Source: Allocoleopsis franciscana PCC 7113
GTDB taxonomy: Bacteria; Cyanobacteriota; Cyanobacteriia; Cyanobacteriales; Coleofasciculaceae
Direction of reading: 5' to 3'
Assembly: GCF_000317515.1 (NCBI RefSeq)
Contig: NC_019738.1
Coordinates: 7,032,001 to 7,096,000 of the forward strand
Length of the DNA stretch: 64,000 nt
Shown: positions 1-64,000 of the stretch, piece by piece
Numbering within the stretch: the stretch's first letter is position 1
Layout of the letters: every line of letters starts with the position of its first letter
Translations under genes and position numbers: made by a program
The notes under the pieces: model-generated
Databases searched by the model: none
What the model was told of the DNA's origin: nothing
What the model saw: the letters and a program-made list of their open reading frames with translations, nothing else

Positions 1-184
1 CAAAAACTCTGCTAGGGTTAATGGTTTCGTAGGGATTTGAACCATAGTTTCAAGCTCTGATGCCGAATATATTGATTATCTCAATTTTCTATTAATAGTA
101 GCGAAATGAACGGGAGGTTAGGATAGCGATCGGATTTTGAAATTGGACTTTTAGGTTATATTATATCTTGCTTGCACCAAGCCC

Positions 185-303
185 TGGCGATTGAAATCGC
201 GGCTATATAAATAAAGTCCGCCTACGCGGACTAACGTAAAATGAAGGGTTTTGAAGCCTGCCTCCGCAGGCTTTGTTTGTGTAGCCCCAGACTTCCAATC
301 TGT
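185..303. repeat. Palindromic MITE-like cyanobacterial repeat
   Basis: Two short stems are visible: GTCCGC-CTAC-GCGGAC at 216-231 and AAGCCTGC-CTCC-GCAGGCTT at 254-273, separated by about 22 bases. The outer ends (GATTGAAATCGCGGCTA near 189 and TAGCCCCAGACTTCCAATC near 282) are imperfect inverted repeats of each other. This layout matches the short dispersed palindromic elements common in filamentous cyanobacteria (family resemblance from memory). It directly abuts the truncated coding remnant at 313-522, so the element may have caused that truncation. Confidence 0.7.
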
Positions 304-312
304 GGGTGATAA

Positions 313-522
313 GGTGCAAGATCTGATAATAACAAAATTAAAGATCAGCCACCAAGTGGATATCGGTCTGAGATGCCTGTAGATGAACAAGTATTGGAAA
401 AAATCTTAGCCACACACTTCTGCTCTACTGGAATGTTCGATGATGATTATGATAGCTTTCTAAAGTCAAGAGCTAAATTAATTTTGGCAAGAGCCGAAGA
501 GCTATCACAGTGCGATCGCTAG
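313..522 (+). pseudogene. C-terminal gene remnant, family unknown
   Basis: An open frame follows the stop at 310-312 and runs to TAG at 520-522. It encodes about 69 residues, the last 49 of which could start at ATG 373. The translated end is acidic and helical with protein-like composition (MPVDEQVLEKIL, then STGMFDDDYDSF, then KLILARAEEL) and reads like the C-terminus of a longer protein. No start codon with a ribosome binding site is visible, and the repeat at 185-303 occupies the upstream side. I read it as the 3' end of a gene cut by the repeat. A DUF262-type endonuclease tail is one possibility, which I cannot confirm. Confidence 0.45.
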
Positions 523-565
523 CTTTTCTTGTCATCACACTCTGATAATTTCAATCCTGCAACGT

Positions 566-1141
566 CTAATCAGGGAATGCAAATCCTGTGCGAGGATCGC
601 GGATATAAAGCCCTAGAACTAACGATTCCATCACCGTTTCCCATACGGGAATCAGGCGCTCGGCATCATCTGCCCAATAGTCAAACGTAATCAAACACTG
701 AACTCCAGAACCTAACCCAATAGCAATTCGGGAATAGGCTTCGCGGTTTTCTTGAGGGTCAATAAATTTGATTTGACTCCAAACGATGCGGGCTGTTTGG
801 CGCTTCAATTGAATCACTTCTCCTCGCTCGATTACATTCCGCTTCTCCTCTCGAATCGTCTTTTTTAATAGCGATACTAAGGGAAACTCTGCCCAGTTGC
901 CAGGGGGTAGCAAATTAAAGGAAGCTTCTAAGCGACAGTCATCATTCGGCGGCTTTTTGTCGAGAAACCGGAACGACTTTGTATCCGGTTCAAAATGCCA
1001 ATCTTCGGGCACATCGAAGCGCAACGCTCCTCGCCCTGCGACAAAGATCCGAGTTCCTGGCTTTGATTCCCAGTTGTGGTCTTCTTTGAGTTCTAGAGTT
1101 TCCTTAATCCATTGGAGATTATGCTTTTTGCGTTTAGCCAT
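566..1141 (-). CDS. Conserved hypothetical protein, 191 aa
   Basis: A soluble 191-residue protein with a lysine-rich N-terminus (MAKRKKHNLQWIKETLEL) and no signal peptide or membrane segment. A central region rich in aromatic and acidic residues (FDVPEDWHFEPDTKSFRFLDKKPP) and regular beta-like stretches toward the C-terminus suggest a compact single domain. The length, codon use and absence of internal stops support a real gene. I do not recognise the family. It is followed on the same strand, 53 bases upstream of its start, by the end of the methyltransferase-HIT gene, so the two could be co-transcribed. Function unknown. Confidence 0.7.
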   Translation of the reverse strand: MAKRKKHNLQWIKETLELKEDHNWESKPGTRIFVAGRGALRFDVPEDWHFEPDTKSFRFLDKKPPNDDCRLEASFNLLPPGNWAEFPLVSLLKKTIREEKRNVIERGEVIQLKRQTARIVWSQIKFIDPQENREAYSRIAIGLGSGVQCLITFDYWADDAERLIPVWETVMESLVLGLYIRDPRTGFAFPD

Positions 1142-1194
1142 AGCAACTCCATGTGTTGACCTCTTTCTTATTTTGCCGTGTCTGGCTCAAGAAC

Positions 1195-2079
1195 TCAAAG
1201 AACTTTATTCTTTACGGCTAATTTCTCAGGTTTTTTGGGAATCACATATCTCATCCCGCCTTTAGCACCAACGGTATCCCCTTGGTAACGAGGGATAATA
1301 TGAATATTAGCGTGCATCATCGTTTGACCTGCGTCCCTATTGATATTTATGCCCACATTAAACCCATCAGGGCAAAATTCTTGGCTTAACATTTCTTGCA
1401 CTTTGTTAGCCATAAACCAGCAGGCCGATTGTTCTTTAAAGGGTAGTTCAAAATAATTAGCGACATGACGCTTCGGTACAATCAGTACATGGCCTTTACT
1501 TCGAGGATAACCATCAAACATGGCATAAGCTGTTGCTGACTCGGTTAGCAAAGTTAGATTTTTATGAGGGTTGCAGAATATGCAATGGTTAGATGAATTT
1601 CTTTGGTGATTATAATGACTGTACTCGTAAATTTCGCAAGACTCATCTAAGTGAATTGATTTAAAGGGAAGTTTAACAATGCACTGATAAGTAGGCCGTT
1701 TGTGAATGTAATGTTCTCGAAACCCTTCTTTTTTTATATCTCTTCTCACAGCATAATAAACTTTCCCTCCCGGCTTCAAGAAATGCGAAACTTCCATTAA
1801 AACATTAGCTTGTTCTTCAAGAAACAAAACGTTTAAAACATAAAAGCAAATTATGGTATCGAATTTATGGGTAGGATATTGCGGTAAATGATAAGGGTCA
1901 TAACCCGTGATATCAAAGCCTTTTTGTTGTAATAATTTAGTGTCATTGCCGAAACCGCAGCCAAAATCTAAAATTTGGCCTTGGAGCAGATTTTTTTCTA
2001 ACAATAACTGTGCCGGAAATGAAAGTTTAACTCTTTCTATGGCTGTGAGGTGGCTAAACTTATTTTTTTGCTTTTGCAT
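1195..2079 (-). CDS. Class I SAM methyltransferase fused to HIT-domain protein
   Basis: Residues about 1-140 form a class I methyltransferase: the SAM-binding glycine loop is ILDFGCGFGNDTKLL (about 36-50), followed by the acidic beta-2 end ITGYDPY. Residues about 165-285 form a HIT (histidine triad) domain: CIFCN, GHVLIVPKRHV and a terminal GGMRYVIP. In the family the triad is H-x-H-x-H before IPRY; here the sequence is H-A-N-I-H, so the central histidine, the nucleophile in HINT and Fhit enzymes, is Asn (codon AAT). The hydrolase half may therefore be a nucleotide-binding rather than catalytic domain. The fused architecture is known among bacterial proteins; the substrate of either half is not. 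Start ATG at 2079 is the only ATG that includes the SAM loop. Confidence 0.85.
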   Translation of the reverse strand: MQKQKNKFSHLTAIERVKLSFPAQLLLEKNLLQGQILDFGCGFGNDTKLLQQKGFDITGYDPYHLPQYPTHKFDTIICFYVLNVLFLEEQANVLMEVSHFLKPGGKVYYAVRRDIKKEGFREHYIHKRPTYQCIVKLPFKSIHLDESCEIYEYSHYNHQRNSSNHCIFCNPHKNLTLLTESATAYAMFDGYPRSKGHVLIVPKRHVANYFELPFKEQSACWFMANKVQEMLSQEFCPDGFNVGININRDAGQTMMHANIHIIPRYQGDTVGAKGGMRYVIPKKPEKLAVKNKVL

Positions 2080-2103
2080 GGAAACTGAAGAAATTAAGTT
2101 GTT

Positions 2104-2137
2104 AATTAAATAGCCTAAGCTAGGCGGCTATTTAATT
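2104..2137. terminator. Intergenic inverted repeat, possible terminator
   Basis: A perfect 12-bp stem, AATTAAATAGCC at 2104-2115 with GGCTATTTAATT at 2126-2137, surrounds a 10-base loop that can itself form GCCTA/TAGGC. It lies downstream of the zinc metallopeptidase gene and upstream of the methyltransferase-HIT start. There is no long T-run on the minus strand, so termination is plausible but not certain. Confidence 0.5.
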
Positions 2138-2242
2138 CTTCAGTACGATTACTGAATCAAAAAAACAACAAAAATTCTTCTCGGTGATGCTACGGAAGCC
2201 ATCACTCCAGCACTTAAGGACAGCAGACTATATGGAAACAAT

Positions 2243-3103
2243 TTAAGGATTTGCTACAGCAAAGGTATTACATTGCTTCGGATCGCCGGTCTGAATACCC
2301 TGCTTGAACCAGCGAACACGTTGGGCTGAACTACCATGGGTAAACGCCTCTGGGACAACATAGCCTTTCGCTTGACGTTGCAAGCGATCGTCCCCAATAC
2401 TGCTGGCAGCATTCAGCGCCTCTTCAATGTCGCCTTCTTCCAGGATTTGCCGCGATCGCTGGGCATGGTGCGCCCAGATGCCAGCAAAACAGTCTGCCTG
2501 TAATTCCTGCCGAACTGAAAGTTGATTCGCTGTTACTTTATCGCTTCGACGCTGCAATGCCTGCACCTTATCGGAAATGCCCATGAGATTCTGGACATGG
2601 TGCCCAACCTCATGAGCAATCACATAGGCTTGGGCAAAGTCTCCGGGTGCCTGGTGGCGAGTCTTCAGATCCTGATAAAAGCTCAAGTCAATGTAGAGCT
2701 TTTGATCGGCGGGGCAATAAAACGGGCCAACGGCTGAGCGGGCATAGCCACAGGCAGAGTTCACAGCTCCCGAAAAAAGAACTAACTTCGGTTCTACATA
2801 AGTCGCTCCCCTTTGCCGAAACAGTGTTTGCCACGTATCCTCTGTATCTGCTAGGACAACGGAAACGAAATCAGCCAAGCGATCATTCGCCCCAGAACCT
2901 TGGGTTTGAGGAGCCTCAGTGCGGGGGCGATCGCTCGGTGCTTCTTGTTGTTGCTCCCAAATCACGCTGGGGTCGCCACCGAGAAGCGCAACAATCACGG
3001 ACAGAATGATTGCCCCAATGCCACCCCCAATTACCGGACCCGACACTCCAGTTCCGCGCCTGTCCTCAACATTCGTGCTTCTACGACCAAATTCCCAACG
3101 CAT
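2243..3103 (-). CDS. Neutral zinc metallopeptidase, YpfJ family
   Basis: A 286-aa protein with the layout of the YpfJ/neutral zinc metallopeptidase family (PF04228). The N-terminus carries the typical RRS/N and RRG motif, then one membrane helix (about residues 20-42, Gly/Ile/Val-rich). A Pro/Gln-rich linker follows, and a C-terminal domain has the HEVGHH zinc site at 164-169. Downstream signatures QLSVRQELQADCFAGIWAH and GDDRLQ are characteristic of the family. The protein is expected to be membrane-anchored with the catalytic domain on the periplasmic side; natural substrates are unknown. It starts at ATG 3103 and its length is normal for the family. Confidence 0.9.
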   Translation of the reverse strand: MRWEFGRRSTNVEDRRGTGVSGPVIGGGIGAIILSVIVALLGGDPSVIWEQQQEAPSDRPRTEAPQTQGSGANDRLADFVSVVLADTEDTWQTLFRQRGATYVEPKLVLFSGAVNSACGYARSAVGPFYCPADQKLYIDLSFYQDLKTRHQAPGDFAQAYVIAHEVGHHVQNLMGISDKVQALQRRSDKVTANQLSVRQELQADCFAGIWAHHAQRSRQILEEGDIEEALNAASSIGDDRLQRQAKGYVVPEAFTHGSSAQRVRWFKQGIQTGDPKQCNTFAVANP

Positions 3104-3330
3104 AACCGAGACTCTCCAAACTACTGAACTGGGCTACGAGTGAGTAAGGTGCGTAGACGCAAAGCAGCTTGTCGTCAGATCTCGCACCCTAACAAAACTT
3201 TTCCTAATTCAACTCACCAAAAATATTAGTGATTTCATTGAGCGAGCTCCTCTGTCAGAGGGATTGCGCTGGTTGACTCTAGAGTCCTCCTTCAGGAGTG
3301 CTAATCGCGGTTATCACTTGATTTCAAAAC

Positions 3331-4074
3331 TTACAGCACTGTCATTACCTTAAGTAACTCTGCGGACAAATCTATGTTAGAACCATCTTTTTTTTGAAAT
3401 AAGACGCCTGCCAAAAAGTAAATATTTTGGGAATAGAATGCTTTGCGATTTTTCCGCAGTTCCATAATAGCTGTTTTTACTTTGGGTTCACAGCTATAGT
3501 ACCCAAACGTCAGGGGAGCAATCATAAAATCAACTACATGATAACCCTGAGCAAGTGCATAATCAATGGTCTCGACTGGATTGGAGTAAGCCGAAATCAT
3601 CAACATCACATTCTCACAACCCAGTGATAAAAGCCGTTTAGTAATGGTTGCTCCATCCTCACCACCATGTAGAGAAGGCATGTAGAGATTGTCATCGGGA
3701 GCGGGAAGGTAAGGAGGATTGGCAATGAGGTAACTGGCACTAGAGGCAAAGTTTTTGAAGAAACATTTGTTATGAATCGTATATTGATGTTCGAGTTGAT
3801 ATTGCTCAATTCTAGACCGACCGAGTTCACAAGCCGCAGAGTTCAATTCATAACCTTGAATAAACCCATCAAATTGACTTTTCAGCAAACCACTAATGAC
3901 CGGACTCCCGTCTCCGGCACCAAATTCGACAACTGAATCAAAACGAGTGCAGTTCTTCAGCACCATTTTCTCTAGACATTGGGAATAAAATTGAGACTCT
4001 TCAGGACAAAAGAAAACTTTGTTGGGTGAATAGGATTGAACGGCTGTGTTCGAGGTTAATAATACTTCTTGCAT
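3331..4074 (-). CDS. NPPY-type SAM-dependent methyltransferase
   Basis: A 247-aa class I methyltransferase. The SAM loop is VVEFGAGDGSPVISGLL (about residues 48-64), and the catalytic motif ANPPYLPAP (about 117-125) is the (N/D)PPY signature of enzymes that methylate amino or amide nitrogen, such as HemK/PrmC. The region between contains GYELNSAACELGRSRIEQY, the ribose-binding acidic strand. It lacks the PrmC N-terminal helical domain, so it is probably not the release-factor methylase. The start at ATG 4074 lies 77 bases downstream of the end of the iron-containing redox enzyme gene on the same strand, consistent with co-transcription. The substrate is unknown. Confidence 0.8.
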   Translation of the reverse strand: MQEVLLTSNTAVQSYSPNKVFFCPEESQFYSQCLEKMVLKNCTRFDSVVEFGAGDGSPVISGLLKSQFDGFIQGYELNSAACELGRSRIEQYQLEHQYTIHNKCFFKNFASSASYLIANPPYLPAPDDNLYMPSLHGGEDGATITKRLLSLGCENVMLMISAYSNPVETIDYALAQGYHVVDFMIAPLTFGYYSCEPKVKTAIMELRKNRKAFYSQNIYFLAGVLFQKKDGSNIDLSAELLKVMTVL

Positions 4075-4151
4075 GGTACAAATCTTGCTATTCGCTTTCA
4101 GAATGAGGGGTATTCGATACTGGTCTAGGAACTATCTCAACGGATGCTAAA

Positions 4152-5264
4152 TTAAGCGGATTGCTCTGCCTGTTTGATGCAGCGAATGATCGCTGCACCG
4201 GCCCGATCGCCCATCCATTTTTCTTGGTCATAACCGAGTACCAGTTCCCAGGCATCCTCTGGGTATTGGTCTACTAAGGGTAAGGCTACGTCCTGCAACA
4301 TCCATTGACCGTGTCGTTCATCTTCCCGGATGTGCAGTTCCCAGTAACCCATCGCCGTGTCTGAAAGCTGTAATCTTTCTGCGGCACTCATGTAATCTTT
4401 ATAGATGGAAGGGCCAGCAATTTCAAAGTAAGTAAGTCCACCGTTGTAGCGGAGAAAATGCCGCTTGCATTCTGTTAGTAAGAAGTTGTGATTGATACAA
4501 GCTAACAGTTCCCAAGGAACGATATCAAAGTATCCCTCTGGCTGAGTATTAAGCCCTAACTCCGCCATCATTTTGGCGAAAAAGGTAGAGTGTTTCCGGG
4601 TGAAGCGGCCATTCCCGTATTCCTCCAATAACACACGGATTAATGTAGCTTGTACTTCGTTGCTAGCACCGCCTAGAATTCGCGATAGACGGCTGGCTTC
4701 CACTAATCCATCTAGAGAGGCGATCGCTAACAGATGCCGATATCCTTCCAGCGTCATTTCTTGCCGTAGATATTGCTTGTTCTCTGTTAACGTGGGATTC
4801 AAGTCAGCCTCACACCGCTCAATCAGTGCCTGCTGGGCGTCTAATTGCCGTAATTGTGCAACATCAAGTTGTGCCAGTTCCCACACTTGCCAAACCGATT
4901 CAATCTGATCGCGTACCCATTGCAAATAATACGAACGCTCGTTTTTGTAGCGTCGTAAATCATCGTACCAGAACAAATTAAGCCGATTAATATGATATAG
5001 AATGCGCTGCAAAAATAAGTGCGCTGTCTCTACTTCCTCAACTGACGCGTGTTCTGTGTAAGCTCTGCTCAGAGCTGTGGCGACCGCTGCTTCAAAATTA
5101 CGTACTAATTCAGGGTGAGTATCTACCTGTCGGTCTAAATTTTCATGGGTAAGTAGTTGAATGAATTGTTGTTCGGCTTCGATATAATTGGGGGATTGAG
5201 CAGCCGATGACAATTCTTTGGATATCCCTTTAATCAGGCGATCGGGACTCAAAGCTACGGTCAT
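4152..5264 (-). CDS. Iron-containing redox enzyme, haem-oxygenase-like di-iron (HDO) family
   Basis: A 370-aa, almost wholly helical protein. The C-terminal third carries the signatures of the Haem_oxygenas_2 (PF14518) family: FFAKMMAELGLN, INHNFLLTECKRHFLRYNGGLTYFE, and GYWELHIREDERHGQW. The last of these supplies a cluster of His and acidic residues that in this superfamily ligate two irons. Characterised relatives (UndA, BesC, SznF central domain, CADD) carry out O2-dependent oxidation of fatty acids or amino acids; the substrate here cannot be read from sequence. It sits between the NPPY methyltransferase and a 2OG oxygenase, all on the minus strand. ATG 5264 is a reasonable start. Confidence 0.8.
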   Translation of the reverse strand: MTVALSPDRLIKGISKELSSAAQSPNYIEAEQQFIQLLTHENLDRQVDTHPELVRNFEAAVATALSRAYTEHASVEEVETAHLFLQRILYHINRLNLFWYDDLRRYKNERSYYLQWVRDQIESVWQVWELAQLDVAQLRQLDAQQALIERCEADLNPTLTENKQYLRQEMTLEGYRHLLAIASLDGLVEASRLSRILGGASNEVQATLIRVLLEEYGNGRFTRKHSTFFAKMMAELGLNTQPEGYFDIVPWELLACINHNFLLTECKRHFLRYNGGLTYFEIAGPSIYKDYMSAAERLQLSDTAMGYWELHIREDERHGQWMLQDVALPLVDQYPEDAWELVLGYDQEKWMGDRAGAAIIRCIKQAEQSA

Positions 5265-5483
5265 ATTATGATGCCTTAAAATCTTTGTGGAGTTTGTTGT
5301 TATGTATCGCTGACAAGGGAAACAGCGTTAAGAATTGTGTTTGTCAACGTAATACAACGATATACAAGTCTCTTCCTCTGTTCCGTCCATCCTTGGACAG
5401 AATCACCGTTATCAACGAACTCCACAACAAAACCGAGATTCCTACCTAAAGGGGTTTGACGAAAGCTTCATTGAACCCCCAAC

Positions 5484-6152
5484 TTACTTCCGTTTTACCT
5501 TCATTGCCCTAGACTCCACTGTAAAGGCTGGAATCTCTTGCAATACAGTGTCACTCAAACTGTATTGTTCGCACACTAAACTTAGACGAGTGCCAGTGGT
5601 TTTAACGGCATTAACCGAATGGGTCAGGTCGCCTTGAAAATACAACAATGTGTTAATTTGTGGCTTAATCTGCCCGACTTGCTGTTTATGCCGACGCAAC
5701 ACTAGCTCTCCTCCTTGCAAATTAGGTGGCACCTGCACATAAAGCACACTAACAACTACGGGAGGTTCAACGGTTTTGCAATAAGAGCGCAGGGAGCGAT
5801 CAATATGTGGATCGACGCGAGATCCTTCTTTGAGTAACAATGGGTTGAGGTAGAACGCATTACAGGTAGGCTGTAGCGCTCGTTCTAGATAAGGCTTAAA
5901 GAAGGGAAACCGCCGTTCCACTTCCCCAATTTCTGAACGTTGAAACACCACGGAAAATCCTTTAGTGCCAACAAAGTCGCGGTTGAGGTTATTGATAGTC
6001 AGGTAAGAACAAGCCAATATCCCTCCTCGCAAGTCGTTGAGTTCATTGATGGGCAAGGCATTGGGCTGTTGAGAATAGTAGTTGCTCAAGGAATTCAGGA
6101 ATTTCAAGGACGTACTAATCCCATCATCTCTGTTTTGGGCAACACTCGCCAA
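5484..6152 (-). CDS. 2OG-Fe(II) dioxygenase (prolyl 4-hydroxylase-like)
   Basis: A 222-residue protein with the double-stranded beta-helix oxygenase signature. The iron triad is H116-x-D118 (in VDPHIDRS) and H178 (in GDLTHSVNAV), and R189 (TGTRLSLV) is placed to bind 2-oxoglutarate. GGELVLRR and NTLLYFQGDLTHSV match P4Hc-type enzymes. The start is unclear: the frame opens only at TTG 6152, there is no in-frame ATG before the conserved part, and a stop lies about 24 bases further upstream, so the N-terminus may be eroded or use TTG. It lies 219 bases upstream of the di-iron protein on the same strand, suggesting a shared pathway. The substrate is unknown. Confidence 0.8.
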   Translation of the reverse strand: MASVAQNRDDGISTSLKFLNSLSNYYSQQPNALPINELNDLRGGILACSYLTINNLNRDFVGTKGFSVVFQRSEIGEVERRFPFFKPYLERALQPTCNAFYLNPLLLKEGSRVDPHIDRSLRSYCKTVEPPVVVSVLYVQVPPNLQGGELVLRRHKQQVGQIKPQINTLLYFQGDLTHSVNAVKTTGTRLSLVCEQYSLSDTVLQEIPAFTVESRAMKVKRK

Positions 6153-6280
6153 ATTCAGGCGGTAACAATCAGCTCAAAAGCTTAGCAGAGATGCTTTTCA
6201 TTCACTTGAGTTCTCAAAAAATATCGGATGATTAACAGGTTGATTGAGCCTTAAATTTTGAGACTCTCTTCTCTTCTAGA

Positions 6281-6373
6281 TTAAGGATTAATAACGCCAT
6301 AGTAAATGGCGGCAACCGAAAAAAGACTGACTAGAAAAATCGCTGTTACAATTCTGAAACCCAATGCGTTCAT
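6281..6373 (-). CDS. Candidate 30-aa single-span membrane miniprotein
   Basis: ATG at 6373 opens a 30-codon frame ending at TAA 6281-6283. The peptide begins MNALGFRIVTAIFL and ends AAIYYGVINP, with a continuous hydrophobic segment of about 20 residues after a single Arg, as in small photosystem or cytochrome subunits. It does not match PsbX, PsbM, Psb30, PsaM, PsaI, PetL, PetM, PetN or PsaX as I remember them, although the AAxYYG end slightly recalls PsaX. An AGGAGG lies about 25 bases upstream of the ATG, too far for a normal ribosome binding site. Comparative conservation is needed before accepting it. Confidence 0.4.
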   Translation of the reverse strand: MNALGFRIVTAIFLVSLFSVAAIYYGVINP

Positions 6374-6432
6374 TGCTTTTATTAGACAGCTTTGTAGTTC
6401 CTCCTATACTTCAGCAATGTATTAGAAGTAGC

Positions 6433-6452
6433 ATCCTACTTTAGAATAGGAT
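6433..6452. promoter_or_regulatory. Palindrome in divergent intergenic region
   Basis: ATCCTA at 6433-6438 pairs with TAGGAT at 6447-6452 across 8 bases. It lies between the minus-strand miniprotein/oxygenase side and the plus-strand HAD gene, where a regulator site would be expected. No known consensus is recognised. Confidence 0.25.
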
Positions 6453-6552
6453 TAGATGAAATTTAGGAGTTACCCTTCTCTTCTGATTGGAAGATGAGTT
6501 AATTAATTTTCTATGTCATACTCGGAAAATTAAAGGTAACCAGAGGTCTTTC

Positions 6553-7221
6553 ATGGCATTAGAAGGAGTGATTTTAGACGTTGATGGAACCCTGGTTTTG
6601 AGCAATGATGCTCATGCTCAAGCCTGGGTTGAGGCATTTGCCGAGCATGGCTATGAAGTGCCCTTTGAGCGAGTGCGACCACTCATTGGTATGGGAGGAG
6701 ACAAAGTTATTCCCAGGATGGTGCCGGAACTGAACGCTCAAGAGGGACCAGGAAAGGCGATCGCAAACCGACGCAAAGAACTGATCATCAACAAATTTGG
6801 ACCGAAGCTGACCTCCGCTAACGGCACTAGGGATTTAGTGTTAAAGATGCGGCAATCTGGTTTGCATCTAGTCATTGCCAGTTCAGCGACAACTCAAGAG
6901 CTTGGTATTTTACTCAAGGCTGCCCAAGTCGATGATTTGCTCCAGGAAGCAACCACATCGAGTGATGCGGACGCCTCTAAGCCTGCCCCCGACATCGTAG
7001 AAGCCGCCTTGAGCAAAGCACAAATGGAACCTGACAACGTGGTGATGTTAGGAGATACACCCTACGATGTTGAATCGGCAGGCCAAGCGGGAGTCGGTGT
7101 GATTGCCCTACGCTGCGGTGGCTTTAGTGACGAGCAACTATCGGGAGCGATCGCCATTTACGATGACCCGGCTGATCTGCTGAAGCACTATGACCATTCT
7201 CCCCTTGCCCAAGCGGCTTGA
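6553..7221 (+). CDS. HAD-superfamily hydrolase (phosphatase/phosphomutase-like)
   Basis: Counting from ATG 6553, the nucleophile motif VILDVDGTLV is at residues 6-15, with Asp9 and Asp11. Motif II is VIASSATT and motif III/IV is KPAPDIVEAAL...VVMLGDTPYDVESAGQAG. The cap region after motif I is helical (subfamily I cap, as in phosphoglycolate phosphatase and beta-phosphoglucomutase). The protein is soluble, 222 aa, and expected to hydrolyse a small phosphate ester in the cytoplasm; the substrate cannot be assigned. A TTG at 6487 extends the frame by 22 residues with no conserved sequence, so ATG 6553 is preferred. Confidence 0.85.
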   Translation: MALEGVILDVDGTLVLSNDAHAQAWVEAFAEHGYEVPFERVRPLIGMGGDKVIPRMVPELNAQEGPGKAIANRRKELIINKFGPKLTSANGTRDLVLKMRQSGLHLVIASSATTQELGILLKAAQVDDLLQEATTSSDADASKPAPDIVEAALSKAQMEPDNVVMLGDTPYDVESAGQAGVGVIALRCGGFSDEQLSGAIAIYDDPADLLKHYDHSPLAQAA

Positions 7222-7280
7222 ATCGGGATTGGCTCGAATTGCCTCAACAAGGCGCAATCGCCTCTTACTGATGTGCAAAG

Positions 7281-8528
7281 TCACCTCATCGCCACGCGAG
7301 AAGCCGGTGAGTCAAAGAGAGATTGAAAGTTAGATACTCGCTCCGCGATAGGTTCTGGTGAATTCTCCCAAAGACTTTCGTAATAAAAGAACGATACACC
7401 CAATCCGCGATCGCGTGCCGTCCGCACTTTATTCTGAATTAGTGGCATTGGCACTGGCTTATTTCTTAACCCTGTTAGGACACCCACTCCCGTAGGAATC
7501 TTGCGTTGTGCTTCTTGAATTTCGGGACGGCTAATCTGTTCCACAAAACTTTGCAGATCAGGACGATAAACTTGCACAATCAGCTCATCGACAATACCTT
7601 GCCTCACCCAAGTCAGCCAATCTTGCAGATAAGTATTGTAAGCCGTGATGTATGGATTAGGAGAAACCGAGAAAATTGCATTCGGCTTTCTCTGTTTCAC
7701 AGCTTGGTTGAGTTGAGTGACGAACGCTGTAATTTTATCAGCCCGCCAGCGCACCCATGCCGGATCTTGGGGATTAGCTGGGGCATTTCTCTTGGTTTCC
7801 TGTTTGTACAAGGCTAGCGTGTAGCGATCGTAGCCAAATTCATTAGGCAAACTGGTGTGATCGTCAAACTGAATGCCATCCACATCATATTGGGTCACCA
7901 CTTCCAGCACCAGATCGGTGATAAACTTTTGCACCTCTGGCAAAAAGGGATTGAGCCATACCACCTCACCCGCCGCACCAATCCACGTTTGGTTGCCATT
8001 CCGCCGTTGCGTTAGCCACTCTGGATGATTTAATGCCAGTTCCGAGGTTGGGGGAGTCATGAAACCGAACTCAAACCAAGGAATCACGAGCAACCCTTGG
8101 CGATGAGCTTCCTTCGCGAGTTCAGCCAGGATATCCTGTCCCTGTAAGCCTTTGCGGACAAAGGGTTGGATGTCTGCCCGTTGAGCTACGGCACTTGGAT
8201 AAAGCGCGTAACCCGAATTCCATACGACAGGATAGATTGTATTCAGATTCAACCGTGTTAGCTGACTCACCGCCTCTTGCATTTTGGGGCGGTCTCTGAG
8301 GATGTCATGGTCATTTTCAGTCAGCCAAACCCCGCGAATTTCCTGCAACGGTTGCGGTGCGATCGCCTCTGGTATTGTATCTGGTATCACTACCTCTGGC
8401 ACTGTACTTTGCGCGATTGCAGCAATAGGATGACCAGCCAGAAATATTGTCATGAATAAGGCCAGCACGAGTAAGGAAAGATACTTGACAATTCGCCACC
8501 AACCTCTAAGGATGAAACGCAATTTCAT
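7281..8528 (-). CDS. Family 10-like glycosyl hydrolase (GHL10), secreted
   Basis: A 415-aa protein counted from ATG 8528 (a longer GTG/ATG extension to 8564 is possible but only adds a basic, amphipathic leader). It begins with a long basic stretch and a hydrophobic signal segment ending AIAAIAQS. The mature part matches GHL10 (PF02638, YddW-like): EIRGVWLTENDHDIL, LNTIYPVVWNSGYALYPS, VIPWFEFGFM, DVDGIQFDDHTSLP and FYYESLW. These proteins have a TIM-barrel glycosidase fold and are thought to act on peptidoglycan or polysaccharide in the periplasm. The gene converges on the HAD gene with about 60 bases between their ends. Confidence 0.85.
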   Translation of the reverse strand: MKLRFILRGWWRIVKYLSLLVLALFMTIFLAGHPIAAIAQSTVPEVVIPDTIPEAIAPQPLQEIRGVWLTENDHDILRDRPKMQEAVSQLTRLNLNTIYPVVWNSGYALYPSAVAQRADIQPFVRKGLQGQDILAELAKEAHRQGLLVIPWFEFGFMTPPTSELALNHPEWLTQRRNGNQTWIGAAGEVVWLNPFLPEVQKFITDLVLEVVTQYDVDGIQFDDHTSLPNEFGYDRYTLALYKQETKRNAPANPQDPAWVRWRADKITAFVTQLNQAVKQRKPNAIFSVSPNPYITAYNTYLQDWLTWVRQGIVDELIVQVYRPDLQSFVEQISRPEIQEAQRKIPTGVGVLTGLRNKPVPMPLIQNKVRTARDRGLGVSFFYYESLWENSPEPIAERVSNFQSLFDSPASRVAMR

Positions 8529-8990
8529 AAGCTTAAATGCTAATTTAGCTATCCAACTACGCAATCGTTGATTTTTACAATGGAATGCACGATTTATAGA
8601 CTACAGGTATTTATCTTTACTAAAGGGTGAGTTAATTAACAGTAGTCGTTCCATGATTAATATTGATGGTTGTAATAGAGAAATATAAACATTCCAATAG
8701 ATAGGTAGCATCGCGGGCTGCCTTGACAGTTGACACTGAGCCGTTAATAGTATCTATAAATTCACTGGGTCGTGTGGTTGGGCATGGTAATAGTTGTTGC
8801 ATGAGACAAGCTTGCACAAGGCAAGGGTTATGACGTAGCTACGAGTACTTATCTCTTAGAGCGTTGCCACTTATGCAAGAAGTCTCATGAAGAGGGCGAT
8901 GAGCCTAATTCTGTCTTCTCTCCTCGTATGATCTCCGGTCTGCCTTTCTCGGTGAAGGTACAACACCTGCTGGCACAAATACACTCGCAC
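8529..8990. other. Intergenic stretch, no supported gene
   Basis: About 460 bases between the GHL10 gene start and the FAD monooxygenase end. A 61-codon minus-strand frame at 8632-8817 has no family signature and no ribosome binding site. I see no RNA gene, HIP1 cluster or clear terminator. It presumably holds the GHL10 promoter. Confidence 0.5.
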
Positions 8991-10541
8991 CTACAACAAT
9001 GCCTCAATCACTTGCTCAAAATTTCGGCAATACACCTGTTGGTTGTACTCCTGCCGATCTTTTTCTGATCGGTAGGACATTGGTTTTAGGGTTGCCTGTT
9101 GGATACGAACCATGAATGGACGACGAAGTTGCTCATATTTCTCGAAGGCTTGGGTTAGAGCTTGTGTATTATCCCAATTATTCTCCTGTGCAATCTTCGC
9201 GATTAACGTAACAACCGCGAGTGCATCTTCTAATCCTTGATTAGCCCCTTGAGCCATAAAGGGAGGCATTCCATGGGCAGCATCACCCACTAATACCACT
9301 CGCCCATTACTCCATGGGGTTTGAAGGGTGACCGAATGATCTTTAGCATGGGGATTAGCTGTGCGAGGAAGTGGGATGGCATCTGAAACAGTCGCACGGT
9401 GAATGTAGTACGGACGCTGGAGCATATTATCAGGAGAAGATAGGCGAACTAATTGCTTGAGGACATTGGGAAAGTTAGCCTTCTCCAACTCTTGCACAGC
9501 TAAATCAATCAATGAACGGCTAGACTTTCCCTGTAAAGATTCCACAGGTAAAGGAAGATGTATAAGATACCCGACTTGTCCACTAGGTCTGTGAAATAAA
9601 ATTATCCTGGGAGATTCTATATCGGCGGAATCTCCAGATATTTCATCATTACTGATTGTGAGAACGGGTGATTCTTGAAAGTATGTTTCTTCAAGTTCTC
9701 CACATAAATTTTTAGGAATATCGATAATTTCCCGACACCCAATTGCGGCAAACCCGGAGTATTCAGGACGTGCAAAAGCAGAGTATGGACTATCGGCGTA
9801 AAGAATTCTACGAACCGTAGAGTTGATTCCGTCTGCTGCAACGACTAACCTTGCTCGAATGGATTTAGTGTCTAATGGTTGGGAAGTTTGCTCACCATTC
9901 TGAGGCGACATTTCCTCTAATTTCTGTCCATCTACCCAATGAGCATAGGGGTTGGTTTCTAGGCTTGTATCAGATATACAATCGACTCGGACACAGGATT
10001 GCTCTGGCTCTTCCACTACATTAATACAACGGTGATTCGCTCTCACCCTGTCTTGGGGAAGTAAGTTTCTCAAGATAGTTTGTAAATCATACCAAGCTAT
10101 GGAGACTCGACCTTCTCCGTATTCTTGAAACCAATCATCAAATTTAAGAGAAATGGACGAAATTTCCTGACCCTGAAAATTTTTCTGCACCCATCTAGGT
10201 GAAGCCTTTGGAGGTTTTGGTTCTTGACCTATTCCGGCAGTCTCTTCATCCTTCGATGGGTTGGAATTCAATAAGCGATTGCCAGCTCTTTTTACTTCTT
10301 CGTAAGCTTCAACGGATAAATATTTAAGAGACTTTAATCCATTGGGAAGCAGATCTAACACCTGTCCAACCGGACGAAAGGCACGAGTTTGATCGACGAC
10401 TAAAATATTTTCAATCCCACGCTTGCGTAAGCCAATGGCAGTAGCTAACCCAACAGGCCCAGCGCCAATTATGACAACATCATAGATTTCAGGAGAAATC
10501 GTGTTAAACACATCTTCTAGCAGATTGCTTTGTGTAGTCAC
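8991..10541 (-). CDS. FAD-dependent monooxygenase (aromatic hydroxylase type)
   Basis: A 516-aa flavoprotein of the PHBH/UbiH class (FAD_binding_3). The N-terminal Rossmann motif is DVVIIGAGPVGLATAIGLRKRGI (about residues 20-42), with the FAD ribose acid in NILVVDQ. The second FAD motif GRVVLVGDAAHGMPPFMAQGANQGLEDA lies near residue 410 and carries the conserved GD. The internal segment RLVVAADGINSTVRR is the DG motif that contacts FAD and NAD(P)H. It should hydroxylate or epoxidise an aromatic or polyene substrate using O2 and NAD(P)H in the cytosol; the substrate is unknown. ATG 10541 gives the expected short leader before the Rossmann fold. Confidence 0.88.
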   Translation of the reverse strand: MTTQSNLLEDVFNTISPEIYDVVIIGAGPVGLATAIGLRKRGIENILVVDQTRAFRPVGQVLDLLPNGLKSLKYLSVEAYEEVKRAGNRLLNSNPSKDEETAGIGQEPKPPKASPRWVQKNFQGQEISSISLKFDDWFQEYGEGRVSIAWYDLQTILRNLLPQDRVRANHRCINVVEEPEQSCVRVDCISDTSLETNPYAHWVDGQKLEEMSPQNGEQTSQPLDTKSIRARLVVAADGINSTVRRILYADSPYSAFARPEYSGFAAIGCREIIDIPKNLCGELEETYFQESPVLTISNDEISGDSADIESPRIILFHRPSGQVGYLIHLPLPVESLQGKSSRSLIDLAVQELEKANFPNVLKQLVRLSSPDNMLQRPYYIHRATVSDAIPLPRTANPHAKDHSVTLQTPWSNGRVVLVGDAAHGMPPFMAQGANQGLEDALAVVTLIAKIAQENNWDNTQALTQAFEKYEQLRRPFMVRIQQATLKPMSYRSEKDRQEYNQQVYCRNFEQVIEALL

Positions 10542-10614
10542 AGGTAATCCTTTGCCATTCTAAAGAACATGAACTTTGTTATTTAGCTTAAATGCCCAGT
10601 GGATTATTTAGATA

Positions 10615-12351
10615 TCAAAACGGTGTCTTGGTGTGTAAATAAAGACTTTGTCCTGATTGCGGATGCTCGAAGCGCAGTTCCCTCGCGTGTAAGTGTAACC
10701 GACTCGCAACAGCACGGCAGCCATAAAAGCGATCGCCTAAAATCGGTATCCCAATTCCTCTGGCATCAGCCGCGTGAACCCTCAACTGATGGGTGCGTCC
10801 GGTGAGGGGAATAAACTCGATACGAGTGTAGTCTCCTTCCCTTGCCATCACCTGGAAGCGAGTCAAGCTGGGTTTGCCGCGAACTTCATCCACTTGTTGA
10901 TAGGGACGATTCTCCGGATTTCCCCACAGGGGGAGTGTAATCTCTCCTCGCTCAGTTGTCACCCAACCCGAAAGTACTGCTTCATAAACCTTGTGAACTT
11001 GCCGTTGCTGAAACTGCTGACTCAGTTGACGATAAGTTTGTGGATTACGCGCTAGCAAGAGGATACCCGACGTGTCTTGATCCAAGCGATGCACCGCCAT
11101 AATTGCCATGCCATCCGCCAACTGATGACGCAAGCGACTGAGAACACTATCTTGGCAATCACGATAACGTCCTGGTACCGAAAGTAATCCTGCGGGTTTA
11201 TTCACCGCAATCAGCCATTCGTCTTCATAAACAATAGGTAAAGAGACCTCTCCCCACACCCCTTCCTTAGTAAAGCTCCAGTTCTGCAAGGAGATGGTAT
11301 GATTAACTCCCCCCTTTTTAAGGGGGGGTTGGGGGGGATCGAAGGGGACTAGGGATTTAGATTTCAATCCCGAAAGCAGAAATCCCATCAAAGGCTGACA
11401 GCGTTCCACACAAGCGCCATAGAATTCTCCCTGAACTTTATCCCCAGAGGACTTTCCCCACCAAAACTCTGCCATTGCCAGGGGTTTGAGTCCCTGTGTT
11501 GCCGCATAGTGAAGCAGCTTGGGGGCACAACAGTCTCCTGTACCCGTGGGCATCGAGCCTCCTGGCATCAATTGCTGCAATGATAAAGATTGCCCGGAAA
11601 AATTAGTCACGCTGTAGGCAGCGTGCATCTGAGCCTGCAATTGGCGAGATAGAGCTTTGCGCTGTTGTTTCAGTTCCCGCATCCGGGCATCTGCTGCTTC
11701 AACTTGCTGCTTGAGGGGTTGCAATCCTTCATTTTGTTGACGTTTGAGTTGCCGTCGCTCAATTCCATGCCGACGACTTTCTTCATCGAGTTGTTCGAGG
11801 GCAAGAGTGAGTGCTTCTCCTGTGAGGGTTTCGCACAGAAGCTGACGTTTTCGCTGTCGTTGGTGCTTGCCATCTCGATGGCGATCGCTCATTTGTTGCA
11901 ATTGTTGCTCAAACTCGCGAGATAGGGTTTCGTAATGCTGCCGTTGTGGAAGTTGCTTCAGGGTAATGAGTTCCTGCTTGATAGCCTCCAACTCAGCCAA
12001 CGTGCGGGCTTCTTCTAGGGCAACGTTGTCGCGTCCTGGAATCGGCGGAACCCAGCCCTCAAGCCTGCTGTGACCATTTAGAAGACCAGAGAAAGCCTTG
12101 AGTATCCGTTGTTCATTATTCGGGAGTTCAACCAGCAGTATTCCATACATCTTGCCTTCGTGAGAATAACGGTCATTGTGGGCAAGGTGCTGCATTAAAT
12201 TTTTGGCGATCGCTTCTGCTGTTGGGGTGCGGGGCAGTTTCAATCGCTCACCCGTTTGAGGACAACGTCCTTCATAGTAATAGCTAGGAGATGAGTGGCT
12301 GACAGCAGCATTGCCGTCAATAAAATCTGAAAGTGGATGAAGAACCACCAT
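10615..12351 (-). CDS. RluA-family pseudouridine synthase with long N-terminal extension
   Basis: A 578-aa protein. The C-terminal 220 residues are an RluA-type catalytic domain: IVYEDEWLIAVNKPAGLLSVPGR, the catalytic HRLDQDTSGILLLARN with the Asp of the RLD motif, and GRTHQLRVHAA. The first about 330 residues are specific to a cyanobacterial form: a region with CPQTGERLKLPRTP, then a long Arg/Gln-rich coiled coil (about 110-245), then MPGGSMPTGTGDCCAPKLLHYAA. Between the two halves is a low-complexity insert DPPQPPLKKGG derived from a DNA repeat (separate entry). The RNA target, tRNA or rRNA, cannot be told from sequence. ATG 12351 is the natural start. Confidence 0.87.
   Translation of the reverse strand: MVVLHPLSDFIDGNAAVSHSSPSYYYEGRCPQTGERLKLPRTPTAEAIAKNLMQHLAHNDRYSHEGKMYGILLVELPNNEQRILKAFSGLLNGHSRLEGWVPPIPGRDNVALEEARTLAELEAIKQELITLKQLPQRQHYETLSREFEQQLQQMSDRHRDGKHQRQRKRQLLCETLTGEALTLALEQLDEESRRHGIERRQLKRQQNEGLQPLKQQVEAADARMRELKQQRKALSRQLQAQMHAAYSVTNFSGQSLSLQQLMPGGSMPTGTGDCCAPKLLHYAATQGLKPLAMAEFWWGKSSGDKVQGEFYGACVERCQPLMGFLLSGLKSKSLVPFDPPQPPLKKGGVNHTISLQNWSFTKEGVWGEVSLPIVYEDEWLIAVNKPAGLLSVPGRYRDCQDSVLSRLRHQLADGMAIMAVHRLDQDTSGILLLARNPQTYRQLSQQFQQRQVHKVYEAVLSGWVTTERGEITLPLWGNPENRPYQQVDEVRGKPSLTRFQVMAREGDYTRIEFIPLTGRTHQLRVHAADARGIGIPILGDRFYGCRAVASRLHLHARELRFEHPQSGQSLYLHTKTPF
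11305..11340. repeat. G/C-tract palindrome inside rluA-like gene
   Basis: CCCCCC at 11309-11314 and GGGGGGG at 11322-11328 flank TTTTTAA, followed by TTGGGGGGGATC. On the minus strand it is translated as DPPQPPLKKGG, a peptide typical of in-frame copies of this cyanobacterial repeat. It sits in the linker between the N-terminal region and the catalytic domain and keeps the reading frame. Confidence 0.75.
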
Positions 12352-12404
12352 ACCCGTTATTTGCGATCGGCTATTTCAAAAAATGAGGCATCTGAAATGA
12401 TTTT

Positions 12405-12438
12405 GTAGTCAGCGCTTTAGCGCTAAAGTGCCGACTAC
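12405..12438. repeat. Palindromic repeat between rluA-like and SH3b genes
   Basis: GTAGTC at 12405-12410 pairs with GACTAC at 12433-12438, and the interior contains the perfect 14-bp palindrome CTTTAGCGCTAAAG at 12415-12428. A related sequence (CAGCGTTTTAGCGCTGAAG) occurs near 58041. Short palindromes of this type are dispersed in cyanobacterial genomes. Confidence 0.65.
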
Positions 12439-12495
12439 CAAGGGAATCAGTATCTTCTAATCAACCTTGACACTCGACTAGCGGCTGATGAGCTT

Positions 12496-13104
12496 TCAGC
12501 GACAATTAGATAAATTGCTTTCTGCCTGCGTCACCAAACCATTGGAAACCCAACCTTTGGCAGGTAAGGCAATTTCTACCCAATTACGATTATTGACTGT
12601 TTTGTTGGTTGGAGGATTGCTAGTTAGGGTAATCCGTCCTTGATAGGGTATTCCACCAACCTGAGCGGCTGTGGGATTGGGTTGTCTGCGAATCACTAAA
12701 CCTTGAGAGGGGCGAATCACTTGACGGCAAAGGTCTTTAATTGCAGGGCTTTCCGTGTTGCCACCACAGGGCTTGAGGTTGATGGCATGTACATACCCTG
12801 TGACAGGCCCACTAATGCGGATGAGTCCATCGGCTCCAACGGAAGTATCCGCCAATATGACTTCATCATTGACGGATATAAGCCTTAATGTCTCACTGGT
12901 GGAGTTAGATTCCCTGAAAATGGGGATTTGCTGTTTGGCAGCACGGCACTGTCCTACCAGAGACGCTTGTGCCAGTTGTACGTTTTCCTCAGAGGATGCG
13001 ATGTCAGTACCTGCCATAGCCGGAGTATTCATTCCGGTGGTGGCGATCGCAATTACAGCCAAAAGATTAATCGGCTTACCCAATCGATTCATGGTTTCCA
13101 TCAT
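12496..13104 (-). CDS. Secreted SH3b-domain protein (copy 1)
   Basis: About 202 residues after a signal peptide (hydrophobic LLAVIAIATTGMNTPAMA). The mature part has two bacterial SH3-like (SH3b) repeats: one around LVGQCRAAKQQIPIFRESNSTSETLRLISVNDEVIL and one around LCRQVIRPSQGLVIRRQPNPTAAQVGGI, the second ending NWVEIALPAKGWVSNGLV. Four cysteines (QCR, PCG, LCR, NCR) may form disulfides. SH3b domains usually bind cell-wall peptides. The start is set by GAGGAG at about 13109-13114, which makes ATG 13104 (or the adjacent 13101) better than the GTG at 13116 that overlaps the Shine-Dalgarno. It is a paralogue of the gene at 18928-19563. Confidence 0.82.
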   Translation of the reverse strand: MMETMNRLGKPINLLAVIAIATTGMNTPAMAGTDIASSEENVQLAQASLVGQCRAAKQQIPIFRESNSTSETLRLISVNDEVILADTSVGADGLIRISGPVTGYVHAINLKPCGGNTESPAIKDLCRQVIRPSQGLVIRRQPNPTAAQVGGIPYQGRITLTSNPPTNKTVNNRNWVEIALPAKGWVSNGLVTQAESNLSNCR

Positions 13105-13251
13105 TAAGCTCCTCACTCACAGATTCTGTGAACTCATATTCGCAAGAGTTCCTACTGCGAGATTTTGACACGCTGAGGCTCATTTACTCTCATTTTTTGC
13201 GGGTTTCGTCAACTAGAGATGGACTGAGTGAGATTAAGTCACTGGTTTTGA

Positions 13252-13277
13252 GGGATGAGGGGAGAGTGCGATCGCTT
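13252..13277. repeat. 26-bp exact direct repeat, left copy
   Basis: The 26 bases here (GGGATGAGGGGAGAGTGCGA and six more, ending in a HIP1 half) are identical to 14446-14471, in the same orientation. The pair flanks the UPF0175 antitoxin and XRE gene segment, and the left copy starts 23 bases beyond the truncated toxin end. Confidence 0.85.
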
Positions 13278-13299
13278 CCTCTTTTCTGGGAGTCAAACC

Positions 13300-13389
13300 C
13301 TACTCTCCTGACAGCAGTAATTCTAGACGGTCTACTTGGTGAAGATAGAGCAGTGGCGATGTGTTGACAATGACCAGAGCTTCAGGCAT
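13300..13389 (-). pseudogene. Truncated DUF3368 (PIN-like) toxin, N-terminal 29 codons
   Basis: ATG at 13387-13389 overlaps the last codons of the UPF0175 gene and opens a frame that stops at 13300-13302 after 29 residues. The peptide MPEALVIVNTSPLLYLHQVD followed by RLELL is the standard N-terminus of DUF3368 proteins, the PIN-fold partner usually encoded directly after UPF0175. The family is normally about 150-165 residues, so more than 80% including the later acidic PIN residues is missing, and no continuation is visible in any frame downstream. The remaining part was probably lost by recombination near the 26-bp repeat. Confidence 0.8.
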
Positions 13390-13633
13390 TGTTGACATCT
13401 TGCTCTAGTTGTTCAGTTGTTAAGGAGAAGGGGGATACCTGATAACGCCCCAGTAGCATCAGGAATTCCACTCGTGACATACCCGCCAATTGAGCAGCGC
13501 GTCCTGATGATAATTTACCCAGTTCAAACAGCTTTACAGCCGCCAAGATACGGAGTTCTCTTGAAATTGTTTCGGGTGTTTCTTTAAGGCTGATTAACAC
13601 TTCTTCAGGAATTTCGATTTGAACTGTACTCAT
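13382..13633 (-). CDS. UPF0175 family antitoxin-like protein
   Basis: An 83-aa protein: VQIEIPEEVL at the start, then ISRELRILAAVKLFELGKLSSGRAAQLAG, the helix-turn-helix-like core of UPF0175 (PF03683), and a short acidic tail. UPF0175 genes commonly precede DUF3368 toxins in type II-like toxin-antitoxin pairs, and here the stop overlaps the start of the truncated toxin (aATGcctga). AAGGAGGT 8 bases before the ATG is a strong ribosome binding site. With its toxin broken, this is an orphan antitoxin. Confidence 0.88.
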   Translation of the reverse strand: MSTVQIEIPEEVLISLKETPETISRELRILAAVKLFELGKLSSGRAAQLAGMSRVEFLMLLGRYQVSPFSLTTEQLEQDVNNA

Positions 13634-14155
13634 GTTTGATACCTCCTTGTTGACCGCAGATTTAATGTTACTATTTGGGCTGCTACTAGGCGCGATCGCT
13701 CTTTTCTAGATTGGTTTCGTTTTTTGAGTAGATGAGTTGTTCGGTGCTCGCATAATTGTTGCAAACGTACCCAAGTGATCGCATTTTGAATTGGGGCGAT
13801 CGCACTTTACGATATTCACCCCAACTCTGAAATAGGGATTAGGTTGTGGAAACTTTACGGATGAGCGATCGCATCAGCTTACCGGGAACGGGCGCAGGTA
13901 GGAGAGGACTCCATTCGCTGATGTGGCAAAAGTGGAGGGCGCAGAGGGCGTGGACGATGGTAGTTACGGTTGTTTTTGAGCCGATAACTAGGATTTGTGC
14001 AGATTCTGGTTCTGGGTTGGGTGGAGTGAGAGTGGAAGTAGGGGAGGTTTCTTTCGAGTCTGGGAGAGAGTCTTTGAACATAGAGCATTTTTTGAAGGGG
14101 AGCAATGTAACCAATATGGCAACAAAATTATTGTACCCTAACGATACCGATTTGG
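13634..14155. other. Gene-poor HIP1-rich stretch
   Basis: About 520 bases with several HIP1 or HIP1-like GCGATCGC sites (near 13691, 13797, 13865). Open frames exist on both strands over 13839-14193 (about 115 codons each) that fully overlap; neither has a recognisable domain or a ribosome binding site, and both contain low-complexity Ser/Pro or Gly/Arg runs, so I do not call a gene. Confidence 0.5.
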
Positions 14156-14172
14156 TGACATTTACCTTGTCA
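14156..14172. promoter_or_regulatory. TGACA-N7-TGTCA inverted repeat, candidate operator
   Basis: TGACA at 14156-14160 and TGTCA at 14168-14172 form a symmetric site 23 bases upstream of the small XRE regulator start; a third TGACA follows near 14181. Small XRE proteins often autoregulate through such sites. No experimental basis. Confidence 0.4.
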
Positions 14173-14195
14173 TACACCTCTGACAAAATCTGAAC

Positions 14196-14417
14196 ATGGG
14201 AAAGGCAGGCAAGGCGCTAAAACAGGTACTGGAAACCTATGACATTAGCCAAAACAAGCTGGCAGTCACGATGGGAATTTCACGGGCAAACATTAATCGC
14301 TGGGTACACGAGCAAAGAGATCCAGCCGGTGATGTGATTGTTGAAATTAAGAATGCACTCAAGCAGCTAAATCCGGATGCGGCTGAGGATTTCGCCAGGT
14401 TATTCCTGGGTGATTGA
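14196..14417 (+). CDS. Small XRE-family helix-turn-helix regulator
   Basis: A 73-aa protein that is almost only an HTH domain: ALKQVLETYDISQNKLAVTMGISRANINRWVHEQRDPAGDVIVEIKNALKQL follows the XRE pattern, with LAVTMGIS as the turn region and RANINRWVHE as the recognition helix. It would bind DNA as a dimer. The upstream inverted repeat at 14156-14172 is a plausible operator. It may regulate neighbouring island genes; the nearest on the same strand is the nuclease at 18 kb, with the ATPase pair convergent. An antitoxin role is possible but no toxin partner is seen. Confidence 0.85.
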   Translation: MGKAGKALKQVLETYDISQNKLAVTMGISRANINRWVHEQRDPAGDVIVEIKNALKQLNPDAAEDFARLFLGD

Positions 14418-14445
14418 GATAGATGATGAGGCGATCGGTTGTTAG

Positions 14446-14471
14446 GGGATGAGGGGAGAGTGCGATCGCTT
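14446..14471. repeat. 26-bp exact direct repeat, right copy
   Basis: Identical to 13252-13277 over 26 bases. It lies 29 bases after the XRE stop codon. Together the repeats bracket 1.17 kb containing the antitoxin, broken toxin start and XRE gene. Confidence 0.85.
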
Positions 14472-14711
14472 AATCGAGCAGTTGAAGTAAGGCGTTCATC
14501 GCATCGAGTCTCATTGGCTGGTTGCTACTGCACGCTCTACTGCATCTAGCCACTCTCGCGGCAACCTTGTGCTTTCAACTCGCTGCTCGAATTCAGGGGA
14601 ACCTCTTGCGATCACAGTTATAGGCTACTGACGCTCCAGACGCGGAGAAGTTTTATTATGGGCAATTAGAGGGACTTGATATAAGAATGTTATTTAGCTG
14701 TCTTGTTAACT

Positions 14712-16433
14712 CTATCTCTTATTTTTTCCCTCAAAATACTGCAACACTCTATCGTAATTCCACGATAAAAATACCACAAATGAATACAATAAAATGACTA
14801 TAAAAGGAGGAAATGCATTCTGTACGAATGAGAGTACTATGACTCCCAAAAAAAGAAGTGAATTTGCGTACACTAAAGCGTTAATTTTCTTAATAAGATT
14901 TTGATTTACATTTCTTTGTTTGTCTATATTCATTGTAGTCTCTAATAAAGTCAAGCTTTTTTTTGCTAACTCATCTTGAAGATTTGTATGTTTCTGCCTT
15001 TCTGCTGCAAAAATATCCAAAAAATTTTGATTCTTTTTAATTTGTGTAGATAGAACTATCTCATGCTCTTGATTTTGAATCTTCAGTCTTTCTTCTACTG
15101 AAACTAGTTTAGTCTGAATCTCTCGCCTAGCGAATCTCAGGCTAGCTATTAAAAACTTGTAACCTTGGTCACTCAGGCTTTTGTCTTCTGCCCATGCTAC
15201 AGCATCTTCTAATACCTTTTCTCGCAATAAAAATGATTCATTTTGACAATCAGAAGCCAACCAATTAGTGATATTTTTTGCATATGGTTCCCACTCTCCT
15301 AAGGCATTATTAACCCAACGTCTACCAAAAACATTTTTATAAATGCGGTTTTGAATTCTTAATTCATCATTCTCCTTAACAACTAATCCTGATAGTCGTA
15401 ATTGCCATTGTTCAAGACTGTCATCAAATATTACTTTTCCAGCTTTGTTGCCTTCCGAATCCAAAATTTTATTATAAAGTCCCAGCAAGCGCCCAATACG
15501 CTGCTGTTTGCTTAAGAGGCGATCACGTATTGTTGTCAAATGCTTTGGATCATCTTGAGATTCCCAATCCTTAATCACCCTTGAACGCACTAGCTGATCA
15601 ACCCACTTAGCTTCGTTATTAGTAGGTATCGGCTCAGCAAACTTTAGAATCAAATCACACAGTTTTTGGGTGAGAAAGGGTTGTCCCCCTGTCCATCCCA
15701 AAACCTTTTCTAGAACTGCTTGGGGGTTACTAACTTTTCCTTCCAATCCTTTGGCTAACGGCAGAGCTTCTGGTGCTTCAAAGCCATTCAGTTGAATTGA
15801 TCTGCCTATATTAAAAGGTGTGTATTCTTTGTTTTGAATCAAATCCGAGGGTGTTGCTACTCCCAACAAAACAAAGGTGAGACGTCTGTATTCAGGATTC
15901 TCAGCACGTTGGTTATAACAAAATCTAATTAGGGCAAAGAAATCATCTGATGAAAAATTTAATTTTAAAATACTATCAATTTCATCAAAAAATATAACAA
16001 TGTTTTTGTCAACCTTCTCCAGAATCACATCTTTTATAAATTCGTTTAACCGCTGTACTGGTGAGAGCAATTGCTGATCAACTAACCAATTAGGTAAATT
16101 AACTTTTCCTAATAGATTAAGACCCATCCATAACTTGCTAATCAATCCTCCATACCACTGCTCTGGAGTGACATCACTACCGATACCAGTAATGTCAATT
16201 GATGCACAGACAAAGCCTTCATTTTTTAGCCTTTGCATAATCTGTACTCGCAAGCTTGACTTCCCCATCTGCCGCGAGTTCAACACATAACAATATTCGC
16301 CAACTTTCAACCTGTTGTAGAGGTCATCGTCTGCCTTCCGCTTCACGTAACTGGGGGCATTAGGCGGCAGGCTTCCTCCGACATGATAATATTTGCTGGC
16401 TGGATTTTGTGTTGTAACCATTAGCTGACTCAC
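14712..16433 (-). CDS. AAA-like (AAA_35) ATPase with C-terminal membrane helices
   Basis: A 573-aa protein. The N-terminal half is an AAA-like STAND-type ATPase (PF14516): a loop region YYHVGGSLPPNAPSYVKR, a P-loop variant SRQMGKSS at residues 53-60, and Walker B IVIFFDEID at about 145-153, followed by FNIGRSIQLNGF and GWTGGQPFLTQKLCDLIL. A helical middle (about 300-430) and a coiled coil (about 440-510) precede two membrane helices in the last 57 residues (about 520-560), with a basic tail. This is the order sensor/ATPase, coil, membrane effector. Its start overlaps the stop of the next gene by 4 bases (ATGA), so the two are translationally coupled. The ligand and function are unknown. Confidence 0.85.
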   Translation of the reverse strand: MSQLMVTTQNPASKYYHVGGSLPPNAPSYVKRKADDDLYNRLKVGEYCYVLNSRQMGKSSLRVQIMQRLKNEGFVCASIDITGIGSDVTPEQWYGGLISKLWMGLNLLGKVNLPNWLVDQQLLSPVQRLNEFIKDVILEKVDKNIVIFFDEIDSILKLNFSSDDFFALIRFCYNQRAENPEYRRLTFVLLGVATPSDLIQNKEYTPFNIGRSIQLNGFEAPEALPLAKGLEGKVSNPQAVLEKVLGWTGGQPFLTQKLCDLILKFAEPIPTNNEAKWVDQLVRSRVIKDWESQDDPKHLTTIRDRLLSKQQRIGRLLGLYNKILDSEGNKAGKVIFDDSLEQWQLRLSGLVVKENDELRIQNRIYKNVFGRRWVNNALGEWEPYAKNITNWLASDCQNESFLLREKVLEDAVAWAEDKSLSDQGYKFLIASLRFARREIQTKLVSVEERLKIQNQEHEIVLSTQIKKNQNFLDIFAAERQKHTNLQDELAKKSLTLLETTMNIDKQRNVNQNLIKKINALVYANSLLFLGVIVLSFVQNAFPPFIVILLYSFVVFLSWNYDRVLQYFEGKNKR

Positions 16434-17821
16434 AGGCGATCACAGAAATACTGACGATACAAGTTACAGCGAGGCATCACATCATTGCCTTGTACCTGCA
16501 ATAATCCCATCCTCTGTAACTGATACACTTGCATCGGCTTTAACTGTACTGGGCTATTTGAGGTAACTACCTGTTTGAACGCAGCCCTCAGTTCTAAACT
16601 TTTTTGGAGACTAATTAAATGCCGTAGCAAATGGTCGCTATAGATTCCGGCTTCTGTGGGAGCATCTTGCAACAACTGCTCAAGAGTAACATCCTGACGC
16701 CTAACGCGATAGAGAGCCAACCGCAGTAAATAGGGATGTCCTCCAACCATTGCCATTAGCTGATTGACTTGGCTATCTGCCAGATCCAGTCTATGACGCT
16801 GAGCCAAATCTTGCACCTGCTGTAGACTGAACTCTGACAATTCCACTGGTAGACCTACATTAAAAGGTGATTGATGGATGTTCAGTGGAATATAAACTTC
16901 TGTAGAGTATGCCACGATGACCCGAAGTCGTTGCCAGATATCGAGATTCTTTGCCTCCTCGTACCACTCTCGCAGCAAAGAAAAAAACTCTTCAGCGATT
17001 TCAGGATACTGGAAAACCCAATCAGCTTCATCCAAAGCCAATGCTAACGGACTGTCTATTTGTTCTAACAGATACGCCTGAAAGTACATTGTACAGCTCT
17101 GTCTGCTGCCAAAAAGGTTCTCATTCCAATAATCATCTAGCACTGGCTCTAGCTCTAGCTCCCGGCTAACATTGGCACAGAACCACCGCAAAAATTTATC
17201 CAGCTTGACAAAAATTGCTCTCTCAGCTCGAAGGTTCAAACGCACCGTTTGGCAGCCTTGGTTTGCTGCATAATCGAGCACCCTACTCATCAGTGAAGTT
17301 TTGCCCATTTGCCTAAGTGCCTTGATTCGGATCAATGCTCCAGGCTGCAAAATCTCTTCGTAACACTGTAATTCAATAGGGGGACGCTCCACATAAAAAG
17401 TAGAACCCAGAGGCACTTGACCATCTGGGAATTCTGGCTCTATTAGCGATAGGGATTGATTATTAGGACTCAGGTAAGGGATTAAGGGTTGCAGGTTAGG
17501 AGTTGGGCTAGCAGTGAGTGACTCTTTGGAAATGCTTCTTAATCGCCATCGCCGCTTGAGGGCTTCCCGAAAGTTCGATTTACCAATATCTGGCTCCTGT
17601 AACGCTTTTGATAGGAGCTTCCAAAGCTTAGCACCAATATCTCGCTGTAGGTAATTTGCTGTGTAGTTAGTATTCAGTGCGATCTGTTCATAAGTCTGCC
17701 TTTCCCAAGAGCCACGAAGTACAAGCACTTCAGCATCACTAAGATGTTTTCCCGTAGTTTCAAAGATTGCCATTCCTGCAACTTCTATGGCTTCGTCAAC
17801 CCTGAATTCTTCTTCACTCAT
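16430..17821 (-). CDS. AAA-like (AAA_35) ATPase with N-terminal helical/HTH domain
   Basis: A 463-aa protein. Residues 1-95 are a helical domain (AIEVAGMAIFETTGKHLSDAEVLVLRGSW, then TYEQIALNTNYTANYLQRDIGAKLWKLLS and FREALKRRW) of the HTH-like kind found at the N-terminus of cyanobacterial STAND and vWA-MoxR-associated proteins. A Pro/Ser linker leads to an AAA_35 ATPase: P-loop LRQMGKTSL (169-177), Walker B LALALDEADWVF (259-270), then NVGLPVELSEF and GGHPYLLRLALYRV. It ends with a short C-terminal winged-helix-like region. It is the first gene of a coupled pair with 14712-16433. Two different ATPases in one operon suggest a hetero-oligomeric sensor. The call of the N-domain as DNA-binding is inference. 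Confidence 0.83.
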   Translation of the reverse strand: MSEEEFRVDEAIEVAGMAIFETTGKHLSDAEVLVLRGSWERQTYEQIALNTNYTANYLQRDIGAKLWKLLSKALQEPDIGKSNFREALKRRWRLRSISKESLTASPTPNLQPLIPYLSPNNQSLSLIEPEFPDGQVPLGSTFYVERPPIELQCYEEILQPGALIRIKALRQMGKTSLMSRVLDYAANQGCQTVRLNLRAERAIFVKLDKFLRWFCANVSRELELEPVLDDYWNENLFGSRQSCTMYFQAYLLEQIDSPLALALDEADWVFQYPEIAEEFFSLLREWYEEAKNLDIWQRLRVIVAYSTEVYIPLNIHQSPFNVGLPVELSEFSLQQVQDLAQRHRLDLADSQVNQLMAMVGGHPYLLRLALYRVRRQDVTLEQLLQDAPTEAGIYSDHLLRHLISLQKSLELRAAFKQVVTSNSPVQLKPMQVYQLQRMGLLQVQGNDVMPRCNLYRQYFCDRL

Positions 17822-18022
17822 GGATTAGCCACGTTTCAAGGCTTAGCCTCTAATCTAACTGTAGACACTCTGTTCAACCCAGATAATGATCTGGCTTATG
17901 ACTTTTCCATACTTTTACATACTGAGATGACTTTAGCCAAGTTTTAGTTTTATTTTTGTCAAAAAAATACCTACTTTATCCAAAATTATCCAATGGTAGT
18001 TTTTTAAGAAAGAGTAGAACAT

Positions 18023-18811
18023 ATGAATGAAGAAGCACAAAAATGCCAATTAATTATGGGGCAAGGTTATTTTGCTCCTACCAGCAATCATTTTTCAGCT
18101 AATTACTATCCAAGCATCAATCTACCTATGCGATCGCCCAACACTCAGCCCCTTCTCCACTACCACGCCAAATCCGCTTGGGAAAACGGCCTCGGATATC
18201 TTGTCGATTCTCGTGGCATTAGCCTCCCAGGTATAACCAGCATCCTGAAAGCTACCAAATCTCCACAAGAGAAAGCACAACTGTCAAATTGGCGTCAGCG
18301 AGTCGGAGCATCTGAAGCAAACCGGATTTCCCGAACCTCACGCGATCGCGGTAATCTCATCCACAAGCTAACCAAAAGCTACTTCCTGGGTGAGTCCTTC
18401 TCTTGTCCTGACTCCATCAAACCTTACTGGGATAACCTGTTACCCATTTTGCAAGACATCCATGATGTCAGACTGATTGAAGGCAACGTTTTCCACTACT
18501 ACGAAGGGTATGCAGGCAGAGTTGACTGCGTTGCCAGTTATCACGGCATCCCCTGTGTGATTGAATTCAAATCAGCAGACAGGATTAAGCGCCTCTACGA
18601 TGAACCCTTACAGTTAGCTGCTTATTGTGGAGCCTTGAACCGACAGTACGGTGTGAAGTATGGAGTAAGCCTCAACCACGCTCTACTAATTGCGACCACT
18701 CCCGATGAAGTGAGTTTAACTTGGTTTGACCCTGACGAAGTGATGGACTACTGGCGCAAGTGGCAGCAACGAGTGGCACAATTTTGGGCGCAACAAAAAG
18801 CGATCGCCTAA
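18023..18811 (+). CDS. PD-(D/E)XK exonuclease, MGME1/RecB-like
   Basis: A 262-aa protein with the RecB-type nuclease core. The DRGNLIHKL segment (R110, G111, H115) matches the conserved RGTxxH helix. The catalytic residues D169 (AGRVDCVAS), E182 and K184 (CVIEFKSA) form PD-(D/E)XK, and Q198-x-x-x-Y202 (PLQLAAYCG) is motif III. The family includes single-strand exonucleases such as MGME1 and phage or plasmid replication/repair nucleases. The first about 45 residues lack features. It is divergent from the ATPase pair, with 200 bases between. Its role could be phage-derived repair or a nuclease arm of the island; the sequence cannot decide. Confidence 0.85.
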   Translation: MNEEAQKCQLIMGQGYFAPTSNHFSANYYPSINLPMRSPNTQPLLHYHAKSAWENGLGYLVDSRGISLPGITSILKATKSPQEKAQLSNWRQRVGASEANRISRTSRDRGNLIHKLTKSYFLGESFSCPDSIKPYWDNLLPILQDIHDVRLIEGNVFHYYEGYAGRVDCVASYHGIPCVIEFKSADRIKRLYDEPLQLAAYCGALNRQYGVKYGVSLNHALLIATTPDEVSLTWFDPDEVMDYWRKWQQRVAQFWAQQKAIA

Positions 18812-18927
18812 ACCAAAATACTTCTTTCCAAACTCCCTCACCAATGCTCCAAGTGAGGGAGTGAGAATTGAAGCTGAACTAATGTATAGTTGTGCGATCG
18901 CGCAACACCCAATTACCTGCTAGCCGC

Positions 18928-19563
18928 TTACTGACAAAAACCTAAATTGCTTTCTTCCTCTGTCAGTAACCCATTAGAAACCCAACCCCTAACCGGTGCA
19001 GAAATTTCTACCCAGTTACGCACCTCATCTTTTTTCTCCGTTGCAGGAGTACCACTCAGAGTCACCCGTCCTAAATGAGCTACCCTACCCAGCCGAGCAG
19101 ATGTGGTCGTGGGTTCTCGACGAATCACCAAACCTTGCGGTGGTCGAGCTACTCGACGACAAAGGTCTGCTGTTGAAGCCGTTGCAGGCGTTTGGGTCGT
19201 GTCTGTAGTAGTGACTCCAGTACTGGCAGTACAAGGCTTCAGGTTAACCGCTTCCACATACCCTTCCACAGGAGCACTGATGCGAATAAAGCCCCTACGA
19301 TTCACCCGATTCTCCCCTAACGTAACTTCGGCATTGGCAGATAGAAGTTGTAACGCCTCACTCGTCGTATTAGCCTCCCGGAAAATGGGCATTTGCAGTT
19401 TCGTCGCACGGCACTGTCCCGCTAGTGATGCTTGTGCCAATTTCACGCTGGCTTGAGAAGGTGTGATGTCAGTTTGTGCGATCGCAGAATGACTCATCCC
19501 ACTCGTTGCGATCGCTATTACCGCCAAAACACGAACAGAGCGTCCTTTATCCATTTTTTTCAT
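18928..19563 (-). CDS. Secreted SH3b-domain protein (copy 2)
   Basis: A 211-aa paralogue of the protein at 12496-13104. It has a basic start (MKKMDKGRSVR), a signal segment LAVIAIATSGMSHSAIAQ, then SLAGQCRATKLQMPIFREANTTSEALQLLS and LCRRVARPPQGLVIRREPTTTSARLGRV, ending NWVEISAPVRGWVSNGLLTEE. The cysteines match copy 1. A Thr-rich linker (TGVTTTDTTQTPATAST) between the two SH3b units is longer than in copy 1. AGGAG lies 11 bases before ATG 19563. Both copies point the same way and enclose the island between 13.1 and 18.9 kb. Confidence 0.82.
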   Translation of the reverse strand: MKKMDKGRSVRVLAVIAIATSGMSHSAIAQTDITPSQASVKLAQASLAGQCRATKLQMPIFREANTTSEALQLLSANAEVTLGENRVNRRGFIRISAPVEGYVEAVNLKPCTASTGVTTTDTTQTPATASTADLCRRVARPPQGLVIRREPTTTSARLGRVAHLGRVTLSGTPATEKKDEVRNWVEISAPVRGWVSNGLLTEEESNLGFCQ

Positions 19564-19832
19564 ATAATGTCAACTCCTGGCTGATAGATTTAATTTTGAG
19601 TGATAGCGTAAATCCTACAATTTCTACGACTCAACTGAAATAGCAATCTTCTAGATAGATGATGAGAGTGGTGCGTTAGTAACGCCCCCTACTGGAGTGT
19701 CTCAGCTCAAATGCGATCGCATCTGCAATTTTCAGCTTTTGCTAAATTTCACCGATTATCTAACCAAACTTTCCGGATATACCCACAAACCTCTGAAAAA
19801 AGAAAAAAGAACGGTTAAATGAAATAAGCTAT

Positions 19833-20168
19833 ATGCCTGACTATCAATGGAAACTGACCATCGTAGAGCGCAACCTCTCGCTCTCTAATTGGATGAACCT
19901 GATGCCAGAAGCGCAAGAGCAAATGTTAGAAGAGGCTGACGAATTGATCGGGGACGTGCCTCTAGTAGATAGTCAGCGGTTGCTTGCATTACTGGAAACA
20001 CTCCAAGACCATACAGAAGAACAAGTCCACAGCAAAATCAGTCAGATTTTGAGTCATCAGTCCAGTTCCCAGATCAGCCATCCATGGGAACGGAATCTCC
20101 AAAACACTAACCTCACAGCCGATGTCCTACAGATGGACTTATGGGCATCCCTGAAATCCGTCAGTTAG
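19833..20168 (+). CDS. Small orphan protein, tandem paralogue A
   Basis: A 111-aa soluble protein beginning MPDYQWKLTIVERNLSLSNW, followed by acidic helical sequence (EAQEQMLEEADELIGDVPL, RLLALLETLQDH) and a Gln/Ser-rich end. It shares its first 15 residues almost exactly, and the layout throughout, with the gene at 20342-20635. No known domain is recognised. The tandem arrangement and divergence confined to the C-terminal half suggest duplication under selection. No membrane segment or signal peptide. Confidence 0.7.
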   Translation: MPDYQWKLTIVERNLSLSNWMNLMPEAQEQMLEEADELIGDVPLVDSQRLLALLETLQDHTEEQVHSKISQILSHQSSSQISHPWERNLQNTNLTADVLQMDLWASLKSVS

Positions 20169-20228
20169 GGCAACAGAAAGAGGGCATCAAGGGCGATCAA
20201 TCCTTCAATCTGAGCACGACTGATAGTT

Positions 20229-20271
20229 AAAGCGCTCTTTTTACAATGCCTTCATAAAAAAAGAGCGCTTT
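20229..20271. terminator. Strong rho-independent-type hairpin between tandem paralogues
   Basis: AAAGCGCTCTTTTT at 20229-20242 pairs perfectly (14 bp) with AAAAAGAGCGCTTT at 20258-20271. The stem is A/T-ended with T-runs on both strands, so it could terminate in both directions. A TTGACA at 20273-20278 directly after it could be the -35 of the second paralogue. Confidence 0.7.
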
Positions 20272-20341
20272 CTTGACAACTTTTTCACATTCAGTCTCTA
20301 CATTAGTAAAAGGTATCGGAATGTTATACGAGACAAGCAAC

Positions 20342-20635
20342 ATGCCTGACTATCAATGGAAGCTGACGATTGTAGAGCGCAACTTGTTGCTCTCTAATTG
20401 GGTGAAGCTGATTCCAGAAGCACAAGAGCAAATGTTATGGGAAGCTGACAGCTTAATAGAAAATGTGCCTCTACTCGATAGGCATCGGTTGCTGATATCT
20501 CTTGAAACGCTGCAAGAGCATACAGAATCCAATTTACAGCAACAAATTCAGCAAATTTTAAGTCATCGGTTAAACACCAATATTAGAGAATCCCTTGAAT
20601 TAAGTCTCCAGAAGGCTAATTTATTGTTCATCTAA
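20342..20635 (+). CDS. Small orphan protein, tandem paralogue B
   Basis: A 97-aa protein counted from ATG 20342, which aligns with the start of paralogue A (MPDYQWKLTIVERNLLLSNW). The middle EAQEQMLWEADSLIENVPLLDRHRLLISLETLQEH is clearly homologous; the C-terminal LQQQIQQILSHRLN to LQKANLLFI is divergent. An in-frame ATG at 20321 and a TTG further upstream exist, but they fall in promoter-like sequence. No family is recognised. It is preceded by its own hairpin and -35-like element, so it may be independently expressed. Confidence 0.68.
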   Translation: MPDYQWKLTIVERNLLLSNWVKLIPEAQEQMLWEADSLIENVPLLDRHRLLISLETLQEHTESNLQQQIQQILSHRLNTNIRESLELSLQKANLLFI

Positions 20636-20666
20636 ATTGCCTATTTAATTGCTTCCTCAAACTGAA

Positions 20667-20704
20667 ACTCCAGCGGACACCTCTCTCCTTGTCGCCGGAG
20701 TTTT
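20667..20704. terminator. Hairpin after tandem paralogue B
   Basis: ACTCCAGCGGACA at 20667-20679 pairs imperfectly with TGTCGCCGGAGT at 20690-20701 (one mismatch, one bulge), followed by TTTTAGTG. The position 30 bases after the stop suits a terminator. Confidence 0.55.
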
Positions 20705-20838
20705 AGTGAAAAAGGGATTGGGGGAGGGTTTAGATTTATACTTCGTTGTGTTCATAGGTATTACTATCCCTCCCCCTTGTCCCCCTTGTCCTCCCTGTCT
20801 CTCCTATGTATGTATGTATCTTTGACTGCAACTTGGTA

Positions 20839-22203
20839 TTAGGCAGCAGAGGGCTGAATTCCCCTACTCCAAGCATCCAAATCCGCCAAAGCGCGATCGC
20901 GATACACCCCATATCGCTCTTGCTTATTCTTAATTCGCGCCGATAACGGAGGCAAAATCCCAAAATTCGGCGGCATGGGTTGGAAATGCTTGGGTGAAGC
21001 CGAACTAATGAACTCAATCAACGCACCCATCATCGTCGTTGGCGGCAGCATGATCGGTTCCAATCCCAATACCAGCCGCGCCGCATTCGTCCCCGCTAAC
21101 CAACCCCCAGCCGTCGCGGCGGTGTAGCCTTCTGTACCCACCAGTTGACCGGCTGCCAGCAACGTCGGGCGCTGCTTAAATTGCAGCGTGGGATGCAATA
21201 ACTCCGGCGCATTCAAAAACGTATTGCGGTGCATGACACCCATCCGCACAAACTCGGCATTTTCCAAGCCCGGAATCAACCGAAACACTCGTTTCTGCTC
21301 ACCCCAGCGCAAATTCGTCTGGAATCCTACCATATTCCACAACTGACCCGCCTTATCTTCTTGCCGTAGTTGGATCACGGCATAAGGGCGATCGCGCTTT
21401 TGGCTTAAGTCTTCTTCTGGTTGCTCTTTCGTCCGTGGGTCAAATAGCCCTACTGGCTTCAAGGGGCCGTAGCGCATGGTATCTTCTCCCCGACGTGCCA
21501 TCTCTTCAATCGGCAGACAACCTTCAAAGAATTTGGCTGTTTCTTGCTCAAAATCCTTCAATTCCGCCTTTTCTGCTGCACAAAGTTCTTGCCAGAAGTG
21601 GAGGTACTGTTCCTTGTTCATCGGACAGTTGAGATAAGCGGCTTCACCTTTGTCGTAGCGTGACGCCATAAAGGCAATATCCCGGTTGATCGATTCCCCC
21701 ACCACAATCGGCGATGCCGCATCAAAAAAGCTAAAGTATTCCATGCCTGTGAAGCGTTGCAAGTCTTCAGCCAAAGCCGGTGTTGTCAGGGGGCCACTCG
21801 TTAGTACCACCACGCCCTCTGGGGGAATCTGCGCTACCTCTTCCCGACGTAACTCAATCAGAGGATGACTTGCCAAGGTTTCGGTCAATTCATGGCTAAA
21901 GACTGCCCGATCTACCGCCAGTGCTCCACCCGCCGGGACAGCATGTTCATCCGCTTTGCGGATAATAATTGAACCCAGGCGACGGAGTTCTTCGTGTAAT
22001 AAACCAGAAGCGCGATCGCTCGATTGGGCACCAAAGGAATTACTGCACACCAATTCCGCCAATTCCCCCGTGTGATGGGCAGGACTTTGCCTCACGGGTC
22101 GCATCTCGTGTAACACGACTGGCACACCAGCATTAGCAATTTGCCACGCCGCTTCTGTACCTGCTAACCCACCGCCGATGACATGAATCACTTTTTCCAC
22201 CAT
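20839..22203 (-). CDS. trmFO: Folate/FADH2-dependent tRNA m5U54 methyltransferase TrmFO
   Basis: A 454-aa flavoprotein. The N-terminal FAD motif is [32 protein letters not shown], followed by the TrmFO-specific [30 protein letters not shown], in which the Cys is part of the active-site region. The C-terminal [24 protein letters not shown] and [14 protein letters not shown] are also diagnostic. TrmFO uses methylene-tetrahydrofolate and FADH2 to make ribothymidine at U54 of tRNA. The length is normal for the family. It starts at ATG 22203. Confidence 0.95.
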
Positions 22204-22306
22204 TATTCCTCCACAATTCCATCCTCCAAAGCTAGCCGGATTTTCTCATCACAAGCTGACTTCTACCGGGACTTTCACCTTTGGTGCGACTGCACTTCCA
22301 AAATGA

Positions 22307-22807
22307 TTAATCCTCCGATTCCTCAATCATCGCAGGGTCGATTAAGGTCACATCAAACGGATCGATTGGCCCCGACTTGCCGGTTTCTCGCTTGAGGCGA
22401 TAATATTTGGCCGTTACTCTAGGGTCAAACGTCACCATATCCTCATTTTCCAGATTGTGAGCTGGAACTTTGTGACCATTAATCAAGATGCCATTAGAAC
22501 TCGACTGACCTTTGAGGTCGCCATCCACAATTCGATAATAGTAGCTGCCATCCTCTCGCTGGCGTCGCACTAATGTGGCATGTCGGCGAGAAACAAAGAG
22601 TGAATACAGCCGAATATCACAGTTAGGTGCTCTGCCGATTGAATACACCTCCCCTCCTAGGGGAAATTCTCGGCGTCCTTTATCGTCTTGTACAATCAAC
22701 CAGTGACCTTCCTGGGGTTCTGAAGGCACTATAGTCTCCTTACTGAAACCGCTTGGAAGACTATTGAGTGAGGATTGCTGAGATTGTGATGCTTTAGCTT
22801 CAGGCAT
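22307..22807 (-). CDS. FHA domain protein
   Basis: A 166-aa protein with a Ser/Gln-rich leader (about 1-30) and an FHA phosphothreonine-binding domain at about 33-135: GRREFPLGGEVYSIGRAPNCDIRLYSLFVSRRHATLV contains the GR and SxxH signatures, and SSSNGILINGHKV the SxNG motif. It probably reads Ser/Thr kinase phosphorylation in the cytoplasm; the partner kinase is unknown. It lies about 100 bases upstream of trmFO on the same strand, so the two could be co-transcribed. Confidence 0.9.
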   Translation of the reverse strand: MPEAKASQSQQSSLNSLPSGFSKETIVPSEPQEGHWLIVQDDKGRREFPLGGEVYSIGRAPNCDIRLYSLFVSRRHATLVRRQREDGSYYYRIVDGDLKGQSSSNGILINGHKVPAHNLENEDMVTFDPRVTAKYYRLKRETGKSGPIDPFDVTLIDPAMIEESED

Positions 22808-23194
22808 TTTTCCTATATCCTTGGCTTGATGAGGCTGGGAGAAGAAATGTCAAGTAAGTTTTACTAATTTTGAGGTTATTTAATAGAAGAAATTCGATGA
22901 ATTCACTCATGTAAAGCATGAAGTGTGACCAACACAGACCCATTGTTGCTGATCAGGGAATTAAGGTCGGGGTAATGGTGGATAACATTCAACGTGGTAT
23001 TCATCCGATGATTCCCCTCGATCCGACGAGTTGCCAAGGGTTTATCAGCCGCCTTTAAAAGGGCATAATCCTAGAATCGTTGTTATCCAGTGTAACTAGA
23101 GAGTCATTTGATTGGGAAATCACCCTACTGGGATGGCTGGGACTGACACCTATAGGTTTTCTTGACCGCCTACGAGTGCTCGACTGCTTACGGC
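22808..23194. other. Intergenic stretch with weak 46-codon frame
   Basis: Between the FHA gene start and the site-2 protease end. A plus-strand frame at 22918-23058 would encode 46 residues, with protein-like composition but no ribosome binding site and no known relative, so I do not call it. No RNA gene or strong hairpin is seen. Confidence 0.4.
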
Positions 23195-24694
23195 TTAAAG
23201 ATTTAACAGTCCAGTGATCGTAGCGGGTGGTAAAATAATAGCTGCTAAAATCACTAAAGCGATCAATCCCCAAAAATCCCGCCAATTGTTCAGTTCGGAG
23301 ACATCGTTAAGAGCGGGTTCATCAGCTACGGGCAGCAGTAACAGGATAATCCCCCAAACTAGTAAATCAGGTTCAAGCATAGCTCTGACCAAGACAAGCA
23401 GTCGGACAACTTGACCAATCGCGATACCGGTTCTCTGACCAAACATGGCATGGACAATATGACCGCCATCTAGTTGCCCGACAGGCATTAAATTAAAGGC
23501 TGTTACGACCAAACCAATGTAGCCGGCGACAGCCACCGGATGAAGATTAATCGCCATTTTTGGAGCCAAGGCGCTGCCTAATGCCCACTTACTCAGCACC
23601 GTGAGCAACAAGGAAAATCGAGGATTCAGGGATTGAAAATTTAACCACCCAGAGGAGTCAGACAGAGGAACGACTTCAGAGTGGGCAAGTCCCCACATCA
23701 GCAAAGGGATCGTCACGAGAAAGCCGGCTAGAGGGCCAGCAATCCCAATATCAAATAAGGCTTTACGATGAGGAACCGGCGATCGCATCTGGATAAACGC
23801 CCCAAACGTTCCTGGGGCAAAGGGCAGGGGGATAAAGTAGGGCAACGTGGCGCGTACTTTATAGAACCTTGCCGCCATGTAGTGACCAAGTTCATGGATG
23901 CTCAAAATTGCCATGAGGGCTACAGCATAGGGCAGCCCTCTAAGTAAAATAGACGGGTCAACTTGCGACTGTTTGGCTGTGACGCCAGCAATCTCAGCCC
24001 CAACAAAAGTCGTTGTCACTAATGTAATTAATAGCAGAGCCAACGCAAACCCTGGTCGCGTTAGGGATTCAGTTTCCCGTCCTGCTTTTGGCTGAGCTTG
24101 AGGATTAGGAACCAGTGCAAAAAACGGTTTACCGTTAAAGCTTTCTTGAAAAATCACAAAAAAGCGATCGCCAAATTCGGCCTCTATATTTCCCCGTACT
24201 GTCTGGTATGCTGACTCCGGGTTCGTTCGCAGCTTGCCGCGACACAAAACCGCTTGAGGTCTGTACTCCACATTCTGGAGATAGTAAACCCCCCAAGGGA
24301 AACAATTCCTCAGTTCAGTTTCTTCTTGTTTACTGATTGGGCGTAGTGTTGACGGCTCACTGGTTGATGGCATCGTCTGTTGAGTGATTGAAATTTGAGG
24401 TTTATTATTCTCAACCTCCTGATTCACAGGCGGCTTAGGAATTTGGCGTCCCCACTGAATCAGCAGCCAGTACAACAGGGGGCAAAGCACAAATGGGCCG
24501 ACCATCAGGATCAGTGGGGGTGGAGTATTCTTTCCATAAACCAGCATCCAGGCACTCCAAATCAGGACGGGTGTCATGAGCACCAGCCACAATAGCCATA
24601 CTGGCGTCCGGGTCAGTTCAGCAACACTTCGCTGGATAGTAATGTAAGTGAAAAGACCCAGACTCAGTAAAATTAGGAGCAACCAGAGTTCCAT
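23195..24694 (-). CDS. Site-2 protease family (M50) membrane metalloprotease
   Basis: A 499-aa polytopic protein resembling plant/cyanobacterial EGY-type site-2 proteases. Two N-terminal membrane helices (about 3-20 and 32-52) lead to a soluble region (about 85-210). A membrane core carries the zinc motif HELGH at 267-271, the family segment FIPLPFAPGTFGAFIQMRSPVPHRKALFDIGIAGPLAGF, and NLMPVGQLDGGH with the third zinc ligand Asp. Such enzymes cut membrane proteins within the bilayer in regulated proteolysis or thylakoid biogenesis; the substrate is unknown. The start at ATG 24694 is supported by the immediate membrane helix. Confidence 0.92.
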   Translation of the reverse strand: MELWLLLILLSLGLFTYITIQRSVAELTRTPVWLLWLVLMTPVLIWSAWMLVYGKNTPPPLILMVGPFVLCPLLYWLLIQWGRQIPKPPVNQEVENNKPQISITQQTMPSTSEPSTLRPISKQEETELRNCFPWGVYYLQNVEYRPQAVLCRGKLRTNPESAYQTVRGNIEAEFGDRFFVIFQESFNGKPFFALVPNPQAQPKAGRETESLTRPGFALALLLITLVTTTFVGAEIAGVTAKQSQVDPSILLRGLPYAVALMAILSIHELGHYMAARFYKVRATLPYFIPLPFAPGTFGAFIQMRSPVPHRKALFDIGIAGPLAGFLVTIPLLMWGLAHSEVVPLSDSSGWLNFQSLNPRFSLLLTVLSKWALGSALAPKMAINLHPVAVAGYIGLVVTAFNLMPVGQLDGGHIVHAMFGQRTGIAIGQVVRLLVLVRAMLEPDLLVWGIILLLLPVADEPALNDVSELNNWRDFWGLIALVILAAIILPPATITGLLNL

Positions 24695-24778
24695 GATGTA
24701 AAGATCACAATTGGTGTAAAAGAACGATCTTAGAGAAGGTCAACACCGTTCGTTAACTACTACAGGCATACAAGCATT

Positions 24779-25507
24779 GTGCAACCCGATTCCCCGCAAC
24801 AGGGCAACTTTATTCCTCCTCAAAACTCACCCTCCAACCGGCTACCCACTGCACTCAAAGCACCACGCCCTATCCTGGATACTATTTTTGCATTTGCACC
24901 CAATCGAGATACCTTGGGTGGCACGGCTTATCTTATTGTAGAAAATGCAGGTAACCTCCTGATTGATTGTCCCGCCTGGAATGAAACTAATGAGCAATTC
25001 TTACGGGAGAAAGGGGGAGTCTCGTTACTGTTTTTGACCCATAGAGGTGGCATTGGCAAAGCACGGGAGATTCAGGAGGCGACAGGCTGCCAAATCCTGA
25101 TCCAAGAACAAGAAGCCTATTTACTGCCAGAACTGAATGTAACATCATTTCAGTACGAGTTGACCCTCAGTCCCAATTGTTCAGTCCTTTGGACGCCCGG
25201 TCATTCTCCGGGTTCGGCTTGTTTGTACTACACATCGGCTGGCGGTGTGCTGTTTTCCGGGCGTCATTTGTTGCCGAATCAGCAAGGGGAACCTGTACCT
25301 CTACGTACCTCGAAGACCTTTCACTGGCCTCGTCAAATTCAGAGTGTAAAGCTTTTAATTGAGCGCTTCACTCCTGAAACGTTGAATTATCTCTGTCCTG
25401 GTGCCAATACAGGATCACTACGGGGTAGAGGTGCGATCGCTCAGACGTACAAGCCGTTGGCTCAGCTAGATCTAGGGGCTTTGCTGAACGCTCAACCGCT
25501 GCTATGA
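24779..25507 (+). CDS. MBL-fold protein with degenerate metal site
   Basis: A 242-aa metallo-beta-lactamase-fold protein starting at GTG 24779. The fold shows in GGTAYLIVENAGNLLIDCPAW, LLFLTHRGGIGKAREIQEATGCQILIQ, VLWTPGHSPGSACLYY and VLFSGRHLLP. The HxHxDH zinc motif after LTH is replaced by THRGGIG, so two His and the Asp are missing; the GD at the later metal position is GR. PGHSPGS is kept. I infer loss of the dinuclear metal site, so binding or a non-metallo role is more likely than hydrolysis, although this form may be widespread in cyanobacteria. Confidence 0.8.
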   Translation: MQPDSPQQGNFIPPQNSPSNRLPTALKAPRPILDTIFAFAPNRDTLGGTAYLIVENAGNLLIDCPAWNETNEQFLREKGGVSLLFLTHRGGIGKAREIQEATGCQILIQEQEAYLLPELNVTSFQYELTLSPNCSVLWTPGHSPGSACLYYTSAGGVLFSGRHLLPNQQGEPVPLRTSKTFHWPRQIQSVKLLIERFTPETLNYLCPGANTGSLRGRGAIAQTYKPLAQLDLGALLNAQPLL

Positions 25508-25576
25508 GTTGGTCGATACGGCTCTAAGTTAATAGACTGAATCGGAATATAAAAGTTCAGGAGTTGAGTACGGCTT

Positions 25577-25617
25577 AAGGCGATCGCCCTTGGTGTTGCT
25601 CTTTGGGCAATCGCCTT
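25577..25617. terminator. Convergent-gene hairpin containing HIP1
   Basis: AAGGCGATCGCCC at 25577-25589 pairs with GGGCAATCGCCTT at 25605-25617 with one mismatch. It sits between convergent genes (MBL-fold protein and ctpA) and is a likely bidirectional terminator. Confidence 0.6.
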
Positions 25618-25644
25618 CGCGTTGATGCCTTAGTTTCTTAGCAT

Positions 25645-26889
25645 CTAACTCTTAACGGCCTCAGCCACCACGGATTGACTCGTTAACAACTTGACGGCGA
25701 CTTGATATTGCTCGTCTGCTGCTGTTCCCACCTGATTCAGAGTAATGGGATCTAAAGAGACCTCTAGATCGGGCTGGATACCCAATTTATGGATATCCCG
25801 GTGGTTGGGTGTCTCGTATTTAGCAACAGTTACGGCGAGTCCTGAACCATCGGTTAAGTCAAATAACGATTGAATTAAGCCTTTGCCGAAGGTTTTTTCC
25901 CCAACCAACTTAGCTCTGCCATTATCCTGCAAGGCTCCTGCCAGAATCTCGCTGGCACTGGCTGTCCCCTGATTGACTAAAACAACCAATGGGTCTTCTG
26001 TGAGCGCAGGGCCATAGGCTTCAAAGCTACCCAGTGTTCCTTGCCGATTAACGGTATAGACCACAGTTCCTTGATCTAACCAGAAGCGAGCAATCTCGAT
26101 CCCGGCCTGTAGAAGTCCTCCAGGATTATTCCGCAGGTCAAGAATGTAACCCTGTGCGCCTTGTTCCTCAAGTTGAGTGATCGCACTCGCTAATTCAGAG
26201 GGGGCGTTGGCACTGAACTGGGTCAAGCGAATGTAACCAATCGGAGTATTATTTTGACTGGAATCGAGTACGGCATAGACGGGGTTGAGGGCAATGCGAT
26301 CGCGCACCAGCTCAATCGACTTGGGTTCTCCTTCCTTTCCTTGAATTTTCAGGGTAACTTTCGTGCCTGTTGCTCCACGCATCTTGGAGGCGGCTTCATC
26401 TAGGGTGAGTTGTGAGGTCAGCATCCCATCAATTTCGAGGATGCGATCGCGGGGCTGAATTCCTGCTTGTTCTGCTGGAGAACCTGCAATTGGTGCCACC
26501 ACAGCCAACTCCCCCGTCTCCGGATCAAGAGCAATCTGTAACCCCACACCCGATAGCTCTCCGGAGGTATTCACCTGCAAACTCCGATATTGATTGGGTG
26601 TCAAAAACCGGGTAAAGGGGTCGTCGAGACTTTCCAGCATGTTCTTGATGGCTGAATAGGTTCCCTCACGGTTATCCAACCGCTTTTGGAGTACCTTTTC
26701 CCGTAGTTGCCACCAGTTTTGATGGTTAAATGAGTCATCGATATAGGATTGACTGACAATGCGCCACGCTTGCGAGAAGAGCTTTTGCTCCTCTGTAAAA
26801 GCTAAGGCGGGTGGTGTCCACCAGGCAGAAAGGGTGAGTTGAAACAGCAGTAAGAGTCCGACCCAAAAAGCTCGTTTGTGCATGACCAA
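25645..26889 (-). CDS. ctpA: Carboxyl-terminal processing protease (CtpA type)
   Basis: A 414-aa S41 protease. It begins with a signal peptide (WVGLLLLFQLTLSAWWTPPALA), so it is exported to the lumen/periplasm. An N-terminal helical region is followed by a PDZ domain (about 95-180, SGVGLQIALDPETGELAVVAPIAGSPAEQAGI and GDRILEIDG-like PRDRILEIDG). The peptidase domain has the catalytic Ser in GTASASEILAGAL and the Lys in GEKTFGKGLIQ. In cyanobacteria CtpA removes the D1 C-terminal extension to allow manganese-cluster assembly. The gene is divergent from petBD, a conserved arrangement I recall from other cyanobacteria. Choosing CtpA rather than CtpB or CtpC is inference from the neighbourhood. 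Confidence 0.88.
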   Translation of the reverse strand: MVMHKRAFWVGLLLLFQLTLSAWWTPPALAFTEEQKLFSQAWRIVSQSYIDDSFNHQNWWQLREKVLQKRLDNREGTYSAIKNMLESLDDPFTRFLTPNQYRSLQVNTSGELSGVGLQIALDPETGELAVVAPIAGSPAEQAGIQPRDRILEIDGMLTSQLTLDEAASKMRGATGTKVTLKIQGKEGEPKSIELVRDRIALNPVYAVLDSSQNNTPIGYIRLTQFSANAPSELASAITQLEEQGAQGYILDLRNNPGGLLQAGIEIARFWLDQGTVVYTVNRQGTLGSFEAYGPALTEDPLVVLVNQGTASASEILAGALQDNGRAKLVGEKTFGKGLIQSLFDLTDGSGLAVTVAKYETPNHRDIHKLGIQPDLEVSLDPITLNQVGTAADEQYQVAVKLLTSQSVVAEAVKS

Positions 26890-27269
26890 TAGTTTGACTT
26901 TAGGCTTTGATTCTTTAACTTCTTAGTGTGGCAGAGCCTTAGAGAATAGGGTGGCTTGAAATACACTTTTTCCTCAAGGCTGTTTATGTTGGTACCCTAA
27001 CAAGCCCTTGCAGCGGTTCAATAGCGCTTCCGTACCCGCGATAGATGAGAGAAATGCAAAAATAGAATTCCCTTCCCCACTCTCCCATCCTCACGCTTAG
27101 CTCTGGTCTCACTCCCTCACTCCGGTTCCTCTCTTCCATACTAGGAGTGCAACTGCCAGCCCCTAAAGAAGGGAGTCAGTGGTAGGATTAAGAAAGTACA
27201 CATAACTTTGTGTACGAATAATAAGAGGGATTTCTCATCCCACAATATCCTTTTAGGAATTCTGGCTTC
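26890..27269. promoter_or_regulatory. Divergent ctpA/petB intergenic region with inverted repeat
   Basis: A 380-base divergent region. A clear inverted repeat, GTACAC at 27196-27201 and GTGTAC at 27210-27215, lies 55 bases before the petB ATG, followed by the A/T-rich GAATAATAAG that could be a -10. It probably carries the promoters of both transcripts; the inverted repeat could bind a regulator. No -35 is unambiguous. Confidence 0.5.
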
Positions 27270-27938
27270 ATGTTCTCTAAGCAAATAACCGACTCGAAAG
27301 CCTATCAGTGGTTTGAGGAGCGTCTAGAAATCCAAGCACTCGCCGAAGACGTTACCTCCAAGTATGTACCTCCCCACGTTAATATCTTTTACTGTCTTGG
27401 TGGGATTACCCTCACTTGCTTCATCATCCAGTTTGCCACTGGATTTGCAATGACCTTTTACTATCGGCCGACTGTCACAGAAGCTTTTGCCTCCGTGCAG
27501 TATTTAATGACTGAAGTAAACTTTGGTTGGCTGATCCGCTCTGTCCACCGCTGGTCTGCCAGCATGATGGTGCTGATGATGATTCTGCACGTCTTCCGCG
27601 TTTACCTCACGGGTGGCTTTAAAAAGCCTCGCGAACTCACCTGGGTGACGGGCGTGATTCTAGCGGTGATTACTGTTTCCTTCGGTGTTACCGGTTATTC
27701 GCTGCCTTGGGACCAAGTTGGTTACTGGGCTGTCAAAATCGTTTCTGGTGTTCCCGAAGCGATTCCCGTCGTTGGTCCTTTACTGGTCGAACTCCTTCGC
27801 GGTGGTGCCAGTGTTGGACAAGGAACTCTCACTCGCTACTACAGTGCACACACATTTGTGTTGCCCTGGCTGATTGCGGTGTTCATGCTGCTACACTTCA
27901 TCATGATTCGCAAGCAAGGCATTTCTGGCCCGTTGTAA
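27270..27938 (+). CDS. petB: Cytochrome b6
   Basis: A 222-aa protein with the full cytochrome b6 pattern. The N-terminus [28 protein letters not shown] is followed by the conserved Cys of [14 protein letters not shown], which binds haem ci covalently. The paired His ligands of two b-haems are in helices around [22 protein letters not shown] and later [26 protein letters not shown]. It has four membrane helices and ends at the typical SGPL. It forms the electron-transfer core of cytochrome b6f in the thylakoid membrane. It is followed by petD after a 130-base gap, as usual. Confidence 0.98.
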
Positions 27939-28071
27939 AGCGAACCATTGGCAGTTAGCGCGAAGCTGAAAGTCATCGGTTCTAGCTCACTTCAAAAACA
28001 CAATAGAATCAAGCTAGAGGCTAACCACTTTCTGACTGCCGATCTGAATAGATAAGGAGAAAAGTCTAAAA

Positions 28072-28554
28072 ATGGCAACACTTAAAAAGCCGGATCTAAA
28101 CGATCCAAAGCTGCGCGAGAAACTGGCCAAAGGAATGGGTCATAACTACTATGGCGAACCCGCTTGGCCCAATGACCTCCTCTACATCTTCCCCGTAGTG
28201 ATTATGGGAAGCATTGCACTGTGCATTGGTTTGGCGGTTCTAGACCCCGCTATGGTCGGTGAACCAGCGAACCCCTTTGCTACACCGCTAGAAATCCTCC
28301 CGGAATGGTATCTCTTTCCAGTATTCCAAATCCTGCGAACCGTTCCTAACAAACTGCTGGGAATCTCCCTAATGGCTGGGATTCCTTTAGGTCTCATCCT
28401 CGTACCATTTATCGAAAACGTTAATAAGTTCCAAAATCCCTTCCGACGCCCAGTGGCAACGGCGGTGTTTTTGTTTGGCACCCTCGTTACCATGTGGTTG
28501 GGTATTGGTGCGACCTTCCCAATCGATAAGTCTCTCACCCTCGGTCTATTTTAA
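28072..28554 (+). CDS. petD: Cytochrome b6f subunit IV
   Basis: A 160-aa protein starting [21 protein letters not shown] with the standard subunit IV sequence. Next come [28 protein letters not shown], the PEWY-containing [20 protein letters not shown] (quinol oxidation site), and [18 protein letters not shown] at the C-terminus. It has three membrane helices, pairs with PetB as the split homologue of mitochondrial cytochrome b, and helps form the Qo site. GGAGAA lies about 15 bases before the ATG. The gene is co-oriented with petB and likely co-transcribed. Confidence 0.98.
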
Positions 28555-28815
28555 GACTTGAATTACTTTGCCTTGACGCCTGTTAGTGTCTTAGCCGTGC
28601 TAATGTACTGCTCAAATACACTATCAGGTGTCAATTTTTTTCTATGCAAATTTTCCATTGAACTGGCAGGATTTACCTATAGCCCTCTTTTTAACCGGAG
28701 ATGATACGAGGAGGGTTAGGGGGCGCGAAAACGGCTGAAATAGCAAATATTCCGTAAAAAATACATAAGTCTCAAGTTAAAAAAAGTTAAAAGTCAATCC
28801 AGCTTTACTCAGAAA

Positions 28816-29970
28816 ATGGACGGCAAAGGCAAAGCTGACCATGTATTTATTTTTTTAGAAGTTTTTAATTGTGAAGGGGGCATTCAGTCCTACGTCAAAG
28901 ATGTCTTGCACGCCTATTGTTCAGTGTCGCTTCAGACCCGTCGGCGAACAATCACTGAAGTTTTTTTGCTGAGGGATGACCGGAAATGTCACAATCCTTT
29001 AGATCATGACACGTTTAAATTTCATTACCTGAAAACGAAAAATCCTCTGCTAGGACGATTGCGGCTGGCAGTAAGACTGTGGAACTGTTTATGGTTACGT
29101 CGCCCCAGCCACGTTTTCTGTGGTCATATCAAACTAGCACCGCTAACTCAATGGTTGTGTCAGCGTTGGGGAGTTCCCTACACCGTTTTGACTTACGGAA
29201 AAGAGGTTTGGTATCGATTATCTGATCGCGAACGTCAGGCTTTAGTTACCGCCGCCGGAATTTGGACGATTAGCCGCTACAGTCGCGATCGCCTTTGTGC
29301 AGCTAATGAGTTGAACCCTGATAACGTGAAGATTGTGCCTTGTGTGGTTGATGGGGATATGTTCACCCCTGGCTCCAAATCACCCACGTTAGTTGCACGG
29401 TACGGTTTGACGGATGCTAAGGTGCTAATGACGGTGGCACGGCTTTGGCCGACCGATCTGTATAAAGGTGTTGATGTTACGATTCGATCACTTCCTATGA
29501 TCGCAACTGTTTTCCCCAACGTTAAATATCTCGTCATTGGTCGAGGTGAGGATCGACCCAGACTAGAACAGCTTGCTCAAGATTTGGGTGTTGGTGATCA
29601 GGTTGTTTTTGCCGGGTTCGTCCCAACCTCCGATTTGGTGGAACACTACCGCCTCACAGATGCCTACATTATGCCGTCTCAAGAAGGCTTTGGCATTGTT
29701 TACTTAGAGGCAATGGCTTGTGGTAAACCCGTGCTGGCGGGTGATGCCGATGGTTCCGCAGACCCCTTACAGGACGGATACCTCGGCTGGCACGTTCCGC
29801 ACCGAGACCCAGAAGCCGTTGCTGCCGCTTGTATTGAAATTCTCAAAGGAGACGATCAGCGCTGTAACGGTCAGTGGTTACGAGAACAGTGCCTGAGCCG
29901 ATTTGGTAAAAATACGCTCACGCAGCAGTTAACGCTGCTGCTCAATTCTACGGTAAATTCCTCTACTTAG
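28816..29970 (+). CDS. Glycosyltransferase family 4
   Basis: A 384-aa GT-B fold enzyme. The N-terminal domain has FIFLEVFNCEGGIQSYVKDVLHAY, the glycine-containing acceptor loop. The C-terminal nucleotide-sugar domain has VLMTVARLWPTDLYKGVDVTIRSLP, the YLVIGRGEDRPRLEQLAQ segment and the EGFGIVYLEAMACGKPVLAGD motif (Ex7E), which binds the donor sugar. GT4 enzymes make glycolipids and polysaccharides; donor and acceptor are not readable from sequence. No membrane helix, so it is cytoplasmic or peripheral. The start ATG 28816 precedes the first beta strand directly. Confidence 0.9.
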   Translation: MDGKGKADHVFIFLEVFNCEGGIQSYVKDVLHAYCSVSLQTRRRTITEVFLLRDDRKCHNPLDHDTFKFHYLKTKNPLLGRLRLAVRLWNCLWLRRPSHVFCGHIKLAPLTQWLCQRWGVPYTVLTYGKEVWYRLSDRERQALVTAAGIWTISRYSRDRLCAANELNPDNVKIVPCVVDGDMFTPGSKSPTLVARYGLTDAKVLMTVARLWPTDLYKGVDVTIRSLPMIATVFPNVKYLVIGRGEDRPRLEQLAQDLGVGDQVVFAGFVPTSDLVEHYRLTDAYIMPSQEGFGIVYLEAMACGKPVLAGDADGSADPLQDGYLGWHVPHRDPEAVAAACIEILKGDDQRCNGQWLREQCLSRFGKNTLTQQLTLLLNSTVNSST

Positions 29971-30142
29971 AGCTGAATTCATCCGTTCTGTCCCAGACTT
30001 AATGATTTACAAATGCCAAGAGGCAGTAGTCCGTGCTTAGTAGCGGTCACTTAAACCAAACTTGCTCACACACACTCAGGTCAAGACTAATCTGAACTAG
30101 GATGGAGATATCAAATACCGTGCTGCATTCTTAAAGACTATC

Positions 30143-30523
30143 GTGAACCAAGACACCTCGAAACTATTACAGTTCAACCTATCGGGTTTGGGCTGTTGGC
30201 TCCCTCTCCTCGCGACGGCTTTGTTGCTGGGATCGGTTGGCTTGGGTTGGGTCGTCAACGGTTTTTTGATTCTGGTTGGTTTAGTCATCATTGCCCCAGC
30301 GATTGGGTGGCTAGGATTTCGCTGGTGGTTGAAACGCAATTTAGTTGAAGACAAATGCCCTGTCTGTAGTTATGAATTCACCGGATTTAATAAAACCGAT
30401 TGTAGTTGCCCTAACTGTGGCGAACCTTTGAAAGTTGAACAAGGACACTTCAATCGTCTGACACCTCCCGGTACGATTGATGTCGAAGCCGTAGAAGTCT
30501 CGGTTCAGCTATTAGAAGATTAG
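30143..30523 (+). CDS. Two-helix membrane protein with zinc ribbon
   Basis: A 126-aa protein starting at GTG 30143. It has two adjacent hydrophobic segments (LGCWLPLLATALLLGSVGLGW and FLILVGLVIIAPAIGWLGF, about residues 15-66). A C-terminal CPVCSYEFTGFNKTDCSCPNCGEPL arrangement follows, four or five cysteines in a CxxC-x12-CxCPxC zinc-ribbon pattern. It ends with an acidic tail. I do not recognise a named family, but the arrangement is seen in cyanobacterial conserved proteins. The function is unknown; a membrane-bound redox or assembly factor is a guess. Confidence 0.72.
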   Translation: MNQDTSKLLQFNLSGLGCWLPLLATALLLGSVGLGWVVNGFLILVGLVIIAPAIGWLGFRWWLKRNLVEDKCPVCSYEFTGFNKTDCSCPNCGEPLKVEQGHFNRLTPPGTIDVEAVEVSVQLLED

Positions 30524-30577
30524 TGTGAGAAAGAGGATGGAGAAATATTTCTTTATCTTCCTCCTCTGCCTCTAAGG

Positions 30578-31003
30578 TTATGGCTTTTGAGTCAGGGATA
30601 GGGTATAGGGGTTTTGGCCTCCAGCCATATCGCCGACATAGATAGAGTACAGACCTTGCTCCCAATACCCTGGGGATTGAATAATGCCCTGAGACAAACT
30701 GTCCGCCGGTACGCAGGACGTACCACTTGGTCCTTTAATCAAAAGTGTGGGCTGACCCGAACTTTGCACGTTGATGCGTAGATAATTGAAATTACCGTTT
30801 AATGTGAGGACATGGTTCGGTTTTGCGCTAATCATGCCGCAGCTTTGGCTTTTGGTTGAGCCGCCAGAGGTGCCATTGACGACGAGCGGATCGGGTTGAA
30901 ATCCTGGGGCAATCTGAATGGGTTGAGAGCGAACCAAACCAGCACTGCTCAAAACCATTGCCAAGGCAGTGGGAACAACCATCCAATGTTTCAAGTTTTT
31001 CAT
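30578..31003 (-). CDS. Secreted hypothetical protein with beta-rich domain
   Basis: A 141-aa protein counted from ATG 31003, chosen because it gives a clean signal peptide (MKNLKHWMVVPTALAMVLSSAGLVRS); a longer frame back to 31201 has no ribosome binding site and is not protein-like. The mature part is beta-rich: PLVVNGTSGGSTKSQSCG, ISAKPNHVLTLNGNFNYLRINVQSSGQPTLLIKGP, and a GLYSIYVGD ending, with two cysteines. It resembles cyanobacterial periplasmic conserved proteins with pre-peptidase-like folds, but I cannot name a family. Confidence 0.7.
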   Translation of the reverse strand: MKNLKHWMVVPTALAMVLSSAGLVRSQPIQIAPGFQPDPLVVNGTSGGSTKSQSCGMISAKPNHVLTLNGNFNYLRINVQSSGQPTLLIKGPSGTSCVPADSLSQGIIQSPGYWEQGLYSIYVGDMAGGQNPYTLSLTQKP

Positions 31004-31528
31004 GGAATTTAAACCGCTGAATACCCCGTGCCCAAAGTGAGGACGGGAGGAAGCGGGGCGGGAGGTGCCACTTCCTAGGAATAAGACTAGGATGCTTAGA
31101 TGTTGTAGAGGAGCAGATGGGTTAAGAACGTTCCAGACTGGAAATTTCGGTAATACACTCTGCTGAGTCAACATTGACGCCATAAAAGTCATCATTGACA
31201 AGCTCTGTCAAGGGCATCGTTGACGATGTCGTTCTTTGAGCGTTTCTTTTCTTTTATCTTCTTATTCTCAGTGTCCTAAATTCTTAGAAACTTGGGTACG
31301 TCATTTGTTCCTGTTTACCAACTGTCACTCTCGGTACACAGCACTAATGTATGTATCCTTTTTCTAGAAGGATGCGTCACGATGCACTTTACACCTATCC
31401 ATGAATTCGACTCAGCGATCGAATTTTATCTGGCTGTCGCAAGCTACAATCACACCAGAAACTCTCCTCGTTGTGTCGTCGGTTAAGTTTAATTGTCATT
31501 ATCGTCGCAGCTAGCCGTCAATCTCCCC

Positions 31529-31873
31529 ATGAATCCTCAAGAAAATCCAGATTACGAGCGCAGACTTCAGGAACTCGAAGCAGAACTCAATAAAGACAAA
31601 CCCCTACCATCGGTCGAAATGCCTTTCCGGCAGCCACTGGAGCGCTATATCAATCGCTCTCAAATTGAATCCAGTCGGAATCGAGTACTCAATTGGTTTA
31701 ACAGCCTACCCAAGCCCGGTAAAGTGGCGGTTGTGGCGATCGCCGTCATTGTCGGTGCTTCGCTTTTTTTGAGCTTACTTCGACTCGTTGCTTCCCTGAT
31801 CAGTCTTGCCATTCTAGGAGTAATACTGTACTTGGTGTATAAGTTCTTCGTGACTCCCCCGTCTCCTAAATAA
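31529..31873 (+). CDS. Small cyanobacterial membrane protein, 114 aa
   Basis: From ATG 31529: an acidic, helical N-terminus (MNPQENPDYERRLQELEAEL) and a basic amphipathic middle (QPLERYINRSQIESSRNRVLNWFN). Two closely spaced hydrophobic helices follow (about residues 67-85 and 90-108), and it ends KFFVTPPSPK. The TTG at 31493 would add 12 unconserved residues, so ATG is preferred. It is conserved-looking but unnamed. It precedes the RDD/pentapeptide gene by 35 bases on the same strand, so they may form an operon. Confidence 0.72.
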   Translation: MNPQENPDYERRLQELEAELNKDKPLPSVEMPFRQPLERYINRSQIESSRNRVLNWFNSLPKPGKVAVVAIAVIVGASLFLSLLRLVASLISLAILGVILYLVYKFFVTPPSPK

Positions 31874-31908
31874 GTAAAAATCCTTCCCTCATGGCGTGAG
31901 GTTTAAGC

Positions 31909-34146
31909 ATGGCTAGCCCTAGTATAAAAAGAAGTAAAAATCAAGAGGTTGGCCGATCGCTTCCGCTGCGATTTCGTTGGGCTTTGCCACTGGTGACGCG
32001 GCGTTGTGCGGCGGTTGTGGTTGAAGTGTCGCTGGTGGCGGCGAGTGCCCTGATCCCTTACAGCATCGGTTGGTATGCCAAAGAGCATTCAACAGCAGAA
32101 CCTGTTCCTCTCAACCCAGTGCTGGCGTCTACAGAGGAGGCGATCGCTAAAACTCTCGCCTACCCTTTGCGCGAACCCCTGACTCGCTCGGTTGCTCCCT
32201 TAACCAACTTATTCTGGTGTGGGGCGTTAGTTATCCCTGTCGTGGTGACAAGCTGGCAACTCTATCTGTTGGGAAAAACAGGTAAAACCACTCCTAAGCG
32301 TTGGTTTGGGGTACAGGTTGTTACCGCCTATGGTGCGCCTCCGGGGATGATCCGCGCTATTTGGCGCGAAGCCGTGGGACGCTGGGGATTACCGTTCTCG
32401 GCAGCTTATCTGCTCTGGCGCTATACGGGAGCCTTTCCCGATGTCGGGATTTTGCTCGGACTTGCAGGATTCATGCTCTTGGCAGAGAGTAGTTGTTACC
32501 TGTTTAACGCTCGACGCCGCACTTTGCACGACCAATTGGCAGGAACATTTGTCTTGGATGGTCGTAAGAATTTCTCATCCTACCCGAATTCGTTTCAAAC
32601 GGGGCAATCACTAGGGCATAACCCTACCGTCACATTAGAAATGGAAGACGGTTTACCCTTCCCAGATGAGGCAACAGAACCAAGACAACGTCCCACTCGT
32701 ACCGTCACAACGATTGTTCTGACATCCCAGACGCCGAAGCGAGACTCACTGAATCTTTGGTTGTGGATGCGCCGACATCCCGGTGTAACTCTGCTGCTGA
32801 TTGCGTTTGCCAGTATGGCGTCTATTTTGGGAACCTTTGTCGGGACTCAAATTTATATTCAAAGTCAGGCTAATCGACGAGAGTTCAAAAAACAGGACAA
32901 TCAGGTGTTTCTGGAGCTCGTGAAGCAATTAAGCTCCACTCCTGGTAAGGCGATAGAAGAACGGCAAGGAGTCATCCTGGCACTGGCAAGGCTAGATGAT
33001 GCCCGTGCTGTTCCGTTTTTAGTGGATTTGCTGGCTCAGGAAAAAACTCCCAGCTCGATTGATGCCATCCAACAAGCCTTGGTGAGTAAGGGGCCGGAAG
33101 CGTTAGCCCCTCTGCAACGGTTGAATCAAGCGCTGCAAAATGACCAAGAGATGCTACGGCGTCGAGGTACAGCCCAAAATCAGCAGTTGGTGGCGTTGCG
33201 ACAACGGGCAACTAAAAGAGCGATCGCCAAAATTGTCACCATCTACACCGGTCAACTCCCCGAAACCGAACTCAGCCGTACCGATTTAAGTCAGGTGAAC
33301 ACTGGTTCTGCCCAATTTACCTTGGTGCTAGACAACCTCATCCTATCTGGCATCAACTTCCGCTCAGCCAATTTGACCAACGCCAGTTTACGCAATAGCA
33401 TCTTCTACGGGCCGGGTGAAGATGAACGCCTTGGCACCTTTGATGATTGGATTGCAGACTTAAGTGGTGCGGATCTCAGAGACGCCGAGTTAACGGGTTC
33501 CAATTTGACCAATGCTGTGTTAAATGGCACTAATTTGATGCGGGCGACACTCAACCGAGCCAAGTTATCCAACAGCCGACTCACAGGGGCAAACCTCAGC
33601 AGCGCTAAACTGATTAGTGCCGATTTGCGTCAGGGTGTCTTAGAAAATGCTAGCCTAACGGGCGCTGACTTGGGAGAAGCCAAATTTGCTCGTGCCAATC
33701 TGCATGGTGCCCGTCTGGGAAAGGTTAAAGCGGTGAGAAGTGATTTCACGTTTGCCAATTTGTCTCAATCGAACTGGCAAGGTGCCAATCTTTCGGGGGC
33801 AAATTTGAGCAGCGCTAACCTCCAAGAAGCTGACCTAAGTTCCACTAAACTGATTGGGGTAGATCTGAGGAATGCCCAGTTGCAAAAGGCAAAGCTACGG
33901 AACTGCGATCTGAGTAATGCCGACTTGCGGGGAGCCAATCTTGCAGGAGTCGATTTACAGGGAGCGACTTTTGCCACCACACCCCCAGTTCGGTCGAATC
34001 AATTTCTGGCAAAGCCAGCGATCGCGGCTTCATCAGCCCGCATCAAGGGGGTTAATTTTGCCGACGTGAAAAATTTAGATGGTGAGCAAATTAATTTTAT
34101 TTGTAGCAACGGTGGGCGGCATCCGCAATGTCCTACTGATAAATAG
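31909..34146 (+). CDS. RDD-family membrane protein with pentapeptide repeats
   Basis: A 745-aa protein with three parts. Residues about 20-215 are an RDD membrane domain (ALPLVTRRCAAVVVEVSLVAASALIPYSIG, then helices around VAPLTNLFWCGALVIPVVVTSWQLYLLG, and the RDD-like NARRRTLHDQLAGT). A further helix (about 293-318) and a helical, HEAT-like segment (EERQGVILALARLDDARAVPFLVDLLAQ) follow. From about 455 to 720 the A(D/N)Lxx pentapeptide pattern repeats many times (ADLRDAELTGSNLTNAVLNGTNL and so on), forming a right-handed beta helix on the inner or outer face. It ends with two cysteines. The function of RDD-pentapeptide fusions is unknown. Confidence 0.9.
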   Translation: MASPSIKRSKNQEVGRSLPLRFRWALPLVTRRCAAVVVEVSLVAASALIPYSIGWYAKEHSTAEPVPLNPVLASTEEAIAKTLAYPLREPLTRSVAPLTNLFWCGALVIPVVVTSWQLYLLGKTGKTTPKRWFGVQVVTAYGAPPGMIRAIWREAVGRWGLPFSAAYLLWRYTGAFPDVGILLGLAGFMLLAESSCYLFNARRRTLHDQLAGTFVLDGRKNFSSYPNSFQTGQSLGHNPTVTLEMEDGLPFPDEATEPRQRPTRTVTTIVLTSQTPKRDSLNLWLWMRRHPGVTLLLIAFASMASILGTFVGTQIYIQSQANRREFKKQDNQVFLELVKQLSSTPGKAIEERQGVILALARLDDARAVPFLVDLLAQEKTPSSIDAIQQALVSKGPEALAPLQRLNQALQNDQEMLRRRGTAQNQQLVALRQRATKRAIAKIVTIYTGQLPETELSRTDLSQVNTGSAQFTLVLDNLILSGINFRSANLTNASLRNSIFYGPGEDERLGTFDDWIADLSGADLRDAELTGSNLTNAVLNGTNLMRATLNRAKLSNSRLTGANLSSAKLISADLRQGVLENASLTGADLGEAKFARANLHGARLGKVKAVRSDFTFANLSQSNWQGANLSGANLSSANLQEADLSSTKLIGVDLRNAQLQKAKLRNCDLSNADLRGANLAGVDLQGATFATTPPVRSNQFLAKPAIAASSARIKGVNFADVKNLDGEQINFICSNGGRHPQCPTDK

Positions 34147-34295
34147 ATATAGCCCTTCTCGATTGGATGAGATACACTCTGACCTCTCTCCTAAAAGGAG
34201 AGAGGCTTTGATTCTTACTCCCGCAACCCTAGTAGGGAAGGGGCAGGGGGTTAGGTAATTCTGATGTACCTCACGTAACTGAGAACTGCTATATA
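34147..34295. repeat. MITE-like element with about 35-bp terminal inverted repeats
   Basis: The left end ATATAGCCCTTCTCGATTGG (from 34147) is imperfectly inverted relative to the right end that finishes GAGAACTGCTATAT at 34295, with extended similarity over about 35 bases each. The interior carries an AGGAGAGAGG/CCTCTCTCCT hairpin (about 34181-34203) and a G-rich tract. It begins directly after the stop codon of the preceding gene. No coding capacity. Confidence 0.65.
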
Positions 34296-34328
34296 TCAAG
34301 TGAACAATTAAAGTCAAAATTAAACAGA

Positions 34329-34799
34329 ATGGATGCTCAATTGACTAGTCATGAAATTAATCATTATCGAGAAATTTTACAGGGGGATGACTCTGCTCAA
34401 AAAGCATTGACGACGCTGGAACAATACGACGGCAGATTTTACGATTCCTTTGATGAGTTATTGAGTCAGGTGAGTGGGCCAACCAAATCCTACGATCTGG
34501 CACGCTTGCGGCAGGCGATGCTGAAACAAGTGCGTGAGCAACTGTGTGAAAATGAACACTTTGGCACAAGATTCCAAGAATACAGCCATGATTTAGCAAG
34601 TACAGCGTTGTTCGCTCAGTTAATTGTCTGTTTGGAAGAGTTGGCAGCCGCACAGGAATTTCCGTTTGCTCCTGCGATTGCCGCGATGGTTGTCTTTTAT
34701 CTTGTCAAAATCGGACTCAATATCTTTTGCGAATATACGGAAACGTCTGTTAAACCCCCAACGGATGACCCACTGTCGCGACGGATACCCCACGATTGA
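34329..34799 (+). CDS. Conserved hypothetical helical protein
   Basis: A 156-aa protein starting ATG 34329. The N-terminal half is soluble and helical (HEINHYREILQGDDSAQKALTTLEQYDGRFYDSFDELLSQVS). The C-terminal half has a hydrophobic segment (about 118-136, FPFAPAIAAMVVFYLVKIGLNIF) that may be one membrane helix, and a Pro/Arg-rich tail. No signal peptide. The family is not recognised. It stands alone between the MITE-like element and the M23 peptidase gene, so context gives no clue. Confidence 0.65.
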   Translation: MDAQLTSHEINHYREILQGDDSAQKALTTLEQYDGRFYDSFDELLSQVSGPTKSYDLARLRQAMLKQVREQLCENEHFGTRFQEYSHDLASTALFAQLIVCLEELAAAQEFPFAPAIAAMVVFYLVKIGLNIFCEYTETSVKPPTDDPLSRRIPHD

Positions 34800-34894
34800 A
34801 TTGGAATAACCAACCTTCGAGATTTTTCTAACCCCCTGATGATTAATGTTTGTGTAGGGGCTGGTTTTGTGCCTGCCCTGTCAACGATGAGCCG

Positions 34895-36088
34895 ATGAGC
34901 CAACAAAAACTAGGAACAAGAAAACATTTTGGCGTTTACCTGATTGCCTTTTGCCTGCTCATCTGGCTGCTTTTTGTAGCAACGCCCGTGAGTGCCGATC
35001 CTTCTGCCAGTCCGGCATCTGTCGATACCCTGGAACAGATGCGCCAAAGCATTGATCAGCAGCGATCGCAACTGAAAAAAGAACGCGATCGCCTCTCGAA
35101 GATTGAACAAGCGGTTCAAAGCCAACTCACCGACATTCAACAGAACATTCAAGCTACTGATAACGTTTACCAAGATTATGCGGCTCAAATCGAACTCGCC
35201 AACAAGCGTCTGAGAGGGGTGCAAGAGAAATTAGCGATCGCGGAAGGTCGGTATTATCAAAAACAGGCTGCGATTATTGCTCGACTCCGCTTCCTGCAAC
35301 GCCAACGGCGCACCGGTTTTGGCTGGGATATTCTGCTCAAAAGCCAAAACCTCAATGAATTTTTAGATCGCCGTCGCCACGTCAAATTGCTTTATCAAGC
35401 GGATCGGAAAATCTTACTCAGCTTCAAAACCGAAGCCAATCGGATTAACCAGCAAAAAATACAGGTTGAGACACAGAAAAACCAAATTGCCCTCTTAACT
35501 CAGCAACTGTTAGCCCAAAAGGCGCAGTACCAAGCCCAACTGGTGGCGCAGCAGCAATTGATGGAACGGCTCAAAACTGACAAGCAAGCCTTAGAATCGG
35601 CTCAAGCGCAGTTAGCGATCGATTCTAGAAATATTGGTGTCCTGATTCGCCGGGAAGTTGCCGCCTCGAACAAGGCAATCTTTCCTCACACCGGCGTTTT
35701 TAGCAATGGTTCACTGATGTTCCCCAGTGACGCAGAGATTACTAGCGGCTTTGGTTGGCGGCGTCATCCCATTCTCGGTCAAGAGCGCTTTCATGCGGGT
35801 ATTGACTTTGGTGCCAGCTATGGCAGCACGATTCGGGCGGCAGAAGGCGGTAAAGTGATTTTTGCAGGTTGGTACGGTGGCTATGGTAATACGGTGATTA
35901 TCAACCATGGCGGTGGGATTAGTACCCTCTACGGTCATAGTAGTAAGCTGTATGTGAGTCAGGGAAAAATTGTACAGCCGGGAGAAGCGATCGCAGCGGT
36001 AGGCTCTACAGGATTATCCACCGGCCCTCATCTGCATTTTGAAGTGCGTCAAGATGGCGAACCCGTCGATCCGATGGCTTACCTCTAG
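34895..36088 (+). CDS. EnvC/NlpD-like M23 peptidoglycan peptidase
   Basis: A 397-aa protein from ATG 34895 (an upstream TTG is less likely). A signal peptide (LIAFCLLIWLLFVATPVSA) leads to a long coiled coil (about 35-240, heptads around QRSQLKKERDRLSKIEQAVQSQL and QLLAQKAQYQAQLVAQQQLM). The C-terminal M23 domain has SGFGWRRHPILGQERFHAGIDFGASYGSTIRAAEGG, VIINHGGGISTLYGHSSKLYV and GPHLHFEVR. The zinc ligands HxxxD and HxH are present, so it could be an active lysostaphin-type endopeptidase rather than a degenerate activator. It probably acts at the division septum or cell wall. Confidence 0.92.
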   Translation: MSQQKLGTRKHFGVYLIAFCLLIWLLFVATPVSADPSASPASVDTLEQMRQSIDQQRSQLKKERDRLSKIEQAVQSQLTDIQQNIQATDNVYQDYAAQIELANKRLRGVQEKLAIAEGRYYQKQAAIIARLRFLQRQRRTGFGWDILLKSQNLNEFLDRRRHVKLLYQADRKILLSFKTEANRINQQKIQVETQKNQIALLTQQLLAQKAQYQAQLVAQQQLMERLKTDKQALESAQAQLAIDSRNIGVLIRREVAASNKAIFPHTGVFSNGSLMFPSDAEITSGFGWRRHPILGQERFHAGIDFGASYGSTIRAAEGGKVIFAGWYGGYGNTVIINHGGGISTLYGHSSKLYVSQGKIVQPGEAIAAVGSTGLSTGPHLHFEVRQDGEPVDPMAYL

Positions 36089-36123
36089 TGTTCATCCCGT
36101 GATATGCTATTGTGAGGAAGTAA

Positions 36124-36196
36124 GGGCATGTAGCTCAGTGGATAGAGCATCAGATTCCGGTTCTGAGGGTCGGGGGTTCAAATCCCTCCATGCTCG
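36124..36196 (+). tRNA. tRNA-Arg (anticodon CCG)
   Basis: A 73-base cloverleaf: acceptor GGGCATG pairs with CATGCTC at 36189-36195 (one G-T pair), with discriminator G at 36196. The D-arm contains TAGCTCAGTGGATAGAGCA, and the anticodon stem TCAGA/TCTGA encloses the loop TTCCGGT with anticodon CCG. The T-arm is GGGGG-TTCAAAT-CCCTC. The 3' CCA is not encoded. CCG reads CGG arginine codons. Confidence 0.95.
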
Positions 36197-36251
36197 CTAA
36201 CTAAACTCAATAGAATCCTTGTGTAATCAGGGTTTCAATCCATCAGGCTCT

Positions 36252-36282
36252 AACTGTCACATTTCTAATTGTGGCAGTTTTT
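36252..36282 (+). terminator. Rho-independent terminator after tRNA-Arg
   Basis: AACTGTCACA at 36252-36261 pairs with TGTGGCAGTT at 36270-36279 (one T-G wobble), loop TTTCTAAT, followed by TTTTTG. It lies 56 bases after the tRNA. Confidence 0.65.
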
Positions 36283-36314
36283 GAGTATTTCTACTCTATT
36301 TAATCACTGTAAAA

Positions 36315-37658
36315 TTATTTGGCCTTACCATAAACCTGTCGCTCGACGCTAGTCAAACGCTCGCCGATTTCTGTAAATAGAGGACGCTGTGATAAAACTT
36401 GGTTTAGACAGTCTTGCTGTAAGCAACGAAGACTTTCCACCGCTTTATCGTACTCAGACTCCTCCTGGAGTGTGCAACGGTCTAACATATCCTCCAGTAA
36501 GCACCCAAAAGCCCTCACCTCTAACCGTTCTAGCGCTTGCCCTATCACCACATTACTCGGATCATAAAAAGAAGCAGCTCCAAAGTCTCCCAGCAAACTA
36601 TGACCTGTTTCATCGACCAGAATATTATGAGCGTAGAGATCGCCATGCATGATGCCTTCGGCATGAAGGTGTGCGGCAGCCAAGGCAATGCCAATCGTCA
36701 GGCGTAAAATCACAGGCAAAGAGAACGAGGCGTTTGCACTGTATGTATCTCTTGTGCAAGTGTCAAAGTCCGGCGGCTGCCCTAAGTTTCTGTAATCGGG
36801 GGGGATGAACGAAAACACAAGTCCTTGTTTCTGCTCCGGCTCGTTGCTGAGCTTGCCTAGCACGTTAACAAGATGGTCATGGCACCCAGCCGCCAGACTT
36901 GCCGCCATTTCATCAGCAGGTAACCCGTCACTGGTAACTTCACCCTTGAATATTTTGATCGCGACCTCTTTTTGAGCAAGCTCAGTCGTCCAAAGCCCCT
37001 GATAAATCACCCCGGAAGCACCTTGCCCAAGAATTTCCCCTAGCGTCAGCTCGTCCCAATCAATGTCTGGAAGCACTGGTTGATGAGTAGCGTCTGCACG
37101 ACACAAGGGGTTGCCAGCATAAGCCAGCCAGGATAGGCGAGGAAGGGTGAACAACCAGGAGGGCAGCGCAGCAAGCTGATTTGCCGAAAGCCGTATGAGT
37201 TCCAAGTTCTTGCATTCAGCCATCTCCTCTGGGAGCGAGGAGAGCCGATTGCCAGCCAGCATCAGCTTTTGCAAATGGCTCATGCTGCCAAAGGAAGCGG
37301 GTAGCGTCTCAATTTTGTTGTTGGTGAGAATCAGCCAACGGATTGAAGGCGGTAGGGTGCGTTCGCCAACACTTGCAATCTGATTGGATTTAAAACTCAC
37401 CATCTTGAGGTGAGGGCATTGCGAAAGTACCTCTGGAATTTCCTCAAAATCATTGTTGGTAAAGAAAACAATTTTCAAGTGTTTCAACCGTTCAAATTCA
37501 TCGGGTAAAGCCCTTAAATGGTTATTCGATAGATCCAATATTTCCAAGGAATCTGCAAGAGCAAAAATCTCTGAGGGAAATTGAGTCAGGGAGCAGGCAA
37601 GCTTGAGTCGTTTGCTTCCGGCTAACTGTCCAGAGCGAAGCAAGTTTATGGTTTCCAT
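36315..37658 (-). CDS. Leucine-rich-repeat protein kinase
   Basis: A 447-aa protein. Residues about 1-190 hold six to seven bacterial LRRs (SLEILDLSNNHLRALPDEFERLKHLKIVFFTNNDF and similar), each with the LxxLxLxxNxLxxLP pattern. Residues about 200-440 form a protein kinase: glycine loop LGEILGQGASGVIYQGL, VAIKIF with the Lys, the catalytic loop in the variant form MHGDLYAHNILVD (HGD in place of HRD), and GDFGAAS. The combination is a known bacterial LRR-kinase architecture. It is expected to be cytoplasmic; the target is unknown. ATG 37658 is a natural start. Confidence 0.88.
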   Translation of the reverse strand: METINLLRSGQLAGSKRLKLACSLTQFPSEIFALADSLEILDLSNNHLRALPDEFERLKHLKIVFFTNNDFEEIPEVLSQCPHLKMVSFKSNQIASVGERTLPPSIRWLILTNNKIETLPASFGSMSHLQKLMLAGNRLSSLPEEMAECKNLELIRLSANQLAALPSWLFTLPRLSWLAYAGNPLCRADATHQPVLPDIDWDELTLGEILGQGASGVIYQGLWTTELAQKEVAIKIFKGEVTSDGLPADEMAASLAAGCHDHLVNVLGKLSNEPEQKQGLVFSFIPPDYRNLGQPPDFDTCTRDTYSANASFSLPVILRLTIGIALAAAHLHAEGIMHGDLYAHNILVDETGHSLLGDFGAASFYDPSNVVIGQALERLEVRAFGCLLEDMLDRCTLQEESEYDKAVESLRCLQQDCLNQVLSQRPLFTEIGERLTSVERQVYGKAK

Positions 37659-37836
37659 TTAATCCCTCCTAATTACATCCATCATCAGCTATCTAACTTT
37701 ATATCTGCTAGTCCTGTGAAAGGATAGGGATACCTGCGTTGAAAAAGCATTATTTTAGATGGAACCTTAGGCACTGCCGGAACCTTGCGAGCCGACGAGT
37801 GTGAACACACTCCCTAGCGTTAAGAGAGCCAGTAGC

Positions 37837-39003
37837 CTACATTTTCTGCTCAAGCTCATCATCACTAGCTTGCTCTTGAACGACTATATCTGCTGGAGTT
37901 TCCTTCTCACCCTCTTCCTCTGAAGCTTCAATAACGTCCGGGGTGTCAGAAACAATGACAATTTCTGTCTGATTTTCAGGGGCGGAATGCCATTGATCCA
38001 GAATATCATTAATCAAGACTTCTTTTAACCAAACCTGACCCACAACAGTAAGGGGTAGAGCTAAAAGTAACCCTAAAAATCCGAAGAACGTAGCAAAAAA
38101 TACTTGAGCTAATAAGGTTACAGCAGGAAGCAGAGATACCTGCTGCGCCATCACATAAGGAGTCAATAAGTTTGATTCAACCTGTTGAATTAAGACGTAG
38201 AGCAGCAAGACAGCAAAAGGCTTCCACGGAGTATCGAGAAGCGCGATCGCCATTGGTGGGATCACACTCAGCGTCGGTCCAATATTGGGAATAAAGGTGA
38301 AAAATCCAGCCAAAGCTGCTTGTGCCAGTGGTAATCTGATTCTCAGAATCAACAACCCTACAAAACTCAATGAGGCAATGACGAACATATTAAAAAGAAT
38401 CCCCGCCAACCACCCTCGCAAAGCAACCGTGCATTCATCCAAGATGTAATCAACCCGACGTCTATAAAAAGCTGGGAAAAGGCGTACAAAGCTTCTCCTA
38501 TAAGCTCCCGGATTAGCGAGTAACATCAACGTCAAAACAATCACTAGCAAAATCTTAACGAGAACACCCAAAGAATTAGAAAAAAATGTGATTCCACCGC
38601 CCAATAGTCGATTCACTAAAGGTGGTAATTGTTGGCTCAGTTGCTCAATACTAGGGAGATATTGAATTAACTGCGGAGAAATACGAGCTTGTAGTGTTTC
38701 AACCCAAGTGCTAAATCGTTGTATTCCCTTAGGAACTAATAGACTCAGTTGATGAAACTGCTCAGCGAAGGGCGGTACAATCAGCAAGAAAAATCCGACC
38801 AAGATAGTCAGTAACACAAGCACCGACAGCAGGACAGAAAAACTCCGCTTGATACCAAATCGAGAGAATCGTTCCACCAAAACATTTAAAGCATTGGTCA
38901 GCACGACAGCAGCAAATATCAGGAGAAGGACTTCCCGAATTTGCCACAAAATATACAGGGAAAGGATAAAGGCAAATAAGCCAATCCATTTACCCAAACT
39001 CAC
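37837..39003 (-). CDS. AI-2E family transporter
   Basis: A 388-aa polytopic membrane protein of the AI-2E transporter family (PF01594, formerly UPF0118). N-terminal helices (IGLFAFILSLYILWQIREVLLLIFAAVVLTNALNVLVERF) are followed by the long loop RFSTWVETLQARISPQL. The C-terminal block LAQAALAGFFTFIPNIGPTLSVIPPMAIALLDTPW carries the family signature, and further helices end with an acidic cytoplasmic tail. Members transport autoinducer-2, drugs or ions; the substrate here is unknown. The Glu/Asp-rich tail from about residue 340 is not conserved in the family. Confidence 0.92.
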   Translation of the reverse strand: MSLGKWIGLFAFILSLYILWQIREVLLLIFAAVVLTNALNVLVERFSRFGIKRSFSVLLSVLVLLTILVGFFLLIVPPFAEQFHQLSLLVPKGIQRFSTWVETLQARISPQLIQYLPSIEQLSQQLPPLVNRLLGGGITFFSNSLGVLVKILLVIVLTLMLLANPGAYRRSFVRLFPAFYRRRVDYILDECTVALRGWLAGILFNMFVIASLSFVGLLILRIRLPLAQAALAGFFTFIPNIGPTLSVIPPMAIALLDTPWKPFAVLLLYVLIQQVESNLLTPYVMAQQVSLLPAVTLLAQVFFATFFGFLGLLLALPLTVVGQVWLKEVLINDILDQWHSAPENQTEIVIVSDTPDVIEASEEEGEKETPADIVVQEQASDDELEQKM

Positions 39004-39125
39004 AGTACAACCTCCCCATTAGTCTGGCATTACTCGGCTGTAATCCTAGTTCAATTCAGCTAGATTAGCCGATTTTTACCAAAAAAAGGAATTGGTGATT
39101 TTGGTGTTGCCAAGACTAACTTAGC

Positions 39126-41474
39126 CTATGATGCTGTGGAAAAGGTCAACTTACGCGCCGTTCCATTATCGACAAAGCGTTGTTCGCCAACACCCATCAG
39201 TTCCACAATCACTTCACGTTCTGGGGGTGACCAGTTTCCCTCACATCGCCCAATTTCAACCAGGGTTTGTTCACCCTCTGTACGAACACGATAGGTAGTA
39301 GTGCAATAGGCACCCGTTTTATAGTCGAAGCTGCGACCATCATCTTCATACAGCGTAAATTCACCCGTACCCCTCCAAACCCGCAGCGTCATCTGGTCTA
39401 AGGGACGTTCATCCACATATTGCCTGACGGGTGCCATGGGAATAATCGAACCCGCACGAATGTACATCGGCATCCGTTCGAGGGGTGCATCTGCCAAGAC
39501 ATGAGTGGGGCCATCAAACCCTTCGCCACTCCACCAGTCATACCAGCGACCCTCAGGCAAGTACACCGCACGATGTTCGACTCCTGGACGGTAAATCGGC
39601 GCTGCTAGTAATGAAGAACCCAGCATTAGCTGATCGGATAGAGTGTAAGTCTGCGAGTCCTGGGGAAAATGATAAAGTAAGGGTCGCAGAATGGGTGCGC
39701 CAGTGGTTGCCGCTTCCCAGAAGAGGGTGTACAGGTAGGGGAGCAGGCGGTAACGAAGTTCAATATAATCACGGCAAATACTCTCCACCTTGTCGCCAAA
39801 TACCCAAGGCTCATGCCGTGCTGTACTCATGGCGGAATGTCCCCGCATCAAGGGGTAAAGCATTCCCACCTGCATCCAACGTGCAAACAGTTCACCCGTC
39901 GCGTTACCTGCAAACCCGCCAATATCCGCCCCGACAAAGGCCACACCCGATAAACCTAGGTTACACAACATCGGGATTGACATTTCCAGGTGTTCCCACA
40001 GGGATTGATTATCCCCTGTCCACACCGCTGACCAGCGTTGAATACCCGCGAAACCCGAACGAGTGAGCACAAAGGAACGCTCAGTTGGACGTAACTCCTC
40101 CAACCCTTTACATGATGCCTGTGCCATCATCAATCCGTAGAGGTTGTGAGTTTCAGCATGAGTCGTTCTCTCCTCCATTGGCCCCTGCGGCGCATCTAGG
40201 GGAAACCAAACCTTGTTACCAGGGTCACCAAATGGACGGTCATCGAGTGCGGGTTCGTTCATGTCGTTCCAGACACCCGCAACACCAAGGCTAGTTACGC
40301 TCTTTTGCCATTGTCCCCACCAATCCCGGACTTCAGGGCGTATAAAATCCGGGAAAACCGCCTTATCAGGCCAGACGTAGCCATGAAACAGTTGACCATC
40401 CGTTTTTCGCACAAAATAGTCGTTTTTTAATCCCTCGTCAAACACCTCATAATCGGCTTCTGGCTCATACTTAACGCCTGGGTCAATAATCGTGACCGTC
40501 TTGAATCCGTCTTGCTTGAGTTCGTTAATCAACTGTGGGGCATCCCCGAATCGCTTAGGACTCCAGGTAAAAACCCGGTAGCCCTTCATATAATCAATAT
40601 CGAGATGGATGACATCACAGGGAATGCGGCGCTGACGAAATTCACGGGCAAGTTCGCGCACAACCGTATCTGATTCATAGCTCCAGCGGCACTGCTGATA
40701 ACCTAATGCCCATTGGGGAGGTAAAGGCATCCGACCCGTGAGTTGAGTGTAAGTACTGAGGATTTGGGCGGGTTCAGGGCCATAGATGATGTAGTAATCT
40801 AATTCATTGCCTCGTGTTTCCATCCGCCAGGTACCGGGTTGTTCGGCACCCATATCAAACTGGCTCCAAAACGTGGTGTTGAAGAACAGCCCATACCCCA
40901 CCCCTGGACGTAACGCCATGAACAAGGGAATCGCTTGATACATGTTGTCGGTCATTACATCGTAATCAAGCGCATCAAAAGTCCAGTTCGTTCTAACTTT
41001 TGCAATCTGATCCAGCAAACCCGTGCGCTCACCGAAACCATAGAAGTGTTCGTCTGTTTCAATTTGTTTCCAACCCGCAACAGCACCTTCCCGCCAGCCC
41101 ATTGCGGGGTCGGCATCTTGAGCAAAAGGCTGTCCTTGTGAGTCAAAGAACTGAATCCGACAAGGGTGACGATGGACGACAAGGCGCAACTGCTCGGTTT
41201 TGATGTCTACCGTATCCGCTGTTTCTTCTACCTCAAAGGGCACCATCGACCATTGCTCATCCGCCTGCGCCACCGCCCACGACCGATGCGCGAGGAATTC
41301 ACCCGTCGGTGTCATGCGTACTCGAATTAAATTGGGTGCAAGCACACTGATGGTTAGACACGGTTCGCCGCACTTGAAGAGGATATGGCGCTCCTCTTGC
41401 TGTATAGCTTGTACGGTTCCAAGGCTTGACCAAGGCTGTTCGGTGGTGTGCAATTGTCCGAAGTATTGCGGCAT
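39126..41474 (-). CDS. GH31 alpha-glucosidase
   Basis: Counted from ATG 41474 the protein is 782 aa, the normal size for cyanobacterial GH31 enzymes; an upstream frame extension to 41612 is spurious. The nucleophile lies in GVWNDMNEPALDD, and the second conserved region is MRGHSAMSTARHEPWVFGD with the acid/base Asp. The N-terminal beta-sandwich includes KQIETDEHFYGFGERTGLLDQ, and the barrel starts at YQQCRWSYESD. It should release glucose from alpha-1,4-glucans or related substrates, cytoplasmic since there is no signal peptide. The C-terminal domain is typical. Confidence 0.93.
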   Translation of the reverse strand: MPQYFGQLHTTEQPWSSLGTVQAIQQEERHILFKCGEPCLTISVLAPNLIRVRMTPTGEFLAHRSWAVAQADEQWSMVPFEVEETADTVDIKTEQLRLVVHRHPCRIQFFDSQGQPFAQDADPAMGWREGAVAGWKQIETDEHFYGFGERTGLLDQIAKVRTNWTFDALDYDVMTDNMYQAIPLFMALRPGVGYGLFFNTTFWSQFDMGAEQPGTWRMETRGNELDYYIIYGPEPAQILSTYTQLTGRMPLPPQWALGYQQCRWSYESDTVVRELAREFRQRRIPCDVIHLDIDYMKGYRVFTWSPKRFGDAPQLINELKQDGFKTVTIIDPGVKYEPEADYEVFDEGLKNDYFVRKTDGQLFHGYVWPDKAVFPDFIRPEVRDWWGQWQKSVTSLGVAGVWNDMNEPALDDRPFGDPGNKVWFPLDAPQGPMEERTTHAETHNLYGLMMAQASCKGLEELRPTERSFVLTRSGFAGIQRWSAVWTGDNQSLWEHLEMSIPMLCNLGLSGVAFVGADIGGFAGNATGELFARWMQVGMLYPLMRGHSAMSTARHEPWVFGDKVESICRDYIELRYRLLPYLYTLFWEAATTGAPILRPLLYHFPQDSQTYTLSDQLMLGSSLLAAPIYRPGVEHRAVYLPEGRWYDWWSGEGFDGPTHVLADAPLERMPMYIRAGSIIPMAPVRQYVDERPLDQMTLRVWRGTGEFTLYEDDGRSFDYKTGAYCTTTYRVRTEGEQTLVEIGRCEGNWSPPEREVIVELMGVGEQRFVDNGTARKLTFSTAS

Positions 41475-41762
41475 AATCCCTGATTGAAAGACACAGTAGA
41501 GTTTATAACCAGCGCCTTCTGACGAAGGAAGGTCACGGCTGATTGTGGGTTGGGAGAACAAAAATGCGATCGCTTCTCTCCATCTTCCACTCTGGCAATC
41601 GCCGCCCCCCATAGAGATTCACACAACCCACTCACAAAAACCTGTACCGCTAGGCACAGATGGACTGACCCCGAACAGCTCACAGCCTAGAGTTGAGATT
41701 GAATCCATGGCTTTAATAAGTAAAAGTTATAAAAATGATTACAATCCCTAAAGCCGAACCGC

Positions 41763-41791
41763 TTGCTTTTGTAAAGGAATGTAACTAATAA
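41763..41791 (+). promoter_or_regulatory. psbA promoter
   Basis: TTGCTT at 41763-41768, a 17-base spacer, and TAATAA at 41786-41791 form a sigma-70-type promoter that would give a 5' leader of about 65 bases before ATG 41862. A small hairpin GGTAAA/TTTACC at 41802-41818 lies in the leader and could affect mRNA stability. Confidence 0.6.
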
Positions 41792-41861
41792 TGAGAAGCA
41801 AGGTAAAGATTTTTTACCCAACTCATTCATAAATCTCAAGTTCAACCGTAATCATACTGAA

Positions 41862-42944
41862 ATGACAACCACACTACAACGCGAGCGTTCCGCTTCCGTA
41901 TGGGAAAGGTTCTGCGAGTGGGTAACTAGCACCAACAACCGCCTCTATGTAGGCTGGTTCGGTGTCCTGATGATTCCTACCCTGCTAACTGCCACTACCT
42001 GCTTTATCATCGCCTTCATCGCTGCTCCTCCTGTGGACATCGATGGTATCCGTGAGCCTGTTGCTGGCTCTCTGCTGTTTGGTAACAACATCATCAGTGG
42101 AGCCGTTGTTCCTTCTTCTAACGCCATCGGCTTGCACTTCTACCCAATTTGGGAAGCAGCTAGCTTAGACGAGTGGCTTTACAACGGTGGCCCTTACCAG
42201 TTGGTAATTTTCCACTTCCTCATCGGCGTCTTCTGCTACATGGGACGTGAGTGGGAACTCAGCTACCGCTTAGGGATGCGCCCTTGGATTGCTGTTGCTT
42301 ACAGCGCTCCTGTGGCGGCTGCAACCGCTGTATTCCTGATTTACCCCATCGGACAAGGTTCTTTCTCTGATGGTATGCCCCTGGGCATCTCTGGAACCTT
42401 CAACTTCATGTTCGTGTTCCAAGCTGAGCACAACATCCTGATGCACCCCTTCCACCAACTCGGTGTGGCTGGTGTGTTCGGCGGTTCCTTGTTCTCTGCA
42501 ATGCACGGAAGTCTCGTTACCAGCTCTCTGGTTCGTGAGACAACCGAAACCGAATCTCAAAACTACGGTTACAAGTTCGGTCAAGAAGAAGAAACCTACA
42601 ACATCGTTGCTGCTCACGGTTACTTCGGTCGGTTGATTTTCCAATATGCTTCTTTCAACAACAGCCGTAGCTTGCACTTCTTCCTCGCTGCTTGGCCTGT
42701 AGTTGGCATTTGGTTCACCGCTTTGGGCATCAGCACCATGGCGTTCAACCTGAATGGATTCAACTTCAACCAGTCCATCATCGACTCTCAAGGTCGCGTG
42801 ATTGGTACCTGGGCTGATGTACTCAACCGCGCTAACTTGGGATTTGAAGTAATGCACGAGCGTAACGCTCACAACTTCCCCCTCGACTTGGCAGCGGGTG
42901 AAGCGGCTCCTGTGGCTCTGACCGCTCCGGTTATCAACGGCTAA
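41862..42944 (+). CDS. psbA: Photosystem II D1 protein
   Basis: A 360-aa D1 protein at full length. Residues are in place: H118 (Chl Z), Y161 (redox-active YZ), D170 (Mn ligand), H198 (P680 ligand), and the QB-pocket segment [24 protein letters not shown]. Position 130 is Glu (YMGREW), the form typical of high-light D1 isoforms, rather than Gln. The C-terminal extension after Ala344 is 16 residues (LDLA followed by [16 protein letters not shown]), the substrate of CtpA, which is encoded in this window. D1 sits in the thylakoid membrane and binds QB and the oxygen-evolving cluster. Other psbA copies probably exist elsewhere. Confidence 0.99.
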
Positions 42945-42966
42945 GAACTAGCTTCTAGCTGAATCG

Positions 42967-42996
42967 AAAGCGCCCTCGAAAAAGGGGCGCTTTTTC
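42967..42996 (+). terminator. psbA rho-independent terminator
   Basis: AAAGCGCCC at 42967-42975 pairs with GGGCGCTTT (within 42984-42993) across a short A-rich loop, followed by a T-run (TTTTTCGTTT). It starts 22 bases after the psbA stop. Confidence 0.85.
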
Positions 42997-43036
42997 GTTT
43001 TGGACTAAGTTGGATTAAAAGTTCTAGGAAGGTGTC

Positions 43037-43846
43037 ATGGCTTACTCAATCCAAGAGATGGATGCAACGGCTTTCATTAAAGTCCGTGGCTCAACAGATG
43101 CCCAACAAATGTTTCTAACTTGGAGAGGTTCAATTTACTCTTTTGTTCCCGATGAGCCACAAAAGCATCTGTTTAACATCGTAGGAATGAGTGTGGGACG
43201 ATTTATTGATAATCAGGATGGTAGCTGGGATCTCACCTCAAGGGAACTATCTTATTATCTCGATCCAATAACTGATCACCCTCTTCGGACTTGGGAAAAT
43301 CCCTGGACAGGAGAACGGCTGACAGTGGTTCATGTTGCTAACAAATTGGTACAACGTTTCATTCAAGGACGTTTACCAGTGGGAGTCAATGGTGATACTA
43401 CCACGGTATTTTTTAATTTGTTTTCTAATTATCCCAATCCTTTAAAGGACGAGAAATTTTTAGCGTACAGTCCCAATCCTCACTATCAATCCGTTGAATT
43501 GTTTAAGTTTACAGCGGCAACGGATGAGCTTCTCGATCCGGAGAAATCTTCAGCTTCTCAAGTAATGCTTTCTTGGGATAGGGTTGGGCCTTGGCTTCCC
43601 TGGATGAAAATGGGAAATAAAGCGGGTCATCTGATCTATAGTGCTTTTGGGAACAAAGCAGACAGCTTTTCTGCTTTACCCGAATTGCTTCAGGACGAAA
43701 TTAACTCTCGCCTGCCTTTGTATAAAAATGCTCCTACGTCAAAATTAGACCAAGAAGATATGACTTCTTGGATTTATTTTAAACGGTATTTTGAGGCTTA
43801 TCTGCGTGGGGATGTTTTTCCGATTCCAGAGTCTGAGGATGAGTAG
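43037..43846 (+). CDS. DUF1838 family protein
   Basis: A 269-aa protein. The DUF1838 pattern shows in FLTWRGSIYSFVPDEPQKHLFNIVGMSVGRFI, LTSRELSYYLDPITDHPLRTWENPWTGERLTVVHVAN and VGPWLPWMKMGNKAGHLIYSA. DUF1838 proteins are beta-rich and of unknown biochemical role; many are exported, but this one has no signal peptide, so it is likely cytoplasmic. AGGAAGGTG is a few bases before the ATG. The gene follows psbA after its terminator and has no obvious functional link to it. Confidence 0.72.
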   Translation: MAYSIQEMDATAFIKVRGSTDAQQMFLTWRGSIYSFVPDEPQKHLFNIVGMSVGRFIDNQDGSWDLTSRELSYYLDPITDHPLRTWENPWTGERLTVVHVANKLVQRFIQGRLPVGVNGDTTTVFFNLFSNYPNPLKDEKFLAYSPNPHYQSVELFKFTAATDELLDPEKSSASQVMLSWDRVGPWLPWMKMGNKAGHLIYSAFGNKADSFSALPELLQDEINSRLPLYKNAPTSKLDQEDMTSWIYFKRYFEAYLRGDVFPIPESEDE

Positions 43847-43967
43847 TTTGTCAGTTTAGGGTATGCTCGTTAGTTTATTTTTAAAAAACCATTCCAGGCA
43901 CAGAGAGTGCCGAAGAGAGAAGTGGGGCTTTTCGTTTCCACGGCAGCTTGCAGCCAAATTCTAGTTA

Positions 43968-44100
43968 TACCAATTTCATTAAATAGTGCTACTTTTTTAC
44001 CCCCCTAACCTCCTCATCCTCACCTTCGGCTCCGGTCGCTCCGGCTTGGGTTCGGGGGGAACAAGAAAAGTATTTGTAGCCAGCATTTAGTAAGTTGGTA
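43968..44100. repeat. MITE-like element with terminal inverted repeats (copy 1)
   Basis: The left end TACCAATTTCATTAAAT (43968-43984) and right end ATTTAGTAAGTTGGTA (44085-44100) are inverted repeats with few mismatches. The interior has CCCCCCTAACCTCC and GGGGGGAACAAG tracts able to pair. The right 50 bases recur at 60391-60441 with five mismatches. The right end adjoins the stop codon of dxr. Confidence 0.72.
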
Positions 44101-45312
44101 TTAGATCTGGGCTGTAGAGGCTAGGGAAATCAAACGATTACCTTGATTCATCAATTTATGAGCTGCCAAAACTTCTTGTCTGGCCCATTGATCGGCTGCA
44201 ATAATGTCATCTAAAGATGGATTTTGGCAGTTATCCGCTTGGTGGCGATCGCACACGTATTCAATACAACGGGCAATATCTAAATATCCAATTTTTTCGT
44301 CTAAAAATAGCGCAACCGCCTGCTCATTTGCGGCATTTAATACCGCAGGCATGGAACCCCCGGCACGTCCCGCCGTATAGGCTAGCTGCATACAGGGATA
44401 CTTTTCATGGTCGGGTTCTCTAAAGGTGAGGCTACCAGCTTTCACTAAATCGAGTTGTTCCCAGTCCGTGTAAATGCGATCGGGCCAGGATAGGGCATAA
44501 AGTAGGGGTAAGCGCATATCAGGCCATCCCAATTGGGCTAAGACAGAGGTATCTTGTAGTTCAATCAGGGAGTGAATGATGCTTTGGGGATGGATCACGA
44601 TGTCGATGCGATCGTAGTCCATGCCGAAGAGGAAGTGAGCTTCAATGACTTCCAATCCTTTATTCATCAGGGTGGCAGAGTCGATGGTAATCTTGCGACC
44701 CATTGACCAGTTGGGATGCTTGAGGGCATCTGTCACTTTGGCTTCTGGTAACTTTTCTACAGGCCAATCCCGGAACGCACCCCCAGAGGCTGTCAACAAA
44801 ATTCGCCGTAATCCGCCTTTGGGTACGCCTTGAAGGCATTGGAAAATGGCAGAATGCTCTGAGTCAGCCGGTAGTAGCTTAACGCCATGTTTCTCAATTA
44901 ACGGCAGCACCACGGGGCCACCGGCAATCAGGGTTTCTTTATTGGCAAGAGCAATATCTTTACCCGCTTCAATGGCAGCAATGGTCGGTAACAACCCCGC
45001 ACAGCCGACAATACCTGTGACAACGATATCTGCATCGCCGTAGCGGGCGACTTCCGCCACCCCAGCTTCTCCGGCGAGTAGGATGGGTTGGGGGTCGAGG
45101 TCTTTTATTGCTTCTTTGAGTTCTGGTAATTTCTCTTCGACACAGATGGCGACAATTTCGGGTCGAAACTGCCGAATCTGAGACGCTAACATCTCTACAT
45201 TACGCCCTGCCGCCAATCCCACAATCCGGAATTGGTCGGGGTACTGAGTCACAATATCTAAGGTTTGAGTGCCAATGGAGCCGGTTGAACCGAGAAGATT
45301 AATCGCTTTCAC
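44101..45312 (-). CDS. dxr: 1-deoxy-D-xylulose 5-phosphate reductoisomerase
   Basis: A 403-aa DXR of the MEP pathway. The NADPH motif is [18 protein letters not shown] at the N-terminus. The catalytic metal and substrate region is [17 protein letters not shown], and [26 protein letters not shown] and [16 protein letters not shown] are all diagnostic. The enzyme converts DXP to MEP, the committed step towards isoprenoids such as carotenoids and the phytyl chain of chlorophyll, in the cytosol. The stop codon lies directly at the end of the MITE-like element. The start is ATG 45312. Confidence 0.97.
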
Positions 45313-45697
45313 AATTTTTTAAGAATGACGCGCTCCTCCCAATATAAAATTCTTTGGGTTACTTCTTTGCTGCCTTAGATAGGAAATATTTAGAGAAAGA
45401 CCGAGAGATTACCCACAGTGGAAGTTGGGGGGTGTCAGCGTGACTTGAGCCGCCAGCGCTCTTGCACAAACTAGCACTGAATATTATGAAGTAATGTGAA
45501 GTTTAGTCGTGGAGAAAACGGCATTATGGCTGATGGGGCGATCGCTGCCTGACTGTCTTGTTGCTACGTCATCAAATTTTCTGCTAGTCCCAAGAGTGAG
45601 AAGCCGTGCTGTAAGCGGCTGTTTAAACCCTCACTACTTTTATTGGCTGAAAAAATTGGCAAAATTGGTTCAGAAACTAACCTAATTCATAACACCA
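45313..45697. promoter_or_regulatory. Divergent dxr/codA intergenic region
   Basis: About 385 bases with one GCGATCGC site near 45538 and no coding remnant. It should hold promoters for the two divergent genes. No clear -10/-35 pair or palindrome stands out. Confidence 0.45.
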
Positions 45698-46942
45698 ATG
45701 CCTTACGATGTACTCCTCCGCCACTGTCGGTTGTTCAACGACGAAGTTGATATAGGAATTAAAGATGGATTAATTGCTGCAATTTCCCCCCAACTCAGCG
45801 AACCCGGACAGCTAGAACTCGATATACAAGGACAACTGGTAAGTCCACCCTTCGTCGAGTCACATATTCATCTAGATTCAGCCTTAACTTCGGGTGAACC
45901 TCGATGGAATCAAAGCGGAACATTATTTGAAGGTATTGAAATTTGGCGAGAACGTAAGCAAAGTTTGACGCTGGAAGATGTCAAAAATAGAGCTAAGGAA
46001 ACTTTAAAGTTGCAGGCATCTCAAGGGGTGTTATTTGTTCGCACTCATGCCGATGTAAGCGAATCGACTTTAACCGCGCTTCAAGGCTTGTTAGAAGTGC
46101 GAGAAGAGGTTAAAGATTGGATAACATTGCAAGTGGTAGCTTTTCCCCAAGACGGGATTTATGGTCATCCTAAAAATGAGGAGTTACTCGAAGAAGCACT
46201 GAGATTGGGTGCGGATGTGGTGGGAGGAATTCCTCACTATGAATTGACGCGAGAAGATGGGGTGCGATCGGTACATCGGATTTTTACATTAGCTGAGCAA
46301 TATAATCGGCTAATTGATATCCATTGTGATGAAATTGACGATGATCAATCGCGTTTTTTGGAAGTTGTGGCGGCTTGTGCAATTCGCACTGGCATGGCGT
46401 CGCGAGTCACTGCTAGCCACACAACAGCTTTTGGTTCTTATAACAATGCTTATGCCAATAAGTTGATGGGGTTTTTGCAGCGATCGCAAATTAATTTCAT
46501 TGCCAATCCCTTGATTAATATTACCCTTCAAGGACGGACTGATACTTATCCTAAACGCCGGGGTATAACGCGGGTTAAAGAATTGTGGCAAGCAGGTTTG
46601 AATGTCAGTTTAGGCCATGATTGCATCCAAGACCCCTGGTATAGTTTAGGAACGGGAAATATGCTGAATGTAGCCCACATGGCGGTTCACGTTTGCCAGA
46701 TGACGGGAATGGCTGAAATTGATGCTTGTTTTGATATGGTGACCGTTGATGGAGCTAAAACGTTAAACTTGGAAAATAGCTATGGTATTGAAGTTGGGAA
46801 ATCAGCTAATTTGATTGTCTTAGATGCTGATAGTCGTTACGAGGCAATTCGTCGTCAATCAACTATTCGTTATGTAATTTCCCAAGGAAAGTTATTAGCT
46901 TATACAGAAACGCCAAAAACTGAATGGAAAAAATGGAGATGA
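45698..46942 (+). CDS. codA: Cytosine deaminase-type amidohydrolase
   Basis: A 414-aa amidohydrolase close to E. coli CodA. The metal site starts at SPPFVESHIHLDSALTSGEPRWN. The region VDIHCDEIDDDQSRF (here LIDIHCDEIDDDQSRFLEVV) holds the catalytic Glu, and VTASHTTAFGSYNNAYANKL follows. INFIANPLINITLQGRTDTYPKRRGITRVKEL is a near match to CodA, as is LGHDCIQDPWYSLGTGNML with the final metal Asp. It should deaminate cytosine to uracil for pyrimidine salvage. Relatives act on other pyrimidines or triazines, so the substrate is inferred. No permease is adjacent. Confidence 0.9.
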   Translation: MPYDVLLRHCRLFNDEVDIGIKDGLIAAISPQLSEPGQLELDIQGQLVSPPFVESHIHLDSALTSGEPRWNQSGTLFEGIEIWRERKQSLTLEDVKNRAKETLKLQASQGVLFVRTHADVSESTLTALQGLLEVREEVKDWITLQVVAFPQDGIYGHPKNEELLEEALRLGADVVGGIPHYELTREDGVRSVHRIFTLAEQYNRLIDIHCDEIDDDQSRFLEVVAACAIRTGMASRVTASHTTAFGSYNNAYANKLMGFLQRSQINFIANPLINITLQGRTDTYPKRRGITRVKELWQAGLNVSLGHDCIQDPWYSLGTGNMLNVAHMAVHVCQMTGMAEIDACFDMVTVDGAKTLNLENSYGIEVGKSANLIVLDADSRYEAIRRQSTIRYVISQGKLLAYTETPKTEWKKWR

Positions 46943-47029
46943 TCGGTGAGGGAGCTATGGGCAATGGATAATGGAAAATTAATCTAGAAAAACTCAATAA
47001 TCTACAGCATTCATTGTTATTCGATTCTT

Positions 47030-47051
47030 CATTACCCATTACCCATTACCC
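47030..47051. repeat. Heptameric TTACCCA tandem repeats
   Basis: Three consecutive CATTACC units, part of a small inverted structure with GGGCAATGGATAATGG near 46959. They match the short tandemly repeated repetitive (STRR) class of heptamers described in cyanobacteria. A longer copy is at 52381-52412. Confidence 0.85.
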
Positions 47052-47061
47052 TTGAGAGCAT

Positions 47062-48183
47062 TCAAGCAAATATGATAAAGTTTTTAGTCTTCCCGGCTGC
47101 CTTGCTTTCTAAGTCAGAAAATAGTTGTTGCATCGATTGAGTATAGGGTAACAAAAGGCGCATCTGAGCTGACGACAGGAGTTCTTGAATTTCAGCCACC
47201 AGCAACGGTAACAATTGTTCTACCAGTTCCCAAGTCACCTCGATACTGGGAAAAACCATCATACATAGGGGAAGCAGTTCCTCTTCGACTGCCCTCATAT
47301 TTCCCTCTAAAGCACACAGCCATAAATATCCTTGGAACATTTCTATGTCTCGGATGCTAGAAGTTCTCACTCCTGCGTCGCTGAGTCTTCCACGACGGCT
47401 GCGATGATTAGGGTACGATTGAACCGCTTGGTTGTAGACTTGCTTGGCAATCTCCTGAGAAAGGGGTAACAGTTTCTGGACAAGGGCTAACATGGGTGAG
47501 TTAAGCTCATGCTTTGCCGCAGCGGCACAGACTCGCTGCCAGGGAATACAGACTTGCTCTTCGACAAACTTGAAGTAGGGACTTAGCAACAATTGCTCTG
47601 ATATTGTCAGTCGATTGAGTACTAACTTGGCACTCAAGTGAAACTGCGTACTCATGAAACCAATGGTGCGTCTGTCAGGGGTTGAAAGATGCTTTGATTG
47701 AAGTTGCAGTAATATCGGTTCAATCGCTATGGCTAGATGTTTGACTTCTAACAGCGATAATTTTGGCATGACTTCTGGCTTAAAAATCTCAGCCGATAAA
47801 TCAATCGTTTCTCCCTCAGATATCGCTGAAAGTAAAGCGGGAGGAATTGATTGTTGCTGATAAATTTCCAGTACCTTTTGATAAACCTGCGATGCCGCTT
47901 TAGCAATTCCTTGACTTTCGGTCAAACTGACAACATTAGGAATGTAAGAGAAAATCACATTCGTCTGTATGCCGGCGCACTTACAGTTGATTTCCACCAT
48001 GCGCTGTAACTTAGCAACAGTTTGAGTTCGTCCCTGTGGAGAGGCAGCTTCCACCAATTCAGAAGAAGCTAAATAGCCTGTTGAGGAGGAAAAAGTTGAT
48101 AAGTCCGGTACGTAGCGCTCTGCCCAAAGCTTGACTAAGCGCTCAACGGAGATATTGTTAACAAGCGGGGTGGTTCTCAGCAT
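47062..48183 (-). CDS. Conserved hypothetical helical protein, 373 aa
   Basis: A 373-residue, almost entirely alpha-helical soluble protein without a signal peptide. Regular Leu/Ile patterns (LSLLEVKHLAIAIEPILLQLQSKHLSTPDRRTIGFMSTQFHLSAKLVLNRL and ELVEQLLPLLVAEIQELLSSAQ) suggest a helical-repeat bundle. It contains three or four cysteines (NCKCAGIQ, VCAAAA). I do not recognise a family. It stands alone with about 560 bases of intergenic DNA upstream, so context says little. Codon use is like its neighbours. Confidence 0.7.
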   Translation of the reverse strand: MLRTTPLVNNISVERLVKLWAERYVPDLSTFSSSTGYLASSELVEAASPQGRTQTVAKLQRMVEINCKCAGIQTNVIFSYIPNVVSLTESQGIAKAASQVYQKVLEIYQQQSIPPALLSAISEGETIDLSAEIFKPEVMPKLSLLEVKHLAIAIEPILLQLQSKHLSTPDRRTIGFMSTQFHLSAKLVLNRLTISEQLLLSPYFKFVEEQVCIPWQRVCAAAAKHELNSPMLALVQKLLPLSQEIAKQVYNQAVQSYPNHRSRRGRLSDAGVRTSSIRDIEMFQGYLWLCALEGNMRAVEEELLPLCMMVFPSIEVTWELVEQLLPLLVAEIQELLSSAQMRLLLPYTQSMQQLFSDLESKAAGKTKNFIIFA

Positions 48184-48748
48184 TATTGTCTGTGCAAACT
48201 GTGTTTAGACATTCGGTAAATCGGATTACCCTGGGGGATTGGGTACAACCGCAACGGCTTTACCTTATTTGAGCAATTCCCTGTATAAAAAAGTCTGCGC
48301 GTGGATATGCAGCAGACGAGTCTCTGAAACGTTGTAGAGATGCGTTTAAATCTTTATACAGAGCGTTCCAAAGAATTTCCAGTTATTCCTGCTGGAGAGA
48401 AAAATTTTTGGATTTTGAAACCCGATTTCTCTTGAACTCAAGTGCAAGACTATCCATTCAATACACACAAATAGGAATGAAAATCTTTTCCTGCCAACTG
48501 TCGAGCAGAGATATTAAGTGAATATTGTTGAAAGCATTCTCTACAGAAATAAAAAAGTAGGTAAAGCTTTGTAGAGATGCACTGTTCTTCGTACTGTCGT
48601 GCTGTCTATCATTCCCATGGTAGATGCGACTCTCCAAAATTTGGCTAAGCCATAGTGCGGAATTTAAATCAGCATAATGGCTTAAATTTTCGACGCTTTA
48701 TAGGGGCATAATTCTATCTCGTGCCGGGAGCATCCCAATTCAGCGAAG
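48184..48748. other. Long intergenic region without a gene
   Basis: 565 bases between the P450 end and the helical-protein start. It contains two related stretches, GTTGTAGAGATGCGTTT (about 48330) and TTGTAGAGATGCACTG (about 48571), resembling a dispersed cyanobacterial motif. There is no coding frame of note. It should include the helical-protein promoter and the P450 terminator, but neither is clear. Confidence 0.5.
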
Positions 48749-50122
48749 TCACGCCCTAACTGGACTTTTCTCAAGCCGAGGCGCAATTGCAACCATCTGC
48801 ATCCCTGCGGGGGGAGCTAAAGTTAAGCCCCGACGTACTGGCTTGATGGGACGATTACTGGTGAGTGCTAGCTGAAAGCGCGACACAATACTCGCAAGGA
48901 CTAATTTCATCTCAAGCTGTGCCAATGCCGCTCCAATACAACGTCGGTTGCTACCACCAAACGGTAAATATTCGTAAGGGGAATATTGCCTTTCTAAGAA
49001 GCGTTCTGGTTTAAAATGCTTGGGTTCTGGGTAAATATCCTCTCGTTGATGGATTAGATAAATTGAAGGCATCAGTGCCGTACCCGCTTCAAACTGATAC
49101 CCCCCAATCTCCATGGGTGATTTGAGAATTCTAATGAAGGTACTCGGAGCAATGGGATAAATCCGCAGCGTTTCAGAACAGATAGCGCTCAGGTAGGGAA
49201 GTCGAGCCATTTCCATCGGATCGACGCTATCACCCAGCGTTCCTAAGTCCGCCATCAGCTTGTCATGCACTTCCGGGAGATGATGAATCCAGTAAAATGC
49301 CCAGGTTAGAGCGGAAGCGGTGGTTTCATGTCCGGCAACGAGGAGAGTCATCAACTCGTCGTGTAACTCTTCATCCGTCATCGGTTGACCGGCTTCGTCA
49401 CGAGCGGACAGCAGTAAGGTAAGAATATCGGTACGAGAGAAGTCACCTTGCTCCCGCCGTTCCCGAATCTCGTCATAAAGTAGTTGTCGGACTTGCTGCT
49501 TGATTCGCAAAAAGCGCCCCCACGGACTGAACCGCCCCCAATCCTGGCGGAGTGACGGGAAAAACAGCAAGGTAGAACTGAGGGGAGTACCCAGCGCGTC
49601 TAGCATGAAATTGAGCAAGTGTCTTAGCTGCTGAAATCGCTCTCCTTCATCCAATCCAAACACAGCGCGTAAAATCACCCGTAAGGTAATCTCTTGCATG
49701 AAGGGACGGACGAAAAAGGGCTTGCCAATCGTCCACTCATCTGTTACTTCCTGAGTAATGTCACAGATGAGTTGGCTGTAAGTCCGTAGGCGATCGCCAT
49801 GAAAGGGAGGCATCAACAACCGTCGCTGGCGTTCGTGGCTCTCACCATCGAGCATGATTAGGGAGTTGTCCCCCAGCAGATATCGTAAAACTCCATTGCC
49901 TCTGCCCGATTCAAATTGTGCTGGCTCGGCAGTAAAAATCTGCTTAACCGCTTCTGGATTACCCACATAAACGAAGGGCGGCGATTTTTCCCCTCCTATC
50001 TTGAAGATGTCGCCATAGCGTAGGGAATATTCGTCTAGGTAGTCCAAGGGGCGAAAAACCAGCTTGAGCGTTCGTAGTAATCGTGGTAATCGCCGCGATC
50101 GCGGACCATCAGGTAATGTCAT
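48749..50122 (-). CDS. Cytochrome P450 (CYP110-like)
   Basis: A 457-aa P450. The haem-thiolate loop is YLPFGGSNRRCIGAALAQLE with the ligand Cys395. The I-helix oxygen motif is LLVAGHETTAS, the K-helix ExxR is SAICSETLRIYP, and the PERF-like motif FKPERFLERQYSPYEYLPF is present. The family and N-terminus resemble cyanobacterial CYP110, which hydroxylate alkanes, fatty acids or terpenoids; the assignment is inference. No membrane anchor is obvious at the N-terminus (MTLPDGPRSRRLPRLLRTL), consistent with a soluble or peripheral enzyme. It is divergent from the GNAT gene with only about 40 bases between starts. Confidence 0.9.
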   Translation of the reverse strand: MTLPDGPRSRRLPRLLRTLKLVFRPLDYLDEYSLRYGDIFKIGGEKSPPFVYVGNPEAVKQIFTAEPAQFESGRGNGVLRYLLGDNSLIMLDGESHERQRRLLMPPFHGDRLRTYSQLICDITQEVTDEWTIGKPFFVRPFMQEITLRVILRAVFGLDEGERFQQLRHLLNFMLDALGTPLSSTLLFFPSLRQDWGRFSPWGRFLRIKQQVRQLLYDEIRERREQGDFSRTDILTLLLSARDEAGQPMTDEELHDELMTLLVAGHETTASALTWAFYWIHHLPEVHDKLMADLGTLGDSVDPMEMARLPYLSAICSETLRIYPIAPSTFIRILKSPMEIGGYQFEAGTALMPSIYLIHQREDIYPEPKHFKPERFLERQYSPYEYLPFGGSNRRCIGAALAQLEMKLVLASIVSRFQLALTSNRPIKPVRRGLTLAPPAGMQMVAIAPRLEKSPVRA

Positions 50123-50162
50123 AGATATCCAATTCGGGTAAGAATCAACTGCCCTATCTCAC

Positions 50163-50636
50163 ATGATAGAAATCAAATCCATACAATTACACCAATCTGA
50201 AGAGGTCAAGCACCTAATTTTTGCAGTTTGCAATGAAATTTTTCAGGTTTCTGAAGAAGTGATTAGGCGTTTCGATACCATGTCTGACATAGATGATATG
50301 CACTCGTACTACTTTAACAACGGTGGCACATTCTTAGTGCTTATGGACGAGAGAAAGGTCGTGGGAAGTGGAGCTATCCGACGCTTGAATAATGACATCT
50401 GTGAACTAAAGCGAATGTGGTTTATCAAAAAGTACCGAGGACAAGGGTTAGCAAATCAAATGGTTCAGCTACTTTTAGATTTTGCCCGAAAAACAGGTTA
50501 TAAAAAAGTCAGACTCGACCTCTTGGACGAACAAAAACAAACACAAGCACTTAAATTCTATAAGCGGCTGGGATTTTACGCGATCGCTCCCTACAACGAT
50601 AGTTTCTGCACTGTGTTTATGGAGAAAATACTCTGA
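50163..50636 (+). CDS. GNAT-family N-acetyltransferase
   Basis: A 157-aa acetyltransferase with the GNAT core: GTFLVLMDERKVVGSGAIRRLNNDICELKRMWFIKKYRGQGLANQMVQLLLDFAR contains the V/I-x-x-x-x-R-G-x-G-x-A acetyl-CoA loop (KKYRGQGLAN, about 96-105). The C-terminal ALKFYKRLGFYAI is the conserved N/Y-x-x-x-G-F strand region. The acceptor, a small amine or protein N-terminus, is unknown. It is divergently transcribed from the P450 gene, with closely spaced starts that probably share regulatory sequence. Confidence 0.88.
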   Translation: MIEIKSIQLHQSEEVKHLIFAVCNEIFQVSEEVIRRFDTMSDIDDMHSYYFNNGGTFLVLMDERKVVGSGAIRRLNNDICELKRMWFIKKYRGQGLANQMVQLLLDFARKTGYKKVRLDLLDEQKQTQALKFYKRLGFYAIAPYNDSFCTVFMEKIL

Positions 50637-50824
50637 GAAGAAAAAATTAACAAAATTAAGTAGGAAGGCATAAGTAAAGATAACTCTGTAAAGAAAGACA
50701 AACGATGTTTAAATCCTCTTCCCATCAGCCTTTAGCCTCCTCACGCTTAGCTCCGGTGCCTTCTACCTTGACTCAATAATAAATATTTATGACGATCTAC
50801 TTCAATGCAAACACCTGCACACAA

Positions 50825-51757
50825 TTAACAAATCCCCACACCCCGTTCTTTCAGAAACGTCTCGAACGTCTTGCGATCCGGTAAAGAAGGTTGCGCCCCC
50901 GCTTTTGTTGCCGAAAGTGCCCCTGCGGCTGCTCCCCACACCACCGCTTCCCGCAAAGAACGCCCTTGAGCCAAAGCGACTGCTAGAGCACCATTGAAGG
51001 CATCACCCGCCGCAACCGTATCAACCGCTTGAACTGAGAAAGCTGGGACAAAGAAGGTTTCCTCTGCCGTCGCACAGAAGACACCGCGATCGCCTAGTTT
51101 CACGATTACCGTACTGACACCTCGTTGTTGTAACTCAGCCGACGCTTTAGCGGCTGCCTCTTCCCCGTCTACAGGAAAACCGACTAACTGAGACGCTTCC
51201 AACTGATTGGGAGTAATAATATCGATCCGTGAGTAAAGCTCATCTGGAATATCTTGAGCCGGTGCTGGATCAAGAATCACAGGTACACCTGCGGAGTGTG
51301 CCGCTTGCGCTGCTAACTGTACGGTTGTCATCGGAATCTCCAACTGCATCAGCAAAGCGGCTGCCCCTGGCAACTTACTGCGGAGGCGTTCCACGTCAGT
51401 TTCATTCAACCGTCCATTGGCACCCGCAATAATAATAATGTTGTTTTCTCCGGCATCATCCACCGTAATCACAGCGACGCCAGAACTTGTTGCCTCATCT
51501 ACCAAAACACCATCCGTCTGAACACCGGCAGCTTGTAAATGACGCAGCAGTTGACGCCCAAAATCATCATTCCCTAAACGCCCCACAATTTGAGTGGAGA
51601 TACCCAGCCGCGCTGCCGCCACGGCTTGATTTGCCCCTTTTCCGCCCCCGGCTGTAAAAAATTCATCTCCTTTTATCGTCTCTCCCGCAACAGGTAACCG
51701 AGGAGTTTTGGCGACCAAATCCATGTTAATGCTGCCAAAGACAATGATTGGTTTCAT
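50825..51757 (-). CDS. rbsK: Ribokinase
   Basis: A 310-aa PfkB-family kinase. The N-terminal substrate region is VFGSINMDLVAKTPRLPVAGETIKG, with the GGGKGANQAVAAARLG ribokinase motif. The C-terminal catalytic motif DTVAAGDAFNGALAVALAQG carries the base Asp in GAGD-like AAGD. It should phosphorylate ribose with ATP. The start ATG overlaps the PadR stop by 4 bases (ATGA), so expression is coupled to that regulator. The kinase specificity within PfkB is likely ribose but could be another nucleoside or sugar. Confidence 0.9.
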   Translation of the reverse strand: MKPIIVFGSINMDLVAKTPRLPVAGETIKGDEFFTAGGGKGANQAVAAARLGISTQIVGRLGNDDFGRQLLRHLQAAGVQTDGVLVDEATSSGVAVITVDDAGENNIIIIAGANGRLNETDVERLRSKLPGAAALLMQLEIPMTTVQLAAQAAHSAGVPVILDPAPAQDIPDELYSRIDIITPNQLEASQLVGFPVDGEEAAAKASAELQQRGVSTVIVKLGDRGVFCATAEETFFVPAFSVQAVDTVAAGDAFNGALAVALAQGRSLREAVVWGAAAGALSATKAGAQPSLPDRKTFETFLKERGVGIC

Positions 51758-52290
51758 TCTGATTTCAAAAGTTCAATCGCTTCGTCACACCAAGTCATCC
51801 AATCCATCTCGTAACCAATGCCCTTGCGGAGAGTTAGATAATGAAACTTGTTAGCTTGGGAAAGGGATTGAGGATTTTGAAAGAATTCGTCTTCTATATC
51901 TTGGTAAGTCTTTAATCGTTCCTGGTGAAGTTGGCGATGACGCTGTAATTCTGCCAAAATCGTCTCTTTAGGAGCTAGATAGCCAGCGAAGATTTTAACC
52001 AATAAATCGTCTTTGATGGGAATCGGTTCCCCGGGTTGAACCATCCACTCAATCAACTGTTGCTTTCCGACTTCTGTAACGCTGTAGAGCTTTTTATCGG
52101 GGCGGTTTTCTTGAGCAATGACCTCTGCACTAATCCAGCCTTGTTCTTCGAGTTTGGTCAGTTCCCGATAAATTTGCTGGTGGGTGGCTTTCCAAAAAAA
52201 ACCAACTGAAGACTCAAATCGCTTTCCCAAGTCATAGCCACTCGCGGGGCATTCAATCAGGGAGACTAAAATCGCGTGCGCGATCGCCAT
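51754..52290 (-). CDS. PadR-family transcriptional regulator
   Basis: About 178 residues from ATG 52290 (the frame opens earlier, but MAIAHAILVSLIECPASGYDLGKRFESSVGFFW is the usual PadR start). The winged-helix domain includes ATHQQIYRELTKLEEQGWISAEVIAQENRPDKKLYSVTEVG. The C-terminal helical part (QLIEWMVQPGEPIPIKDDLLVKIFAGYL) forms the dimer. PadR proteins respond to phenolic or other ligands. The gene is first in a two-gene unit with rbsK, and its ribosome binding region holds a HIP1 site (GCGATCGC near 52279). Confidence 0.88.
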   Translation of the reverse strand: MAIAHAILVSLIECPASGYDLGKRFESSVGFFWKATHQQIYRELTKLEEQGWISAEVIAQENRPDKKLYSVTEVGKQQLIEWMVQPGEPIPIKDDLLVKIFAGYLAPKETILAELQRHRQLHQERLKTYQDIEDEFFQNPQSLSQANKFHYLTLRKGIGYEMDWMTWCDEAIELLKSE

Positions 52291-52380
52291 AACTCTAAAT
52301 ACTCGACAATGCAACTTTTTGAGTATACATGTTACCTTTTGAAAATTGGGAATAGGCAATCAGTAAGCAGTTTTAACTTG

Positions 52381-52412
52381 CATTACCCATTACCCATTAC
52401 CCATTACCCATT
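52381..52412. repeat. Heptameric CATTACC tandem repeats
   Basis: Four to five consecutive TTACCCA units in an A/T- and C-rich tract between the BioD-like gene end and the PadR start. A related shorter array is at 47030-47051. Confidence 0.88.
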
Positions 52413-52414
52413 CT

Positions 52415-53509
52415 CTAAGAATGTGCTGACACGACGGCTTCTAAACCCAACTGACTCATCAGGCGATCAATGTCAAAGTACTGTTCCATCAGTTGTTGAA
52501 TGCACTGCACTTTGATGGGTTCGTGGAGGCGTACCTGACCAAAGGCACGGTCAATAATTTCCACGGTGGTGAGTGTATCTAGGTCAACTGACAAAACAGG
52601 GATTTCTAACTCTTCGGCGCGGTTGAGGATAAACGGTTGGGGTGGCATGTGACCCGTGAGGACGAGACACTGGGTCGAGGTTTCAAGCGCTGCCATCTGA
52701 ATATCTGCGCGATCGCCTCCTGTTATCACTGCCATATTATTTCGCTTGCGGAAATACCCTAAAGCAGCATTAACATTCATTGCCCCAATTGTCAAACTTT
52801 CTACCATCAAATCCAAGCGATCAGAACGACAAAGCACTTCCGCTTGCAACTGATGTACCAATTCCCGAACGCTGACACTACGTAATAGTGGACTTCTGGG
52901 TAACATCCCCAACACAGGAATTCCCTGGCGTTCTAGAAATGTTCGCACGGTTGATTGAGCCATCGACAGTTGCTCAGGCGGAATATCATTAATCACAACT
53001 CCCAGCAAATGCTTACCCAGGCGTTCTTTAGCCGACAACAGAGTCTCTACGATCAAAATGGAGTGAAATCGAGCCACAAGCAGGACAGTAGCGTCAATTT
53101 CTTGAGCGACCTCCAGCAACGATAAGTCAAACAAACTCCCCTCACTCAGAGTTCCTGGCCCTTCCAACAACATTAAATCGCCGCTGGGTTCTTGAATGTA
53201 CTGTTTTAGAGATTGACGATAATTAGTTGAGTCCTCTCCCCGCAGGCGTTTTTGAATCGCCTCGGCGTCCAAAGAGAGCAGAGGGGAACATACCCGCTTT
53301 TGCGGCAAATTGAGTACTTCCGGGATAAACCGGACATCTTCTTCCATTCCATTCGGGCAATCATCTTTCAGACACGTTCCGAGTGGTTTCCCATAGGCGA
53401 TGTCTAGCCCTTTTTGTTTCAACTGATGAGCAACGCCCAAGATAGTCGCTGACTTACCACAGTAAGCTTCTGTTGACCCGACCAGCAAATATTTCGCGGA
53501 TTTTGTCAC
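52415..53509 (-). CDS. BioD-like/DRTGG-domain phosphotransacetylase-family protein
   Basis: A 364-aa protein. The N-terminal domain is a P-loop ATPase resembling dethiobiotin synthetase: LLVGSTEAYCGKSATILGVAHQLKQKG with an unusual AYCGKS loop, then MLLEGPGTLSEGSLFDLSLLEVA. The C-terminal part is a DRTGG domain (ITGGDRADIQMAALETSTQCLVLTGHM). This architecture is the N-terminal part of some Pta enzymes, but without the catalytic PTA_PTB domain; cyanobacterial members are usually called phosphotransacetylase family proteins. The role is unknown, perhaps nucleotide sensing. The gene follows the EbsA-like gene. Confidence 0.82.
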   Translation of the reverse strand: MTKSAKYLLVGSTEAYCGKSATILGVAHQLKQKGLDIAYGKPLGTCLKDDCPNGMEEDVRFIPEVLNLPQKRVCSPLLSLDAEAIQKRLRGEDSTNYRQSLKQYIQEPSGDLMLLEGPGTLSEGSLFDLSLLEVAQEIDATVLLVARFHSILIVETLLSAKERLGKHLLGVVINDIPPEQLSMAQSTVRTFLERQGIPVLGMLPRSPLLRSVSVRELVHQLQAEVLCRSDRLDLMVESLTIGAMNVNAALGYFRKRNNMAVITGGDRADIQMAALETSTQCLVLTGHMPPQPFILNRAEELEIPVLSVDLDTLTTVEIIDRAFGQVRLHEPIKVQCIQQLMEQYFDIDRLMSQLGLEAVVSAHS

Positions 53510-53544
53510 CCCTTCTTTCTCTCCTAATCAGTTTCAAATGGTGC

Positions 53545-53919
53545 TTACTCGTCAATCCGTAGCAGCTTGCGATAGAATGCCTGAGAAAAATCTGACAGGC
53601 GCGATCGCTTAAAATTCATAATTACTTCAATTAAGTAATTGATAAACTCAGAATTTGCCATAGTGACTTCGTAACTGAGGTCGGCGTTGCCATCAAACTG
53701 TAATCGGCAGCGAGTCAGTTCTGAAGGAAGCTTGGAGACGAACCAGGTAGCGACAAAGGGGATGCTATCACCACCTTCTATCCGGCGCTGACCTTCAAGG
53801 GAACCCTGTTGATACAGACTAATGGCTAAGGGTAAGACGTTGCGCTTTGCACCCTGATAGTAGGGCATGTAAACACCTACGGCTGCTTTGTCGGCAGGCT
53901 GAAGTTTTTCGATGGACAT
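53545..53919 (-). CDS. Possible EbsA-like type IV pilus assembly protein
   Basis: A 124-aa protein starting MSIEKLQPADKAAVGVYMPYYQGAKRNVLPLAISLYQQGSLEGQRRIEGG, with VATWFVSKLPSELTRCRLQFDGNADLSYEV in the middle. From memory this resembles EbsA of Synechococcus elongatus, a soluble protein of the type IV pilus/biofilm suppression complex; I could not compare sequences. No signal or membrane segment. A name should be confirmed by search. If right, it would interact with PilB/PilC at the pilus base. Confidence 0.5.
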   Translation of the reverse strand: MSIEKLQPADKAAVGVYMPYYQGAKRNVLPLAISLYQQGSLEGQRRIEGGDSIPFVATWFVSKLPSELTRCRLQFDGNADLSYEVTMANSEFINYLIEVIMNFKRSRLSDFSQAFYRKLLRIDE

Positions 53920-54181
53920 ACGCGAATTCTTTATAAACGTCCGTTAAGGAGAGCGTGTTCGATGCTCACTGACCGTCAAGTCTAGTGAAAGTATAGGAAT
54001 GAGGCAAAGGGAATGATTGCAGGAAAACTACTCATTTTGGTAAATGTATGTTTTCTCGTGTAAAGGTAATATTCTCATTTAAGCATTTGGGCTGGGTAGA
54101 ATCCTGTAAGAGCAACTTTTGTTTTAATCTAGTCGGCTTGGGGTCTAGTTTTCAGCGCCATGTTTGCAACATCGAGTCGTG

Positions 54182-54391
54182 TCATAGTAACGGGTCATTC
54201 AGCAACTGCGCCGTTAAGTTAATGAGTGAATGATGAGACTGACGCTGAGCTTGAACACTGCTAAAGGTTTGTACAATTGGCTCTAAGCAACGTTTGGCAT
54301 CTTCGTAATACTTGAGCGCACCCGCTTGATAGGCTCCTCTAGCACCGCCACCGACTAAGACAAGTCCAACTTGGGGAGTAGCAGATTTCAT
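54182..54391 (-). pseudogene. Patatin-like phospholipase with internal deletion
   Basis: From ATG 54391 a 69-residue frame starts with SATPQVGLVLVGGGARGAYQAGALKY, the patatin oxyanion-hole motif (DGGGxRG-like). It then passes directly into a helical tail (YEDAKRCLEPIVQTFSSVQAQ). The GxSxG nucleophile and the DGG/A catalytic Asp are absent. A patatin of this kind normally has about 250-350 residues, so I infer a large internal deletion. It overlaps the previous gene's stop (TTGA arrangement) and lies in a degraded two-gene locus. Confidence 0.6.
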
Positions 54392-54396
54392 GAATT

Positions 54397-55224
54397 TCAA
54401 CGTCTGGATAGGATGGTTACACAGTCATTAGCGGTTTCTTCAATGACGGTGGTGATAAATTCTCGTGCATCAGTGGTGCGGGAGACGGAGCCAATTTGGG
54501 CGCGACAGAGGGCGATCGCACTTTGCCCCGGTTTACTCGGTCTTGCTTCTTCTGGTAATGTTGCGAGTTCTAGGGTTGTTCCTAGCGCAAACAATAGGGG
54601 TGTATTGTGAAGGCGCTGTTGCGGGATTGAGCGAACTTCGAGTAAGGCGGCTGAGAGGTTGCGATCGCTTTCTACCATTGGTTTCCAAGAGTAATCCAGC
54701 AAGTCAGCGAGTCCAAAGAAGCTTTGAGGTAGTTGTTTGCTGGTAGAGAGGATTTTATTAACCAGTAACGAGCGATACCGAGTGGTATCTCCTGTTTCCA
54801 GTTCATAGGTGGCGACGGAACTGCTGAAGACTTCCCGTGCTAACAAGGCGACTTGCACCGCCCAAGGTAGTTTGGTGTAAGTTTGTTCTGCTGCCCAAGC
54901 GGTTACAATTCTGTCTAAGTCTTCATTGGCAGCAACGCGCACTTCTAGCTTCTGTACTCGCGCTTCCAGTTCGTTGAGTCTGGTGCCAACTTGTTGAGCG
55001 AGGCGATCGAGTCCTTGAGTGAGTGCCAGCAGTGCGTCTTCTTGGATTTGCAGTCTTTGTTTTTGGCGGCGAATGGCGTCACGCGCTTCTAGTAAGGACT
55101 GCTGGGTAACTTCTAGGGCGACTTGGCTAATGTGAAGTGAGTCAGTGAGTTCTAGTACCCACTGATGTAGTGCTTCTTGCCCTGCGATGAGGTTGCCATC
55201 GAGGAGGATTTGGCGTTTGCCCAA
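54397..55224 (-). CDS. Coiled-coil hypothetical protein, N-terminus probably missing
   Basis: A 275-aa protein whose only available start is TTG 55224. The frame reads MGKRQILLDGNLIAGQEALHQWVLELTDSLHISQVALEVTQQS, a coiled coil continues (EARDAIRRQKQRLQIQEDALLALTQGLDRLAQQVGTRL), and a helical C-terminal domain includes WAVQVALLAREVFSSSVATYELETGD. Homologues of this shape may carry additional N-terminal residues, and the sequence just upstream (AAATATC/GATATTT inverted repeat) interrupts the frame. I do not recognise a named family. It could still be functional from TTG. Confidence 0.55.
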   Translation of the reverse strand: MGKRQILLDGNLIAGQEALHQWVLELTDSLHISQVALEVTQQSLLEARDAIRRQKQRLQIQEDALLALTQGLDRLAQQVGTRLNELEARVQKLEVRVAANEDLDRIVTAWAAEQTYTKLPWAVQVALLAREVFSSSVATYELETGDTTRYRSLLVNKILSTSKQLPQSFFGLADLLDYSWKPMVESDRNLSAALLEVRSIPQQRLHNTPLLFALGTTLELATLPEEARPSKPGQSAIALCRAQIGSVSRTTDAREFITTVIEETANDCVTILSRR

Positions 55225-55385
55225 AAAATATCAGACCGTAAAAACACCGATATTTTCCTAACCAAATATCCCAACTATCAGTAATAACGCTGAAGCAGAA
55301 TACAAGTATATTGTAGGGGCACGACATGTGGTACCCCTACCCTGTAGCCTAAGCCAATAACAACCGCTATATTCTTAGAAATCCC

Positions 55386-57050
55386 TTAATCTGCCTGCAA
55401 CTGGCTGTTTACAAAAAACTCAGGACGTTCTGAATATTGCTGGCTGATAGGGCTTACTTTCAACTCATCCGTTTGGGTTTGGATATAGCGATAGAGCCGA
55501 TTTAGTGCGTTCACATAGGCATAAGCTGATGCCACCACAATATCGGTATCCGATGCCTGTCCAGAGAAAATTCGCTCCTGATGTCTGAGGCGAATCGTCA
55601 CCGTTCCCAGCGCATCAATACCCTGTGTCACCGACTGAACCGAGAATTCAATCAGTTGATTGGGAATCTGTACCAATCGATTAATCGCTTGATACACCGC
55701 ATCCACCGGCCCCGTACCCACAGCCGCATCTGTGCGAATTTCCCCACTGGGATTCATCACCGTAACCGTTGCCGTCGGGCAGGCGCAGTCGCCACAAATG
55801 ACTTGGACATGTTCGAGTTGAAAACCTTGTTCCACTTGAGGTAGTGTTTCATCACGGACGATCGCTTCCAAATCCCAATCGGATACTTCCTTTTTCTTAT
55901 CCGCTACTTCTTTGAAGCGATGAAAGGCTTTATTCAGTTCATCCTCACTCAGATTAAAACCCAACTCTTGCAAGCGAGTGCGGAAGGCGTTACGTCCGGA
56001 GTGTTTCCCCAAAACAATTTGGTTCTCCGACAAACCAATGGCAGCCGCGTCCATAATCTCATAGGTTTCTCGGTGCTTGAGGACGCCATCTTGGTGAATC
56101 CCCGACTCGTGGGCAAAGGCGTTTGCTCCCACGATTGCCTTGTTGGGCTGAACCAGAATTCCTGTAGATTGGGAGACTAAACGAGAGGTTTTGTAAATTT
56201 CCTGAGTATTAATGCGGGTGAGGGGTGCGTCTGACTCAACCGGACGACCGAAATAAGGGTTGAAATCTGCCTTGCGAACCTGCAATGCCATGACAATTTC
56301 TTCCAAGGCGGTATTACCTGCGCGTTCGCCAATGCCGTTAATCGTGCATTCCACCTGACGGACGCCGTTTTCAATCGCCGCTAGGGCGTTGGCGGTGGCT
56401 AAACCCAAATCGTTTTGGGCGTGAACGGACATAATTACACGATCGCTATTCGGGACATTTGCTCGAATCCCCTGAATCAATGCACCCATGTCTTTCGGGG
56501 TAGAGTAGCCGACGGTATCGGGGATGTTCAGTGTGGTTGCACCAGCGGCGATCGCACGTTCTAATACTTGATACAAGAACTCCCGATCTGAGCGAGTGGC
56601 GTCCATCGGCGAGAATTCCACATCCTCGACAAACGACTTGGCATAGGCAACCATTTCTTCTGCGATCGCCAATACCTCACTTCGAGACTTTCTCAACTGA
56701 TGCTTGAGATGAATGTCTGAGGTAGAAATGAACACATGAATTCGGGGATGGGCAGCGGGTTTCAAGGCTTCCGCCGCCGCTTGAATATCTTTGCGAATGG
56801 CTCTCGCCAAACTACAAATAACCGGCCCACCGGGCACTCCAACTTGTTGGGCAATGGTTCTTACTGCTGCAAAATCGCCAGGACTAGAAACCGCAAATCC
56901 CGCTTCTATCACATCCACCCCTAGGAGAGCCAGTTGATGAGCGATCGCCAGTTTCTCTTCCACATTCAGGGTTGCGCCCGGTGACTGTTCGCCATCCCGT
57001 AGCGTGGTGTCGAAGATAATCACTCGGTCGGGTTGAGGTTGAATGCTCAT
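55386..57050 (-). CDS. leuA: 2-isopropylmalate synthase
   Basis: A 554-aa LeuA. The catalytic metal site is [24 protein letters not shown] at the N-terminus. Later HMGL motifs include [60 protein letters not shown] and [16 protein letters not shown]-terminal LeuA dimer domain follows (about 415-540, site of leucine feedback). The enzyme condenses acetyl-CoA with 2-oxoisovalerate in leucine synthesis. The divergent GntR gene with a palindromic operator suggests additional control. Length and motifs are normal. Confidence 0.97.
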
Positions 57051-57108
57051 AACTGTGCTCCCGTAATTTCAAGCAAAGAGACGATTAGACAAGGTGTCTG
57101 TTTTTTGG

Positions 57109-57131
57109 ATATTGTAGATTGTATACAATAT
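57109..57131. promoter_or_regulatory. Nested palindromic operator between leuA and gntR
   Basis: A perfect inverted repeat, ATATTGTA at 57109-57116 and TACAATAT at 57124-57131, encloses the perfect 12-bp palindrome ATTGTATACAAT at 57118-57129. TTGTATACAA is a typical GntR-family (FadR type) binding core (GT-N2-AC). It lies 12 bases before the regulator start and 58 bases before leuA, so it may control both genes. Confidence 0.7.
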
Positions 57132-57143
57132 ACATCATAAAGT

Positions 57144-57824
57144 ATGAACTTAGGTGACCTAGCCGCTAACGTGCTGCAACAGCAACGCAGCACCCCCGAT
57201 TTAATTGCCGATGCGTTGCGAGAGGCGATTTTGCGGGGTATTTTTCAGGAAGGGCAATCCCTGAGACAGGATGAAATCGCGGCTCAGTTTGGGGTGAGTC
57301 GAATCCCCGTGCGGGAGGCACTACGGCAATTAGAAGCAGAAGGGTTGGTGACGCTGCAACTCAATCGAGGGGCAACAGTATCAGCACTCTCTCCCGCAGA
57401 GGCTCAAGAAATTTGTGAGATTCGCAGCGCCTTAGAAACAACAGCGATTCAACTAGCGATTCCCCAGTTGAGGGAATCGGATTTAGAAAAAGCGGCATTA
57501 ATTTTGGATGCCACGAATCAGACGACAGATGCGGCACGTTGGGCGACATTGAACTGGGAATTCCATGCGGTGCTTTACACTCCAGCCAATCGCCCTCGAC
57601 TATTGACGATGATTAAAACCTTACACGTTAATATCGATCGCTACGTTCGGCTTCAGATGGAGAAGATGAATTACCTGGAGAAGTCGCAAAAGGAACATTA
57701 CCAACTGCTGGATGCCTGTCGTCAACGAGATGCTAAAGCGGCAGTCAAGGTACTGAAACGACACATCGACACCGCCGGAGAGGAACTGGTGGCTTACTTG
57801 GAACAAAATAGAAGCGATCGCTAA
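57144..57824 (+). CDS. GntR-family regulator with FCD domain
   Basis: A 226-aa regulator. Residues about 18-85 hold the winged HTH: LIADALREAILRGIFQEGQSLRQDEIAAQFGVSRIPVREALRQLEAEGLVTLQLNRGATVS. Residues about 95-220 are an FCD effector domain (LRSALETTAIQLAIPQL, WEFHAVLYTPANRPRLL, and KEHYQLLDACRQRDAKAAVKVLKRHIDTAGEEL) with the metal-binding His residues expected of the VanR/FadR group. It probably binds an organic acid. It is divergent from leuA with the palindrome at 57109-57131 between them, suggesting autoregulation and control of leuA. Confidence 0.92.
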   Translation: MNLGDLAANVLQQQRSTPDLIADALREAILRGIFQEGQSLRQDEIAAQFGVSRIPVREALRQLEAEGLVTLQLNRGATVSALSPAEAQEICEIRSALETTAIQLAIPQLRESDLEKAALILDATNQTTDAARWATLNWEFHAVLYTPANRPRLLTMIKTLHVNIDRYVRLQMEKMNYLEKSQKEHYQLLDACRQRDAKAAVKVLKRHIDTAGEELVAYLEQNRSDR

Positions 57825-58125
57825 AATTGTGCGATCTGCGCTTACTCTTTCAGAGTCGCTTTGCTAACGCAGCAGCGCTTCGCTATCGCTTAAACTCATG
57901 AATTGAAAGTTGAATCCCCTAACCCACCCTCACCAATATCAACAGACCAGCACTCGGTAGTAACTTTAACAATGCCCTGTACGCTTGTAACAATACTAGG
58001 CTTAATTTGTTAATTTTGACATGGCCTCTCATGCCGAATCAGCGTTTTAGCGCTGAAGCTAAATACCAAATTAACCCATTTGGCAGGTTTTGTGCTCGCT
58101 TCTCTTGACTTGGCTACCAACTTGT
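57825..58125. other. Intergenic stretch, repeats only
   Basis: About 300 bases. A palindrome-like sequence near 58041 (CAGCGTTTTAGCGCTGAAG) is related to the repeat at 12405-12438. No gene, RNA or terminator is evident. Confidence 0.5.
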
Positions 58126-58584
58126 TCAATCCATAAGTTCAGTATTCCAGTTTGATGATTGGATTTTCGTATCTAATTCTCGGCATTCTCTGGAAAGTCG
58201 ATCCGTTTGCGTTTGCAGTTCGGCAACATTAACTGTACTGAAAGACTTGATTTCAGAGGCACTATACCGATCTTGCTGATAAGCGGCGGCATCAACGAGA
58301 GAAGTATATACACTGCGCTTGAGTAAGAGTGTATCTCTCTGCGCCAAAGCATCAGATATCGTCATCCCCTCTTCCAGATTTGTGAGTGAATTAGTTTTGT
58401 TGATTCTCTGAATCAAGTCTACCAATTGATTAATCGTCGCGTCTAATTCTGCGATGAGTGCTTGCGGCTGTTCTGGAGGCGTTTCTCCTTCCTGAACTTT
58501 AGCACTTCTTACTAATCGTTGCCGCAACTGTTCAATTCTTTTTTGACAATCCGCTCTGAGTATTAACGCTTCAGCCAATTTCAT
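58126..58584 (-). CDS. DIP1984 family protein
   Basis: A 152-aa helical protein from ATG 58584. AGGAGG lies 8 bases before this ATG; the GTG at 58593 overlaps the Shine-Dalgarno and is rejected. The sequence MKLAEALILRADCQKRIEQLRQRLVRSAKVQEGETPPEQ, then TISDALAQRDTLLLKRSVYTSLVDAA, matches the DIP1984/septicolysin-like family (DUF6847). The family forms coiled helical bundles with no proven activity. It follows a frameshifted gene by 25 bases on the same strand. Confidence 0.82.
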   Translation of the reverse strand: MKLAEALILRADCQKRIEQLRQRLVRSAKVQEGETPPEQPQALIAELDATINQLVDLIQRINKTNSLTNLEEGMTISDALAQRDTLLLKRSVYTSLVDAAAYQQDRYSASEIKSFSTVNVAELQTQTDRLSRECRELDTKIQSSNWNTELMD

Positions 58585-58608
58585 CTCTAACACCTCCTAT
58601 ATCAATTA

Positions 58609-58927
58609 TTATTTGGCTATTACCAGAGATTCTTGAAGTATTTGAATCAGTTCTCTGGCAAAACGAACGGTACAAGCAACCAGTTGAGCATTTTCGGGAG
58701 TAAGGGCGATACAAAACTCCTACAATATCGTTTTCGTCGCGAACTGGGATGAAATCAAAAGCTTTGAGTTCAGGATGGGTAAGAACTTCTTCAACAACGT
58801 CACTCACCTTGCAGGTTTTGAGGTCAAATGTGGCAATAAGGGCGACATGCATTCCTGCTTCCATTGCTGAGAGGGCTTGATTTATACCTGCTTCTAAAGG
58901 CTGACTTGCCCACGGCGTTATCGACAT
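58609..58927 (-). pseudogene. CBS-domain-like gene with probable frameshift
   Basis: From ATG 58927 (strong AGGAGGG ribosome binding site) the frame reads SITPWASQPLEAGINQALSAMEAG, then VALIATFDLKTCKVSDVVEEVLTHPELKAFDFIPVRDENDIVGVL, which resembles a CBS-type domain. Near 58705 the frame goes on into Cys/Arg-rich text (YRPYSRKCSTG). A shift of one base gives instead a protein-like end, IALTPENAQLVACTVRFAREL then IQILQES, stopping at TAA 58609-58611 just before the DIP1984 ribosome binding site. I infer a single frameshift in a gene of about 105 codons; a sequencing error is possible. Confidence 0.55.
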
Positions 58928-58961
58928 TTCTATCCCTCCTGATGGTAAGGATTACACCAAT

Positions 58962-59429
58962 TTAATCATCATAGTGGTAGGTTTGTAACCCTTTTATATT
59001 TTCTCGTTCAATTAATAATCTTCCAATTGTTAAATGTAAAGACATAGAATTCAGTGACTGTAAGCCCAGTTCTTGGCGCATTTCGTCGCATTTAGGACAA
59101 TAAACATCAAGCCAAACGTGCCTGCCATTGTCGTATCTTAAATAATTTGAATAACGAAATCCAATTTCTAGAGCCTCATATTTGCCCCAAAAAGACTTCT
59201 TTGGAGGTTCCTCCCCTCTAATCCATGTAATATGAGCGCCCCACGCCGAACCTTTCTGAATGGCAATCCCTTCTTTAAAAAGGAGCCACTTATAATACCT
59301 GAGAATTTCATTATCGCATTCTAAAATTGCCCACCAAGGCTCAAAGTATTTACCTTTTTTAGGGTCATAGGTTATTTTCCCACTTGAGGAAAAACAATAA
59401 TAGTCTAAGACATGAATTTTTTTATTCAT
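58962..59429 (-). CDS. Putative 2H phosphoesterase-like protein
   Basis: A 155-aa protein with two H-x-T motifs: HIT at residues 66-68 (GSAWGAHITWIRG) and HLT at 132-134 (SLHLTIGR), 66 residues apart, which is the signature of the 2H phosphoesterase superfamily (LigT, CPDase, RNA-repair relatives). A CPKC pair lies at about 111-114. The protein is aromatic-rich (FEPWWAILECDNEILRYYKWLLF) and has no membrane segment. Phage and RNA-repair relatives exist, but the substrate is unknown. There is no clear ribosome binding site for ATG 59429. It sits in a mosaic of small and broken genes. Confidence 0.55.
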   Translation of the reverse strand: MNKKIHVLDYYCFSSSGKITYDPKKGKYFEPWWAILECDNEILRYYKWLLFKEGIAIQKGSAWGAHITWIRGEEPPKKSFWGKYEALEIGFRYSNYLRYDNGRHVWLDVYCPKCDEMRQELGLQSLNSMSLHLTIGRLLIERENIKGLQTYHYDD

Positions 59430-59485
59430 CGCTCTAAGTCGGCGGTGGATGTGAAAATCTCATAAATGTAAAAGACACAGGTGTA

Positions 59486-59566
59486 CTAATGGAAAAGATG
59501 AATACCAATTTCATTTTCAGGCGCTACAGTTTCACTACCCAACCCCTTTACAGATACTTTGGTCAT
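59486..59566 (-). CDS. 26-codon open frame with strong ribosome binding site
   Basis: ATG at 59566 is preceded at 8 bases by AAGGAGAT, a good Shine-Dalgarno. The peptide starts MTKVSVKGLGSETV and ends GIHLFH, with the stop TAG at 59486-59488. It may be a truncated gene start or a genuine small peptide. The next gene downstream is the 2H phosphoesterase-like gene after 57 bases. No known family. Confidence 0.35.
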   Translation of the reverse strand: MTKVSVKGLGSETVAPENEIGIHLFH

Positions 59567-59635
59567 TTGGATTATCTCCTTAAAAAGGTCGAGTTTACCT
59601 TCTGTATTACGTCCCGCATGGATTAACTGCATGGA

Positions 59636-59800
<165 letters not shown>

Positions 59801-59802
59801 TT

Positions 59803-59852
59803 AGTCCTCTTAAGAGGACTTTTGCTATGAGCCAAGGAATTAATTCCTTGGC
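59803..59852. repeat. Double perfect-palindrome repeat element
   Basis: AGTCCTCTTAAGAGGACT (59803-59820, 18 bp perfect) is followed after 10 bases by a 22-bp perfect palindrome at 59831-59852, whose left half is GCCAAGGAATT. The layout is that of a short dispersed palindromic repeat of cyanobacteria. It lies at the broken end of the fragment at 59636-59797 and upstream of the bL12-like gene's 3' end. Confidence 0.8.
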
Positions 59853-59887
59853 GGATAAGTGGGTAGCTGCAAGATGTGAGATATAAC

Positions 59888-60274
59888 TTACTTGAGAGAA
59901 ACTTTTGCCCCTGCTGCTTCCAATTGTTGCTTGATGTCTTCAGCGGCGTCGAGTTCAACAGCTTCTTTTACCACTTTTGGTGCTGACTCCACAAAGTCTT
60001 TCGCTTCCTTCAAAGCTAAACCCGTCAAAGTTCGTACTACCTTAAGAATTGCAATCTTCTTATCAGCAGGGACTTCCTCTAACACCACATCAAACTCGGT
60101 CTGTAGAGGTTCATCACCTACCACAATCTCTGGCTGAATTGGAATTCCAGGTATCACCTTAGTTGTTGAAGCATCTACACCAAAAGTCTCTTCAATCTGC
60201 TTAACAAGTTCAGATGTTTCGAGTATTGTTAAGGATTTTAACTGCTCCAGAATTTCCATCGTCTTAACAGACAT
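59888..60274 (-). CDS. Divergent ribosomal protein bL12 (L7/L12) paralogue
   Basis: A 128-aa protein with the bL12 layout. An N-terminal dimerisation helix (MEILEQLKSLTILETSELVKQIEETFGVD) leads to a short hinge and a C-terminal domain FDVVLEEVPADKKIAILKVVRTLTGLALKEAKDFVESAPKVVKEAVELDAAEDIKQQLEAAGAKVSLK, close to the standard one. The hinge is unusual: in place of the Ala/Gly-rich flexible linker it has VIPGIPIQPEIVVGDEPLQ. The gene is not next to rplJ, rplA or rpoB. Strong ribosome binding site TAGGAGGGT. It may be a second bL12 with altered stalk flexibility or an unrelated use of the fold. Confidence 0.82.
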   Translation of the reverse strand: MSVKTMEILEQLKSLTILETSELVKQIEETFGVDASTTKVIPGIPIQPEIVVGDEPLQTEFDVVLEEVPADKKIAILKVVRTLTGLALKEAKDFVESAPKVVKEAVELDAAEDIKQQLEAAGAKVSLK

Positions 60275-60390
60275 GGCTACCCTCCTATACTTCCTATAAA
60301 AAATGAATAATTAATCAATTACTCGCTTGGTTACCCTAAGCGTTTTATTGATGCTCACATCTTGCACTACCCCCCTAGCCCCCCTTATGA

Positions 60391-60441
60391 AGGGGGGAAC
60401 AAGAAAACTATCTGTAGCAAGCATTTAGTGAATTGGTATTA
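60391..60441. repeat. Dispersed repeat, right-end copy 2
   Basis: GGGGGAACAAGAAAA to TTGGTATTAG is about 90% identical over 50 bases to the right end of the element at 43968-44100. Upstream, CCCCCCTAGCCCCCCTT at about 60370-60386 can pair with the G-tract. The expected left terminal repeat is not recognisable, so the copy is partial. Confidence 0.65.
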
Positions 60442-60590
60442 GCGTTCTCCGAAGGAGTACTCACAACCTCCCGGTTTATAGCCGGATTGTGTGTAAGCTT
60501 CACCCGTTAGGGCGCGGGATAGAAAACTTGTAGGGATTTCAAGCTCTGTGCTGAACACCCTATAACTATACTACATAAATACTACAAATC
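60442..60590. other. Possible IS200/IS605 right-end remnant
   Basis: On the minus strand an open frame of about 37 codons ends GGCEYSFGER before TAA. The DNA carries short hairpins (CCGG-TTTATAG-CCGG near 60472 and CCCG/CGGG near 60507) followed by CTATAACTATACTACATAAATAC. This is the kind of 3' end seen in cyanobacterial IS605-type elements and their guide-RNA scaffolds, but the match is by memory and no tnpB body is present. Confidence 0.3.
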
Positions 60591-60733
60591 CTGTCAAGGA
60601 ATGAGAAAAAATATTTCCCCTCCTGTCTTTGAGGAATAATCTCAGGTCAGAATATCCCTAGGCTATTCAGAGGAGATGAGCGATAGAGACACTGTCCTGT
60701 GAAGATTACGCCATCCCCGATGGATATGGCATC

Positions 60734-62029
60734 ATGCATTCATCACGCCGACCCGTGGCAATTGATTTATTTGCCGGTGCCGGTGGCTTTTCCCTAGGGA
60801 TTGAGCAGGCGGGGTTTGATGTCGCTGTAGCAGTTGAACACGACCCGATTCATGGGTTAGTACATGCGTTCAACTTTCCCCAAACCAAGGTTTTATGTGC
60901 AGATGTCGCTCAATTGTCAGGTCAAGATATTCAGAAGGCTGTAGGAGAGTGGGCTGCGAAGAACAGGCAACCAACAGGAAGCCGTCATGATCCTCTCTCC
61001 ACAATTCCCATTGACTTAGTCTTTGGTGGGCCACCTTGCCAGGGATTCTCTGTGATTGGTAAACGTCAACTCGATGACGTACGTAACACCCTGATCTTTG
61101 AATTTTGCCGTATCGTGAAAGAACTTCAACCCCGCTACTTTGTGATGGAGAATGTACCGGGCTTACGGATGCCGAAATACTCCCCTATCCTAGAGCAGTT
61201 GATGTGTGAGTTTGAAGCGGCAGGGTATGAAATTACAGAACCAATACAGGTTTTGAATGCTGCTAATTTTGGTGTCCCGCAGCAGCGGCGACGTTTATTC
61301 GTACTGGGTACCCAGGTGGGACTGAACAAACTCACGTATCCTGAGCCAGATCTGCGATCGCCTTCTCAATATATAACCGTAAAAGATGCGATCGCAGATT
61401 TACCCAACCTCGATGATTTTGATGAACTCCACCATATAGACTCAATTCAACTCACCCCCGAACAACTGTACTCAATCCATGAGCAAGCGACAGTCTACGT
61501 CAAAAGACTGCGGGGTTTGTCCTGTGATCTCACTAATTTTGCCTATTCTCGATGGTGGAATCCAACGACGTTGACAAGTTCCATGCAAACTCGGCACACC
61601 GAACGGTCAATTGAGCGTTTTCAGGAGACACCCCCAGGAAAGATAGAATCAATCAGCCGCTTACGACGCCTAGATTGGCATAAACCTTGCTATACCTTAA
61701 GAGCTGGAACGGGTTCAGATCGTGGTGCTTATACCTCCCCTCGTCCCATTCATCCTGAGTACCCACGAGTAATTTCCGTGCGAGAGGCAGCGCGACTGCA
61801 CTCATTCCCCGACTGGTTCCGTTTCCACATCACCAAATGGCATGGTTTTCGAGAGGTCGGTAATGCCGTGCCCCCACTTTTAGCACGAGCCTTGGGTAGC
61901 CAAATCCTTGCCGCATTGGAGGTAAAACCCTTATTACCACAGGTATCTTTAGAACTTGGCAATCCTCAGTTGCTTAAATTGAGCCAGCTACAAGCATCCA
62001 AGTATTGGAAAGCAAAGATCGATGATTGA
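60734..62029 (+). CDS. DNA cytosine-5 methyltransferase
   Basis: A 431-aa C5-methyltransferase. Motif I is AIDLFAGAGGFSLGIEQAGFD; motif IV FGGPPCQGFSVIGKR has the catalytic Cys of PPCQG; motif VI is YFVMENVPGLR; motif VIII is FGVPQQRRRLFVLG; motif X is FREVGNAVPPLLARALG. The region between VIII and IX (about residues 205-300) is the target-recognition domain. No cognate restriction enzyme is adjacent, so it appears to be a solitary methylase. The opening resembles M.Ssp6803I, which modifies CGATCG, the core of HIP1; that assignment is inference from memory. Confidence 0.92.
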   Translation: MHSSRRPVAIDLFAGAGGFSLGIEQAGFDVAVAVEHDPIHGLVHAFNFPQTKVLCADVAQLSGQDIQKAVGEWAAKNRQPTGSRHDPLSTIPIDLVFGGPPCQGFSVIGKRQLDDVRNTLIFEFCRIVKELQPRYFVMENVPGLRMPKYSPILEQLMCEFEAAGYEITEPIQVLNAANFGVPQQRRRLFVLGTQVGLNKLTYPEPDLRSPSQYITVKDAIADLPNLDDFDELHHIDSIQLTPEQLYSIHEQATVYVKRLRGLSCDLTNFAYSRWWNPTTLTSSMQTRHTERSIERFQETPPGKIESISRLRRLDWHKPCYTLRAGTGSDRGAYTSPRPIHPEYPRVISVREAARLHSFPDWFRFHITKWHGFREVGNAVPPLLARALGSQILAALEVKPLLPQVSLELGNPQLLKLSQLQASKYWKAKIDD

Positions 62030-62252
62030 TGAACAGGAAGCGGAGAGGAATGATCAAGTCCGCATTAATGAGGAGCCTAATCGCTCGTTTTTCCGCTCCT
62101 GTGTGATGCTCAACTCCGTACTTACTTTAATCCGCGATCGCAAAAAGGATAGCTCGTTTTAAGGTGTGTCTATGAACCAAGAATCTCCGCCTTAAATGTG
62201 CGGAGAGTGCCAAGAATCACCTCAACTGCCACCTGCGATAGGTATGCCAGGG

Positions 62253-63317
62253 TTAGGTTTTAGGGGCGGCTTGCGCTTGCGCTTGTTCCCTCTTGCGTTT
62301 AGTTTTGGCCTTGAGGGCTTCTGCCTTTTGAGTCTTGCCAGCTTTCAAGGATCTAGGGGAAGTTTGAGAGGGGCGGGACTTGAGTTGGCGGAACTCAAAA
62401 ACATCCCTATCGGGTAAAAATGCCGCTTTGATTTCCACAAAAGATGCTTGCCCCTGCTGTTCTTTGTCCAGTTTGGGATTGAAGCGAAAAGGACGAATCG
62501 GCGAATCTTTCCAAATCACAGGAATGTGAGACGCCTTCATAAAGTTAACTTTCTGTTCGATTGGGGCTTCTTTGATATAGGTTAGGCGTTCCTCACTAAA
62601 GTTTTTCTGGATGGTGATACAAGGAGTCTGGCAAACAGGAATAAATTGCCACAGCCCAGACAGTTTAAATTCAAAATCCTGCAATTCCTGGTCTATGCTT
62701 AAGTTGCGGTTGTTTTCGGTTTCGGATTCAGGTTTTTCAGGAACTCTGTGGAAACCGACGACCTGAAAGCCGACTAAATAGGGCTGTTCGCGCTTAGGAA
62801 AGTGAATGATTTTAGGGTACACAATCAAGCGCTGTTGGGACTGCTCTGTGTTTTTTAGGTGTATTTTGAGAGCTTCAAAGGCTTTTTTGTGAGAGGAAGC
62901 ATAGAACAAAGGGTATTCTTTGTCACAGATTGTTATGTGTGCTTTTTTGTCCGAAAAGGTCACATCCCCAACAATAATCCCTACCGCCTGAAAGATGGCA
63001 TTGCTATTCTCTGGTAGTGAGGGATCAATTTCTGGGGAGGAAGTAGAAGCGCTTGAGCGCTTGATGGGTTTAAGTATCTTCCTGGTAGGTTCCTGTACGG
63101 GTGCAGGAGCTTCAACGGGTGCAGGAGCTTCAACAGGTACGGAGGCTTCAACGGTTGCGGGTACCTCAACAGATGGGGGTGGTGAGGAGGGAGAGGGCGG
63201 TGTTTCTGAAGCCTTTGAGCTTGGCTTAATCGCAACTAATTTTAGTTTGCTAGTGGCAGGTGCTGGCTCTGTATTTGGCGGAGTTGATTTTGGAGTTGGC
63301 TTCTTTTTCGGTGTCAT
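62253..63317 (-). CDS. Unknown protein with Pro/Ala/Glu repeats and basic tail
   Basis: A 354-aa protein in three parts. The N-terminal low-complexity region (about 1-100) is Pro/Ser/Ala-rich with imperfect six-residue tandem repeats (APAPVEAPAPVEAP-like) encoded by the 18-bp repeats at 63093-63170. A central domain (about 110-300) has mixed alpha/beta character, with stretches such as HITICDKEYPLFYASSHKKAFEALKIHL and EQPYLVGFQVVGFHRVPE. The C-terminus is strongly basic and Gln/Ala-rich (KTKRKREQAQAQAAPKT). The tail could bind nucleic acid. No known family recognised. It converges on the methyltransferase gene. Confidence 0.72.
   Translation of the reverse strand: MTPKKKPTPKSTPPNTEPAPATSKLKLVAIKPSSKASETPPSPSSPPPSVEVPATVEASVPVEAPAPVEAPAPVQEPTRKILKPIKRSSASTSSPEIDPSLPENSNAIFQAVGIIVGDVTFSDKKAHITICDKEYPLFYASSHKKAFEALKIHLKNTEQSQQRLIVYPKIIHFPKREQPYLVGFQVVGFHRVPEKPESETENNRNLSIDQELQDFEFKLSGLWQFIPVCQTPCITIQKNFSEERLTYIKEAPIEQKVNFMKASHIPVIWKDSPIRPFRFNPKLDKEQQGQASFVEIKAAFLPDRDVFEFRQLKSRPSQTSPRSLKAGKTQKAEALKAKTKRKREQAQAQAAPKT
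63093..63170. repeat. 18-bp imperfect tandem repeats in coding sequence
   Basis: About four units of GGTGCAGGAGCTTCAACG and variants in tandem on the plus strand, coding on the minus strand for Pro/Ala/Glu/Val hexapeptide units. The copy number could vary by slippage. Confidence 0.75.
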
Positions 63318-64000
63318 AGGAATGTGTTAGCTTATCTTTTCAATTCTAAAAGTTTGTCTTTAAAAACGAAGGTATTTATGGAACGCCAGCCTCAGGTGTC
63401 AATAACACGCTGCTGTTTCTTAATTCGTAAGGGCTATGACCGGTGGTGACCTCATTGCCGCAGACCTTTTTTCTAAATCTGAGTTGGCGCAGGTTTCGTG
63501 ACGTGCGATCATTACCTCAGAGTGGATGACATACTAAAAAAATACCCTATAGCGTTGTCAGTGGTGATATCACAGGTGATAGGGTCATTGTTTGGAGTCG
63601 TACTGACCACCCGCACGTATGATTGTGGAGTATGACACAAGTGAATCATTAATCACATTTATAACTTGCTGGATGCCAAGGTGCGTTGTTTCAATGCTCA
63701 AGTGCCTCTTTGGCTACAGTGGAACGACCATGAAGTCAAGAATAACGGCTATACTCGTCAGGTGATTGCAAATGATCACCGCAATACGAAAAAACATTGA
63801 TGTTTTAGCCCGTCGGGCCAAGCAAGCTTTTCTAGAGTACCAACCGATTCGCTATGATCCTAGAGACACAAAGCGCTAGATTATTCTAAGTGAGTGATTT
63901 ACATCACAGGGTGATAGAGTGTCTGTCACATTTCGTTTCAGGAGTGCATCACAGGAGCCATAACTCCCGATCACTGAAGATGTAGGTAATTGAACGGATA
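63318..64000. other. Gene-poor end with nested inverted repeat
   Basis: About 680 bases without a convincing gene. A nested inverted repeat stands out: ACCCTAT at 63544-63550 with ATAGGGT at 63579-63585, enclosing the perfect palindrome GTGATATCAC at 63564-63573. A similar TCACAGG(G)TGATAG motif recurs at about 63904. A 35-codon frame at 63772-63879 (MITAIRKNIDVLARRAKQAF) lacks a ribosome binding site and I do not call it. It may be regulatory DNA or a decayed gene. Confidence 0.45.

Follow-up and report, generated by a model that had tools for sequence, protein, structure and literature searches.

A heme-oxygenase-like diiron oxygenase and a class I methyltransferase form a conserved two-gene unit in cyanobacteria

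A heme-oxygenase-like diiron oxygenase (HDO) and a class I SAM-dependent methyltransferase (MT), encoded by neighboring genes of Allocoleopsis franciscana PCC 7113, form a conserved unit of two genes, not a three-gene cassette. The window analyzed here is a stretch of 64,000 nucleotides (G000:C1:7032001-7096000) from a 7.97-Mb genome assembled in 9 contigs. A first-pass annotation had marked out in this window, at 3331-6152, three minus-strand open reading frames, for an NPPY methyltransferase, a di-iron enzyme and a 2OG oxygenase, and had proposed that they constitute a cassette acting jointly on a small molecule or peptide. All three reading frames are present, and the identities assigned to their products hold (MTS/HemK-like, PF14518 and PF13640, respectively). 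HDO and MT do belong together, whereas the 2OG-Fe(II) oxygenase (2OG), judged by co-occurrence and position, does not belong with them; the pair, but not 2OG, which does not keep to their neighborhood, may plausibly act together on a small molecule. We tentatively read HDO and MT as a two-enzyme module for N-oxygenation and methylation, a reading to which, taken in full, we give a little less than an even chance.

The layout of the locus is given in Table 1. The promoter of HDO probably lies in the gap between HDO and 2OG, where a consensus promoter scan found none. The TTG start of 2OG is uncertain because most homologs align only from residue 16-25 onward. RNA elements were absent from the five loci scanned, and the window contains one tRNA.

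Table 1. Features of the locus, numbered from the first nucleotide of the window
Feature	Position	Strand	Details
MT, class I SAM-dependent methyltransferase	3331..4074	-	247 aa; N119-P-P-Y122; signature CPEESxFY at residues 23-30
Gap between HDO and MT	4075..4151	.	77 bp; minus-strand terminator absent in consensus scan
HDO, heme-oxygenase-like diiron oxygenase, predicted N-oxygenase type	4152..5264	-	370 aa; PF14518
Predicted ligands of HDO: E189, E215, H225, E281, H311, D315, H318	within 4152..5264	-	
Gap upstream of HDO, toward 2OG	5265..5483	.	219 bp
2OG-Fe(II) oxygenase	5484..6152	-	222 aa; TTG start; real gene, judged outside the unit

Each of the proteins was searched for in 290 genomes drawn evenly from the (cyanobacterial) class to which the window belongs. 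Before counting, we left out nine MT matches that were weak or partial (G021, G176, G009, G055, G066, G090, G215, G122 and G101), a weak 2OG match (G085) and a weak match to the DUF3891 protein discussed below (G105); partial matches at contig ends and remnants (for example, G149, G072 and G236) were retained. HDO was detected in 74 genomes, MT in 67, 2OG in 121 and DUF3891 in 83. HDO and MT occur together in 66 genomes, HDO alone in 8, MT alone in 1, and neither in 215 (Jaccard index 0.88). For HDO and 2OG, the corresponding numbers are 61, 13, 60 and 156 (Jaccard index 0.46). 2OG served as a yardstick in this comparison because the Fisher test gives extreme values for either pair, related genomes not being independent. 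Most of the HDO-carrying genomes (65 of 74) yielded a single HDO match, and the eight that lack MT indicate that HDO can do without it.

The MT gene lies 3' of HDO in 62 of the 67 MT-carrying genomes, on the same strand in 54 of these and convergently in 8, at a spacing of 12-407 bases and, once, 992. In the remaining five genomes, MT is not 3'-adjacent to HDO (G151, G199, where MT begins at base 288 of its contig, G213, G051 and G059). Wherever HDO and MT adjoin, MT is always on the 3' side, and because the two mostly run in one direction, they probably form one operon. A GTDB genome scan with the HDO alignment gave the same picture: among the best 80 of 284 relatives (hereafter, the named loci), a set that favors close relatives and under-represents a more distant HDO branch without MT, MT adjoins HDO in 76, with 65 pairs on the same strand and 11 convergent. 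In two of the other four loci, L209 and L198, the sequence stops 84 and 945 bases past HDO, respectively, and two (L195 and L210) have room for MT but do not carry it. The named loci share members with the sample of 290 genomes: the contigs of L183/G191, L156/G223, L181/G287 and L204/G256 are equally long, and these are probably the same records. Conserved co-occurrence, proposed in the first-pass annotation as a check on the cassette, was thus found for HDO and MT and not for 2OG.

The 2OG gene product matches PF13640 (E 2e-8 in Pfam), and its iron triad HxD...H and the Arg for 2OG (H116, D118, H178 and R189) are invariant in 31 of the 31 sequences compared. The gene has HDO or MT within 10 kb in two of the 61 genomes that encode both HDO and 2OG, namely, A. 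franciscana itself and G163, a count in which adjacency across contig ends could be missed, many assemblies being fragmented and 2OG mostly lying on another contig. In the named loci (best 80 of 284, with flanks of up to 6 kb on each side), 2OG was never found near the pair. In the closest relative, G163 (locus L119), 2OG is followed by two genes on the opposite strand, a truncated HDO fragment, an intact MT and a HIT-methyltransferase fusion, and lies about 1.9 kb from the truncated HDO and MT. Because of this gene order, we regard the neighborhood of 2OG and HDO in the window as a local arrangement. G163 also encodes a second, more distant HDO elsewhere in the genome (58% identity). A three-gene cassette including 2OG could appeal to the common direction of the genes in the window and to the proximity retained in G163, but given the two intervening opposite-strand genes in the latter, the absence of 2OG from the named loci, the low Jaccard index and the different genomic setting described next, we consider it very improbable. 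2OG looks like a chance neighbor of HDO and MT in the lineage of the window.

A PADLOC model labelled CAS-associated recognizes 2OG with 281 bits, and the gene adjoins csc1 of type I-D CRISPR in seven of the 290 genomes, all from one family (f6). The ORFs neighboring 2OG fall into clusters in six of these seven genomes, and identification of six proteins, drawn from four of the loci, gave Csc1, Csc2 or Cas6. 2OG is not beside csc1 in A. franciscana or anywhere else outside the seven genomes. Across the sample, 2OG and csc1 are both present in 59 genomes, 2OG alone in 62, csc1 alone in 47, and neither in 122; with an odds ratio of 2.5 and adjacency in 7 of the 59 genomes that hold both, a general link between 2OG and type I-D CRISPR is weak.

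HDO matches PF14518 with an E-value of 6e-29 (Pfam). Its six predicted core ligands, three His and three carboxylates assigned to three core helices (E215, H225, E281, H311, D315 and H318), are conserved in 117 of 118 sequences, a set that includes some strains twice because two collections were combined, and so is the seventh position, E189, which aligns with E189 of SznF. The sole exception, L124, is a 40%-identical paralog that has lost four of the seven ligands. HDO accordingly has the full predicted seven-ligand site (three His, four carboxylates) of SznF. According to a review, most HDOs are of the 3H/3C type and about a quarter are 3H/4C; another paper identifies E189 of SznF and E93 of RohS as the extra ligand of Fe1. 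In a profile search of PDB sequences, HDO retrieved RohS (E 3e-20), SznF (4e-14) and HrmI (1e-5). An AlphaFold2 model of HDO (pLDDT 82) is all helical, with a heme-oxygenase-like bundle, and aligns with HrmI at Z 31.4 (rmsd 3.3, 329 residues), followed by SznF (26.3), RohS (25.3), 3bjd (23.8), FlcD (22.6-23.1), CADD (19.2) and UndA (16.7); 3bjd is a Pseudomonas protein without an assigned function. The three best-aligned enzymes, HrmI, SznF and RohS, are all N-oxygenases, with about 17-24% identity to HDO. Sharing a fold or a set of ligands does not determine the reaction, and the seven-ligand set is no strict marker of N-oxygenases because HrmI, described in the review as a 3H/3C N-oxygenase, lacks the seventh ligand.

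MT is harder to place. It scores 18.6 bits against the Pfam MTS/HemK-like family, under the cut-off of 23, and 26.1 bits against hemK_fam (cut-off 115.5). The NPPY motif, typical of methyltransferases acting on planar nitrogen, is present in 110 of 110 aligned family members, and MT has a class I SAM fold. The fold and the motif are shared with the PrmC/HemK N5-glutamine methyltransferases; unlike these, MT falls far below the PrmC model TIGR03534 (24.5 bits against a cut-off of 199.1) and has an N-terminal signature of its own (CPEES, in 101 of 110 sequences). The best matches among PDB sequences are an unassigned methyltransferase and HemK (E about 2e-5), and a Foldseek structural search ranked many class I methyltransferases alike, so that neither search yielded a close characterized relative. 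The distribution of MT is more telling: MT occurs without HDO in 1 of 67 genomes and HDO without MT in 8 of 74 (two-sided sign test, P 0.04, relatedness ignored). Since MT hardly ever occurs in the absence of HDO and HDO is sometimes found without MT, MT probably acts on HDO, on the HDO substrate or on the HDO product.

A further partner, partial at most, is the DUF3891 protein (PF13030), which is encoded in 64 of the 74 HDO-carrying genomes. It is not strictly needed: no match was obtained in 10 of the HDO genomes, and another 19 genomes encode DUF3891 without HDO. The gene is inserted between HDO and MT in L149 and L183 and, judged by the same gap and cluster, also in L159 and L164, and in G236 and G072 the stretch between HDO and MT contains only partial matches, of 72 and 90 residues, respectively. 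In the Nodosilinea-like loci L156, L162, L166 and L181, it is located upstream, and in A. franciscana it is unlinked (C1:5572543-5573259). Away from HDO, its neighbors are not conserved, the largest group covering 7 of 20 loci. Residues H15, H18, H47, H48, D49, H104 and D155 are invariant in 15 of 15 sequences, a pattern recognized by eye as HD-domain-like; a search of PDB sequences gave no credible relative, the best match being to Cas9 (E 0.07), which we take as chance. DUF3891 may provide an optional third step in the HDO-MT pathway. We found no paper on DUF3891, and the HDO-MT pair gives it a first functional context.

Among the named loci (best 80 of 284), carriers are found in Nostoc, Scytonema, Brasilonema, Microcoleus, Tychonema, Fischerella, Chlorogloeopsis, Leptolyngbya, Nodosilinea and Pseudanabaena. 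Three loci are titled Chloroflexaceae, Gracilibacteria and Tatlockia; these are probably misbinned contigs because their HDOs fall among cyanobacterial sequences in the tree. Of the 16 matches to MT in 194 genomes drawn from the phylum, all belong to the window's own class. Trees of HDO (96 rows) and MT (88 rows) were built by a quick method with SH-aLRT as the only support, no bootstraps being computed. In both, Anabaena/Trichormus, Pseudanabaena and G236 of family f6 form one common set (8 rows, including L198, with SH-aLRT 99 for HDO; 7 rows with SH-aLRT 100 for MT), and both proteins of another f6 genome, G183, group among Nostoc. Among the 16 sampled genomes of this family, four encode HDO, the same four encode MT, and all 16 encode 2OG. 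The simplest reading of the trees suggests that HDO and MT travelled together between orders. No relative of MT was found on viral contigs or on plasmids, and the 21 matches of HDO to plasmid records are all below 60% identity (23.8-28.9% in the 20 listed). Against the PADLOC defense models, MT has a weak match to mad2 (E 2e-6), and HDO has none.

No conserved gene cluster was found around the HDO-MT loci. An ftsI-like gene and its neighbor lie upstream of the pair in 29 of the 80 loci (one of each was Pfam-scanned, in L147), all of them Nostocales by title, and since they are confined to that order among the 80 loci, we consider them ordinary chromosomal context. Among 40 loci, ORFs recognized by eye as Hli-like (6 loci) or as general-stress SDR-like (4 loci) lie no farther than 6 kb from HDO or MT. 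The short precursor peptide that the first-pass annotation proposed to look for was not found: the 2875 ORFs of 20-75 aa lying no more than 1.5 kb from the pair in the 80 loci gave no conserved candidate among their 12 largest clusters, in a search that a shorter or more distant peptide would escape. The 12 largest clusters of small ORFs are all confined to Nostocales, with examples 541-1365 bp upstream of HDO at the ftsI-like gene or its end, and a RiPP precursor was rejected because none of these clusters extends beyond that order.

The nearest precedent is SznE-SznF of the streptozotocin pathway, in which a guanidino methyltransferase and a 3H/4C HDO are reported to act on arginine. On the strength of this precedent, we propose that a small amine or guanidine is N-oxygenated and methylated. 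The systems share the pairing of a methyltransferase with an HDO, and all seven metal ligands align. They differ in that SznF (471-491 aa in PDB sequences, against 370 aa here) has, at its C terminus, a cupin domain that forms the N-N bond, whereas our protein ends with the HDO domain and contains PF14518 only, and in that MT is NPPY/HemK-like and its locus lacks a conserved cluster; the pairing is likened by role. HrmI, a lysine N-oxygenase, has the closest fold, aligned over nearly the whole length, but shows 17% identity and, according to the review, a 3H/3C site without a counterpart of E189. RohS, the N-oxygenase of the azomycin pathway, is the best PDB sequence match and is reported to have the Glu ligand on the auxiliary helix that is common to both proteins; it is shorter (306 aa) and 18-21% identical.

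In the proposed pathway, HDO would bind two irons, activate O2 and oxidize a nitrogen, of an amine or a guanidine, in a small and probably amino-acid-derived substrate. MT would methylate the same molecule, either before HDO, as SznE acts before SznF, or after it, and the product would be a small molecule, N-oxidized and methylated, that comes from a stand-alone pair and not from a large biosynthetic cluster. We hold this coupling of N-oxygenation to methylation tentatively, as possible but somewhat short of probable. The same two genes could form a module in which HDO acts on carbon, by hydroxylation, desaturation, C-C cleavage or rearrangement, with MT capping what HDO makes. C-C cleavage and rearrangements are also known for HDOs, according to the review, and FlcD aligns well too; this is nevertheless unlikely, given that the three best-aligned enzymes are N-oxygenases and that the seventh ligand is a trait of SznF and RohS.

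It is a shade less likely still that HDO protects against stress in the manner of DtpC of Acinetobacter, with MT and DUF3891 assisting, perhaps via a protective small molecule. Many of the named carriers belong to Nostoc, Scytonema, Microcoleus, Gloeocapsa and Brasilonema, which we take to be soil or subaerial genera, although this species list may simply reflect genome size and the way the search was done, and the Hli-like and SDR-like ORFs near the pair point the same way but are not conserved. DtpC is reported to be an HDO whose role has been tested in living cells, supporting desiccation survival redundantly with KatE and limiting peroxide in dried cells via its HDO site; the likeness is one of description, and DtpC is paired with KatE, not with a methyltransferase. 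We find it rather improbable that MT is a PrmC-like protein methyltransferase with a protein, possibly HDO itself, as its target. HemK/PrmC models are among its best matches, and the one-sided dependence of MT on HDO is what would be expected if MT serves HDO, but all these matches are far under the curated cut-offs, NPPY is common to many non-protein methyltransferases, and the dependence fits equally an MT acting on the HDO product.

To our knowledge, most characterized HDO enzymes come from specialized clusters in a few strains. A search by title and start of abstract found no publication on the HDO-MT pair, which is weak evidence, most subscription journals lying outside its coverage. The retention of HDO beside one methyltransferase through many cyanobacterial orders points to a common metabolite, and the system, with two genes, is small enough for whole expression and assay. 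In the broadest and, in our estimate, doubtful form of the N-oxygenation reading, a mobile HDO-MT cassette with optional DUF3891 would make a new N-oxidized, methylated molecule across land and mat-forming cyanobacteria, which would then be a core stress or signaling metabolite of these bacteria and not a strain-specific natural product.

A gene of the 2OG-Fe(II) oxygenase family adjoins csc1, a type I-D CRISPR gene, in 7 of the 290 genomes of the cyanobacterial class sample, all seven of which belong to a single family (f6). At six loci (L040, L044, L045, L049, L053 and L056), the oxygenase gene occupies the middle position between a csc1-like and a cas6-like ORF; six proteins encoded at four of these loci were identified as Csc1, Csc2 or Cas6. 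Against PADLOC, the 2OG oxygenase of the window (5484-6152) scored 281 bits with a model that bears the label CAS-associated, and csc1 of the same genome is located about 3.2 Mb away.

In the closest relative, G163, the gene of the heme-oxygenase-like diiron oxygenase (HDO) adjoining the intact NPPY methyltransferase gene is a truncated fragment (L119 13431-13925). An HDO paralogue at L124 (9663-10850) lacks four of the seven metal ligands (E189, H225, D315 and H318) despite a reading frame that is still open. Just past the methyltransferase gene, G163 also carries a gene (L119 15122-15979) similar to that of the HIT-domain protein listed below.

Cyanobacterial-type HDO genes were also found on contigs titled Chloroflexaceae, Gracilibacteria and Tatlockia (L139, L148 and L210), which are probably misbinned.

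Additional features of the window
Feature	Position	Strand	Remark
Methyltransferase-like and HIT-domain protein	1195-2079		Methyltransferase-like part N-terminal, HIT domain C-terminal, in one protein
Short element GATGGACGG	5383-5391	minus	Word that recurs in upstream regions of relatives

Among 119 loci, 16 carry GATGGACGG in the region upstream of HDO, and other shared words are present in more loci; the comparison was with a letter shuffle only. This recurrence may reflect shared ancestry.
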